Shown here: positions 1 through 48,684 of the stretch, one piece after another
How positions within the stretch are numbered: position 1 is the stretch's first letter
How the letters are laid out: each line of letters starts with the position of its first letter
NCBI GenBank assembly: GCA_022509025.1
Contig: JAFLUB010000020.1
Coordinates: 1 to 48,684 of the forward strand
Direction: 5' to 3'
Source: Oscillospiraceae bacterium
GTDB lineage: Bacteria > Bacillota > Clostridia > UBA1381
Length of the DNA stretch: 48,684 nt
Translations under genes and position numbers: made by a program
The notes under the pieces: generated by a model
Seen by the model: the letters and a program-made list of their open reading frames with translations, nothing else
Told to the model about the DNA's origin: nothing
Databases searched by the model: none

Positions 1-9
1 GTATGTCTC

Positions 10-28
10 GCATTTGCTTCGCAAATGC
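10..28. repeat. short palindrome in the left intergenic end
   Basis: A perfect 8-bp inverted repeat, GCATTTGC-TTC-GCAAATGC, sits at the window edge. The rest of 1-238, downstream of the mnmG stop, is T-rich on this strand and holds no reading frame that I can support. A similar 8-bp palindrome overlaps the stop codon near 25,362, so this may be a dispersed hairpin type. Function is unknown. Confidence 0.5.
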
Positions 29-238
29 TCGCACTATTTATCTTTCAATGTACATACTGTCCTTGCGACAGCTTACTTATATTAACACATCATTTTACCT
101 TTGTCAAGCACTTTTTTCAACTTTTTTCAGTTTTTTTTTATAATTTTTTCAGACTCAATATATAGTATGTTTCTCATCCTTCTAATACTATATTCTGGGT
201 GTAAAAATAAAGTTTCTTCTATATAATATTACTTCATA

Positions 239-2110
239 TCATTTTTTGTTCTTTAAACTTTCAAGCCATACAACCAGAACTGATATATCTGACGGAGAAA
301 CTCCCGAGATACGCGAAGCTTGTCCAAGAGATTTAGGTTGAATTTCATTAAGCTTCTGTCTTGCTTCAAGACGCAGACCGTGAATATCGGAATAGTCCTG
401 ATTTTCGGGAAGCAGCTTTTCCTCCATTTTCTTAAACTGCTCCACCTGCGCAATCTGACGCTTTATATACCCGTCATATTTCAGCTTTATCTCAACCTGC
501 TCGCAAACATCATCAGGTAACGGTGAGCGCTCGTGGTCAACCTCTGCGAGCTTTTCATAATCAAGCTCGGTACGCTTAAGCATATCGCTGAGTCTTATAC
601 CTGTTTTCACAGTTGAGGAATTATATTTTTCTAATAGAGGATTTGCTTCTTTGGGAGGAATGATTATATTAGAAACTCTTTTTACCTCATTTTCTACAAG
701 CTCCATCTTATTAAGAAACTTCTGATACCGCTCCTCGCTTATAAGACCAACTCTGTAACCCATCGGGGTAAGACGTTCGTCCGCATTGTCCTGTCTTAAA
801 AGCAGACGGTATTCAGAGCGCGAGGTCATCATTCTGTAAGGTTCGTTTGTTCCTTTTGTGATGAGGTCGTCTATCAGAGTGCCGATATATCCGTCGGAAC
901 GCTTCAGGGTAAGCGGTTCCTCGCCTTTTAACTTCAGCGCGGCGTTTATTCCAGCAATTAGTCCCTGCGCTGCCGCCTCCTCATATCCCGATGTTCCGTT
1001 AAACTGGCCTGCGCCGTAAAGCCCGTTTATCTTTTTAAATTCAAGAGTGCTGTTTAGTTGAAGCGGATTACAGCAGTCATACTCTATCGCATACGCACTG
1101 CGCATTATCTCTACATTTTCAAGTCCTTTAATACTACGGTACATCTGAAGCTGCACATCCTCCGGCAGACTTGTGGAAAAGCCCTGAACGTACATTTCCT
1201 TTGTGTCAAGTCCCATAGGCTCGATAAAAAGCTGATGTCTCGACTTATCCGCAAAGCGTACCACTTTATCCTCTATTGACGGGCAGTATCTCGGACCTAC
1301 ACCCTCAACCAGTCCGCCATACATTGCGGAACGGTGAAGATTTTCATGTATAATCCGATGCGTTTCCTCATTAGTGTACACAAGATGACAATTCACAAGG
1401 TTTTCGCCTATATCCTCAGTTTCAAATGAAAATGGCACAATCTTGCTGTCACCCTCTTCCGGTTCCATTTTATCAAAATCAACCGTGTCAGCGTGTATTC
1501 TCGCCGGAGTACCGGTTTTAAAGCGTCTTAGCTCCACTCCGATTCTGCCTAAGTTTTCCGAAAGCGCATTCGCGGGGAACATTCCATCAGGACCGCTTTC
1601 ACGCGAGTAGTCTCCGATAAGTATCTTTCCTTTAAGATACGTTCCGCTTGCGATTATAACAGCTTTCGCCTTATAAGTGACACCCGTATGAGTGACAACA
1701 CCTGTGACGCTGTTTCGGTCATCTGTAAGAATATCCACTATCTCGGCTTGCTTTATCTGCAAATTCTCCTGATTTTCCAGACGCTTCTTTATTTCCGCAT
1801 GGTATTTTTTTCTGTCAATCTGCGCCCGCAAAGAATGCACCGCGGGGCCTTTTCCGCGATTGAGCATTTTTGATTGGATAAAGGTTGCGTCAGCCGCCTT
1901 GCCCATTTCACCGCCTAACGCGTCAACCTCGCGGACAAGATGACCCTTTGCCGTACCGCCTATACTCGGATTACACGGCAGGTTTCCTATCGCGTCAAGA
2001 CTGATTGAAAACATTACCGTTTTCATACCAAGTCTTGCCGCTGCCAAAGCTGCCTCACAGCCCGCGTGACCGCCACCTATTACGGCAACATCATATTCAC
2101 CCAAAATCAT
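239..2110 (-). CDS. mnmG: tRNA uridine-5-carboxymethylaminomethyl modification enzyme MnmG
   Basis: The 623-aa product has the usual length of MnmG/GidA. The N-terminal FAD-binding Rossmann motif [10 protein letters not shown] lies at about residues 12-21. Family segments such as [20 protein letters not shown] and the C-terminal helical domain (GYIKRQ onward) are also present. With MnmE, MnmG installs the (carboxymethyl)aminomethyl group on U34 of certain tRNAs using FAD, methylene-THF and glycine or ammonium. Its start overlaps the stop of the upstream DUF624 gene by 4 bp (ATGA), so the two are co-transcribed and probably translationally coupled. mnmE and the rpmH-rnpA-yidC cluster, often nearby in Firmicutes, are not in the window. 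Confidence 0.97.
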
Positions 2111-3018
2111 TCTGTTTCTTCCTCTCCGATATACTCAATCTTCGGCTGTTTCTTCTTCATGTCGCGGAGAATTGAACGCTCAATAACTCTCGCCGCATAG
2201 AACTCGCCCGGGTAACGCGTTACGCACAGTCCGAACACCGCGATAATAAGCGCGGCGGCTATAGGATTAACAACCGAGAACACAAGCGCCAGAACCGCAA
2301 CTTCGACAGCTAAAGTGAAAACATTTCCCGGAAGCTTTGCAAACGTAATAAGCAGCGCGTTTTTATACAGCGCGCCTATTTTACATTCAAAAGTAATCAT
2401 TATCTGATACAGATACGGATGCATCATTGTATATATTATAAATACAAGCGCCATAATATAAGTAAGAAGCATCCATAAAATACTTCCCGTATCCGTATAC
2501 AACAGGTAATAGAAATGCGCCGCGTTCAGACCAAAAAAGAGAACAACAGCGTCAACGAGAACGACAAACATACCCTGTTTGAAGTTCTCCTTGATTTTGT
2601 CCACACCATCGCTTGCTATCCATGCATGTTCACCGCGCGTGAAACAGCGGTTTATATATGCGTACGCGGCTGAGGCGGGACCGGAACCCCAAAGAGTGAA
2701 TATTCCTGTCGCAAACAAAAACTGAAGCATAACCTGTATACTTCCCTCAAGCTCTTCAACACTAATCCCTTCGCTTGTGCCAATCAGACTATTTGTTATC
2801 CTGGTAACTATACCGGTGCTATTGAGAATTATACCGCCAAAGAAATACAAAACAGCTATCCACAGTATGCTCGTAATTGTATACAGGCAGTTTGCTCCGA
2901 GAAACTTTGTGAGTTTGTGTATAATGATATCAAAAAACAAGAAAAAGCCTTTCTTTTTCGGCTCGTTTTTGTCCACGCCCTTACCGGGCTTCATATATCC
3001 TCCTCCGAATAATCCCAT
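2107..3018 (-). CDS. DUF624 (YesL-type) integral membrane protein
   Basis: This is a 303-aa polytopic membrane protein. A Lys-rich cytoplasmic N-terminus (about residues 10-24) is followed by five or six hydrophobic segments, roughly at 40-70, 90-125, 150-175, 180-205 and 225-265. The pattern of an early W-V-A-V-L-type helix, a [12 protein letters not shown] loop and a basic C-terminus matches the DUF624/YesL family, often found near carbohydrate-uptake genes but of unknown biochemical role. The start is supported by AAAGGAG 6-7 nt upstream. It overlaps mnmG by 4 bp, an unusual partner for this family. Confidence 0.8.
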
Positions 3019-3068
3019 CGGTATCTCTCCTTTACTATACTCTAAAAAAGCTTAATATTAATAGAATA

Positions 3069-3100
3069 TATTGTAACATAAATTTTTTTGTGTTACAATA
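3069..3100. promoter_or_regulatory. palindromic, potentially bidirectional promoter
   Basis: A perfect 10-bp inverted repeat, TATTGTAACA-N12-TGTTACAATA, lies in the divergent DUF624/rho intergenic region. On both strands it reads as -35 TTGTAA, 17-nt spacer, -10 TACAAT. On the minus strand it is well placed to drive DUF624-mnmG. The symmetry could equally be a repressor operator. This is inference from sequence alone. Confidence 0.5.
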
Positions 3101-3158
3101 TCTAAGAGATAATATTTAACTAATATTTTTATTCACGCAATTTAAAGTCACAGTCTTA

Positions 3159-3187
3159 TTGACAAAACTTACCAATTAAAATATAAT
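3159..3187 (+). promoter_or_regulatory. sigma-A promoter of rho
   Basis: Consensus hexamers TTGACA (3159-3164) and TATAAT (3182-3187) are separated by exactly 17 nt. The -10 ends about 32 nt upstream of the rho start codon, giving a short leader that carries the ribosome-binding site. Confidence 0.85.
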
Positions 3188-3219
3188 AATCCTATAAATT
3201 AAAGAAAGAGAGCGAGTAT

Positions 3220-4527
3220 ATGCAGGATGGTGTAAAACTTGAACGTAAAACCAAAGAAGAGCTTAAACAAATTGCACAGGGGCTGGGAATAGAAAAAATT
3301 TCCGCGCTCAAAAAAGATGAAATTATAGCTTTGATACGTGAGAAGCGCGAACAAATGGCGCAGGAAGCAAAGCAAAATGCACAACCGAAAAAACGCGAGC
3401 GTCCGGCGGACGTCGTAGAAGTAAAGGGTATTCTTGACGTAATGGCGGACGGGTTCGGATTCTTACGCGTAGAAAATTACTTATCAAGCAAAAATGATAT
3501 TTACGTTTCACCAACACAAATAAGACGCTTCAATTTGAAAACAGGTGATGAACTGGTTGGTGACTGCCGCCCGTCACAGGACGAGGATAAGTATTCGCCG
3601 CTGCTGTTCGTTAAAACAATAAACGAGGACCCTATAGATGTGGCTCTACGCCGCCGTCCGTTTGAGAGACTTACTCCTATTTATCCGACAGAAAAATTAT
3701 CGTTGGACACAGGAGAGAGAGAAAAGCTTGCTTCAAGACTGATTGACATTGTGACGCCAATCGGCAAGGGACAGCGCGGTATGATTGTCGCGCCGCCAAA
3801 AGCAGGTAAAACAACGATTATAAAGCAGGTTGCGCAGTCGATATCGAAAAATCATCCTGATGTAAAGCTTATCGTGCTTCTGATTGATGAGCGTCCCGAG
3901 GAGGTTACGGATATCAAGCGCTCCATTGACGGAGAGGTTGTTTATTCCACGTTCGACCAGATGCCGGAAAACCACTGCAAGGTTGCGGAAATGGTGCTTG
4001 AAAGAGCGTCGCGTCTTGTTGAGCAGAAAAAGGACGTTGTTATACTTCTTGACTCGATAACACGTCTTGCGCGCGCGCATAACCTGACAGTTACTCCGAC
4101 AGGCAGAACACTTTCGGGCGGTCTTGACCCTGACGCGCTTTTTAAGCCGAAGAAGTTTTTCGGCGCGGCGCGTAATATTGAGGAAGGCGGAAGCCTTACG
4201 ATTCTCGCAACAGCGCTTGTGGAAACAGGCAGCCGTATGGACGATGTTATTTTTGAGGAGTTCAAGGGTACGGGTAATATGGAATTGAAGCTGGACAGAC
4301 TTTTGCAGGAAAAGCGTATTTTCCCGGCGATAGATATTCTGAAATCCGGTACGCGCCGCGAGGAGGACTTACTTGACGAGCGCGAGCTTACCGCAAGCCG
4401 CATTATCCGCCGCGAAATGGGCAGAAGCATGAATTCAGAAACAATGTCAGGTCTTTTGCAGTATCTTAAGAATACAAGAACAAATAAAGAATTTGTTGAA
4501 TTGATGATTAAAAATTACGGAAAATAA
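3220..4527 (+). CDS. rho: transcription termination factor Rho
   Basis: The 435-aa product has the standard Rho order. A Rho_N helical domain (about residues 7-42) is followed by a short basic linker, a cold-shock-type RNA-binding domain (about 68-135, with GILDVMADGFGFLR) and a RecA-type ATPase with Walker A PPKAGKTT (192-199) and a hydrophobic Walker B ending in LLDSITRLARAHN. Rho is a hexameric RNA translocase that terminates untranslated transcripts. A purine-rich ribosome-binding site (AAAGAAAGAGAG) precedes the ATG. The gene stands alone between its own consensus promoter and a strong hairpin terminator. rpmE, often next to rho in Firmicutes, is absent here. Confidence 0.97.
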   Translation: MQDGVKLERKTKEELKQIAQGLGIEKISALKKDEIIALIREKREQMAQEAKQNAQPKKRERPADVVEVKGILDVMADGFGFLRVENYLSSKNDIYVSPTQIRRFNLKTGDELVGDCRPSQDEDKYSPLLFVKTINEDPIDVALRRRPFERLTPIYPTEKLSLDTGEREKLASRLIDIVTPIGKGQRGMIVAPPKAGKTTIIKQVAQSISKNHPDVKLIVLLIDERPEEVTDIKRSIDGEVVYSTFDQMPENHCKVAEMVLERASRLVEQKKDVVILLDSITRLARAHNLTVTPTGRTLSGGLDPDALFKPKKFFGAARNIEEGGSLTILATALVETGSRMDDVIFEEFKGTGNMELKLDRLLQEKRIFPAIDILKSGTRREEDLLDERELTASRIIRREMGRSMNSETMSGLLQYLKNTRTNKEFVELMIKNYGK

Positions 4528-4592
4528 CAAAACTCTCCTTTGGCAGTCAGCAATAAAATAGTATAATAAGTACTTTTATGACAGGGTGTAAG

Positions 4593-4628
4593 AAAAGGCA
4601 TATCGCACAAAACACGATATGCCTTTTT
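4593..4628. terminator. bidirectional intrinsic terminator between rho and the convergent stalk-protein gene
   Basis: The stem AAAAGGCATATCG / CGATATGCCTTTT has a 9-nt loop and T-runs on both strands. It lies between convergent genes and probably terminates rho and the minus-strand que operon. Confidence 0.8.
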
Positions 4629-4653
4629 ATGTATGTGTGTTACAATTTGAGGC

Positions 4654-5979
4654 TCAATTCAAACTCCAGTAGTTTTCAAGATTGATGAAGTCTTTTCCGT
4701 CTGTAGCAATACGTGAAAATCCCGAAACACTTTCTGGTTTATGATAATCATAAAAATATATATAATTTCCGTATACATAAATCTCATTGTATATATTATC
4801 TTTAAGCAATACAGGATATTCAAAATTCTTAGTCAAACGAACAAGAGAACAAGTATTATAATTTTCGTAGTCTGTATTATCGATATTATAAGTTATAAAA
4901 ATACTGTTATCTGTAACTTGTATTGCGCGTATTTCTTTGTCAAACGAAAATAGTTTTTCTTCGTTTGTTTTATAATTATATACAATTATACCGATAGGCT
5001 TTAACGGGGTTCTTTCGTCTGTATATTCATTTACAGCGATATAATAATTTTCTTCGTCCAAAGCTGAAGCTGTGATAAATTTATCTGTTATTTCCTTTTC
5101 ACTTCTGTCTTTTAACGAAATAATTTTATTTTCGGAAAAAATCAAATCGTCTTTTACGAAGTTGACCCATAACAATGTTGATTGATAGATTTGTTTCTTA
5201 TCGGTTCCATCAAGATTCATTGTATAAATTCCGTGTTTATCGGGATTTTCGTTTCGTGGGTCAGGGAGAAATCCATAGTAAATTTTATTATCAGCTATAA
5301 GGCAATCAGCAACATCAGTTTCAGTCAAATCGCTTATTTCGTGAGTATCCAGGTCTATACACTGATAATGCAAATTATCGGATAATCCCCGCGTATAGAA
5401 TTTATTATCGACAACAGCCATTTCATTTCCGCTGCCGAACGACAAATCCTCCCGGGTTAAATCTTCTGCAAAACGATATGTAGTTGTATCATCATGTGTG
5501 TATATATAATTACCGTCTGTTGTAGTTATAGAATATGTACCTTGAATACACGGCTTATAAGATGGCTGTTTAGAATATAATAATACGGTTTGTTCTTCTC
5601 CGCTCCATAACACATCACATCCGGAATATTCGCTTATAATTCTGATTGGCACATAAGTAGTCGAATTGATGAGTTCAGGTGCTATATCGGAACTAACAAT
5701 CTCATTATTGATTGAAATTTCGGTGTTATCAATTTGTAAGCGCATAGTTGTGTCTGGCTTTTGAGCAAGGATAGATTTATCCTTATCATTCCAAGAGACT
5801 TCATAACCTAAAGTTTCAAATATTTTTCTGAATGGTATAAGAGTTCTGTCATTTTCTATTATTGGCGGCACTTCAAAGTCCAGTTTTTCTCCGTCCATTA
5901 CAACATTAATATCTTTTGCTGAAACTGTTATACTACTCATAATGATAATTAAAAGTGTAAAAATAAATATTTTTTTCAT
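4654..5979 (-). CDS. secreted protein with copper-amine-oxidase-type stalk domain and DUF5050-like propeller
   Basis: The 441-aa product begins with a signal peptide (KKIFIFTLLIIIMSS, cleavage near VSA-KD). A copper amine oxidase N-terminal-like stalk domain follows (about 24-135), with the paired motifs RTLIPFRKIFETLGYEV and TYVPIRIISEYSG. The remainder is a repeated Tyr/Asp-rich region (IYYGFL, NIYIYG-like blades) resembling DUF5050 beta-propellers. Such stalk domains are common in clostridial envelope proteins and are not oxidases. An in-frame TTG lies 3 nt upstream of the chosen ATG. The ribosome-binding site (AAAGGA) lies inside the last codons of folE, only 9 nt before this start, so the gene is coupled to the que operon. 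It is visibly more AT-rich than folE. Confidence 0.75.
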   Translation of the reverse strand: MKKIFIFTLLIIIMSSITVSAKDINVVMDGEKLDFEVPPIIENDRTLIPFRKIFETLGYEVSWNDKDKSILAQKPDTTMRLQIDNTEISINNEIVSSDIAPELINSTTYVPIRIISEYSGCDVLWSGEEQTVLLYSKQPSYKPCIQGTYSITTTDGNYIYTHDDTTTYRFAEDLTREDLSFGSGNEMAVVDNKFYTRGLSDNLHYQCIDLDTHEISDLTETDVADCLIADNKIYYGFLPDPRNENPDKHGIYTMNLDGTDKKQIYQSTLLWVNFVKDDLIFSENKIISLKDRSEKEITDKFITASALDEENYYIAVNEYTDERTPLKPIGIIVYNYKTNEEKLFSFDKEIRAIQVTDNSIFITYNIDNTDYENYNTCSLVRLTKNFEYPVLLKDNIYNEIYVYGNYIYFYDYHKPESVSGFSRIATDGKDFINLENYWSLN

Positions 5980-5988
5980 CAATCTAAA

Positions 5989-6570
5989 TCATTCCTTTAT
6001 CAAACTGTAAAATTCTTTTCTGAGTTCATGGTCGGTGTCGAACAGACCGCGAATTGCGCTTGTGCGGGTTTTCGCGCCGCGTGATTTTATTCCGCGCGCC
6101 GTCATACAGCTATGCTCACCCTCGACAACGACTATAACATCCTCTGTTTCGCATACCTTCTGCATAATATACGCGATATCAGCGCAGATTCTTTCCTGAA
6201 GCTGCAAGCGTTTTGCTACCATATCGCATATACGCGCGATTTTGGAAAGACCTATAACCTTGCCGTTCGGGATATATCCTACATGACATCTCATGTTGTA
6301 CATCAAAGCGAGATGATGCTCGCAGTAGCTGAAAACCTCAATATCCTTTACTATTACAAGGTCGTTCGATTGCACATCCTCAAAGCACTTGTTAAACATA
6401 TCTGCAATCTCATCATTGGTGTAGCGCATACCCTCGAAAATCTCGTCATACATACGCGCCACTCTGTCGGGAGTTTCCTTTAGTCCCTCTCTTTCGGGGT
6501 CATCGCCAAGCTCCGTTATAATTGTACGGATTGCGTCTTTTATTTTTTCATGATTAAATTCCTTTTTCAT
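5989..6570 (-). CDS. folE: GTP cyclohydrolase I
   Basis: The 193-aa product matches FolE in size and motifs: zinc ligand region CEHHLALM, the [17 protein letters not shown] helix, and the second Cys region [20 protein letters not shown]. It converts GTP to 7,8-dihydroneopterin triphosphate, the first step of both folate and queuosine synthesis. It follows queE directly (stop TAA, then ATG with no gap) and sits with queC, D, E and F, so its job here is most likely queuosine. The ribosome-binding site GAGGGG overlaps the end of queE. Confidence 0.96.
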
Positions 6571-7239
6571 TTAAACACCCCTCTCATCCGGGTCCCAGAC
6601 TATCTTGTGAAGCTGCACCTGAAGCCGCGCATCAAACAGAGCCGGTTCATTTAGTATAACATTAACCAAATCGCTGTTATCATACATACCGTAAACCGCA
6701 CCGATAAAAATATGCGGCATTTCCTGATAAACCTTTCTAAGCTTTTTGACTATTTCTATCATAAGCTTTATATCCTCATCTCTGCCGACAACAAATTTGA
6801 TAACATCACATGGCTTTAAGTTGAGGAAATTATTCCATATCATTTTATCATCCATACCGCTTGACGGCAGCTTATAGTCAATAGTGAAAAACAGCTTATC
6901 ATCACGCGGAATATTTGTGATATCCGCCGCGCCGTTGGTTTCCACATTCACTTCACAGCCTATATCCATGAGTTTCTTTATAAGCTCAACACTATCCTTA
7001 TGCACAAGCGGCTCGCCGCCCGTCAACGTCACACGGTTATAGCTTCTGTTCACCTTTGAAACGATTTCATCAATCGTCATTTCCGTATATTCGCATGGCT
7101 CTTCCTCGCCGAAAAGCGCGTATGCAGTATCGCAGTACGTACAGCGCAGATTGCAGCCCGCAAGACGAATGAACGTCGCCGGCTGTCCTGTGCGTATTCC
7201 CTCGCCGTCTATGCTGTCAAATATTTCAACTATCTTCAT
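6571..7239 (-). CDS. queE: 7-carboxy-7-deazaguanine synthase (radical SAM)
   Basis: The 222-aa radical-SAM protein has the CX3CX2C cluster motif CNLRCTYC (Cys29, 33, 36) and the family hallmark DSIDGEGIRTGQP at the N-terminus. TLTGGEPL and ETNG follow as expected. It rearranges 6-carboxytetrahydropterin to 7-carboxy-7-deazaguanine. The start is set by GAGGTGA 5 nt upstream, which overlaps the queD stop region. It lies in tandem between queD and folE. Confidence 0.96.
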   Translation of the reverse strand: MKIVEIFDSIDGEGIRTGQPATFIRLAGCNLRCTYCDTAYALFGEEEPCEYTEMTIDEIVSKVNRSYNRVTLTGGEPLVHKDSVELIKKLMDIGCEVNVETNGAADITNIPRDDKLFFTIDYKLPSSGMDDKMIWNNFLNLKPCDVIKFVVGRDEDIKLMIEIVKKLRKVYQEMPHIFIGAVYGMYDNSDLVNVILNEPALFDARLQVQLHKIVWDPDERGV

Positions 7240-7248
7240 AATGTCACC

Positions 7249-7608
7249 TCACAGAAGTGTCGGCATTGGCGCAGGTGTTTTGATATAGCTTGCAACGTTA
7301 TCCTGACTTTCCTGTACATCAACACGGTAACAGAACGGCGCGAGTTCATCACATATATACTTTGCCAGATTTTCCGCCGTAGGGTTAAAATCCACCACTT
7401 CGTTTATAACCTTGTGGTCAAACCTGTCCTGTATTTTTTTCTTTATATGCGTGAAGTCCATGACCATTCCGTTTTGGTCGAGCGTTTCCGAACGCAAATA
7501 CACATCCACAATCCAGTTGTGACCATGCAGATTAGTGCATTTCGATTCATAATCAAGCTTTAAATAATGCGCCGCGCTTATTTCAAGGCGCTTTTTTACC
7601 TCGTACAT
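7249..7608 (-). CDS. queD: 6-carboxy-5,6,7,8-tetrahydropterin synthase
   Basis: The 119-aa product has zinc-ligand histidines His14 in SAAHYL and His28/His30 in NLHGHNW, and Cys24 at the expected catalytic position. The reading frame is open further upstream, but the ATG at 7608 is preferred: AGGAG lies 7 nt before it, and the protein then starts at the conserved YEVKKRLEISAAH. It turns dihydroneopterin triphosphate into 6-carboxytetrahydropterin, the QueE substrate. The gap to the upstream HAD gene is 13 nt. Confidence 0.95.
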   Translation of the reverse strand: MYEVKKRLEISAAHYLKLDYESKCTNLHGHNWIVDVYLRSETLDQNGMVMDFTHIKKKIQDRFDHKVINEVVDFNPTAENLAKYICDELAPFCYRVDVQESQDNVASYIKTPAPMPTLL

Positions 7609-7621
7609 ATTTTTACTCCTA

Positions 7622-8422
7622 TTACCCGATTGATTTTTCAATTTCTCCGATTATCCACGCAATCGCGTTCTTATCGCACGGAGGCGCGGTGAAATCCGCC
7701 ACCGCCTTTACCTCGTCCGCCGCGTTTTCGACCGCATAGCTCACGCCCGCTGCCTTTAGTAAATCAATATCATTAAAATGATCTCCCGCGGCGATTACAT
7801 GGCTTTTTTCTATCCCGAACATATCCGCTATTATACCGAGAGCCTTACCCTTTGACGCGTCGTCGGGAACGATATCGAAAAACTCGTCACCGCTGCGTAC
7901 AGCGTGACCGCTGTCATATTGGCGGTATATCGGTATATACTCGTCTATTACTTCCTTTGTGCTTATCATCAAAAGCTTAGTCCACGGCAGCGTCCATGCC
8001 TCGTCCGTCATTTCGCTTACCTTCGCGTCCCTGAGCTTTTTGAGCCTGTCGGTCAAGTGACATTTCGCATACACATAAACGTCATCACCGCTGCATATTT
8101 CAAAGCCCAGAAACGGATATTTTTCGCGCATGATTTTAACCGCGTTTTTTCTCTCGTCCGCAATGTGCCACTCATGCAGAACAGAGCCGGTGTTTAAATC
8201 ATATATTATCGCGCCGTTCTGTAATATTGCCGGCGCGTTTATCGCTAAGCCTTCAATTTTATCCCTCGCTGTGACCGCGCCGCGTCCCGTGGCGACAGTG
8301 AACCGTCCGCCGTTGTCCGTGAAATACTTCACCGCGCGTAAGTTTTCTTCCGATATTGCGCTGCGCCTATTCATCAGCGTGTTGTCCATATCCGTTACAA
8401 GCAGATATCCTTCAAAGTACAT
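7622..8422 (-). CDS. Cof-type HAD hydrolase
   Basis: The 266-aa product is of the Cof/IIB HAD phosphatase type. Motif I is DMDNTLMN (nucleophile Asp11, acid/base Asp13), motif II is VATGRG, and motif III/IV is AAGDHFNDIDLLKAAG with a preceding Lys in DDASKGKALG. GAGGTGA precedes the ATG. The natural substrate cannot be told from sequence. Its place between queC and queD makes a dephosphorylation step linked to dihydroneopterin triphosphate or general nucleotide metabolism conceivable, but that is inference only. Confidence 0.88.
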   Translation of the reverse strand: MYFEGYLLVTDMDNTLMNRRSAISEENLRAVKYFTDNGGRFTVATGRGAVTARDKIEGLAINAPAILQNGAIIYDLNTGSVLHEWHIADERKNAVKIMREKYPFLGFEICSGDDVYVYAKCHLTDRLKKLRDAKVSEMTDEAWTLPWTKLLMISTKEVIDEYIPIYRQYDSGHAVRSGDEFFDIVPDDASKGKALGIIADMFGIEKSHVIAAGDHFNDIDLLKAAGVSYAVENAADEVKAVADFTAPPCDKNAIAWIIGEIEKSIG

Positions 8423-8462
8423 GATTTATCTCACCTCAATATTTCAATTATATCCGTCAATT

Positions 8463-10196
8463 TTATTCCTGCTTTATCATTTTACTAAGACGGAGAAGTG
8501 ATACAATCATTTCTTCCTTTGTCAATGTATCCTTAGGGTTAAATTTATCATCTGATTTCCCGAACATTATACCAGAGTTATACATTGCGTTCACATCATC
8601 GACAGCCCAGTCAGATATGTCGTTTAAATCTGAATAAACATGCGCCGAAAAATCCCGATTCAGTCCAAGTATATCCATTGAATTTGATAGTATTTTAGCA
8701 AGTTCCTCACGTGTGATTGAATCATACGGATAGAATTCTGTTTCCGATTTACCGTTTATCACTTTTAATTGATAAAGATTTCCTACAGCTATATCTGATA
8801 TATCTTTAAAAGGATAATCATACAAGTTTACAGCTTGTTCTATCTCTTTAACAGTTAAAAGATTATTAAGTAACTGACAAACCTCTAAACGGCTGATGTT
8901 ACCATTATAATTAATTCTGTGTAATTCCGGCAGAAGTCCTTCCTCTGCGGCAGTATTGATATCTGCCTCCGCCCATGAAGACGGCATTGCTATAACATCA
9001 TCTGCGAGTACTAATTTACCTGTGTCAAGACCATATAAACAATTGACTAAAGTACTAAATTCAGCATTATCAACCTCAAAAAACTCACCGTTGTATAACA
9101 GACTCTGCGAATCAAAAGACCAAACTATTTCCTTTCCGAAAATATCGGTAATACACATTTTATATTTCGGTGTATATTCAAAATCCCGGTTTTCTGTTTT
9201 TTTAAACCTAAAAGAGTTAAGTGCATGACAAATATATTCCATCTCATTTTTTTTTGATGAGATATACATGAAATGCTGTGTATCCTTCTCCGTTACTGAA
9301 TAACTAAAATTAGACTCTTCCTGCCATGTAGTAATAGGACCGCCGCCGGCTGAAAATAATATTAAATCTATTTCATTGCTGTTAAAATCAGGGCGGTATT
9401 CCCCATTTTTCACAAGATTAAGAACGTAGATATATTCTCTGAGCGGGTCAAAATCGGCAGATTTAACACCGTATTTTTTTTCATTGTAATTTAATATGCC
9501 GTCAAAATACAATTCTTTTTTTTCTCCATTGTTATCAGTAATACATATATGATATATTGTAGTATTTTTATTTTCGTCTGTACTTTCACCATCTGTAAAT
9601 GTGTAAGTATTGAGCATATTACAAATATTCGCAATTTCATTTTCATCTGTGGCAGTATATCTAAAGTTATATTGTGACATTTGACGATTTTCATTAACGG
9701 CGGAAAAATCTATTGAGGTTATTGTGCCACTATTCAGATTAAGACGATAATCATTTTTTTCTTCTTTTAGACTATAAATATACTTTGCCAAAAGTTCAAA
9801 ATAAGCATAACCGATACTGTATAATTTATCCTCTTCAAAATTTTTAGCATTATCATGATAATATAAATTTCTTGTTTCCCCATCAGAACTCATGAGTCTT
9901 ATAGTATATTCCAACTCATCACTTGCAAAAGTATTATCATTATCATCTATAAAAACAAAGGAGTTAAGTATATTACAAATATACTTAATTTCATTCTCTT
10001 CTTCGACAGTATAATTAAAATGAACACTACTTTCAGGTACTTCCACAGGAGACGGACCTCCTCCGTATACTGAAAAATATATTGACACTATTTTATCACT
10101 ATCTATATTAAGGCGATACTCTCTATTTTTCGCAAATGTAGTTATTTGACAGCAAACAATAACAGCAGACAAGACAAATGCAAATAATTTTTTCAT
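8463..10196 (-). CDS. secreted S-layer-homology protein with three internal repeats
   Basis: The 577-aa product has a signal peptide (KKLFAFVLSAVIVCCQITTFA). Three degenerate ~115-residue repeats begin at about residues 26, 140 and 260. Each opens with an YRLNxxS..I..I.FS strand and contains an EI.YICN.LN.F.F block. Three SLH motifs follow in about the last 180 residues (WAEADINTAAEEGLL, KDISDIAVGNLYQLKVING, WAVDDVNAMYNSGIMFG), which anchor proteins to secondary cell-wall polymers. The repeat domain is not one I recognise. GAGGAG lies 6-7 nt before the ATG, 12 nt after the queC stop. Its AT-rich codons contrast with the flanking que genes, suggesting insertion into the operon. Confidence 0.82.
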   Translation of the reverse strand: MKKLFAFVLSAVIVCCQITTFAKNREYRLNIDSDKIVSIYFSVYGGGPSPVEVPESSVHFNYTVEEENEIKYICNILNSFVFIDDNDNTFASDELEYTIRLMSSDGETRNLYYHDNAKNFEEDKLYSIGYAYFELLAKYIYSLKEEKNDYRLNLNSGTITSIDFSAVNENRQMSQYNFRYTATDENEIANICNMLNTYTFTDGESTDENKNTTIYHICITDNNGEKKELYFDGILNYNEKKYGVKSADFDPLREYIYVLNLVKNGEYRPDFNSNEIDLILFSAGGGPITTWQEESNFSYSVTEKDTQHFMYISSKKNEMEYICHALNSFRFKKTENRDFEYTPKYKMCITDIFGKEIVWSFDSQSLLYNGEFFEVDNAEFSTLVNCLYGLDTGKLVLADDVIAMPSSWAEADINTAAEEGLLPELHRINYNGNISRLEVCQLLNNLLTVKEIEQAVNLYDYPFKDISDIAVGNLYQLKVINGKSETEFYPYDSITREELAKILSNSMDILGLNRDFSAHVYSDLNDISDWAVDDVNAMYNSGIMFGKSDDKFNPKDTLTKEEMIVSLLRLSKMIKQE

Positions 10197-10208
10197 ACAT
10201 AACTCCTC

Positions 10209-10865
10209 TTACTTTTTCATATCCAAAAATCCTTCGTAGCCCCTGCGTCTTAATGTACACGCGGGGCAATGACCGCAGCCCTGACCCAATACGCCGTTAT
10301 AGCAGGTCAGCGTTTTATTATAGACTATATCCAACACGCCCAAATCATCAGCCATTTTCCATGTTTCGGCTTTATTTATCCACATCAGCGGCGTGTGAAT
10401 TACAAAATTATAATCCATCGCTAAATTAAGCGTTACATTAAGTGACTTAACAAAAATATCGCGGCAGTCGGGATAGCCGGAAAAGTCTGTTTCGCATACG
10501 CCCGTTACTATCTCCGTTGCGCCGTGTGTTTTCGCGTAAATTGCGGCATAGCTTAAAAATAACAGGTTTCTTCCCTCGACAAATGTGTTTGGCGGCGCGC
10601 CCTCAGGCTTTGTTTCCTCAACCGGAATATCCTCGCGCGTGAGTGAGTTTGCGCTAAGCTGATTTATAACCGGAGTTGGGACTACCTCATACGGAATGCC
10701 CGCGTCAGCGCATATTTCTTTTGCGCATTCAAGCTCCAGCTTGTGACGCTGACCGTAATCAAAACCCACAGCCGAAACGTTCTCTTTTCCGAATCTGTCT
10801 ATCGCCCAGAATAGACAGGTTGTGCTGTCCTGCCCGCCGGATAAAACTACTATTGCCTTCTTCAT
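10209..10865 (-). CDS. queC: 7-cyano-7-deazaguanine synthase
   Basis: The 218-aa product has the N-type ATP-pyrophosphatase PP-loop SGGQDSTT (residues 9-16) and a C-terminal four-Cys zinc site ([14 protein letters not shown]). It converts 7-carboxy-7-deazaguanine to preQ0 using ATP and ammonia. The frame could be extended to a GTG nine codons upstream, but that lies inside a leader element repeated in front of ilvD and dnaN. ATG 10865, preceded by GGAG at 6 nt, gives the family N-terminus [10 protein letters not shown]. The leader can hide this Shine-Dalgarno. Confidence 0.95.
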
Positions 10866-11038
10866 GGTAATCTCCATAGCCTTTCTGCCCACAAGTCATA
10901 TCAAATTTTAACACACCTATCGTGGGCAGATAAGGTGTTAAATGGAGATTATGCCCATGTGCGATTTTTGAGCTTGCGAGAAAATACTCGCACGGGCAAT
11001 CAAATCATATAACGTGATTTATCACGTTATATCTCCTT
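10866..11038 (-). promoter_or_regulatory. repeated structured leader element, copy 1 (before queC)
   Basis: This fills the queF-queC gap exactly. In the transcript sense it contains a Shine-Dalgarno plus a 6-codon GTG frame (11,025-11,005), a TTGCCCGTGC / GCACATGGGCA stem, and a TGCGAG / CTCGCA hairpin. Next come the blocks TTTAACAC / GTGTTAAA and TGCCCAC (10,928-10,922) / GTGGGCA (10,892-10,886). Finally AATCTCCAT (10,950-10,942) pairs with ATGGAGATT (10,877-10,869), which covers the queC ribosome-binding site. The ilvD copy is nearly identical in block order and sequence. It does not match the preQ1 riboswitch classes I know. Confidence 0.75.
11005..11025 (-). CDS. six-codon upstream reading frame in the queC leader
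   Basis: GTG ATA AAT CAC GTT ATA followed by TGA, preceded by AAGGAG at 7 nt. The Shine-Dalgarno overlaps the last codons of queF. The ilvD leader has an equivalent frame (VINHVN against VINHVI) with an equally good ribosome-binding site. The sequence is also a palindrome (CGTGATAAATCACG), so it may instead be a hairpin. Translation is not shown. Confidence 0.35.
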   Translation of the reverse strand: MINHVI

Positions 11039-11503
11039 CAAGCTTTCAAAAAGTCTTTCTTCCGCAATTTTTTCGTACTTCGTCCCCTTTTCGCCGTAGT
11101 TCGCAAACGGATAAATCGCTATTCCTCCGCGCGGTGTGAAAATTCCTTTTACCTCAATATACTTCGGTTCCATGAGTTTCACAAGGTCTTTCATAATTAT
11201 ATTAACGCAGTCCTCATGGAAATCACCCTGATTGCGGAAGCTGAAAAGATACAGCTTTAATGATTTACTCTCAACCATTCTGGTATTCGGGATATAGTTT
11301 ATAACTATCTTTGCAAAGTCCGGCTGTCCGGTGATAGGACACAATGACGTGAACTCGGGACAGTTGAAAGTTACCATATAATCATTATCAGGGTGCTTGT
11401 TCACAAACGTTTCAAGCACCTCGGGAGCATACGTATCCTTATATACTGTTTTTTTATTTCCTAAAAGGGATAAACCCTCTGTTTCAGATTCATTTCTCGG
11501 CAT
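11027..11503 (-). CDS. queF: NADPH-dependent 7-cyano-7-deazaguanine reductase, type I
   Basis: The 158-aa product has the short YkvM-type QueF length. The catalytic thioimide-forming Cys is Cys55 in [14 protein letters not shown], and the family motif ESKS sits in [20 protein letters not shown]. It reduces preQ0 to preQ1, which is inserted into tRNA by Tgt. AAGGAG 8 nt upstream fixes the start. It is the first gene of the que operon. No preQ1 riboswitch is visible in the 250 bp upstream. Confidence 0.96.
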
Positions 11504-11555
11504 AAATTTTTCTCCTTTTTGCGATAAATTGAAATTTGTTGGCGCGTGTTGAGTC

Positions 11556-11582
11556 GTGACAGGGGGACAGTTCTCCTGTCAC
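11556..11582. repeat. REP-like palindrome
   Basis: The inverted repeat GTGACAGG-N11-CCTGTCAC lies 53 bp upstream of queF. A degenerate second motif with GTGTATGACAG and CCGTCCCC follows. The G-rich GGGGACAG-type core is like REP palindromes seen in many Firmicutes, but no RAYT transposase is in the window. Confidence 0.5.
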
Positions 11583-11675
11583 AGGTGTATGACAGAGAAA
11601 ACCGTCCCCGCGGTCACTCCGGCAACAACACAGGATATTACCTCATTAGACCCTCCACCACGCTTCGCGCGGTCC

Positions 11676-11713
11676 CCCTCCCTCCAAAAATCCTTAGGAT
11701 TGTTGGAGGGAGG
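11676..11713. repeat. REP-like long inverted repeat between queF and tyrA
   Basis: The arms CCCTCCCTCCAA and TTGGAGGGAGG enclose a second palindrome, AATCCTTAGGATT. The following sequence GGAGGCTTACACATGCCATC recurs in altered form near 25,422-25,450. The 11,504-11,756 gap holds only such palindromic sequence and no credible gene. It may act as a terminator for tyrA on the minus strand. Confidence 0.55.
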
Positions 11714-11756
11714 CTTACACATGCCATCAACACACCGACAACTTTTTATCTGCATT

Positions 11757-12596
11757 TTATTCCATCAACCATCTTAGCTTCTGCTCTGTGGCGTGTTTCA
11801 TTATATTCTCTAATTCCGCCCTGTCGTTATTCTCCACCGCGTCGGCAATCTTGCCAAGACTGTCCTGCATCTCGTGTATTCTCTTAACAAGCGCGTCTTT
11901 GTTTTCAACAAACAGCTCGCTCCACATTTCGGCATTTATAACCGCGACACGCGTACAGTCACGAAGGCTTCCCGCGCTGAAATATGTTGACCGCGCAATC
12001 ATCGGATTATCGCACAGCGCGACAGCGACAACATGCATAAGCTGACTTGTGTACGCGATTATCTCGTCATGCTCCTTTGGAGTTGTGGTTACTATATGCT
12101 TGCAGCCTATATACTCCGCCAATTCACGCACAAGCGCGACATTTTCCGGCTTGTTATCCGGAGTCGGAGTGATAAGAAATGATGCTTTGTTGAAAAGCGT
12201 GTCTGTTGAGCTTTGATATCCGCCGACCTCGCGTCCCGCCATAGGATGCGCGCCGATAAAATCCACATCTTCGGGAAGGATTTTTTTAAGCTCCTCAACC
12301 ATAAAGGTCTTTACTCCCGAAACATCCGTTATAACCGCGCCCTTTTTAATGCGCGAAATGTTATCGCGCACCATATCCACATTAAGTTGCGGGTACAGGC
12401 ACAGAATTATTAAATCCGCGTCCTCCATTGCGTCTCCCGGGTTAGAGTACCCTTCGTCAATCGCGCCGTCCTGCTTTGCAAGATGAAGTATTTCCGCCGT
12501 TCTGTTATACGCCGCAATTGTGCAGTTATGAAACCCGCGCAGTCTGCGCGCGATTGAACCGCCTATTAAACCTAATCCGATTATTGCTATTTTCAT
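11757..12596 (-). CDS. tyrA: prephenate dehydrogenase
   Basis: The 279-aa product has the N-terminal NAD(P)-binding motif GLGLIGGS (residues 7-14) and the TyrA signature DVSGVKTFMVEELKKILPED, followed by FIGAHPMAGRE and an all-helical C-terminal domain. It oxidatively decarboxylates prephenate to 4-hydroxyphenylpyruvate for tyrosine. ATG 12,596 is chosen over an in-frame ATG four codons earlier, because GGAG lies 6 nt upstream and the start gives KIAIIGLG directly. The partner genes aroF and pheA are 28 kb away. No ACT domain is visible at the C-terminus. Confidence 0.95.
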   Translation of the reverse strand: MKIAIIGLGLIGGSIARRLRGFHNCTIAAYNRTAEILHLAKQDGAIDEGYSNPGDAMEDADLIILCLYPQLNVDMVRDNISRIKKGAVITDVSGVKTFMVEELKKILPEDVDFIGAHPMAGREVGGYQSSTDTLFNKASFLITPTPDNKPENVALVRELAEYIGCKHIVTTTPKEHDEIIAYTSQLMHVVAVALCDNPMIARSTYFSAGSLRDCTRVAVINAEMWSELFVENKDALVKRIHEMQDSLGKIADAVENNDRAELENIMKHATEQKLRWLME

Positions 12597-12662
12597 TCTA
12601 ATCTCCATTCTTTTATTTTTTTCTATTCTACCACAAAAACCTGAACTTGTGAATATCTATTT

Positions 12663-13664
12663 TCAAGCCAATTCCGTCGCGTCCTCTTCGTTAAGAAATG
12701 ACAAACTTTCTTTTATTCCCGAGGTATAATAAATCTTATTATCATCTGTTATAAAAACAACATCGAAATCACCGTTATCCCGGTAATATTCTATCGCCTT
12801 TTCCATACCCATGACAAAAAGCGCGGTAGAAAGCGCGTCGGCTTTTGCAGCGTTATCACATATTATGGAAACAGAGGCAAGACCGTTATTTGCAGGATAG
12901 CCTGTTTTCGGGTCAATTATATGATGATATATTTGTCCGTTTTCCTTAAATACCTGTTCATATGAGCCGGAGGTCGCTATGCATTTATCCATTAAATCCA
13001 GCGTCGCAATATAGTTATCAGAGTTTTTCGGGTCGGCAATACCAATAAGCCAACGGCTCCCGTCCGGTTTCTTTCCGATTGCCTGAATTGCGCTGCCAAA
13101 GGAGATTAAGGCGGATTTTATATTGTTATCTTTAAAAATCTCCGTAAGCTTATCGCTTGCATAACCCTTTGCAATACCGCCCAAATCAAGCATTGCATTA
13201 TCCTTCAGAGTTATATTATTATCTTTGATTTCAATATTTTTGTAGTTTACTTTTTTTAGCTGTTCCCGTAATTCATTTTCATCAGGGACACGGTAATTTT
13301 GTCCGAAAAAGCCCCATGAATCCATAACCGGCGCTATGGTTATATCAAACGCGCCGTCTGTTGAATTGCATATTTCAATCGCGGTATTAATCAGATACGC
13401 AGTTTCGTCACTGACATCTCCCGTTCCGTTTTTGTTGAGCGGGAAAATATCTCCGTTTTCGTTTGAGCGTGATAATTCCGTATCAAGGCGGTATATTTCC
13501 TCTTCCGCCTCGTCAATAACGTTTGCCGCATTATCTCCGTAAGCCGTAAGCGTTACGACAGTATCCATCGCGGTGATTGTTTTTCTTTCGGGATTTTCAT
13601 TTCCGCCGCACGCGGTAAGCGCAAAGCAGAGCGGCAAAATCATAAATAATATTATTCGTCTCAT
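12663..13664 (-). CDS. apbE: FAD:protein FMN transferase lipoprotein (ApbE)
   Basis: The 333-aa product has a lipoprotein signal ending in ALTAC (Cys19). ApbE motifs follow: TAMDTVVTLTAYG, FDITIAPVMDSWGF, LDLGGIAKGYASDKL and HHIIDPKTGYPA, with a late ALFVMGMEKA helix. The enzyme transfers FMN from FAD onto Thr or Ser of exported flavoproteins. It overlaps the upstream Gx-family gene by 4 bp and is third in a NusG_II - Gx - ApbE operon, a grouping known from extracytoplasmic electron-transfer loci. No FMN-binding target protein is in the window. Confidence 0.93.
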   Translation of the reverse strand: MRRIILFMILPLCFALTACGGNENPERKTITAMDTVVTLTAYGDNAANVIDEAEEEIYRLDTELSRSNENGDIFPLNKNGTGDVSDETAYLINTAIEICNSTDGAFDITIAPVMDSWGFFGQNYRVPDENELREQLKKVNYKNIEIKDNNITLKDNAMLDLGGIAKGYASDKLTEIFKDNNIKSALISFGSAIQAIGKKPDGSRWLIGIADPKNSDNYIATLDLMDKCIATSGSYEQVFKENGQIYHHIIDPKTGYPANNGLASVSIICDNAAKADALSTALFVMGMEKAIEYYRDNGDFDVVFITDDNKIYYTSGIKESLSFLNEEDATELA

Positions 13665-14179
13665 TTAATCGCTCCCAACATTTTTTTTATTTTACCGTTG
13701 CCGTACTTTAATATCTGCTGTGTCACAAGCCCCGTGAAAGCTCCCGTGATGACAGCCGAGATAAGTAAAACCGGCAGGTACCATACTACCTGGATTGTCC
13801 GCGTTATAATAACCGCGGCAAGTATCTGACCGATATTATGACCAATCGCGCCGATTATACTTACGCACCAAATCATATTATCCTTTAAAAACAGCGATAA
13901 CACCGACATCAATATAAAGCATACTATCCCGCCGGCAAGCGAATACATACAGCTTACTACGCTTCCGGCGAAAATACTGCCGAGAATAACGCGTAAAATC
14001 AGAATAATAAACGCGTCCCTCTTGCCAAGCGTAAACAGGGCAAAGAGCGTGACAACATTCGCCAGACCAAGCTTAATTCCGGGGATAGGCGCAAGAGGCG
14101 GAATCTGCGCTTCAATTATGAATATCGTCAGAGCAACCGCCGTTAGGACGGCTATAACCGTTATCCTTTTTGCGCTCAT
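13661..14179 (-). CDS. Gx transporter family (Hpre_diP_synt_I) membrane protein
   Basis: The 172-aa, five-to-six-helix membrane protein has the family N-terminus EAQIPPLAPIPGIKLGLANV and the conserved loop LGKRDAFIILILRVILGS. Databases often label this family heptaprenyl diphosphate synthase component I. It more probably behaves like an ECF-type S-component, and it resembles EetB of flavin-based electron transfer loci as I recall them. It lies 5 nt after the NusG_II gene and overlaps apbE by 4 bp. Confidence 0.85.
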   Translation of the reverse strand: MSAKRITVIAVLTAVALTIFIIEAQIPPLAPIPGIKLGLANVVTLFALFTLGKRDAFIILILRVILGSIFAGSVVSCMYSLAGGIVCFILMSVLSLFLKDNMIWCVSIIGAIGHNIGQILAAVIITRTIQVVWYLPVLLISAVITGAFTGLVTQQILKYGNGKIKKMLGAIK

Positions 14180-14184
14180 TTTCT

Positions 14185-14571
14185 TTAACCTCCCGTCCGC
14201 GCGTCAATATCGCTGTCCGCGCCTGTTATTTCTATTGTTACCTTGTTAGGCAGACACACAATCGGCAAAACGCCGTTATCTATCCAGCCTTGATTTACGC
14301 ATATTTTATCGGGACAATCCGCGCTTGTTATCCGTATTCTGCCATTTTCGGCTCTGACCGAGTTCTTATGCCCGCTTTCGTCCGTAATCTCAAACTCTAT
14401 CGGTTCTGTTAGCGTGTCAAGATTTATTTCACGTATAATTTCACCGTTCTGATATATCTTTGCTGTTTTGTGTTCCGATGTGCGCAGATATCTTACCGCC
14501 ATCACAGCAAAGGAGGACAGCAGCAGTATCGCTAAAACCGAAATTATCGCTTTATTTTTATTCATTATCAT
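14185..14571 (-). CDS. NusG domain II-containing membrane-anchored protein
   Basis: The 128-aa product has one N-terminal transmembrane segment (IISVLAILLLSSFAVMAV) followed by an extracytoplasmic NusG_II/DUF1312-type domain. That domain includes the hallmark Cys-containing block CPDKICVNQGWI and a closing ..LPIVCLPNKVTIEI strand. The frame is open 34 codons further upstream. The start at 14,571 is preferred because AAGGT lies 7 nt upstream and a good promoter at 14,645-14,673 overlaps the longer version. It is first in the operon with the Gx protein and ApbE. Confidence 0.85.
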   Translation of the reverse strand: MIMNKNKAIISVLAILLLSSFAVMAVRYLRTSEHKTAKIYQNGEIIREINLDTLTEPIEFEITDESGHKNSVRAENGRIRITSADCPDKICVNQGWIDNGVLPIVCLPNKVTIEITGADSDIDARTGG

Positions 14572-14644
14572 ATTATTTACCTTTATATATTTCAACGCAG
14601 TCCTCAATGTTTTCTCAAGCGTTAAAAGTGTTGCTTTTGATAAT

Positions 14645-14673
14645 ATTGTACCACACAATTTATTAAAAAGCAA
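14645..14673 (-). promoter_or_regulatory. sigma-A promoter of the NusG_II-Gx-apbE operon
   Basis: In the minus-strand sense, TTGCTT, a 17-nt spacer, then TACAAT. The leader to the chosen ATG is about 70 nt. The rest of the 263-bp gap (14,572-14,834) shows only promoter-like AT-rich sequence. Confidence 0.65.
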
Positions 14674-14766
14674 ACATCCTCGTTATCGTCGCAGATTTGC
14701 AGTGTTAAACGCAGCTTACCAATATTTCAAAAATCGTTTAAATATATGTCTTTTTCTTTACTGCTA

Positions 14767-14796
14767 TTGACGCAGTACATTGATAAATGATAAAAT
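14767..14796 (+). promoter_or_regulatory. probable promoter of the methyltransferase-ecf-truA operon
   Basis: TTGACG, an 18-nt spacer, then TAAAAT, about 40 nt before the 14,835 start codon. TATAAT at 14,796-14,801 is a possible alternative -10 with a poor spacer. Confidence 0.5.
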
Positions 14797-14834
14797 ATAA
14801 TAGAATATTTATAGCCTGAGGATAGGAGAAAAAT

Positions 14835-15701
14835 ATGTGGAGTGCAGATAAATGGACCGATTACAGCCTTTGTGACAGCGCTGACGGGGAAAAATTAGAA
14901 TACTGGGGCAAATACCTTTTGCGCCGGCCCGACCCGCAAGCGGTCTGGAGCGTTAAGTCCTCTAAGGAATGGGACAAGGCGGACGCGTGGTATCACCGTT
15001 CAAAATCAGGCGGCGGAAGCTGGCAGTTTCTCAGTAAAAAACTGCCCGAACGCTGGACAATTAAATACCGTAATCTCACATTTAATATAAAACCGATGGG
15101 CTTTAAGCATACCGGCCTTTTCCCCGAGCAGGCGGTTAACTGGGACTGGTTTTCCGGGCTTATCAAGAATTCGGGTGAAAAAATCCGCGTCCTTAACCTG
15201 TTCGCCTATACAGGCGGCGCGACTGTCGCGGCGCTGGAAGCGGGCGCGGAGGTTGTGCATGTGGACGCGTCCAAGGGCATGGTAACATGGGCAAAGGAGA
15301 ATGTGGTATCATCAGGACTTCAGGACAGACCTGTAAGGTATATAGTAGACGACGTGGTTAAGTTCGTGCAGCGCGAACATAGACGCGGGCGCGAATATGA
15401 CGCGATTATAATGGATCCGCCCTCCTACGGCAGAGGACCGTCGGGCGAGGTGTGGAAAATTGAAAACGAGCTTTATCCGCTGATTGAGGAGTGCATGAAG
15501 ATATTATCACCGCACCCGCTGTTTTTCCTTATAAATTCCTACACAACAGGACTGAGCGCACAGGTGCTCATAAACGTGCTTACAATGACTGTAGGGAAAA
15601 AATACGGCGGAAAAATCACCGCGGACGAGATAGGCTTACCGATGAAAGCAAATAACCTGATACTTCCCTGCGGCATCAGCGGACGATGGGAGCGCGGATA
15701 A
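14835..15701 (+). CDS. class I SAM-dependent methyltransferase, RlmI/RlmK-like
   Basis: The 288-aa product has the SAM-binding motif LNLFAYTGGATVAALEAGA, an acidic strand end VVHVDASKGM, and the catalytic-type motif IMDPPSYGRGPSGEVWKIE. This combination is typical of the Methyltrans_SAM (RlmI/RlmK) group, which methylates 23S rRNA, although no N-terminal PUA domain is present. It is first in a plus-strand operon, 3 nt before ecfA1. The rRNA target is an inference from family. Confidence 0.85.
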   Translation: MWSADKWTDYSLCDSADGEKLEYWGKYLLRRPDPQAVWSVKSSKEWDKADAWYHRSKSGGGSWQFLSKKLPERWTIKYRNLTFNIKPMGFKHTGLFPEQAVNWDWFSGLIKNSGEKIRVLNLFAYTGGATVAALEAGAEVVHVDASKGMVTWAKENVVSSGLQDRPVRYIVDDVVKFVQREHRRGREYDAIIMDPPSYGRGPSGEVWKIENELYPLIEECMKILSPHPLFFLINSYTTGLSAQVLINVLTMTVGKKYGGKITADEIGLPMKANNLILPCGISGRWERG

Positions 15702-15704
15702 GAA

Positions 15705-16559
15705 ATGATAGAAACACAAAATCTTTCCTTTGCATACCATAGCGATGATGAAGACGCTGCCACGGCGGAAAAAGTTTTAAAGGATATAAACTTAAAAATA
15801 GAAAAAGGCTCTTTTACCGCCATACTGGGGTCTAACGGCAGCGGAAAATCCACGCTTGCAAAGCATTTTAACGCTATTCTTCTGCCGACTCTCGGTAAGG
15901 TATATGTAAAGGGTATGGATACGGCTTCGGCGGAAAACATTTTTTCGATACGTTCTTCAGCCGGAATGGTTTTTCAGAACCCGGACAATCAGATGGTCGC
16001 GGCGATAGTTGAGGATGAGGTGGCGTTCGCGCCGGAAAATCTCGGCGTTGAGCCTGAGGAAATCCGCCGCCGCGTGGATGAGTGTCTTGAAGCTGTTAAC
16101 ATGACAGATTATGCTTCAAGCACACCGTCAAAGCTTTCCGGCGGACAAAAGCAGCGCGTCGCGATTGCCGCGGTGCTTGCGATGAACCCCGAAATACTTA
16201 TCCTGGATGAACCGACAGCGATGCTTGACCCGAAGGGCAGAAGCGAGGTTATAAAGACAATAGAAAAGCTTAATAAAGAAAACGGCATAACCGTTGTGCT
16301 TATAACTCATTACATGGACGAGGCGGCAAGAGCGGACAGAGTGATTGTAATTGACGATGGCTTAGTTTCGCTTGACGGCACACCTCATGAGGTTTTTTGC
16401 AATGTGGAAAAACTTAAAGCCATAGGTCTTGACGTGCCGCAGGTGACACTCCTCGCATATGAGCTTCAAAAGCGCGGCATAGAAATAAACAAAAGCGTGC
16501 TTACCGTTGAAGAATGCTTCGCGGAGCTTTTAAGAGTTTCGGGAGGTATGGGAAAATGA
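15705..16559 (+). CDS. ecfA1: energy-coupling factor transporter ATPase EcfA1
   Basis: The 284-aa ABC ATPase has Walker [11 protein letters not shown]-loop [12 protein letters not shown], signature LSGGQKQR and Walker [12 protein letters not shown], followed by ITHYMDEA. The QNPDNQ Q-loop and the C-terminal extension are typical of EcfA. It forms the EcfA-EcfA'-EcfT module that powers vitamin-binding S-components. It overlaps ecfA2 by 4 bp (ATGA). Confidence 0.95.
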
Positions 16560-17416
16560 TTAAGGTTGAAAATTTAAGCTATACCTATCAGCCCGGCACA
16601 CCATTTGAACATCACGCGCTTTTTGATGTTAATCTTGAAATTGCGGACGGAACGCTTACCGCGCTTATAGGTCATACCGGCAGCGGCAAGTCCACACTGA
16701 TACAGCATTTTAATGCGCTTATGAAACCGACTGAGGGAAGAATTTTTGTAAGCGGAATTGACATTACCGCGCCGAAAACGGATTTAAAGCTCCTGAGGCG
16801 TAAGGTCGGTCTTGTTTTTCAGTATCCGGAGCATCAGCTTTTTGAAGAGACCGTATATAAGGATATAGCGTTCGGTCCGAAGAACATGGGGCTTAGTGAA
16901 AATGAAATTGACGAAAGAGTAAAAAGAAGCGCCTATCTTGTCGGACTTAAGGAAAAATATCTTGACCGTTCGCCGTTCGATTTGTCCGGCGGACAGAAAC
17001 GCCGCGCGGCTATCGCGGGCGTAATAGCAATGAACCCTGAGGTTCTTATACTCGACGAGCCTACGGCAGGACTTGACCCGAAAGGCAGAGACAGTATCTT
17101 GGCAGTGATAAAAAGGCTTCATGAGGAAAACAAAGATATGATAATTATCTTTGTGTCACACTCAATGGAGGACGTGGCAAAAACAGCCGAGAATATAATC
17201 GTTATGAACGAGGGGAAAGTGGAGACCAAAGGAACTGTGGCGGAGGTCTTTTCCAAAACACAGCGTTTACAGGAAATAGGTCTTAACGTGCCGCAGATAA
17301 CGCTTCTTGCAGATAAGCTGAAAAAAGCGGGATTTAAATTACCCGATGATATTTACACTGTAAACTACGCCGCGGACGCTATAGCAAAAACTTTAGGAGG
17401 TGGCGGAAATATTTAA
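16556..17416 (+). CDS. ecfA2: energy-coupling factor transporter ATPase EcfA2
   Basis: The 286-aa ABC ATPase has Walker [11 protein letters not shown]-loop [14 protein letters not shown], signature LSGGQKRR and Walker [12 protein letters not shown], then VSHSMEDVA. The EHQLFEETV segment is characteristic of EcfA2. The start is ATG 16,556, inside the ecfA1 stop, with GGGAGG upstream. An in-frame ATG 14 codons earlier would sit within ecfA1 and is not needed. Confidence 0.95.
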
Positions 17417-18227
17417 AGATATAATAATCGGACAGTATATTCCGGGAAAATCACCTCTGCACAGACTCAACCCGGTTGTGAAAATAATATTTGCCGTTGC
17501 TTACATTGCGGTATTGTTTCTTATAGATAAACCGATTCCTTATTTTATATTTACTTTATATACGCTCACGCTTGTTATCATAAGCGGGATTAATATAAAA
17601 ATAATTTTAAAGGGAATACGTCCGATGCTGTGGATTTTTATATTCACTGCGGTACTCAACGTATTTATGACTCCCGGCGAAACGATATGGTCTGTGCCTG
17701 TTTTTTCGTGGAGTCTGAAAATCACAAAAGAGGGCGTTTATGCGGGAGCGATGATAACGGTAAGGCTTCTTTATCTTATTACCGGCACATCACTTCTAAC
17801 GCTTACCACATCACCGCTTCAGCTTACGGACGGAATTGAAAAGCTTTTAAGTCCGCTAAAAAAAATAAAGGTACCGGCAAGTGAAATAGCGATGATGATG
17901 ACGATTGCGATACGCTTTATTCCGACGCTTGCGGAGGAAACGGATAAGATTATGAAAGCGCAGACAGCGCGCGGCGCGGATTTTCAGTCAGGGAATATTA
18001 TAAAACGCGCAAAGGCTATGGTACCTCTATTAGTTCCTCTGTTTATAAGCGCGTTCCGCCGCGCGGACGAGCTTGCCACGGCAATGGAGGCGCGCTGCTA
18101 CGTGAGCGGAGCAAAACGCACGCGGATGAAAGAAACCAGGTTCACGTTTCTTGATATAAGGGCATTAATAATATTTTCAGTTGCATGCGCCGCGCTTATT
18201 GCGGCACAGCATTGGATATATCTTTAG
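17400..18227 (+). CDS. ecfT: energy-coupling factor transporter transmembrane protein EcfT
   Basis: The 275-aa product starts with the family signature IIIGQYIPGKSPLHRLNPVVKI and has about five transmembrane helices. The two Ala-Arg-Gly-type coupling segments are QTARGADF and TAMEARCYV. The start is uncertain: GTG 17,400 has AGGAGG directly abutting it, too close for normal initiation, and an in-frame ATA at 17,409 would have ideal spacing. The start region overlaps the end of ecfA2. S-components served by this module are not in the window, apart from a possible S-component-like Gx protein at 13.7 kb. Confidence 0.93.
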   Translation: MAEIFKDIIIGQYIPGKSPLHRLNPVVKIIFAVAYIAVLFLIDKPIPYFIFTLYTLTLVIISGINIKIILKGIRPMLWIFIFTAVLNVFMTPGETIWSVPVFSWSLKITKEGVYAGAMITVRLLYLITGTSLLTLTTSPLQLTDGIEKLLSPLKKIKVPASEIAMMMTIAIRFIPTLAEETDKIMKAQTARGADFQSGNIIKRAKAMVPLLVPLFISAFRRADELATAMEARCYVSGAKRTRMKETRFTFLDIRALIIFSVACAALIAAQHWIYL

Positions 18228-18255
18228 ATTGAATTTTAGTATGGGAAATGATATA

Positions 18256-18990
18256 ATGAATATTAAACTCAGACTTCAATATGACGGTACGGCATACCAC
18301 GGCTGGCAGATACAGAAAAATAGTATGACTGTACAGGAAACCGTAACAAAAGCTATTGAAAAAATCACAGGCGAAAAGGTGACAGTTACAGGCTGCGGAC
18401 GAACCGACACGGGTGTTCACGCGGAAAATTACGTTTGTAATTTCCACACAAACGCGTCCATTCCTGCGGAAAAAATTCCCTATGCTTTAAATACTGTCTT
18501 GCCAAACGATATAGTAGCTTCAGGCGCGGAGGAAACAGACGATGATTTTCACTCGTCACGAAGCGCCCTGAAAAAAAGGTATGTGTATAGAATATTAAAC
18601 CGAGAGTTTCCCGACGCTGTGCTTTGCCGCTATGCGTGGCATTATAAATATCCTCTTGATACAGATAAAATGCAAGAGGCGGCAAAAGCGTTTTTAGGCG
18701 AGCATGATTTTATAGGGTTTGCATCAAGCGGTTTTTCAGTAAAAACAACCGTAAGGGAAATTTATTCTTTAGATGTTTCGCGTGAAAAAGACCTGATAAC
18801 TATTGACATAACGGGAAACGGGTTTTTATATAACATGGTGCGTATAATAACGGGCACTCTTGTATATGCCGGGAATGGGAGAATAAACGTTTCCGATATA
18901 CCTGATATAATAGCTTCAAAAGACCGTAACCGCGCCGGCATAACCGCGCCGCCTGAGGGACTTTGCTTAAAGGAGGTGTATTATCGGTGA
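18256..18990 (+). CDS. truA: tRNA pseudouridine(38-40) synthase TruA
   Basis: The 244-aa product has the N-terminal LQYDGTAYHGWQIQ, catalytic Asp in GCGRTDTGVHA, and FLYNMVRIITGTL near the C-terminus. It isomerises U38-U40 in tRNA anticodon stems. ATG 18,256 gives the conserved start. The frame is open 25 codons further into the ecfT end. ecfA1-A2-T-truA is the standard Firmicute order, but the flanking rplQ and rplM-rpsI genes are missing here. Confidence 0.95.
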   Translation: MNIKLRLQYDGTAYHGWQIQKNSMTVQETVTKAIEKITGEKVTVTGCGRTDTGVHAENYVCNFHTNASIPAEKIPYALNTVLPNDIVASGAEETDDDFHSSRSALKKRYVYRILNREFPDAVLCRYAWHYKYPLDTDKMQEAAKAFLGEHDFIGFASSGFSVKTTVREIYSLDVSREKDLITIDITGNGFLYNMVRIITGTLVYAGNGRINVSDIPDIIASKDRNRAGITAPPEGLCLKEVYYR

Positions 18991-20360
18991 AAAAGGATAA
19001 TGACATTATAAATGAAAGTTCGATTAATGACCTTATCCGATATTCAGAAAATGAAGAAAAAAATAATACACCTGAAAAAACTGATTTTTCAGATGATTTA
19101 AATAAAACAGGATATACGAAAGAAAAAAAGTCCGCGAAGCGGGTAAAAGACAATATTGATAATGACTATGTTCATTACAGAAAAGATTCCGGTGGTACAA
19201 AAAAGGGTGTTATTGTCGGAATAATTATAGGATTAATTGTCGTTATTATTTTCATAAGTGTAGACTCAGAGTTATCCGGAAAATATAAAAATAATTTTCT
19301 CAGTAATTTCTCCAATATTTTAAGAAATTTTAAACAGGATGAAGATGCTTTAATTCCGATGCCTACTCCCGGTATACAGTACAGAACCGAAATTGCCGGA
19401 AACACAATCATATCAATGGAGAAAGCAAATGAAATGAAGTTTGTTCCGTATAAAGACGGTATACTTTGCGCGAATACGAATTATATGTCATACATAGACA
19501 TGACGGGAAAAATTGTGTGGAAAGAGGAAACGGCAATTGTAAATCCTATCCTGAAAGCCGCCGGTAGCTATATTCTGCTTGCGGAAAACGGCAGGAGCAA
19601 GATATGTCTTTATAATGACAGAAAGCTTGTTTACGAAACTGACGATCCCGATACAATATTGGCGGCAAAATTATCTTCAAACGGAGATGTGGTTATTGTT
19701 ACGGATAAGGCCTCATACAAGGGAGGAATATCCGTATATAATAAAACAGGCGCGCAGATTTTTTCATGGGCATCCGGCAGTGATACGGTTATAAGCGCGG
19801 ATATTTCCTCCTCGTCAAGACGCGTTGGTGTCGCGCTTTTAAACACAGATACATATGCAAAAAGCGTAATACATCTTTTTAATGTCAATGAAACAGACAG
19901 CTACGCTAAAATAGACGTTGATAATACTGTCGTTTTCGATGTCGAATTTACCGGTGATACATTAAATGTAACCGGCGACAACAGAATTATCGGTGTATCG
20001 GCAGCAGGAAAGCTCTTATATGACAACACCTTTGAAAATGTGCAGCTTATTCATTCTGCTATAGACGAGAAGGGAAATAAGATTTTATCGTTTGATGATG
20101 GAAATACTCCATTAATCAGTGTTTATTCCGGTAAGGGTAAGCTGAAGAACAGCGTTGCTCTTACAGGAGAAATTGATTTAATCGATATAAATAAAAAAAA
20201 TGCTCTTTTCAATATCGGCAGAGATATCTACTTCGGAAAACTGAATTCAAAGTATATGACAAAGTATACCGCGACAATGGATATACGAAATCTGTATATT
20301 ATATCGGATAACTCTTTCGTCATTGTATACTCGAACAGTATTGAAGTTATTACAATTTAA
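18987..20360 (+). CDS. DUF5711 family membrane-anchored propeller-like protein
   Basis: The 457-aa product has a charged cytoplasmic N-terminus (about 1-70), one transmembrane helix (GVIVGIIIGLIVVIIFISV, about 74-92) and an extracellular region of WD/PQQ-like strands (GTIVWKEE-type, VYNKTGAQIFSWASG). It resembles the DUF5711 family, which in Clostridia commonly precedes cvpA as it does here. The GTG start overlaps the truA stop (GTGA), with AGGAGG 10 nt upstream. The molecular role is unknown. Confidence 0.78.
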   Translation: MKKDNDIINESSINDLIRYSENEEKNNTPEKTDFSDDLNKTGYTKEKKSAKRVKDNIDNDYVHYRKDSGGTKKGVIVGIIIGLIVVIIFISVDSELSGKYKNNFLSNFSNILRNFKQDEDALIPMPTPGIQYRTEIAGNTIISMEKANEMKFVPYKDGILCANTNYMSYIDMTGKIVWKEETAIVNPILKAAGSYILLAENGRSKICLYNDRKLVYETDDPDTILAAKLSSNGDVVIVTDKASYKGGISVYNKTGAQIFSWASGSDTVISADISSSSRRVGVALLNTDTYAKSVIHLFNVNETDSYAKIDVDNTVVFDVEFTGDTLNVTGDNRIIGVSAAGKLLYDNTFENVQLIHSAIDEKGNKILSFDDGNTPLISVYSGKGKLKNSVALTGEIDLIDINKKNALFNIGRDIYFGKLNSKYMTKYTATMDIRNLYIISDNSFVIVYSNSIEVITI

Positions 20361-20363
20361 TTA

Positions 20364-20460
20364 AACGTGAAAAAGAAACAAGCAGATTGCCCTTTTGAGG
20401 AACGTCGACGTATATGTATACTTCAAGTAAGGATAAGATGCGCTGTTTATCTTTCACGTT
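20364..20460 (+). repeat. hairpin repeat element, copy 1 (before cvpA)
   Basis: The ends AACGTGAAA and TTTCACGTT are perfect inverted repeats. The interior AAGCAGATTGCCCTTTTGAG, then GAACG, GACGTAT and TATACTTCAAGT, recurs in the same order at 45,008-45,099. The frame running through it (KKKQADCPFEE...) is an artefact of the repeat and is not part of CvpA. Confidence 0.75.
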
Positions 20461-20474
20461 ACATGGGGGTTAAG

Positions 20475-21125
20475 ATGAGTATTATCTTGGATATCATTCT
20501 TGCGGGACTGATTATAATCGCATTTATAGTCGGGTATCGCAAAGGATTTATAAAATCAGTGTGGAAGATAGCAGCGCTTGTTATTACGATTATTCTCGTG
20601 ATGATACTTAAAAATCCGACCGCTGAGTTTCTTTCAGGGACTTCTTTTGCAGATACGCTGCATACAAAAATATCCGAATCTGTTTCTGTCCCGTACGGAG
20701 GCGGAGTGAATATAACAGATGCTTTAAATCTTCCTGAATTTCTGAAGCCTCAGGTAAGCAGCGGTATAGAAAGCGCCGGGAACGTTGTAACCTCGGTAAA
20801 CGAGACTACCGCAAATATGCTCACGTCTGTTTTCATAAAGATTATAGCGGGCGCGGGATTGTTTATAGCAATACGTCTTATCCTGATGGCGGCATATATG
20901 ATAATAAACGGAGCCTCAAAACTGCCGGTGATAAAGGGAGTAAATAAAACGGCAGGCGGATTATTGGGCGTAATTAATATAGTGTTTATCGTTTTTCTTC
21001 TGCTCTCGCTTGTGTCTCTTTTTGCAAGCGCGGACAGCGGTTTGTTTGAAATGATAAACAGCACTTACGTTGTTAAATATTTATATAACTATAATATATT
21101 ACTTCAAATATTTATGAAGATTTAA
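20475..21125 (+). CDS. CvpA family membrane protein
   Basis: The 216-aa product begins SIILDIILAGLIIIAFIVGYRKGF, shown here in pieces SIILDIILAG and FIVGYRKGFIKSVW, the CvpA hallmark. It has about four transmembrane helices with an extracytoplasmic stretch between helices 2 and 3. CvpA proteins are linked to colicin V production and envelope integrity; the exact function is unknown. The start at 20,475 (GGGGGT upstream) is preferred. A start at 20,367 would translate an unrelated repeat. Confidence 0.85.
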   Translation: MSIILDIILAGLIIIAFIVGYRKGFIKSVWKIAALVITIILVMILKNPTAEFLSGTSFADTLHTKISESVSVPYGGGVNITDALNLPEFLKPQVSSGIESAGNVVTSVNETTANMLTSVFIKIIAGAGLFIAIRLILMAAYMIINGASKLPVIKGVNKTAGGLLGVINIVFIVFLLLSLVSLFASADSGLFEMINSTYVVKYLYNYNILLQIFMKI

Positions 21126-21303
21126 GGGAGGATTACCGTGATAAATCACGTTAATTAGATTTAATTGCCCGTGCGGGTTTTTTCTCGCAAGCTTCGAAAA
21201 AAGCACATGGGCATAATCACCACTTAACGCCTTATCTGCCCACGATAAACGCGTTAGTGATTTAAATTATTAATTGTGGGCAGAAAGGCTATGGTGATTA
21301 ATA
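21126..21303 (+). promoter_or_regulatory. repeated structured leader element, copy 2 (before ilvD)
   Basis: Fullest copy. GGGAGG (21,126-21,131) and a GTG six-codon frame come first. TTGCCCGTGC pairs with GCACATGGGCA, with an inner TGCGGG / CTCGCA hairpin using one G-U pair. TTAACGC (21,224-21,230) pairs with GCGTTA (21,251-21,256), and TGCCCAC (21,237-21,243) pairs with GTGGGCA (21,276-21,282). AATCACCA (21,215-21,222) pairs with TGGTGATT (21,292-21,299), five nt before the ATG. It is not a T-box: no conserved T-box sequence is visible. Confidence 0.75.
21138..21158 (+). CDS. six-codon upstream reading frame in the ilvD leader
   Basis: GTG ATA AAT CAC GTT AAT followed by TAG, with GGGAGG 6 nt upstream. 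Its twin before queC keeps start, length and Shine-Dalgarno although the last codons and the stop differ. Whether it is translated or only a palindrome is open. Confidence 0.35.
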   Translation: MINHVN

Positions 21304-22968
21304 ATGTACAGTGACGTAGTAAAAAAAGGTCTGGAAAAGACACCGCACCGCTCGCTTTTCAAAGCGTCGGGATTTACGGATGAGGAATTAAACCGTCCGT
21401 TAATAGGCGTTGTCAGCGCTAAAAACGAGGTTATCCCGGGACACATTCACCTGGATAAGATTGCGGAGGCTGTTAAAACAGGCGTAAGAGTAGCAGGCGG
21501 AACACCGATTGAGTTCCCTGCAATAGGCGTATGCGACGGTATCGCAATGGGACACAAGGGTATGAAATACTCGCTTGCATCACGTGAGCTTATCGCGGAT
21601 TCCATAGAATCAATGTCTATCGCGCATGGTTTTGACGCGCTCGTGCTTATCCCGAACTGTGACAAGATTGTGCCGGGAATGCTTATCGCGGCGGCAAGAC
21701 TGAATATTCCGTCAATCGTTGTCAGCGGCGGACCTATGCTTTCCATGAACTACAACGGCAAGTTCCGTGACCTCAATACAGCGTTTGAGGCAGTCGGCGC
21801 GTTCAAGGCGGGAACAATCGATGAAAAAGAGCTTTTAAATCTTGAAGAGGCGGCTTGTCCGTCATGCGGTTCATGCTCAGGTATGTTCACGGCAAATTCC
21901 ATGAACTGTCTCTCGGAGGTACTTGGTATGGCTCTGCCCGGAAACGGTACAATACCGGCTGTTTATTCAGAGAGAATAAGACTTGCTAAGCACGCGGGCA
22001 TGAAGATTATGGAGCTTCTCGAAAAGGATATTAAGCCGAGAGATATTATAACACCCGATTCGATATATAACGCACTACGCGTAGATATGGCTCTGGGCTG
22101 CAGCACAAACTCAATGCTGCATCTTCCGGCGATAGCTTACGAGGCAAAGGCTCCTATCACGCTTGATTACGCAAACGATATAAGTAAGGAAACACCGAAC
22201 CTGTGCCATCTTGCTCCTGCCGGCGACCACCATGTTCAGGATTTATACGCGGCGGGCGGCGTTCAGGCGCTTATGAACGAGCTTTCAAAGAAGAACCTCT
22301 TAAAGCTTGACACAATAACCGCTACGGGCAAGACTCTCGGTGAAAATATAAAGGACTGCCCTGTTCTTGACTATGAGGTAATCCGTCCTATTGATAACCC
22401 GTACAGTGAAACGGGCGGTATCGCAGTTTTAAAGGGTAATCTCGCTCCTGACGGTTCGGTTGTTAAGAGAAGCGCGGTGGCAAAGGAAATGCTTCAGCAT
22501 GAAGGTCCCGCAAAGGTATATAACAGCGAAGAGGAAGCTATCGCGGCTATTTACGCCGGTGAGATTGTAAAGGGCGACGTTGTTGTTATCCGTTACGAAG
22601 GACCTAAGGGCGGACCGGGTATGCGTGAGATGCTTTCGCCTACCTCTGCTATCTGCGGAATGGGACTTGATAAGGATGTCGCGCTTATCACTGACGGACG
22701 TTTCAGCGGCGCGACCCGCGGCGCGGCAATAGGACATGTTTCTCCTGAAGCTGCCGAGGGCGGACCAATCGCGCTTGTTGAGAACGGTGATATTATTTCA
22801 ATAGATATTGATAATTGTCAGATTAACCTCAACATATCAGACGATGAAATAAATAGGCGCAGAGAAAATCTGAAACCGGTTGAGCCTAAGATTAAGACAG
22901 GATATCTCAGGAGATATTCAAAAATGGTTTCTTCCGCAATTCAGGGCGCGGTTATGATTGATGATTAA
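21304..22968 (+). CDS. ilvD: dihydroxy-acid dehydratase
   Basis: The 554-aa product has full IlvD length and motifs: iron-sulfur ligand regions [11 protein letters not shown] and [19 protein letters not shown], and the C-terminal [20 protein letters not shown] and [10 protein letters not shown]. It dehydrates dihydroxyisovalerate and dihydroxymethylvalerate for valine, isoleucine and leucine. It stands alone without ilvBCN or leu genes. Its start codon follows the repeated leader, whose GGTGAT must serve as the ribosome-binding site, so translation may be conditional. Confidence 0.97.
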
Positions 22969-23034
22969 TATTATTATAAACAAATTCCACATTATGATTT
23001 GTGCCGCCTTAAAGGCGGAGGAATGGAGATTATA

Positions 23035-25362
23035 ATGATTAAAAAGCTTATGCCTTTATTCCTTTCCGTGCTGTGTCTTACATCATGCGCAAATATAAAC
23101 GGAATAAAGGTAGAAAATCCCGATACTCTTACCGCCGCCGTGCTCTATGCAAACGGAAGCAAAACAGCTCAGAACGCGTATGATACGCTTAAAAAATCGA
23201 CTGCCGCGGCATTGACGGCTGATATGATAGATATGTCAAAGAGGGCGAATTTATCCCGCTATGACATTCTTTATATTGATAAAAGTATCGCAAATATGCC
23301 GTCATTTGACCCGAAAACCATTCAATCCTATGTTTCGGACGGTGGCGGAAGCGTAGTTCTTGATAACGAGCTTTATACTGTATTTGATTCTGATTTTATC
23401 GGCGCGGCGGAGTTCCGGCCGCTTGGCGGCTGTCCGATTTATATGGATTATCCGACAGCCGACAGAGATATCAAGAAATTACAGGGAATACTTGCGGATT
23501 TGTCGAGACAGTACAGAAACCTTGATGACTTTGATTTTCTTTCACGGAAAAGCTACGGTGTTGGAGTTGTTCCGTCAACAGCGCAATGTATTTCCTTAAT
23601 GGACAGAATGGGTATTTACACGGTAAATGAGTACGGAAAAGGATACGTGTTTTTCACAAATCCTCTTTTTCCCGGTGGTGCTGATAACTATCAGTCCTTA
23701 ATCGATTTTAGCGGACTGCTCCGTGATTACTTCGCAGAGTATGTTTCCGTTAAGAAATACGGATATTCCGTTGAAATTATTCCGGGTAGTTTTGCGTCGC
23801 CTGCGGCGGCATGGAAGTATATTGATAATATCGATGACAGTACAATGTCCATATTTGAAAAAATGTGTAAGCCGTACGGTCAGACTCCTTCCTTTACCAA
23901 ACCGGAAAATATTCCATCAGAAGAGCACAGCGGAAAGAAGCTTTCATGTGTATTAAGCGACGGCGGACGTTTTATATTAGATGCCCACGGCGCATACTCC
24001 TGCCCTATTGATATTAACGGTGACGGCATAATGGATATTATTTCCGGCAATGCGGACGGAAACCTGTACTACTCTCAGGGCTCGGGAACAGGCATTGATT
24101 ACAGCTTAAACGCACCTGTTGTTCTTAACGGTACAGACGGAAATCCTGTTTCGGTAGGAACACATTCCGCGCCTACGGCGGCGGATATAGATATGGACGG
24201 TATAGCGGAAATAATCTGCGGCGGCGCAGACGGCAGAATACACTGCTTCGCTGTAACAGACGATATGTCCCTTGAAGATTTGGGCGTTATACTGAATACC
24301 GGTCTTACCAATACAATGCCGTCAGCCGGTGACTTGAACGGTGACGGAGTTACAGATATCGCAGCCGGCTCAGTTGATGGTGAGCTGAGAGTTTATTACG
24401 GTGTGCCGGGTCAGAGCGGAGCGGAATATAACGATTATATAGTAGTTGAAAACGGTATGCCGTGGTACGCGCCGTGTATCGGAGACTTTAACGGCGATGG
24501 CATAAATGAGCTTTATGCCGGTACGGCGGACGGATATATCGTATGCTACGACAGCGATTTTCTTTATAACGGGTATATTGAAGACGATAATTATAACAGC
24601 AGCGGGAATATGCATATGAAGTTCGGTGAAAATTGCGCGCCGGTATTTTATGATGTAAACCATGACGGCGCCCTTGACATTATTGCCGTTTCGTTGAAAT
24701 CAGATTCAAAGCCTGTAAACAGCGCGTCCGTTATTAAGACTAACGCAAGATACTCGCTTCCTCTGTTGTTTTATAATGATTATGACATGATTTATAACGA
24801 CAGAGAATCTGTAGAGAATGAAATTAAATCGGTAAATGAAATTGTAAACGATTATAAATATATCTTTGCAGAAGAAAGCCAACTTGACAAAATGACAGCC
24901 GCGGCAGATAACACGCATGTTGACGCTGTGTGGGAAAATAACGGACTTTCACTGTCCGCATCGGTGAAGGAAAAGGATATACCTCTTTACAATGAGAAAT
25001 ATCAGAAAGCTGTCGGAGTGAAGGTAACATTTGCCGAAGGCGTCGCAGTTGATGAGTTTAACGTTGACGCAAGCGTATATTATAAAAAGGATAACTGCAT
25101 ATATGTGTCTTTGGATAAAGGCGCGCATATTTCAAAAACGGGCGAGAATAACGATATAAATATAACGTCTGTTAATCTCCCCGCAAAAATAAAGAAAGAT
25201 AAAAACGGCGCTAAAATACGCTTCCTTGACGGCGGACTTATGACTGTTTCCGTTAAGGGTCAGACAAAAACCACATCTAAAGGATGGGACACATCATATC
25301 AGGACGGAATAACCGTTTTCAGAAAATACGGAAACGCGGAAACGATTGAAATTGTGAGATAG
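23035..25362 (+). CDS. lipoprotein with FG-GAP/VCBS repeats
   Basis: The 775-aa product has a lipoprotein signal ending LCLTSC (Cys18). An N-terminal domain of about 250 residues has the style of a ThuA/glutamine-amidotransferase-like fold (SRYDILYIDKSIANM, SYVSDGGGSVVLDN). At least five FG-GAP-type calcium-binding repeats follow (DINGDGIMDIISG, DIDMDGIAEIICG, DLNGDGVTDIAAG, DFNGDGINELYAG, DVNHDGALDIIAV). A C-terminal beta-rich region completes the protein. It is likely surface-bound; the ligand is unknown. GGAG lies 6 nt before ATG 23,035, just after a CCGCCTT-AAAGGCGG hairpin. Confidence 0.78.
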   Translation: MIKKLMPLFLSVLCLTSCANINGIKVENPDTLTAAVLYANGSKTAQNAYDTLKKSTAAALTADMIDMSKRANLSRYDILYIDKSIANMPSFDPKTIQSYVSDGGGSVVLDNELYTVFDSDFIGAAEFRPLGGCPIYMDYPTADRDIKKLQGILADLSRQYRNLDDFDFLSRKSYGVGVVPSTAQCISLMDRMGIYTVNEYGKGYVFFTNPLFPGGADNYQSLIDFSGLLRDYFAEYVSVKKYGYSVEIIPGSFASPAAAWKYIDNIDDSTMSIFEKMCKPYGQTPSFTKPENIPSEEHSGKKLSCVLSDGGRFILDAHGAYSCPIDINGDGIMDIISGNADGNLYYSQGSGTGIDYSLNAPVVLNGTDGNPVSVGTHSAPTAADIDMDGIAEIICGGADGRIHCFAVTDDMSLEDLGVILNTGLTNTMPSAGDLNGDGVTDIAAGSVDGELRVYYGVPGQSGAEYNDYIVVENGMPWYAPCIGDFNGDGINELYAGTADGYIVCYDSDFLYNGYIEDDNYNSSGNMHMKFGENCAPVFYDVNHDGALDIIAVSLKSDSKPVNSASVIKTNARYSLPLLFYNDYDMIYNDRESVENEIKSVNEIVNDYKYIFAEESQLDKMTAAADNTHVDAVWENNGLSLSASVKEKDIPLYNEKYQKAVGVKVTFAEGVAVDEFNVDASVYYKKDNCIYVSLDKGAHISKTGENNDINITSVNLPAKIKKDKNGAKIRFLDGGLMTVSVKGQTKTTSKGWDTSYQDGITVFRKYGNAETIEIVR

Positions 25363-25380
25363 CATTCGCAAAGCGAATGC
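25362..25380. repeat. palindrome overlapping the FG-GAP lipoprotein stop codon
   Basis: GCATTCGC-AAA-GCGAATGC is a perfect 8-bp inverted repeat beginning in the stop codon. Downstream, to 25,460, is G-rich sequence including GGAGGCTTACGCACGCTATC, a relative of the 11.7-kb REP-like repeat. Confidence 0.5.
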
Positions 25381-25471
25381 TGGTGTACGGAGTGCCGAAC
25401 AAGCACCAAGGGCGTGTTGCAGGGAGGCTTACGCACGCTATCAACGTATCAAAAAATTTCAATTTACACAC

Positions 25472-25513
25472 AAAAACACACTGCTGAGCATACTGCCCAG
25501 CAGTGTGTTTTTT
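25472..25513. terminator. intrinsic terminator of rpoC (usable in both directions)
   Basis: The stem AAAAACACACTGCTG / CAGCAGTGTGTTTTT has an 11-nt loop and lies 15 bp past the rpoC stop. It also faces the convergent FG-GAP lipoprotein gene. Confidence 0.85.
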
Positions 25514-25527
25514 ATTGTCATCTTATT

Positions 25528-28500
25528 TTATTCAGCTTCTTCAACCTCTTCACCGTCAACAGTGATGTTAATATCCTTATATATACTCATACCTGTACCT
25601 GCAGGGATAAGCTTACCGATAATAACATTCTCTTTAAGACCAAGAAGCGGGTCAACCTTACCTTTAATAGCAGCTTCCGTAAGAACCTTTGTTGTTTCCT
25701 GGAATGACGCCGCTGAAAGGAATGAATCTGTCGCAAGAGAAGCCTTTGTGATACCAAGAAGCACAGGTGACGCGGTAGCAAACTCTGTTCCGCCCGCTTC
25801 CTTAACTCTCTCATTAGCCTCTTCAAGCTCAAACTTATCAACGAGCGAGCCTATAAGCAAATCTGTCTGGCCTGCTTCCTCAACTCTTACCTTTCTGAGC
25901 ATCTGACGCGTGATAACCTCGACGTGCTTATCGTTGATATCCACGCCCTGCATACGGTAGGTTCTCTGAACCTCACGCGAGATATATACCTGTACAGCGT
26001 GAGGACCCTTGATATGCAGAATATCGTTCGGGTTAACGCTACCTACAGTAATCTCGTCACCGGCTTCAATAACATCGCCGTCGTGTACCTTTATGCTTGA
26101 ACCATACGGAATAGTATACGTTTTTGCCTCGCCTGTTTCATCGTTCTGAACAATAACCTCTCTCTTGCGCTTCGATTCACTTATTGTGATTCTTCCGCCG
26201 ATTTCAGAGATTATAGCAAGACCCTTAGGCTTTCTCGCTTCAAACAACTCCTCGACACGGGGAAGACCCTGTGTGATATCGCTGCCCGAAGCAACGCCGC
26301 CCGCGTGGAAGGTACGCATTGTAAGCTGTGTACCCGGTTCACCGATTGACTGCGCGGCTATGATACCTACAGCCTCGCCGACATTTACAAGGTCGCCTGT
26401 TGCAAGGTTTGTTCCGTAACACTTAGCGCATACGCCAATCTTTGATTTACATGTGAGTACGCTTCTTATATAAACCTTCTCAATTCCTGCTTTTATAATA
26501 GCCGTTGCCTGGTCGTCGGTTATAAGCTCGCCGCCCTTTGCAAGCACAGCGCCTGTTTCAGGATGAATAACATCCTCCATAGCCGTACGGCCTACTATAC
26601 GGTCGTGAAGCGGCTCGATACTTTCTTTACCGTCAGTGATTTCCGTTACCCATTCGCCCTCTTCGGTTCCGCAGTCAACCTCGCGGACGATAACGTTCTG
26701 TGAAACGTCAACAAGACGACGTGTAAGATAACCCGAGTCAGCCGTACGAAGCGCCGTATCTGTAAGACCCTTACGCGCGCCGTGAGATGAAATGAAGTAC
26801 TCAAGTACGTTAAGACCTTCTCGGAAGTTAGCACGGATAGGAATTTCGACTGTACGTCCCTGAGTATCCGCCATAAGTCCGCGCATTGCGGCAAGCTGAC
26901 GAATCTGGTTAACGCTACCACGGGCTCCCGAGTCAGCCATCATGAATATCGGATTGAACTCGCCGAGGTTTTCCATCATGGCATTAGATACATCGCCGGA
27001 AGCCTTTGACCACAGCTTGATTGTCTGCTGGTATCTTTCCTCGTTTGTCAGGAAACCTGACTGATACATCTGCATGATTTCTTCGATACCCTTTTCTGTT
27101 TCTTCAAGGATATCCTTCTTCTGTGCCGGAACCTCGATATCCGACACGGCAACAGTGATAGCGCCCTTTGTTGAGTACTTATAACCTGTAGCCTTAATCT
27201 TGTCAAGCACCTCGGCTGTTTCAGAAGTACCGCATACTCTGATACACTTATCAATAATCTTTTCAAGCGCTTTTTTATCAACGATAAAGTCAATTTCCAG
27301 ATCAAATGCATTTTCAGGATTTGACCTGTCAACAAATCCGATGTTCTGCGGAATGTTATTATTGAAGATAATTCTTCCGACAGTTGTTTCAATCATCTTT
27401 GACTTTTGCTTACCGTCTACTGTGACGTTAACCTCAACGAGTATTTTCTCGTGCAGCGTTGCGCCGCCGTTATCGTAAGCAAGAAGCGCCTCGTCAAATG
27501 AAGTATATCTCTTTATAACAAGCTTCTTTATTTCATCTATAAGCTTCTTTAATGAAATCTCAACCGAACCCTCCGACAAGACAATAGTTATCGGATTGGC
27601 ATGAATCTCTGTTTCGTTCTTCATTACCTCCGGAAGCTCTTTCATGAAAGTAAGCGCATCCTCTATCTTAGTAAAGCTCTTTATCGGCTCATTTTCTTTA
27701 TAGAGAACAAGATTTTCCTCTTTCTCCATAGCGAGAAGATTATTCTTTAACAATTCAAGCTTTGCTTCATTATCAAGAATAGAGTCTATAATCCAATCGT
27801 AATGCTCCTTTGTGATGGTCAGATAATAAGAACCTAATATCATATCCTGTGTAGGAACAGTTACAGGATGTCCATCCTGCGGCTTTAAAAGGTTGTTCGC
27901 ACTGAGCATCAAAAATCTTGCCTCAGCCTGAGCCTCAGGTGACAACGGCACATGGATAGCCATCTGGTCACCGTCGAAGTCAGCGTTATACGCAGTACAA
28001 ACAAGCGGGTGCAGTTTCAGAGCATGACCTTCAACAAGACGCGGCTCAAAAGCCTGAATACCGAGTCTGTGAAGCGTAGGCGCACGGTTCAGAAGAACAG
28101 GATGCTCTTTGATAACGTCCTCAAGAACGTCCCAGACCTCCGGCTTTGTTCTTTCAACCATTCTCTTTGCGCTCTTTATATTATGCGCGAGTCCGCGCGC
28201 AACAAGCTCCTTCATTACGAACGGCTTAAACAGCTCAATAGCCATTTCCTTCGGGAGTCCGCACTGATATATCTTCATCTCAGGACCTACGACGATAACC
28301 GAACGTCCTGAGTAGTCAACACGCTTACCGAGAAGGTTCTGACGGAAACGACCCTGCTTACCCTTAAGCATATCTGAAAGGGATTTAAGAGGTCTGTTAC
28401 CCGGACCTGTTACCGTTCTGCCGCGTCTGCCGTTATTTATAAGCGCGTCCACAGCTTCCTGGAGCATACGTTTTTCGTTTCTGATAATGATATCAGGCGC

Positions 28501-29325
28501 GCCCAATTCAAGAAGTCTCTTTAAACGGTTGTTTCTGTTTATAACACGTCTGTAAAGGTCGTTAAGATCCGAAGTTGCAAAACGTCCGCCGTCGAGCTGA
28601 ACCATAGGTCTAAGCTCCGGAGGAATAACAGGGATAACCGTCATAATCATCCACTCGGGACGGTTGCCGGAAATTCTGAACGCCTCAACTATTTCAAGTC
28701 TTTTTATAATTCTTGATTTTTTCTGACCCTGTGACGCTTCAAGCTCTTCCTTCAGTTCTTCGGAAAGCTTTTCAAGATCAATACCTTCAAGAAGGGATTT
28801 AATCGCTTCCGCGCCCATACCCGCCTTGAATTTATCACCGTACTTTTCATACGCCTCGCGGTATTCCGCCTCTGTCAGAATCTGATTCTGCATAAGTCCC
28901 GTACCGCCCGGATCGGTTACGATATATGCCGCAAAGTACAGTACCTTTTCCAGCTGACGCGGTGAAAGGTCTATAATAAGTCCCATTGATGAAGGAACGC
29001 CCTTGAAGTACCATATATGCGAAACAGGCGTTGCCAGTTCGATATGACCCATTCTTTCACGTCTTACCTTCGCTTTGGTTACTTCAACTCCGCAGCGTTC
29101 ACAGATTTTTCCCTTAAATCTTATTTTCTTGTACTTACCGCAGTGACATTCCCAGTCCTTTGTCGGACCGAAAATCTTTTCGCAGAACAATCCGTCCTTT
29201 TCAGGCTTCAGCGTGCGGTAGTTTATGGTTTCCGGCTTCAGGACTTCACCGTGTGACCAACTCAATATTGTCTCGGGAGAAGCTAAGCCTATTTTAATTG
29301 CTTCAAAGCTGTTAAATTCTAACAT
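25528..29325 (-). CDS. rpoC: RNA polymerase beta' subunit
   Basis: The 1265-aa product has the N-terminal zinc ribbon [20 protein letters not shown], catalytic triad [14 protein letters not shown], the [20 protein letters not shown] trigger-loop region, the second zinc site [13 protein letters not shown] and the C-terminal [20 protein letters not shown]. It is slightly longer than B. subtilis beta'. It lies 44 nt after rpoB with GGAGG before the ATG, and ends at a strong terminator. It closes the active centre of RNA polymerase with rpoB. Confidence 0.98.
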
Positions 29326-29369
29326 TTAAAAACCTCCATAGTCTATTAACAAGTCTAATTCACACGTTT

Positions 29370-32300
29370 TTAGAAATCATCATCGTCGAAATCATCGTCA
29401 TAGTCGTCAATTTCTTCATCGGCGATGTCACTGTCGAAATCATCGTCGTCAAAATCTCCGTCTAAAACCATACTTGCATCGTCGAGGTCATCCTCTTCAA
29501 GCGTATCGGAAATTCCGTCCTTATCCTCCATCGCCTGCATCAGATCTTCGCTGACAACGACATCATCATCGTCTTCAAATGAAGCGTCAATATCAATCTC
29601 TTCCATATTGTGGTTAAGAATACGAATATCAAGCGCAAGCGACTGCAATTCCTTAACCATAACCTTAAATGATTCCGGAACTCCTGACTTAGGAATATTC
29701 TCTCCCTTTACGATTGCCTCATATGTCTTTACACGACCCACAATATCGTCTGATTTAACTGTCAATATCTCCTGCAGAGTATAAGCCGCGCCGTAAGCCT
29801 CAAGAGCCCAAACCTCCATCTCACCGAAACGCTGTCCGCCAAACTGAGCCTTACCGCCCAGAGGCTGCTGAGTAACCAGTGAATACGGACCTGTTGAACG
29901 CGCGTGTATCTTATCGTCAACAAGGTGGTGCAGCTTCAGGTAGTACATGACTCCGACCGTAACAGGGTTATCAAACTTCTCACCCGTGCGTCCGTCATAT
30001 ACAACCGATTTGAAGTCAGGTCTCAGACCCGCTTCCTTGAACGCAAGCTTCAGATCCTCGTCCTGCGCACCGTCGAATACAGGAGTTGCAAGCTTAATGA
30101 ATCTGCCTTCTCTTGCATTGTCTTTAGCATGAAGTATATTTTCTCTGAAGTTATCATCTATTATTGTATTTTCAAGCTCCTGTCTTGTTTTAAGACTTAA
30201 GCATCTGTAAGCGTAGCCTAAGTGCATTTCAAGCACCTGTCCGATATTCATACGTGAAGGCACGCCCAGAGGGTTAAGCACTATCTGCAGCGGTGTACCG
30301 TCCTCCAGGAACGGCATATCCTCCTGCGGAAGCACACGGGATACGACACCCTTGTTACCGTGACGTCCCGCCATCTTATCGCCGACAGATATCTTTCTCT
30401 TCTGAGCGATGATGCAGCGTACAACCTCATTCACGCCCGGTGAAAGCTCGTCGCCGTTTTCACGCGTAAACTTATGAACATCTATAATTATACCCTGTTC
30501 TCCGTGAGGAACGCGAAGTGAAGTATCTCTTACCTCTCTCGCCTTCTCACCGAAGATTGCGCGGAGAAGTCTTTCCTCTGCGGTAAGCTCTGTTTCACCC
30601 TTTGGCGTTACCTTACCAACAAGGATATCTCCGGCGTGAACCTCTGCGCCGACTCTGATGATACCTTGTTCATCAAGGTCCTTCAGAGCGTCCTCGGATA
30701 CATTCGGGATATCTCTTGTTATTTCCTCGGGACCAAGCTTTGTATCACGCGCTTCGCATTCATATTCCTCCATATGGATTGATGTGAACACATCGTTCTT
30801 AACAAGCTCCTCGCTTATCAAAACAGCGTCCTCGTAGTTATATCCTTCCCAGGTCATGAAGCCTATGAGGATATTTTTACCGAGAGCCAACTCACCGTTA
30901 TCCATTGCCGGACCGTCCGCGATTACGTCGTTTCTCTTTACTCTTTCGCCCTTAACTACTATAGGTCTCTGGTTTATACAGCAGCTCTGGTTTGAACGGG
31001 CGAATTTTATAAGCTTATGATTATGCTTTATGCCGCTGTCGCCTTTTATTACTATTAAATCGGAAGAAACCTTTTCAACTACGCCGTCTTCCTTTGCAAG
31101 AACGGCGCTTCCGCTGTCTTTAGCAATCTTATGCTCAATACCTGTTCCGACAATCGGTGAATCGGTTGTAAGAAGCGGCACTGCCTGACACTGCATGTTT
31201 GAACCCATCAGCGCTCTGTTAGCGTCATCGTTTTCAAGGAACGGGATACAAGCCGTAACAACCGATACAAGCTGTCTCGGTGATACGTCCATGTAATCAA
31301 TTCTATCAGCCGGCACTTCCAATATTTCATCACGGAAACGCGCGCTGACCTTTTTATCGAGGAAATGCCCGTCCTCGTCAAGAGGCTCGTTCGCCTGAGC
31401 GACGATATATTCATCCTCTGTATCGGCTGTCATGTAAACTATCTCATCGGTTACACAGCCTGTTTCCTTATCAACCTTTCTGTACGGAGCTTCAATGAAT
31501 CCGTACTGGTCAATTCTCGCGAATGTAGCAAGTGATGTGATAAGACCGATGTTAGGACCTTCCGGCGTCTCTATCGGACACATTCTTCCATAGTGCGAAT
31601 AGTGAACGTCACGCACTTCGAATCCGGCTCTTTCTCTTGAAAGACCGCCCGGACCCAATGCTGAAATTCTTCTCTTGTGACGAACCTCGGCAAGCGGGTT
31701 CGGCTGGTCCATGAACTGCGAAAGCTGTGATGAACCGAAGAATTCATTTATAGTAGCTATTATAGGTCTTATATTAATAAGCGATGTAGGTGTTATTATT
31801 TCAAGCTCCTGCGTAGACATTCTTTCTCTAACGGTTCTTTCCATACGTGAAAGACCGATTCTGAACTGGTTCTGCAAAAGCTCACCCACGCAGCGAACAC
31901 GTCTGTTTCCGAGATGGTCGATATCGTCAATAGTACCAAGACCGTTTGCAAGGTTCATGCAGTAGTTTACAGACGCGAACATATCATCTATAATAATATG
32001 CTTCGGAGCAAGCTCATCAACTCTTGCCCAGATTTGTTCACGAAGCTCTTCTTCCGTTTCAGCAGTCTTAACGATTTCTTCAATAACAGATTTTCTTACA
32101 GTCGGAACCGGGAAGTTCTCAATCTCAAAATCTATATACTCGCTAAGGTGTACCATATTATTAGAAAAAACTCTGACCTTCTTACCTTCTATAAGAAGCT
32201 CCACCTTATTGATTCCCGCTTTTTCAATCTGCATTGCGAGTTCTGCGCTCAATGCTGCGCCCTCTTCGGCAATAATCTCGCCCGTTCTCGGGTCAACAGC

Positions 32301-33176
32301 AGCCTCGGCAAGAGTCTTACCCTTTATTCTTGAAGAAAGAGCCATTTTTTTATTGAACTTATATCTTCCGACCTTCGCCAAGTCATAACGCTTAGGATCG
32401 AAGAACATATTCATGATAAGAGACTCGGCGTTTTCCACGTTAAGCGGTTCGCCAGGACGAAGTCTTTTATAGATTTCAAGAAGTCCCTCGTCTCTTGACT
32501 CTGTTGTATCCTTTTCAAATGTTGCAAGAAGCTTTGTATCTTCACCGAACATATCAAGTATTTCCGCGTTTGTGCCGAGACCCATGGCTCTTAAAAGCAC
32601 CGTTACGGGTAACTTTCTTGTTCTGTCTATTCTTACTGAGAACACATCGTTTGAATCTGTTTCGTATTCAAGCCACGCGCCTCTGTAAGGAATAATTGTA
32701 GCTTTGTAGAGCGGCTTACCTGTCTTGTCGCGCTCAAATTCATAGTACATACCCGGAGATCTCGTGAGCTGGCTGACAATAACACGCTCCGCTCCGTTGA
32801 TTATAAATGTTCCCTGCTCTGTCATCAGCGGGAAGTCACCCATAAAAATTTCCTGTTCCTTGATTTCACCTGTTTCGGTATTGATAAGTCTTACGCTTAC
32901 CTTTAAGGGAGCCGCGTATTTCGCATCTCTTTCCTTACATTCCTCAACGGTGTACTTCGAGTTGTACTCAAGGCGGTAATCAAAAAATTCCAGAACGAGC
33001 TTTCCCGCATGGTCTGTGACCGGGGAAATATCATGGAATATTTCCTTGAGTCCCTCTTCCAGGAACCATTTGTAGGAATTTTTCTGTACCTCTATAAGGT
33101 TGGGCATTTCCAGAACCTCTTTGATTTTGGAATAGCTCAGACGTACATTTTTTCCTGCTTCTACTTCATGCACCAT
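29370..33176 (-). CDS. rpoB: RNA polymerase beta subunit
   Basis: The 1268-aa product has classic RpoB segments: the rifampicin-pocket region [19 protein letters not shown] then [26 protein letters not shown], and the C-terminal [20 protein letters not shown]. An Asp/Glu-rich tail (about the last 80 residues) ends in DDDDF repeats, a feature of some clostridial RpoB proteins. GAGGTGA precedes the start. The usual upstream rplKAJL cluster is absent: the neighbour is a divergent dnaD gene, so rpoBC has its own promoter here. Confidence 0.98.
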
Positions 33177-33256
33177 TTTATTAAATCACCTCATCATTAT
33201 TAAGTAGTTCAGTGTTTTGCCTTTTATCCTTAAATTTCTTCCCAAAATTTTCAGGG

Positions 33257-33285
33257 TTGCATTTTGTATATATTTATGGTATAAT
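33257..33285 (+). promoter_or_regulatory. plus-strand sigma-A promoter in the rpoB-dnaD divergent region
   Basis: TTGCAT, a 17-nt spacer, then TATAAT. It would give a roughly 200-nt leader to the dnaD-like gene. It overlaps the region where the rpoB promoter must lie, so the two may interfere. I could not assign a convincing rpoB -10/-35. Confidence 0.55.
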
Positions 33286-33421
33286 ACATACAATGTTAAT
33301 GTGAAATTAAGAGGATAGTACCCCTATTTTATACTAGAGTACAGTTTATTATATTATCACAATTTTCCCGCACTGTCAATAGCTGTAGCGGTATTTTTTT
33401 TGATATTTTTTCGGAATTTTC

Positions 33422-33451
33422 TTTACATTTAATACAGAGTTGATATATAAT
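33422..33451 (+). promoter_or_regulatory. proximal promoter of the dnaD-like gene
   Basis: TTTACA, an 18-nt spacer, then TATAAT, ending 37 nt before the start codon. Confidence 0.6.
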
Positions 33452-33488
33452 AAAAGTCAGTAATAAATTATATAACGGAGAAAAAATT

Positions 33489-34427
33489 ATGCCTAATTTT
33501 AATTGTAAGATTGATTTTATACCGGTTTCATCGGACTTTATAGAAAACCACATGCCGCAGGCGAACGGCGCGTATGTGAAGGTTTATCTTCTCGCGCTGT
33601 CTCTCGCAGTTTCGGGAAAGTCCATGTCTACCGGTGAGATGGCAGGAAATCTGAATCTTTTGGAAAGCGACGTTGTTAACGCTCTTGAATACTGGAATAA
33701 AAACGGCGCTCTCAGATACGATAATGAAAATGTTCTTTTCGGCGCGGCTAAGCCTTCCGAAAAGACAGATGAAATAACAAACAAAAAAAGCATGGAGCAG
33801 ATTACGGAGGAAATGACAAATAACAAGGCTCTTGCCGATTTATGTACCATTTCACAGGAAATTCTTGAAAAACCGCTTCGTAATCGTGATATAGAAACAC
33901 TTTACTGGTTTTATGACGAGCTTGGACTTTCGCCTGAGGTTATAACCATGCTTCTTGAATATTGTGTTTCAAAGGATAAGCGCAGCATGAGCTATATAGA
34001 AAAGGTAGCAATTTCATGGCATAAAAACGGTATAATAACGATTGACGCGGCGGACAGATTTATCACCGAGGAAAAAGAAAAAAGCGGATATTTCGGTTCA
34101 CTCAAGAAACTGTTTGGAATTGAAAACAGGAACTTTTCAAAGACTGAGGAAACATATCTTAAAACATGGCGCGATGATTACGGCATGGATGAGAACATGG
34201 TCGGACTTGCGTATGAATATTGTATTATGCAGACAAGCAAGCTGTCTTTCCCATATATGAATTCAATTATAAAAAGATGGAATGAACTTGGTATAAAGAC
34301 GGTACCGCAGGCTGAAAAGGATCATGAAGATTTTAAAAATAAAAACAAACAGAATGGTCTTACTGTTTTTGACGATGACAGTGTCAATTATGACGAACTG
34401 GAAAGAATAATGCAGGATAAGATGTAA
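33489..34427 (+). CDS. dnaD: DnaD-domain primosomal protein
   Basis: The 312-aa product has an N-terminal winged-helix-like region (about 1-80) and two DnaD C-terminal (DDBH2-type) domains. The first contains GLSPEVITMLLEYCV and SYIEKVAISWHKNGI; the second contains YGMDENMVGLAYEYCI and PYMNSIIKRWNELGI. DnaD remodels DNA and helps load the replicative helicase at origins and stalled forks. Its likely partner, the DnaI-like ATPase, is at 41.8 kb. GGAG precedes the ATG. Confidence 0.9.
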   Translation: MPNFNCKIDFIPVSSDFIENHMPQANGAYVKVYLLALSLAVSGKSMSTGEMAGNLNLLESDVVNALEYWNKNGALRYDNENVLFGAAKPSEKTDEITNKKSMEQITEEMTNNKALADLCTISQEILEKPLRNRDIETLYWFYDELGLSPEVITMLLEYCVSKDKRSMSYIEKVAISWHKNGIITIDAADRFITEEKEKSGYFGSLKKLFGIENRNFSKTEETYLKTWRDDYGMDENMVGLAYEYCIMQTSKLSFPYMNSIIKRWNELGIKTVPQAEKDHEDFKNKNKQNGLTVFDDDSVNYDELERIMQDKM

Positions 34428-34431
34428 TAAC

Positions 34432-34608
34432 AGGGGCTGCCCAATTTAGTGCAGAACGTTTAAAGGCATGAATATTATAATTATAAAACAAAAAGGTTCG
34501 AGTTTTGGAAAAAGCCTTTAAACTACGAACAAAACTCACCACTTGGAGTACCATCGTACGCCGTCGGGTGAGTTTTGTCCGTTCTGCATCTAAATTCAAT
34601 CAGCCCCT
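34432..34608. repeat. 177-bp three-stem inverted-repeat element
   Basis: The ends AGGGGCTG-(CCC)-AATTTAG-TGCAGAACG and its near-exact reverse complement form a ~28-bp terminal inverted repeat. Inside are two more stems: GTTTAAAGGC / GCCTTTAAAC (34,458-34,523) and CAAAACTCACC / GGGTGAGTTTTG (about 34,530-34,577). There is no reading frame of note. It is MITE-like and fills the gap between dnaD and the rsmF-like gene; it could also act as an RNA structure or terminator. Confidence 0.7.
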
Positions 34609-34631
34609 CTGCTTATATAAGGAGAAAATTT

Positions 34632-35984
34632 ATGAAGTTACCGGAAAAATTTGAACTTCGGATGAAAGAAATGTTAAAAAATGAGTATGACAATTTTTTT
34701 AAATCTATGAATAACGCTCCTATTTTTACCGGAATACGTATAAACACGTCAAAGGTCGGAGCAGACAAGGCAATTGTTTCGGAGTTTGGAGAACTTCGGA
34801 AAGTGCCATGGTGCGAAAACGGTTATTACGCCGATAAGTCAATTATTTCAGGTAACCATCCCTATCACATTGCCGGGCTTTTCTATTTTCAGGAGCCGTC
34901 TGCGATGTCAACCGTTTCCGCGCTGCCGATAGAAGAAGATGATTATATTCTCGACCTGTGCGCCGCGCCGGGCGGTAAGGCGACACAGGCGGGCGCGCTT
35001 TTAGGCAAGGACGGTCTGCTTGTTGCAAACGAGATTGTCAGAAACCGTTCCGCTATTCTGTCTGATAATATAGAACGTTTCGGTTTATCTGATACAATAG
35101 TCACAAACGAAACACCGCAAAGGCTTAGTGAAAAATACCCGAACTTTTTTGACAAAATAATAGTTGATGCGCCATGCAGCGGCGAGGGAATGTTCCGCAA
35201 GGAGCCTCAGGCGATAGACGAATGGAGCGAGGAGCATACATTATCCTGCGGTGTAAGGCAAAAGCATATTCTTGACTGCGCTATGAAAATGTTAAAGGGC
35301 GGCGGGTATATTGTGTATTCCACCTGCACATTTGCGCCTGCGGAAAATGAGCAGGTGTGCGCGTATATGCTCGAAAATTATAATGTAGAGCTTATAAAGC
35401 CTCAAAATCTCGATATGCTTTCATGTGGTAAAACAGAATGGTCAGGTTCAGATTATAACATGGAAAATACACGCCGTATTTTTCCGCATAGGCAAAACGG
35501 CGAGGGACACTTTGTCGCGCTGTTCCATAGTCTTGATAATGGAGACAGAGAAATTCAAAAGAAAAATAAAACAAAAAATGACGGCGAAAAACTATACCGT
35601 GAATTTGAAAAGGAATTTTTAAATACAACTCTTGACGGTGAATTCTGTTTATTTGGTGAAAACTTATATTTAAAGCCTGAATGTATAGACATAGATAAAA
35701 TTAAAACAGTCCGCGCCGGACTTCATCTCGGAATATGCCGTAAAAATCGTTTTGAGCCGTCACACGCTCTATGCCTTGCGCTTAAGAAAGAAGATTTTAA
35801 AAATTCAATCGACTTCCCGTGCGACAGTGATATACTAAAAAAATACCTCATGGGTGAAACTATAGACTGTGATAAAAAAGGATGGTGCGCCGTTACGGTA
35901 AACGGCTTCCCTATCGGTTGGGGTAAAGCTTCAAACGGTATGCTTAAAAACCACTTTCCTAAATTTATGAGATTAAAAAAATGA
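34632..35984 (+). CDS. rsmF: RsmF/RsmB-like 16S rRNA m5C methyltransferase
   Basis: The 450-aa NOL1/NOP2/Sun-type enzyme has SAM motif LDLCAAPGGKATQAGALL and catalytic motifs DAPCSGEGMFRKEP (motif IV) and YSTCTFAPAENEQVC (motif VI). The extra C-terminal ~130 residues form the PUA-like region of RsmF/YebU. It methylates a specific cytosine of 16S rRNA. AAGGAG lies 7 nt before ATG 34,632. A longer frame would run into the preceding repeat element and is rejected. Confidence 0.9.
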   Translation: MKLPEKFELRMKEMLKNEYDNFFKSMNNAPIFTGIRINTSKVGADKAIVSEFGELRKVPWCENGYYADKSIISGNHPYHIAGLFYFQEPSAMSTVSALPIEEDDYILDLCAAPGGKATQAGALLGKDGLLVANEIVRNRSAILSDNIERFGLSDTIVTNETPQRLSEKYPNFFDKIIVDAPCSGEGMFRKEPQAIDEWSEEHTLSCGVRQKHILDCAMKMLKGGGYIVYSTCTFAPAENEQVCAYMLENYNVELIKPQNLDMLSCGKTEWSGSDYNMENTRRIFPHRQNGEGHFVALFHSLDNGDREIQKKNKTKNDGEKLYREFEKEFLNTTLDGEFCLFGENLYLKPECIDIDKIKTVRAGLHLGICRKNRFEPSHALCLALKKEDFKNSIDFPCDSDILKKYLMGETIDCDKKGWCAVTVNGFPIGWGKASNGMLKNHFPKFMRLKK

Positions 35985-36023
35985 CTGCCATAAAACGGTA
36001 AAGTAAACAGTTTTATGGCAGTC
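35983..36023. terminator. intrinsic terminator between rsmF-like gene and MATE gene
   Basis: The 14-bp perfect stem GACTGCCATAAAAC / GTTTTATGGCAGTC overlaps the rsmF stop. On the minus strand it is followed by ATTTTTTT, so it best serves the MATE transcript. Confidence 0.8.
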
Positions 36024-36047
36024 TGCCAGACAGTGTAAAATGCGAAG

Positions 36048-37388
36048 TTATGAATTGTCTTTCATTCTTCGCATTATTGATATACAGATAGTATATGATA
36101 TAATCACTGACGCATAATCGGCAATTGCGGTAGTGTAAATTACTCCATTCATTCCAAACAGATGATTCAGTATGTACAATACAGGAATAAATAGGATACC
36201 TTGTCTGCACAGGTTTAGGAAAAATGATGCCAATGCTTTTCCCATAGCCTGTATTGTGCCTGAACCGATAAACATAAGCCCAAGTATCGGTCCCGCAATT
36301 TGCAGCGCAACTAATATTTTCTTACCATACATAATTACTTCTGAATCGTTAATAAATGCTCTTATGAGCGGTTCTTTTGCAAAAACCATTATAGCAGTAA
36401 GTACCGTTCCTAAAACTACTGCACTGATTGATGAAAATTTAAAGACCGATATTAAGCGTTTTTTATTTCCCGCGCCGTAATTATATCCAATAAGCGGCTG
36501 TATTCCTGCGCTCAAACCAAGCAATATATACACCGCTACAGTATTTATTTTCATAGCGACACCCATTCCCGCAACTACCGCATCGCCGTAACTTACAAGA
36601 ATTCTATTCAATAGTATATTAGCGACCGTAGCGAGCAGTGAACTTACAGTTGACGGGAAACCTATTGTCAATACATCTTTTATAGTAGACACGCCCGGAA
36701 AGTAATCCTTTATGTTTATTGACAGAATCGTTGTTTTCTTGAAAAAATAAGCCGTATAAACAACGCATGCCATAACGTTTCCTATAACAGTAGCCAACGC
36801 AGCTCCCATAACGCCCCATTTTAAAACAAGAATCATAATAGGGTCAAGAATAATATTGACTATTGTTCCTACCATATTACCAATCATTGCGTTTTTTGCT
36901 GCGCCTTCGCTTCGGATTATATTTCCGATAGACCCGCTTAAAATAACAAACGGACCTCCCAAAGCGATACAGATAAGATAACTTTTTGTATGCTCATATG
37001 TATTTTCATTTGTTCCAAGCATTCTTAAAATCGGTTCTATTCCTATCAATACAACAGCTCCCATAATTATACCGCAAAAAATGGCAGTATAGAAACAGAA
37101 TGACGATACTTTCTTTGCTACATCCTGCCGTTTCATTCCGAGCATTCTGGAAATAACCGAACTGCCTCCCACTCCAAGAAGACTGGAAAAAGCTATAAAA
37201 ATAAGAAATACCGGCGCAGCTAATGATACTGCCGAAACCATAAGAGAGTCACCGGTTTGACCTATAAAATATGTATCTGCCATATTATATATAATTGTAA
37301 CAAGCATGGAAAGTATAGTTGGCAGAGCCATACTTATAACCGCTTTCGATACAGGCGCATTTTCAAATAAATCATTTCTCTCGTTCAT
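36048..37388 (-). CDS. MATE family efflux transporter
   Basis: The 446-aa product has twelve predicted transmembrane helices in two homologous halves. The N-terminus has the usual FENAPVSKAVISMALPTILS and YNMADTYFIGQTGD; the second half contains GLSAGIQPLIGYNYGAG. This places it in the NorM/DinF-like MATE group of Na+- or H+-coupled exporters. AGGAGG lies upstream of ATG 37,388, and a TTGACA promoter is nearby. The substrate is unknown. Confidence 0.93.
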   Translation of the reverse strand: MNERNDLFENAPVSKAVISMALPTILSMLVTIIYNMADTYFIGQTGDSLMVSAVSLAAPVFLIFIAFSSLLGVGGSSVISRMLGMKRQDVAKKVSSFCFYTAIFCGIIMGAVVLIGIEPILRMLGTNENTYEHTKSYLICIALGGPFVILSGSIGNIIRSEGAAKNAMIGNMVGTIVNIILDPIMILVLKWGVMGAALATVIGNVMACVVYTAYFFKKTTILSINIKDYFPGVSTIKDVLTIGFPSTVSSLLATVANILLNRILVSYGDAVVAGMGVAMKINTVAVYILLGLSAGIQPLIGYNYGAGNKKRLISVFKFSSISAVVLGTVLTAIMVFAKEPLIRAFINDSEVIMYGKKILVALQIAGPILGLMFIGSGTIQAMGKALASFFLNLCRQGILFIPVLYILNHLFGMNGVIYTTAIADYASVIISYTICISIMRRMKDNS

Positions 37389-37408
37389 TATATCTCCTCC
37401 TGTTATAC

Positions 37409-37437
37409 AACATATCATCGCAATATTATTTTGTCAA
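37409..37437 (-). promoter_or_regulatory. sigma-A promoter of the MATE gene
   Basis: In the minus sense, TTGACA, a 17-nt spacer, then TATGTT, about 20 nt upstream of the start codon. Confidence 0.6.
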
Positions 37438-37492
37438 TACTTCTATTAGTATTTATTATGATTTTATATATAACACGTAGTAGTTGAATAGA

Positions 37493-37534
37493 AAAACGGA
37501 TAGAAATATTAGTTAAAATATTTCTATCCGTTTT
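37493..37534 (-). terminator. intrinsic terminator of the stalk-domain protein gene
   Basis: The 18-bp stem AAAACGGATAGAAATATT pairs with its reverse complement across a 6-nt loop, with T-runs on both sides. It lies 43 bp past the stop of the 37,577 gene. Confidence 0.8.
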
Positions 37535-37576
37535 ACACTTTAGAATGAAATGACGGTCATTATAGTGACTTTTTTA

Positions 37577-38797
37577 TTATTCCGTAACTTCCGGTGTTAC
37601 AGCTAAATCAATAGAAATTATATTTGCTGTGTCAGCTGTAACCTGTGCTTCAAGTATCTCTGTAAAATACTCAGTCGGTACATATGTTAAGTCATTTGTA
37701 ATTTCCGGCGCGAACTTTAATTCTACAGGAGCCATTCTACCCTTTACATAGCTGTTTTTACCTATCTGCAGGCTGTAGATACCGCCGCCAATCATAACAG
37801 CCTTAAGTTCACCGTCCCAGTCAACTGTAAGACCAAGAGTTTCAGTTATTTCACGAAGCGGAACCATAACTGTATCGCCCTTTGCGTATACATTAGTTAT
37901 AACCTTGTCACCGACTTTAACCTCTGTTACTAAACCAAAGAAATCAACGCGTTCATCAGGTTCTAAACCGGGCTCATCCACATCTGTTACTATAGTCGTA
38001 GCAGCGTCGATATTAGCAAGAGCTATTTCGTTTTCGCCGAGAACAACTACCTTCACAGGTGTTGTCTGAGCAGGAATGCTTCTTGTTGTATCTGAAAAGA
38101 ATACTATTAAGTCTTTTCTGTTAAGGTCATCAGCGCTTACCGCTTTACCCTCTTTATCAACTACTACTGTTGTTTCGTCAATATTAAGAGCAAGTGTGTT
38201 TGCCACATTTACGAGCATATCATCATTCTTAAGATATGTATCAACATCAGAAAGTACCAATGAATCAATTTCATCATCACGAATCATTATAACATCAGCC
38301 TGATACTGCGGTGGGAATATCATTAAAGCCGGCGCATAAGCATTTGTATAAACTGTTAAGTTATCTCCTACCTTAACATCACTTACAGCTTTCTTTTCGC
38401 CTGTAGCATAACTATAAACAAGAGTTTCCTCATTAACCGTATAGTTTACAACATTCTCTTGCATAGGCGCAAATATTAATCCGTTTTCTAATTCTGTTCC
38501 TTCCTGTGCAGCATCTACGTTACCAACCATTAACATTCCGTTAAGTGTGGTTGAAATCATATTATCGTTGATTTCAGTAACTGTTACATCCTTTGAAATA
38601 TAGCTTGAAGGAATTAATGTCGGTACTTCATCAATCGGAGTTAAATCCGGATTTGATATAAGCATTATATCTCCCTGTACCTCATTTATTGTTCCGTCAA
38701 GAATTTCGTCTGTGTTGATTTCATCAGCAAGCACAGCAGCCGATGTGGCAAGCATTGCTGAAACTGTCATTAAAGCAATTAATTTTTTCATTTTCAT
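37577..38797 (-). CDS. secreted copper-amine-oxidase-type stalk-domain protein
   Basis: The 406-aa product has a signal peptide (KKLIALMTVSAMLATSAAVLA). A central region of about 230 residues with repeated beta-strand segments (NLTVYTNAYAP, DLIVFFSDTTRS) resembles OB-like or DUF-type repeats I cannot name. A C-terminal copper amine oxidase-like stalk domain follows (MVPLREITETLGLTVDWDGE, TYVPTEYFTEIL). The protein is probably cell-surface or secreted. GGGAG precedes the ATG. It has its own terminator and is monocistronic. Confidence 0.75.
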   Translation of the reverse strand: MKMKKLIALMTVSAMLATSAAVLADEINTDEILDGTINEVQGDIMLISNPDLTPIDEVPTLIPSSYISKDVTVTEINDNMISTTLNGMLMVGNVDAAQEGTELENGLIFAPMQENVVNYTVNEETLVYSYATGEKKAVSDVKVGDNLTVYTNAYAPALMIFPPQYQADVIMIRDDEIDSLVLSDVDTYLKNDDMLVNVANTLALNIDETTVVVDKEGKAVSADDLNRKDLIVFFSDTTRSIPAQTTPVKVVVLGENEIALANIDAATTIVTDVDEPGLEPDERVDFFGLVTEVKVGDKVITNVYAKGDTVMVPLREITETLGLTVDWDGELKAVMIGGGIYSLQIGKNSYVKGRMAPVELKFAPEITNDLTYVPTEYFTEILEAQVTADTANIISIDLAVTPEVTE

Positions 38798-38969
38798 TCT
38801 TCTCCCTTTTATTTTTTCCTATTTTTTGCGGTAATTACCTTTGCATAATATTAGACGATATAAAGTTACTTTTTGTTCCAAAAAATTATAAAATTTTAAA
38901 AACATACTCATAAAATATAAAATAATGACCATACTAACTTTGTATCAAAACAATATTAGGAGGAAAAAA

Positions 38970-39341
38970 ATGAAAGGAATAAAATTAATTTTATTATCAG
39001 TTGTTATTACCGCAATGCTTACATCATGCGGAACAAATAACGCAAAAAATACAAAAACTTCACCTGCTCCACGCGCGACAAGTTCTTCAAATGTGAGTGA
39101 CACAAATAACGGAACTATTGAGGACGATTCAAAGAACACGGGAAACAGCATGAGAGATGATGCCGGAAATGCTGTAAAAGATGCCGGTGATATGGCAAAA
39201 GACGCCGGCGATGCTGTCGGTGACATTGCAAGAGATACAGGTGACGTTGCAGGCGATATTGTTGATGGCGCAGGCAATGTTGTAGAAGACGCCGGCGATG
39301 CTGTCGGCGACGCTGTAGAAGGTTCAAACAAAGGTAACTAA
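38970..39341 (+). CDS. small lipoprotein with amphipathic Asp/Gly/Ala repeats
   Basis: The 123-aa product has lipobox AMLTSC. After a Thr/Ser/Asn-rich linker, about the last 65 residues are a degenerate 7-11-residue repeat of the type DAGDAVGD / DAGNAVKD / DTGDVAGD. Such repeats suggest an amphipathic helix resembling LEA/apolipoprotein-type stress proteins, or a cell-wall spacer. The family is not recognised. AGGAGG lies 7 nt before ATG 38,970. A longer open frame upstream is not preferred. Confidence 0.7.
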   Translation: MKGIKLILLSVVITAMLTSCGTNNAKNTKTSPAPRATSSSNVSDTNNGTIEDDSKNTGNSMRDDAGNAVKDAGDMAKDAGDAVGDIARDTGDVAGDIVDGAGNVVEDAGDAVGDAVEGSNKGN

Positions 39342-39357
39342 TAAACTCACTCTAACC

Positions 39358-39389
39358 AAAAACGGCTGTTCAAAATGCAGCCGTTTTTT
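39358..39389. terminator. bidirectional intrinsic terminator
   Basis: The stem AAAACGGCTG / CAGCCGTTTT has a 9-nt loop, with T-run on the plus strand and A-run before it. It separates the small lipoprotein gene from the two convergent micro-genes. Confidence 0.85.
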
Positions 39390-39512
39390 CTATCCTAATT
39401 TTCTTATTGTGTTTATACAATTATCACATATAAATTTCATATGATAGAATGAATTTAGATTTTCCTTTATCCCGCATAAAGCGCATCTGTTTGTTATGCG
39501 GGTTATTGTCAT
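39390..39512 (-). CDS. 40-aa putative zinc-ribbon micro-protein
   Basis: The ATG frame of 40 codons encodes a protein with two CxxC knuckles, RCALCGIKE and KFICDNCINT, about 17 residues apart. This is the spacing of a treble-clef or zinc-ribbon micro-domain. It ends in the stop codon abutting the terminator and starts 9 nt after the preceding micro-gene, suggesting coupling. Its own Shine-Dalgarno is weak. Family unknown; the regular Cys pattern makes it more than chance. Confidence 0.6.
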   Translation of the reverse strand: MTITRITNRCALCGIKENLNSFYHMKFICDNCINTIRKLG

Positions 39513-39521
39513 TTTATCATT

Positions 39522-39629
39522 CTATATCTCAACTTCCGCGGTTTCATCTCTCAGAAAATCATCTAATTCTTCAAAAAATTCCTCTGAAATACCGCTGTCT
39601 TCATTATACCATACAATCATTTGCTTCAT
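39522..39629 (-). CDS. 35-aa acidic micro-protein
   Basis: The ATG frame of 35 codons has GAAAGGG 7-8 nt upstream. The product starts KQMIVWYNEDSG and has an acidic amphipathic helix EEFFEELDDFLRD. The good ribosome-binding site, shared direction and 9-nt gap to the zinc-ribbon micro-gene support a real two-gene operon. A link to sporulation or regulation would be a guess. Confidence 0.5.
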   Translation of the reverse strand: MKQMIVWYNEDSGISEEFFEELDDFLRDETAEVEI

Positions 39630-39714
39630 TATTTTTCCCTTTCTTTTACATTAAAAAATGCGCAGCCTCTTTTAAGACTACGCACTAAAAACGCAGCCTT
39701 GATTTTGAAATTTC

Positions 39715-39844
39715 TGCTACAAAATTTACATTATTCTTGCATAAATAACAACACGAATAAAAATCAAAGCTTACGCTTTTAACAAGCGATACTGTGATGT
39801 TATTTAATGCAATAATATAAATATTTTAATGTAATTTTGTAGCA
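39715..39844. repeat. 130-bp inverted-repeat element upstream of aroF
   Basis: TGCTACAAAATTTACATTA at the left and AATGTAATTTTGTAGCA at the right are terminal inverted repeats. The symmetry continues inward imperfectly through TTGCATAAATAACA and TGTTATTTAATGCAA. The core is about 45 bp without coding potential. It looks like a MITE-type insertion; only one copy is seen here. Confidence 0.65.
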
Positions 39845-39889
39845 CCCTTATCATATCATTTTTTATTTATTTCGTCAAGAAAACAATCC

Positions 39890-39918
39890 TTGCCAAAAAT
39901 ATATTTTTTTGTTATACT
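39890..39918 (+). promoter_or_regulatory. sigma-A promoter of aroF-pheA
   Basis: TTGCCA, a 17-nt spacer, then TATACT, about 40 nt before the aroF start. Confidence 0.65.
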
Positions 39919-39959
39919 ATATATTGTAGAAATTTTATTAAAAAGGAAAGTGAATAACA

Positions 39960-40979
39960 ATGATTATTATAATGAGGGACTCGGCTTCCGCAAAGGAAAT
40001 TGACAGCGTTGAAAAATTACTTGCTGAATTCGGTTTTCAGACTCACCCCATTTACGGTGAAACAAAAACAGTAATAGGCGCTATAGGCGATAAACGTCTT
40101 TTGAGTATGAACCAGATACTCACAATGGACGGAGTTGAAAATGTTGTTCCTATCATGAAGCCTTATAAGCTCGCTTCAAAGGAACTGCAAAAAGAACAGT
40201 CCGTGATAGACATAGGCCATGGTGTTACGGTAGGCGGTAAAAAGCTTGCCGTATTTGCCGGTCCGTGCGCTATTGAAAGCCAGGAGCAGTTTACAGCCGT
40301 AAGCAGAGCTGTACAGATGTCGGGCGCTAACATATTAAGAGGCGGAGCATTCAAGCCGCGTTCATCACCATATTCATTCCAGGGTCTTGAAGATGACGGT
40401 CTTAAGATAATGTACAACACAGGAAAAGAACTTAATATGCCGATATGCACCGAAGTTGTTGACACAAGAGATGTTGAACTTGTTGCAAAATACGCCGATG
40501 TTATACAAATAGGCGCAAGAAATATGCAGAACTTCAAGCTTCTTCGAGAAGTCGGAAAATGCACCAAGCCAATACTTTTAAAGCGCGGACTTGCATGCAC
40601 AATAGAAGAATGGTTGATGGCTGCTGAATATATAATGTCAGAGGGTAACGAGAATGTTATACTTTGCGAACGCGGTATAAGAACATATGAAACAGCTACG
40701 AGAAACACATTTGATTTAAGCGCTATTCCGGTTACAAAGGAACTTTCACATCTGCCGATTATAGCTGACCCGAGCCATGCGACAGGAACTTATAAATATG
40801 TTCCGGCAGTTGCAAAGGGAGCTATTGCCGCCGGCGCTGACGGTCTTATGGTTGAAGTTCATAACTGCCCGGAAAAGGCAGCGTCAGACGGAGCTCAGTC
40901 TCTTACTCCGGAAAATTTCGACAAGCTTATGAAGGAAATTGATCCTATAGCAAAAGCTGTAAATAAAGAACTACTATAA
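39960..40979 (+). CDS. aroF: 3-deoxy-7-phosphoheptulonate (DAHP) synthase, AroF type I-beta
   Basis: The 339-aa product has an N-terminal ferredoxin-like regulatory domain (about 1-75) that is common in type I-beta enzymes. The TIM barrel has FAGPCAIESQEQF, GGAFKPRSSPYSFQG, GARNMQNFKLL, CERGIRTYE and ADPSHATGT. It condenses phosphoenolpyruvate with erythrose-4-phosphate to open the shikimate pathway. It is followed after 16 nt by pheA. Feedback control through the N-terminal domain is expected from the family. Confidence 0.96.
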   Translation: MIIIMRDSASAKEIDSVEKLLAEFGFQTHPIYGETKTVIGAIGDKRLLSMNQILTMDGVENVVPIMKPYKLASKELQKEQSVIDIGHGVTVGGKKLAVFAGPCAIESQEQFTAVSRAVQMSGANILRGGAFKPRSSPYSFQGLEDDGLKIMYNTGKELNMPICTEVVDTRDVELVAKYADVIQIGARNMQNFKLLREVGKCTKPILLKRGLACTIEEWLMAAEYIMSEGNENVILCERGIRTYETATRNTFDLSAIPVTKELSHLPIIADPSHATGTYKYVPAVAKGAIAAGADGLMVEVHNCPEKAASDGAQSLTPENFDKLMKEIDPIAKAVNKELL

Positions 40980-40995
40980 TTAAGGACTAAAAATT

Positions 40996-41814
40996 ATGTT
41001 AGGTTATCTTGGTCCCAGCGGGACATTTTCACACCAGGCGGCTATGAACTGGTCTCAGGGAAAGGAAGAAATAAAAGAATTTTCAACTATCTATTCCTGT
41101 ATACTTGCCGTTCATAACGGACAGATAGACAGGGCGATAGTTCCTATAGAAAATTCTATTGACGGAAGCATAAACACAACTCTTGATGCTCTCGCATTTG
41201 ATGTTGACCTTTATATAACAGGTGAATATATACTTCATATAAGTGAAAATCTTATGGTTAAAAAGGGAACTAAAAAAGAGGATATCAAAATCATAACCTC
41301 TCACCCACAGCCCATAGGACAGTGCTCAAGACTGCTTTCACATGAATTTGCGGATACAAAAATAGAATTTGCAGAGAGTACAGCCGCCGCGGCAAAACGC
41401 ACAGCAGCGTCTGACGGCTCTATTGCATGTATCGGCTCACCTAACAGCGCGGAATTATACGGTCTTGATATTCTCTATGCGGACTGTGGTGATGATATTA
41501 ATAATTCAACGCGGTTTGTTATTATAGAAAAAAATCCGAATACAACCGTAACTGAACATGACAAATCTTCAATTGTATTCGCGCTCGATAACAAGTCCGG
41601 AAGTCTCTACAGCGCGATTGAACTTCTCGCAAAAGAAAAAATAAATATGACAAAAATTGAGTCGCGTCCAATGAAGGACAAGCTTGGAAAATATGTTTTC
41701 TTTATAGATATAGACGGTAATATCGATGATGCAACAATCTATTTTGCACTCGATAAAGTACGGCAGAACACACCGTTCTATAAATTCCTCGGTTCATACA
41801 AATTTGCAGACTAA
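40996..41814 (+). CDS. pheA: prephenate dehydratase
   Basis: The 272-aa product has N-terminal YLGPSGTFSHQAA, a catalytic domain with PIENSIDGSINTTLDAL and STAAAAKRTA, TRFVII, and a C-terminal ACT domain with the phenylalanine-binding motif KIESRPMKDKLGKYVFFIDI. It converts prephenate to phenylpyruvate and is normally inhibited by phenylalanine. No chorismate mutase domain is fused. It is second in the aroF-pheA operon and is followed immediately by a terminator. Confidence 0.96.
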   Translation: MLGYLGPSGTFSHQAAMNWSQGKEEIKEFSTIYSCILAVHNGQIDRAIVPIENSIDGSINTTLDALAFDVDLYITGEYILHISENLMVKKGTKKEDIKIITSHPQPIGQCSRLLSHEFADTKIEFAESTAAAAKRTAASDGSIACIGSPNSAELYGLDILYADCGDDINNSTRFVIIEKNPNTTVTEHDKSSIVFALDNKSGSLYSAIELLAKEKINMTKIESRPMKDKLGKYVFFIDIDGNIDDATIYFALDKVRQNTPFYKFLGSYKFAD

Positions 41815-41816
41815 AA

Positions 41817-41850
41817 AAATGATTAAAGGGCTATGTCCCTTTAATCATTT
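41817..41850. terminator. bidirectional intrinsic terminator pheA / dnaI-like
   Basis: The 14-bp stem AAATGATTAAAGGG / CCCTTTAATCATTT has a 6-nt loop and T-runs on both strands. It overlaps the end of the convergent dnaI-like gene. Confidence 0.85.
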
Positions 41851-42821
41851 TTTTTAAATTTCAGTATTCTTATATCCTCGCCGAAAAATTTATACATCAT
41901 AAAATTCTCATACAATCTCGAAGTAAAACGCATACTATACATTTTTGTTATTTCACTTATCTGAAGGTTGGTATTTATAATAATCTTTTTATTTGCGGCA
42001 ATTCTCTCATTTACAAAATCAAAGAGAAAAGATACATTATTTTTAGGTTCCGTTCCCAAATCGTCAATTATAAGTAAATCCGCATTATAAATATTATCAA
42101 TAACAGAACTGTCTTTATTTCTTCCGAATTTATAATCTTCATAAATTGAAAACAGCTTCGTGGCTCTAAGATATATAACAGTTTTACCACTGTCCATAAC
42201 AGCTTTTGCAATCGCTCCCGAGAGGAATGTTTTTCCTAAACCTGTCGGACCATAGAACACTATACCTTTTGTTTCATTATCAAAATTTTCACAGAACCTT
42301 TTTGCATTATTATAAATCTTAACCATATTATCATAAGGAGATATCAGATTATCATCTTTTTCCTTTGAATAATAATCAAATGAAAATGTATCAAAATTCT
42401 GTGTTTTTATTATCTCTGCCATATTAGACATTGAATATGCTTCATTAATAAGCTTCTGCATGAAGCATTTACATTTTCTGCCGTTTTCATCATAACCAGT
42501 ATCATTACATATTTTACACTGATACTCATATTTATCATAATCCAAAGGAATATTATTTTTAATTAATATTTTCTTTTTTTCGGCATTCAATCTTTCTAAA
42601 TTTTCTTTAAAATCTCTGTTATATTCGTCCTTCTTTTCAGGATTTTTAAGAATATTATTCATATTATCTAAACCGCGCCTGCTAATTTCTTTATCTATTT
42701 CAGAAATCCGCGGAAAATTTTTATTGATTTCTTCAATACGCACTCTTCTTTTATCAGCCGCATTCTGACGCAATTTTTCATATTCATCCATAATCTTATT
42801 TAAAATAATTTCATCAGCCAT
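41841..42821 (-). CDS. DnaC/DnaI-like helicase-loader ATPase
   Basis: The 326-aa product has an N-terminal coiled region (about 5-85), a four-Cys zinc-binding knuckle (CKICNDTG, RKCKCF) and an AAA+ domain with Walker A GPTGLGKTFLSGAIA and Walker B LLIIDDLGTEPKN. This architecture matches DnaI-type loaders of the replicative helicase, and the dnaD-like gene at 33.5 kb would be its partner. The start overlaps the hemZ stop by 8 bp, with GAGGTGA before it. An in-frame GTG three codons upstream is possible. Confidence 0.88.
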   Translation of the reverse strand: MADEIILNKIMDEYEKLRQNAADKRRVRIEEINKNFPRISEIDKEISRRGLDNMNNILKNPEKKDEYNRDFKENLERLNAEKKKILIKNNIPLDYDKYEYQCKICNDTGYDENGRKCKCFMQKLINEAYSMSNMAEIIKTQNFDTFSFDYYSKEKDDNLISPYDNMVKIYNNAKRFCENFDNETKGIVFYGPTGLGKTFLSGAIAKAVMDSGKTVIYLRATKLFSIYEDYKFGRNKDSSVIDNIYNADLLIIDDLGTEPKNNVSFLFDFVNERIAANKKIIINTNLQISEITKMYSMRFTSRLYENFMMYKFFGEDIRILKFKKND

Positions 42822-44265
42822 TTTTTTCACCTCTGATTATTTCAATAATTTCATCTTTCTTTTCAAGAATTTCATCAAATCGTTTTATATATTCAAGAGG
42901 ATCCTTAAAATTAAAAATCCTCTCTATCCTGTCACCCATTACAAGTTTGGTGCTTCCCCCTCCGCCGAGTGCAATAATTGTTTGTTTTTCCTCCATTATG
43001 TTTATATTATAAGTGCTCATAAAGCCGTCTCTTGAGTAACCTACATTTTCAAGGTTTCCGGAAATATTTTTTTGACGATACATATAATATGGCTTTCTTT
43101 CCGTTTCACTCATTCTTTTTTGTGTATATGACAGCATTTCATTCATATATTTTGCCTGAGTAAGCTCTGTATCTGTAAACCTCAGAGATGCGGCGCGTTT
43201 TACTGCCATTGAATGAACAGTTATATTTTCCGGATCAAGTTTTATTACCTCATCAAGACTATACTTGAACATATCCACTGTTTCATCAGGAAGCCCGGCA
43301 ATTAAATCCATATTTATATTATCAAATCCTGCTTTTCTTGCCATATCAAAACATTCTTTTACCATATCTGAAGTATGTTTTCTTCCGACTTTTTTCAATG
43401 TTTCATCATTCATTGTCTGAGGATTTATACTTATTCTGTTTACTCCGCCTTTTTTAGCGGCTATAAGTTTTTCCTCTGTAATTGTATCAGGCCGTCCGGC
43501 TTCAAGAGTAAATTCCTTTATTTTTTCAAAATCAAAATTATTTTTTAGTTTATCAAAAATAGAAGTAAGATGTTCGGGAGAAAGTGTTGTCGGCGTTCCT
43601 CCGCCTATATATATGTTTTCTACATAAGACCCCGTTTTTTCTATTATTTCCGCTGTTTTATCAATTTCAAGAAGCAGCTTTTCTACAAATCTATCCATAT
43701 ATTTTCCGCTGACTCTTATATCAGTTGAAACAAACGAACAATAAAGACAGCGCGTAGGACAAAACGGAATTCCTATATATATACTTACACTGTTTTTTCC
43801 TATATCGCTAAGCAGTTTTATTTCATTTTTAGCAACATCCATAGCAAGTTCTATTTTATCATCAGATACCTCATATATATCCTTTAATATTTCAATAATT
43901 TCACTATCTGTATTACCCTCTTCCATAAGAGAACGCACAATCTTTGCCGGACGTATTCCGCACATTACTCCCCACGGTAGATTTATATTTTTTATTTTTT
44001 TTGCAGCATGACAAAACGACTTCGTACATGAAGCCGTAAATATTTTTTTTATAAGCTGATTTGTCTTATTTTCAGTGTCAAAATCATAATAATAATCATC
44101 AAAATATGTATCTGTTCCATATATTATTTCTGTATATACATTTATCTTTTTTTCTTTATATTCAAAATTTGAATATACAATAACTTCTTCATTTTCATTG
44201 AAAAAAAGCTTATAAAAAAGCTTCATTTCATAATCACATTCATAACCGTTCTGAACAATTAACAT
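42814..44265 (-). CDS. hemZ: oxygen-independent coproporphyrinogen III oxidase-like radical SAM protein HemZ
   Basis: The 483-aa product has the radical SAM motif CPTRCLYCSF preceded by SVSIYIGIPF, then IYIGGGTPTTLS and MDLIAGLPDET, and a HemZ-specific N-terminal extension of about 160 residues including WGVMCGIRPAK. HemZ-type proteins are annotated as coproporphyrinogen dehydrogenases, but no other heme genes are in the window, so a different substrate is possible. AAAGGA precedes the ATG. It is coupled to the dnaI-like gene by an 8-bp overlap and lies 19 nt after the MBL gene. Confidence 0.92.
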   Translation of the reverse strand: MLIVQNGYECDYEMKLFYKLFFNENEEVIVYSNFEYKEKKINVYTEIIYGTDTYFDDYYYDFDTENKTNQLIKKIFTASCTKSFCHAAKKIKNINLPWGVMCGIRPAKIVRSLMEEGNTDSEIIEILKDIYEVSDDKIELAMDVAKNEIKLLSDIGKNSVSIYIGIPFCPTRCLYCSFVSTDIRVSGKYMDRFVEKLLLEIDKTAEIIEKTGSYVENIYIGGGTPTTLSPEHLTSIFDKLKNNFDFEKIKEFTLEAGRPDTITEEKLIAAKKGGVNRISINPQTMNDETLKKVGRKHTSDMVKECFDMARKAGFDNINMDLIAGLPDETVDMFKYSLDEVIKLDPENITVHSMAVKRAASLRFTDTELTQAKYMNEMLSYTQKRMSETERKPYYMYRQKNISGNLENVGYSRDGFMSTYNINIMEEKQTIIALGGGGSTKLVMGDRIERIFNFKDPLEYIKRFDEILEKKDEIIEIIRGEKNG

Positions 44266-44284
44266 ATTTTTTTCCTTTTATATT

Positions 44285-44914
44285 TTATCCTTTTACAAAC
44301 ATATTGAATTTCTTTTCATAACCTATTGAAGTTTGTCCTCCATGACCCGGAAATACTTCTATCTCATCATTCAAATTATATAATTTATTTTCTATTGAAT
44401 TTATAAGTTCTCTACCGTTTCCTGTAGGTAAATCACTTCTTCCTATACTTCTTAAAAATAAAGTATCTCCTGAAAAAAGCTTTTCATTATTAAAAAGATA
44501 ACAAACTCCTCCATTTGTATGACCGGGAGTATAAATACATTTTATATTTATCCCATCCATATTAAATTCTTCGCCGTCTTTCAGTATTATATCGCTTTTC
44601 TTTGCTGAAAGAGCATAGCCAAGACCTGTAACAGAATGATTTATATCAGGATTTCCTATATTAACACTACAATTATCACCGCTTACAAGAAGAGCGTTTG
44701 TTTTTTCTCTGAGTTGTTCCATATACGCTATATGATCATAGTGGCAATGAGTTATAAAAATATATTTTATATTTATATCATCATCAACCGCCGATTTTAA
44801 AATTCCTTCATCCTTATAACCCGGATCAATCACAATACCGTTTTTAGTATTTTCATCATAAATAATATAAGTATTTTCATCGTTATAAAAATTATTTAAT
44901 GTTTTTATTTTCAT
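44285..44914 (-). CDS. MBL-fold metallo-hydrolase (glyoxalase II-like)
   Basis: The 209-aa product has the metallo-beta-lactamase motif THCHYDH, further ligands in TPGHTNGG and SGDTLF, and final PGHGG, all typical of the YcbL/glyoxalase II-like group of thiol-ester hydrolases. ATG 44,914 has GGTGA 6 nt upstream. It is first in an MBL-hemZ-dnaI-like operon. Physiological substrate unknown. Confidence 0.9.
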   Translation of the reverse strand: MKIKTLNNFYNDENTYIIYDENTKNGIVIDPGYKDEGILKSAVDDDINIKYIFITHCHYDHIAYMEQLREKTNALLVSGDNCSVNIGNPDINHSVTGLGYALSAKKSDIILKDGEEFNMDGINIKCIYTPGHTNGGVCYLFNNEKLFSGDTLFLRSIGRSDLPTGNGRELINSIENKLYNLNDEIEVFPGHGGQTSIGYEKKFNMFVKG

Positions 44915-45007
44915 AATTTTCACCATTTTTACATTATTAAATAATTACAAATTATAATGTTGAAAAGGCTGATTGCAAATTTCATTTGCTACTCGCCCAT
45001 GCAACAA

Positions 45008-45099
45008 AGGAATCAAGCAGATTGCCCTTTTGAGGAACGCTGACGTATGTTTATACTTCAAGTTCCGATAAAGGGTGATATGCGCCGCTTATTTTTCAC
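45008..45099 (+). repeat. hairpin repeat element, copy 2 (after dnaN)
   Basis: This shares AAGCAGATTGCCCTTTTGAG, then GAACG, GACGTAT and TATACTTCAAGT, with the element at 20,364-20,460. This copy folds more fully: CCCTTT / AAAGGG, GGAAC / GTTCC and GTAT / ATAC nest into one long hairpin closed by AAGC / GCTT. It ends 1 nt before the dnaN stop codon and may serve as its 3' structure, although no T-run follows. The rest of 44,915-45,007 holds one GCAAAT / ATTTGC hairpin. Confidence 0.7.
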
Positions 45100-45100
45100 A

Positions 45101-46234
45101 TTAATTATACAATCTGACAGGAAGTATCATATATACAAAAGAATCATCTTCTTTTGCGCTTCTTATAAAACATCCGCTGGTCGGCGCGGAAAATTCCATC
45201 TTCACTTTATCCTCATCACAGGCTGAAAGAGCATCAAGCATAAATCTGCAATTAAATCCTATAATAATTTCTCCGCCTTCAAGTTCAACAGGAACAGTAT
45301 CATTAACTTGTCCTTTACCTGTTATACAAGAAACATCTATTTTATTATAAGCTATATTAAATCTTACAGGAATTTTATTTTCTGACTTTGCAGAAATATC
45401 ATCATTTATTAAAAGAAGAGCTCTCTCAAGACTATCTACTATATATCTTTTTTCAGCAATTACACTTAATGTATTAACAGCTGATATTATTGCCTCATAT
45501 TTAAGAAACTCACCGTCAAGAAGTCTTGAATAAACCTGATAGTTACCAAAATCCATTAAAACTGTTCTGTCAGAAACTATAATATCAACTTTATCATCTT
45601 CATCCTTTAATATTTTTAAAAGTTCGCGAAGAGTCATTCCGGGAACAACAAATTTATTATTTTCTATATTATCTTTTATTTCTTCTTTAACTACAGCAAG
45701 TCTATGACCATCAGAAGCAACTACATTAAGATAGTTATTTTTTATTTCAAAAAGAGCTCCTGTAAGAACAGGTTTTTTTCCTTCATTCAAAGCAACAAAC
45801 GATATTGTTTTTCTTATTAATTTTTTAAGACTTGTTTCTGAAACTGAGAATCTGAATTTTTCATCAAGAACAGGAGCAGACGGAAATTCATCCGGAGAAA
45901 TTCCCTGTATATTAAATTCACTTGAACCGCTTTTTATTTTAGTTACATAATTAGAAGGATTAACACTTATAGTAACATCACCTTCAGGTAAACGTCTTAC
46001 TATTTCTCCAAACATCTTTGAAGCAAGAGCTATAGTTCCTCCTTCCGTAACAATACACTTTGTATTATATTCAATACATAAATCAATATTATTTCCTGTA
46101 AATACTACGTTTCCGTCACCATTTGCATCTATCTTAATACATTCAAGAACAGGAAGAGATGTTTTAGGAGAAATAGCTCTCTGAACTGTATTTATTATAT
46201 CTACAAGTTGAGGTTTACTGCAAGTTAATTTCAT
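45101..46234 (-). CDS. dnaN: DNA polymerase III beta sliding clamp
   Basis: The 377-aa product has standard DnaN features: KPQLVDIINTVQRAISPKTS at the N-terminus, NEGKKPVLTGALFEI, VVASDGHRLAVV and the closing SFVYMILPVRL. The dimeric ring tethers polymerase to DNA. ATG 46,234 gives the conserved KLTCSK start. An in-frame GTG nine codons upstream belongs to the repeated leader element also found before queC and ilvD. Downstream, recF and gyrB are not present; MBL-hemZ-dnaI-like follow instead. Confidence 0.96.
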   Translation of the reverse strand: MKLTCSKPQLVDIINTVQRAISPKTSLPVLECIKIDANGDGNVVFTGNNIDLCIEYNTKCIVTEGGTIALASKMFGEIVRRLPEGDVTISVNPSNYVTKIKSGSSEFNIQGISPDEFPSAPVLDEKFRFSVSETSLKKLIRKTISFVALNEGKKPVLTGALFEIKNNYLNVVASDGHRLAVVKEEIKDNIENNKFVVPGMTLRELLKILKDEDDKVDIIVSDRTVLMDFGNYQVYSRLLDGEFLKYEAIISAVNTLSVIAEKRYIVDSLERALLLINDDISAKSENKIPVRFNIAYNKIDVSCITGKGQVNDTVPVELEGGEIIIGFNCRFMLDALSACDEDKVKMEFSAPTSGCFIRSAKEDDSFVYMILPVRLYN

Positions 46235-46320
46235 ATTAATATCCATAGCCTTTCTACCCACAAATTTTGATGAGAATTTTTAACGCTCCAATCGTGGGCA
46301 AATAAGGCGTTAAATTCTCC
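46235..46320 (-). promoter_or_regulatory. repeated structured leader element, short copy 3 (before dnaN)
   Basis: Only the start-proximal half is present. GAGAATTTAACGC (46,319-46,307) pairs with GCGTTA-AA-AATTCTC (46,286-46,272). TGCCCAC (46,300-46,294) pairs with GTGGGTA (46,261-46,255), where the C-to-T change keeps a G-U pair. The invariant blocks GCCTTAT, CCCACGAT and AGAAAGGCTATGG match the queC and ilvD copies. The upstream reading frame and first stem are missing. Confidence 0.7.
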
Positions 46321-46576
46321 GTGTATAAATTTATCAACATTATAAAATTTTAATTTTTCATATATATATTTATATATAATATATTATATAATTTAATAAT
46401 AATAGTAATAATAAGAGTGGATTGATGGAAAAGCTTATTTTATAATGTAAACAAGCCAAATTTTATTAACATTATATCATGGATACAATGTTAATAAGTC
46501 ATATTTTTCCACCATAATAATTTTTAAAAATTTATATAATTAATTTATCAACATCTTATCCATTCATTTATCCACT
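46321..46576. other. oriC: probable origin of replication (oriC) between dnaA and dnaN
   Basis: DnaA-box-like 9-mers related to TTATCCACA occur at 46,331 (TTATCAACA), 46,463 (TTATTAACA), 46,489 (same, inverted), 46,545 (TTATCAACA), 46,556 (TTATCCATT) and 46,568 (TTATCCACT, overlapping the dnaA stop). An extremely AT-rich tract at about 46,350-46,415 could be the unwinding element, followed by AATAGTAATAATAAG trinucleotides like a DnaA-trio. dnaA-dnaN context supports this. A second cluster upstream of dnaA cannot be judged because of the assembly join. Confidence 0.75.
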
Positions 46577-47912
46577 ACATAGATTCAAGATCTCTTGTTA
46601 TATAGGTAATATCTGAATTAAGAGATTCATCTGTATTAATTTCAGATTCTATTTTTTCTATATTATGTTTAACAGTTGTTCTGTCTTTAGAAAATTCCTT
46701 TGATATTGTTGTGTCATTCATACTCAGCAGCTTACGGCATAAATACATCGCTACCTGACGCGGCAGAGCTATTTCCTTTGTTTTTATTTTTCCTGTTATG
46801 TCATTTTCTGAAATGTTATAATATAACGATACTTTTTGTATAATTGATTTAGGACTTATTTTTGAAGATTCATCACTCGAAATTATTGATTCAAGAGTTG
46901 TTTTAACAAATTCCATTGTTATATCACATTGTTTTATTTCAGACATTGATATAACATTAAGAAGAGCGCCTTCAAGTTCTCTTATACTGGATCGGATATG
47001 ATCAGCTATATAACCGAGAATTTCTTCATCAATTTCAACATTATGAGCTAAAGCTTTATTCTGAAGAATAGCTATTCTTGTTTCATAATTAGGAAGTGAT
47101 ATATCTATTGTAAATCCCTGACCGAATCTGGTTTTCATTCTTGTAGTAAGTGTTTTAAGTTCACCGGGACGCCTGTCACTTGTTATAACTATTTGTTTTC
47201 CGAGTGAAAACAGCTCGTTAAATGTATGGAAAAATTCTTCCTGAACAGCTTCCTTATGTTCAAGAAACTGAACGTCGTCAACAAGAAGAACATCAGCGCT
47301 TCTGTATTTGCTTCTGAATTTATCAGTCGTTTTTTCTCTTATAGCAACTATAAATTCATTTGTAAATCTTTCGCATGGAACACATATTATGTTTGCATCT
47401 TTATATTTTTCTTTTATTTTATTTCCTATAGCATACATAAGATGTGTTTTTCCGAGTCCGCTGTTTCCGTAAATGAAAAGAGGATTATCCAGCTGTCCGG
47501 GATATTCTGCGGAACGCTTTGCTGCCTCATATGCAACGCTGTTAGATGATCCAACAACAAAGTTATCAAAGGTATATTTAGGATTTACCGCGTAAAGATC
47601 TATTTCATTGTTGTTAAAAACATTTGTTTTTTCAGGTTCATTATTATCTTTTATACTATTCTCTCCTACTATAATATCAAGAGAAAGTTTCTGACCTGTT
47701 ACCTTTTCAAGTGAAGATTCTATAAAATTTTTATATCTGAATTCTATTATATTTTTATTAATTGAAGTAGGAACTGAAATTGTAAATATTGAATTAATAA
47801 GAGAAACCGGTATAGATGATTTAATATGTACATTATATCCTACAGGTGAATTAATATTATTTTTTATGCTTATAAGTGTTTTATCCCAAATTTCATTTAT
47901 ATTCATATCCAT
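46575..47912 (-). CDS. dnaA: chromosomal replication initiator protein DnaA
   Basis: The 445-aa product has an N-terminal domain with INEIWDKTLISIK, AAA+ domain Walker A GNSGLGKTHLMYA and Walker B VLLVDDVQFL, and a C-terminal DNA-binding domain with the DnaA signature FSKDRTTVKHNIEKIE. ATG 47,912 is preferred: GAGGAGG lies 7 nt upstream and the protein then begins MDMNINEIW. The longer open frame runs towards the assembly join. It is followed by oriC-like sequence and dnaN, the classical order. Confidence 0.97.
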   Translation of the reverse strand: MDMNINEIWDKTLISIKNNINSPVGYNVHIKSSIPVSLINSIFTISVPTSINKNIIEFRYKNFIESSLEKVTGQKLSLDIIVGENSIKDNNEPEKTNVFNNNEIDLYAVNPKYTFDNFVVGSSNSVAYEAAKRSAEYPGQLDNPLFIYGNSGLGKTHLMYAIGNKIKEKYKDANIICVPCERFTNEFIVAIREKTTDKFRSKYRSADVLLVDDVQFLEHKEAVQEEFFHTFNELFSLGKQIVITSDRRPGELKTLTTRMKTRFGQGFTIDISLPNYETRIAILQNKALAHNVEIDEEILGYIADHIRSSIRELEGALLNVISMSEIKQCDITMEFVKTTLESIISSDESSKISPKSIIQKVSLYYNISENDITGKIKTKEIALPRQVAMYLCRKLLSMNDTTISKEFSKDRTTVKHNIEKIESEINTDESLNSDITYITRDLESM

Positions 47913-47946
47913 TTCATTTCCTCCTCTCAGTAATATTTTTGACATA

Positions 47947-48192
47947 TTATGTAAAAAACAAACATACATTTATATTTTCAGGTCTACATTTAATGATATC
48001 AAATTTAGGTAAATAGGCGCTTTTGGCAATCCCACGGTCGAGATCCGACTGTCTGACTCTGTTTTGCGCAATTTTTATATCCTCGTCATTGCGCAAAGCC
48101 ATTTCCCGACATTCAGATACTGACAAGTTGATGGCATTTACTTGTACACTGAGAAAAATAAGAATTGAAGCTATTATATATTTGATATTCAT
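47947..48192 (-). pseudogene. TolC-family outer-membrane factor, N-terminal fragment cut at an assembly join
   Basis: The frame of 81 codons starts with a signal peptide (IIASILIFLSVQVNA) and then INLSVSECREMALRNDEDIK plus SAYLPKFD, the typical N-terminus of Bacteroidetes TolC/OEP proteins. After about residue 66 (near 47,995) family similarity stops and the frame runs out in 15 unrelated codons next to dnaA. Outer-membrane factors are not expected in a Firmicute. The ATG overlaps the RND stop by 4 bp, a normal pump-operon arrangement. Confidence 0.75.
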
Positions 48193-48684
48193 TTGTTCTG
48201 TTCTTTCACTTTAAATAATAATGAATATAACACAGGGAGGAAAAGAAGAGTCACCAGTGTACCGACTATCAACCCTCCGATAACTGTCACGGCAAGAGGA
48301 CCATACATGGGATCGCTAACTAACGGCAGCATACCTGCCACTGTTGTCAATGAGGCAAGCAAAACTGGCCTTACACGTGAAAGAGTTGCCTGAACAATTG
48401 CAGGGAAGAGTTCCATCCTTTGTTCCTGGTTGAGAGCTGTGATCTCATCAACAAGCACAATGGCATTCTTCATCATCATGCCTACGAGACCCATTAACCC
48501 AAGAATTGCAAGGAATGTGAAGGGTGTCTCAGTAAGGAGCAATGCCGGTACAATACCGCAAAGCACGAAAGGAAAACATAAAACGATAACCGCAAGCTTA
48601 CGCCAGTCGTTGAACAAAAGGAGAAGAACCACAATCAGAATAACTATCATTACGGGAAGATTTTGCATTACCTTTCCCAGGGCA
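48189..48684 (-). CDS. RND efflux pump inner-membrane subunit, C-terminal part (open at the window edge)
   Basis: The C-terminal ~164 residues of an AcrB/HAE1-type RND transporter are present. Membrane helices include VILIVVLLLLFNDWRKLAV. The conserved GLMGLVGMMMKNAIVLVDEI and TLSRVRPVLLASLTTVAGML are followed by GPLAVTVIGGLIVGTLVTL. The frame continues off the right edge. With the TolC fragment it is the tail of a Gram-negative tripartite efflux operon, out of place beside a clostridial dnaA. Confidence 0.88.
   Translation of the reverse strand, partial: ALGKVMQNLPVMIVILIVVLLLLFNDWRKLAVIVLCFPFVLCGIVPALLLTETPFTFLAILGLMGLVGMMMKNAIVLVDEITALNQEQRMELFPAIVQATLSRVRPVLLASLTTVAGMLPLVSDPMYGPLAVTVIGGLIVGTLVTLLFLPVLYSLLFKVKEQNK

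Follow-up and report, generated by a model that had tools for sequence, protein, structure and literature searches.

The structured leaders that precede ilvD, queC and dnaN in the window, the 48,684-nucleotide stretch of Oscillospiraceae DNA analysed here, are members of a repeat family far larger than was first noted. It is very probable that this family is a mobile-like, structured ribosome-binding element that has been inserted into the gap between the native Shine-Dalgarno (SD) sequence and the start codon and that supplies a new SD. The element would be a non-coding repeat of ~150-170 nt at full length, lying in sense orientation between native SD and start codon. Its 3' end would bring an SD-like AGAAAGG, set between an H-type pseudoknot and an outer stem (P1), and the gene would then be translated from the ribosome-binding site of the element.

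Re-reading of the sequence confirmed the coordinates and the block order originally given for the three copies in the window. The CTATGG block, for which a spacing of 7-10 nt to the start had been noted, stands 8-9 nt from it in all three. From 5' to 3', the parts are the native SD, a 5' hairpin, a middle stem-loop, the 5' strand of P1, stem S1 with its loop TGCCCAC, an A/T-rich loop, the S2 3' strand GTGGGCA, AGAAAGG, the 3' strand of P1 and the start codon (Table 1). Over the whole element, the ilvD and queC copies are identical at 143 of 165 positions in a pairwise alignment (score 104; best of 300 shuffles, 7). The extended upstream likeness of these two copies, also part of the original prediction, amounts to 72 of 79 identical positions in the part 5' of P1, and the 120-nt flanks do not align on either side (scores -11.5 and 4). 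The dnaN copy indeed consists of the start-proximal part only. The native SD of ilvD now lies ~170 nt away from its start codon. Elsewhere in the window, two very long ORFs of 1265 and 1268 aa adjoin each other on the minus strand (25528-29325 and 29370-33176).

Table 1. Positions of the element parts and neighbouring signals at the three loci of the window.
Feature	Position	Strand	Basis or remark
Native SD GGGAGG of ilvD	21126..21131	+	directly 3' of the stop codon of the upstream gene
5' hairpin, ilvD copy	21131..21156	+	predicted fold; 5' boundary approximate
Middle stem-loop TGCCCGTG..CATGGGCA, ilvD copy	21166..21213	+	predicted fold and comparison of relatives
P1 5' strand, ilvD copy	21214..21222	+	covariation and predicted fold
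S1 hairpin (TTAACGCCTTATC / GATAA..GCGTTA), ilvD copy	21224..21256	+	covariation
S1 loop TGCCCAC (= S2 5' strand), ilvD copy	21237-21243	+	covariation
A/T-rich pseudoknot loop L3, ilvD copy	21257..21275	+	sequence
S2 3' strand GTGGGCA (pseudoknot), ilvD copy	21276..21282	+	covariation
Element-borne SD-like AGAAAGG, ilvD copy	21282..21288	+	complement of 16S rRNA tail CCTTTCT
P1 3' strand (TGGTGATTA), ilvD copy	21292..21300	+	covariation and fold; between AGAAAGG and ATG 21304
ilvD (dihydroxy-acid dehydratase)	21304..22968	+	ORF and NCBIfam
Native SD AAGGAG of queC	11033..11038	-	sequence and congeners; within 3' end of upstream gene
5' hairpin, queC copy	11007..11032	-	sequence and predicted fold
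Middle stem-loop, queC copy	10952..10999	-	sequence and predicted fold; limits approximate
Core, queC copy	10869..10950	-	sequence, covariance model and fold
P1 5' strand, queC copy	10950-10942	-	
S1 loop, queC copy	10928-10922	-	
S2 3' strand, queC copy	10892-10886	-	
AGAAAGG, queC copy	10886-10880	-	
P1 3' strand, queC copy	10877-10869	-	
Start codon of queC	10865	-	
Native SD GGAG of dnaN	46317..46320	-	sequence and congeners
Core-only dnaN copy	46238..46313	-	sequence, covariance model and fold
S1 loop TGCCCAC, dnaN copy	46300-46294	-	
S2 3' strand GTGGGTA, dnaN copy	46261-46255	-	
AGAAAGG, dnaN copy	46255-46249	-	
Start codon of dnaN	46234	-	

As originally proposed, a covariance model was used to search the source genome and its relatives; pattern and model searches revealed a repeat family located mostly at start codons. 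The pattern TGCCCACGATN{8,40}GTGGGYAGAAAGG occurs at 31 places in the source genome (a 2.49-Mb draft) and its reversed control at none; this count, together with the ilvD/queC score against shuffles, rules out chance similarity. The covariance model R1 was made from 47 of 55 pattern-selected sequences (L021, L039, L040, L041, L043, L045, L047 and L048 were dropped) and returned 88 rows at E<=0.1, of which three echo sense copies on the opposite strand, for a total of ~80 places. The set of 81 places used below comprises the 88 rows minus the three antisense and five weak ones (E 0.002-0.011), plus one place found separately. Full-length copies in the source genome measure 149-168 nt, show a mean pairwise identity of 84% with a maximum of 96% (37 copies), and carry no conserved long ORF.

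The family is widespread and uneven in copy number. R1 matched at E<=0.01 in 46 of 61 genomes (the source and 60 relatives), with at least 67 matches in the source genome and 0-8 in each of its 15 congeners; four genomes of the same family (G019, G020, G017 and G034) have 28, 21, 13 and 12, and the remaining family members 0-5. In a draw from the class, to which stricter filters were applied, 44 of 391 genomes matched at E<=1e-4, and several families were represented. A slightly narrower pattern was found in 25 stretches of public genome records, some records sharing one genome; most are titled as MAGs of Clostridia or Ruminococcus, and several come from animal guts. That the element travels mainly as phage or plasmid cargo was rejected: one exact pattern hit 0 viral-contig stretches, and the ilvD copy had no match at E 0.01 in phage and plasmid collections. 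Core-type copies L036 and L048 lie ahead of genes that look phage-like by eye. Near-identical copies stand before the same gene in two genera (L207:501-597 in G020 and L218:501-597 in G012), and this gene looks by eye like a serine recombinase, which suggests carriage on a shared integrative element. At L003 and L024, the element is immediately preceded by a similar G+C-rich inverted repeat (CCCGACCCGCC..GGGCGGGT), ~100-150 nt from the core on its 5' side, which is apparently another repeat family adjoining it.

Placement was assessed by asking whether the start codon of an ORF of at least 80 codons lies 8-20 nt downstream of the SD-like block. This was the case at 73 of the 81 places (65 with ATG alone), compared with 8.4% of 20,000 random positions (4.8% with ATG alone), and eight places failed; copies thus do not lie mostly away from start codons, an outcome that had been named as speaking against the original prediction. 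Sites in the window outside the element passed in 0 of 5 cases for AGAAAGG and in 2 of 15 for GAAAGG. One identical distance from SD-like block to start is common to 46 of the 73 passing places, and the 3' block TATGGNNATT, present in 67 copies, ends 3 nt 5' of the start codon in 44 of them, 14 of the 81 places being left out for want of an exact block. Two source-genome copies (L133 and L135) have no long ORF behind them and are possibly solitary insertions or decayed genes. Three others (L145, L146 and L149) look internally deleted by eye and keep the 3' GTGGGCAGAAAGGCTATGG block; since they nevertheless stand before genes, the full pseudoknot may not always be needed.

The genes behind the element are unrelated to one another. 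When 50 of the 75 downstream proteins of at least 100 aa were scanned against NCBIfam, 41 matched at E<=1e-30, to unrelated families and in some cases below the curated cut-off. Targets above the cut-off include aspS, recN, lgt, purC, trkA, murG, uppP, asd, dnaN, dnaX, cmk, apt, ftsH, thiE, prmA, nrdG, ilvD, queC and the spore gene ytvI; argR matched just below it. The absence of a common pathway, first noted for three genes, thus extends to the 50 proteins scanned. Because only 5 of 72 targets found in other genomes are similar to a source-genome target at E<=1e-15 (five places with no ORF reaching 60 codons were dropped and near-identical proteins merged), targets mostly differ between genomes.

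Comparison with congeners provided the strongest indication of insertion. The sites of ilvD, queC, dnaN and aspS were examined at 15, 13, 13 and 15 congener loci, respectively; the element is absent from all 56, each of which has an ordinary SD: GGAGG a few nt 5' of the ATG at 15 of 15 ilvD loci, and GGAG or GGAGG in the same position at 13 of 13 dnaN loci. At these four genes of the source genome, the element is still immediately preceded by an SD and immediately followed by the start codon. Because the congener sites are empty and the SD has been retained, the element, which sits between native SD and ATG, is best read as an insertion bringing a replacement ribosome-binding site. The junctions are approximate, as the congeners are 74-95% identical to the source in these four proteins and include no same-species pair. 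More generally, the 16 nt preceding the 5' hairpin contain an SD-like 4-mer in 29 of 43 source-genome copies and 20 of 29 other copies, compared with 1-7 of 43 and 1-5 of 29 in windows further upstream and 9.6% of random windows. At nrdG, the element is missing from 13 of 14 congener loci and present at full length in the remaining one (G014); the source-genome copy is core-only with an upstream context unlike that in G014, and we read the two as probably separate events. In another case (L205:1396-1494), the element directly follows the SD block of an older degenerate element by eye, so that it seems to have been nested into the SD-ATG gap of the latter.

The RNA structure was examined on 83 distinct sequences. 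The H-type pseudoknot of the original prediction (S1 and S2) is backed by compensatory changes, and the outer stem P1, which the prediction had missed, places its 3' strand between AGAAAGG and the start. Changes on both sides of a pair were seen at 8 of 8 pairs in P1, 7 of 7 and 6 of 7 in the two parts of S1, and 6 of 7 in S2; the P1 and S1 counts come from an alignment fitted to that structure, while S2 lay outside the structure used for aligning. None of 500 shuffles reached the observed score in any of the four helices, so that covariation goes beyond the mere sequence identity considered at the outset. S2 is paired in 94.7% of cells, with compensatory examples such as TGCCTGC/GCAGGCA (L207 and L218) and GCTCAC/GTGAGC (L214). 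S1 is present as predicted and is longer than drawn, TTAACGCCTTATC pairing with GATAAGG.CGTTAA around the loop TGCCCAC. An extension of the 5' hairpin stem also covaries, positions 4-6 exceeding shuffles in 39 source-genome copies, and several relatives have a middle stem-loop of different sequence. The GTG in the 5' hairpin was considered as the start of a conserved leader peptide, a reading that was rejected, as the frames vary among copies (8 codons common to 19 of 43 source-genome copies, 6 codons in 7, the rest varying) and differ in other genomes. A promoter within the element was likewise rejected, only one weak consensus match overlapping it.

AGAAAGG has the position and sequence by which a ribosome-binding site is recognised: it lies near the start codon and is complementary to the 16S rRNA tail CCTTTCT, with a predicted duplex of -10.1 kcal/mol. 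This tail (CCTCCTTTCT) is that of a congener, the source draft assembly having no exact match to the 16S pattern searched. The genes aspS, dnaN, dnaX, murG and cmk are expected to be essential, and an insertion between SD and ATG should therefore persist before them only where the element itself provides a functional site for ribosome binding, for which AGAAAGG would be the obvious candidate. Ribosomes probably use it, since genes such as aspS and dnaN could not be expressed if no binding site were available.

Whether the element also acts as a switch depends on its folding. The minimum-free-energy nested fold of the ilvD, queC and dnaN copies pairs (G)CCUU with AAGG(C) and thereby hides AGAAAGG (nested-fold z of -7.2, -7.2 and -2.75, respectively). 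The pseudoknot leaves AGAAAGG free, and two competing folds are thus predicted, of which the SD-hiding one is the more stable in the nested energy model. Pairing of the SD-hiding helix is possible in 92.6% of cells and showed no covariation in the aligned copies although both sides are constrained, as expected if the SD side cannot vary. We suspect that the pseudoknot may expose AGAAAGG while the alternative fold hides it. The original prediction allowed for two roles, as a global translational switch or as a mobile ribosome-binding cassette. Of these, the second is strongly supported by the empty congener sites with their ordinary SDs; the switch is permitted by the predicted SD-hiding fold and is possible, with no signal evident and no theme among the downstream proteins scanned.

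Alternatively, the element could be an orphan riboswitch or protein-sensing leader whose pseudoknot core, on binding a metabolite or protein, would turn SD exposure on or off across a large regulon. The element does have a conserved, covarying 5'-UTR structure beside an expression signal, as riboswitches do; its core is highly conserved, the SD-like block lies inside the structured region, and in the two mutually exclusive predicted folds GCCUUAUC pairs with either GAUAAGG (S1) or the SD-like block. The preQ1-I and SAM-II translational riboswitches have an H-type pseudoknot beside the SD and possible SD masking. The element resembles them in both respects but differs in lacking a pathway theme, in the extra P1 across the SD-start interval, in its repeat-like copy number and in having no Rfam match in the stretches searched. 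Indeed, no family reached the Rfam 15 gathering thresholds in the window or in eight relative loci, and E-value mode on 20980-21360 gave only two microRNA families far below threshold; a known RNA family is thereby ruled out over these stretches, in line with the earlier statement that no familiar riboswitch class fits. Among other structured RNAs, the odc1 and pnuC motifs overlap or can pair with the ribosome-binding site and are treated, in the part of that report available, as control elements of particular genes and not as SD-ATG insertions (PMC8632094). The scanned proteins do not form a coherent gene set, copy number is far greater in the source genome than in its congeners, targets mostly differ between genomes, and the SD-hiding pairing does not covary. 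We therefore consider a riboswitch unlikely.

The inserted ribosome-binding element could also be MITE-like in the ordinary sense, relying on a DDE or Y1 transposase in trans for its movement, and its SD-ATG location would then be an outcome of selection only. Its length of ~160 nt, structure, lack of a conserved long ORF and uneven copy number fit such an origin, as does its being an interspersed repeat missing from orthologous sites of relatives, by which MITEs are recognised. Five Y1 transposase matches were found in the source genome, but there was none in 7 of 12 element-bearing genomes searched (G020, G034, G052, G054, G060, G088 and G120). Among 37 full-length copies, the longest strings common to the two flanks equalled those of shuffled pairs, giving no target-site duplication signal, although a very short duplication could escape; terminal inverted repeats were not seen by eye in the copies inspected. 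Moreover, insertion 5' of the native SD should be no more harmful, yet the great majority of copies lie just before a start codon. In the available part of one study, MITEs are described with inverted repeats and target duplications, and the pneumococcal repeats BOX, RUP and SPRITE are instead over-represented between convergent genes (PMC3049150). Small repeats of this kind (BOX, RUP, SPRITE, REP and MITEs) are likewise short, structured, repeated in the genome and able to affect transcripts, whereas the present family is set apart by its location at start codons and the lack of a target-duplication signal. A GGAG tag on REP repeats was not borne out by a literature search. Overall, an ordinary MITE is a doubtful explanation.

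Retrotransposition of the element RNA by a reverse transcriptase acting in trans would account for sense-oriented copies placed by translation signals, which are visible in mRNA. RVT_1 matches are present in G054, G088 and G120 but were not found in 9 of 12 element-bearing genomes searched (the source, G014, G017, G019, G020, G034, G052, G057 and G060; drafts, some incomplete), and we regard this route as improbable. The distribution of the element follows that of neither Y1 transposases nor reverse transcriptases. A possible likeness to integron attC ends or group II intron ends was considered and set aside. That the element is a vertically inherited regulatory leader of the clade, lost by most congeners, agrees with matches in several families of the class and is scarcely credible in light of the ordinary SD at every congener site of the four genes and the SD still present 5' of the element in the source genome. 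Our leading guess for the spread of the inserted ribosome-binding element is a copying process that would be anchored at SD and ATG, short sequences common to most gene starts.

Portable repeats and translational pseudoknots are already known, and mobile promoters and other transferred non-coding regulatory DNA place a portable regulatory segment before unrelated genes. The element differs from mobile promoters in that its unit would be an RNA-level ribosome-binding site with a covarying pseudoknot, located between native SD and ATG. A literature search of partial coverage returned no account of any repeat that enters the gap between SD and start codon and brings a replacement structured ribosome-binding site. 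We tentatively raise the possibility of a new class of mobile element, one that targets translation initiation regions by recognising, or recombining at, the SD-AUG interval. Even essential genes would tolerate such an element because it brings a structured ribosome-binding site with it, and by placing the same bistable translational control ahead of dozens of unrelated genes it might create a new regulon in one lineage. The gap between SD and start is expected to be among the places least tolerant of insertion, which raises the question of how a process at the DNA level finds a translation signal. If the reading is true, it would offer a natural portable ribosome-binding site and would mean that ribosome-binding sites themselves can be mobile parts, even before genes expected to be essential.
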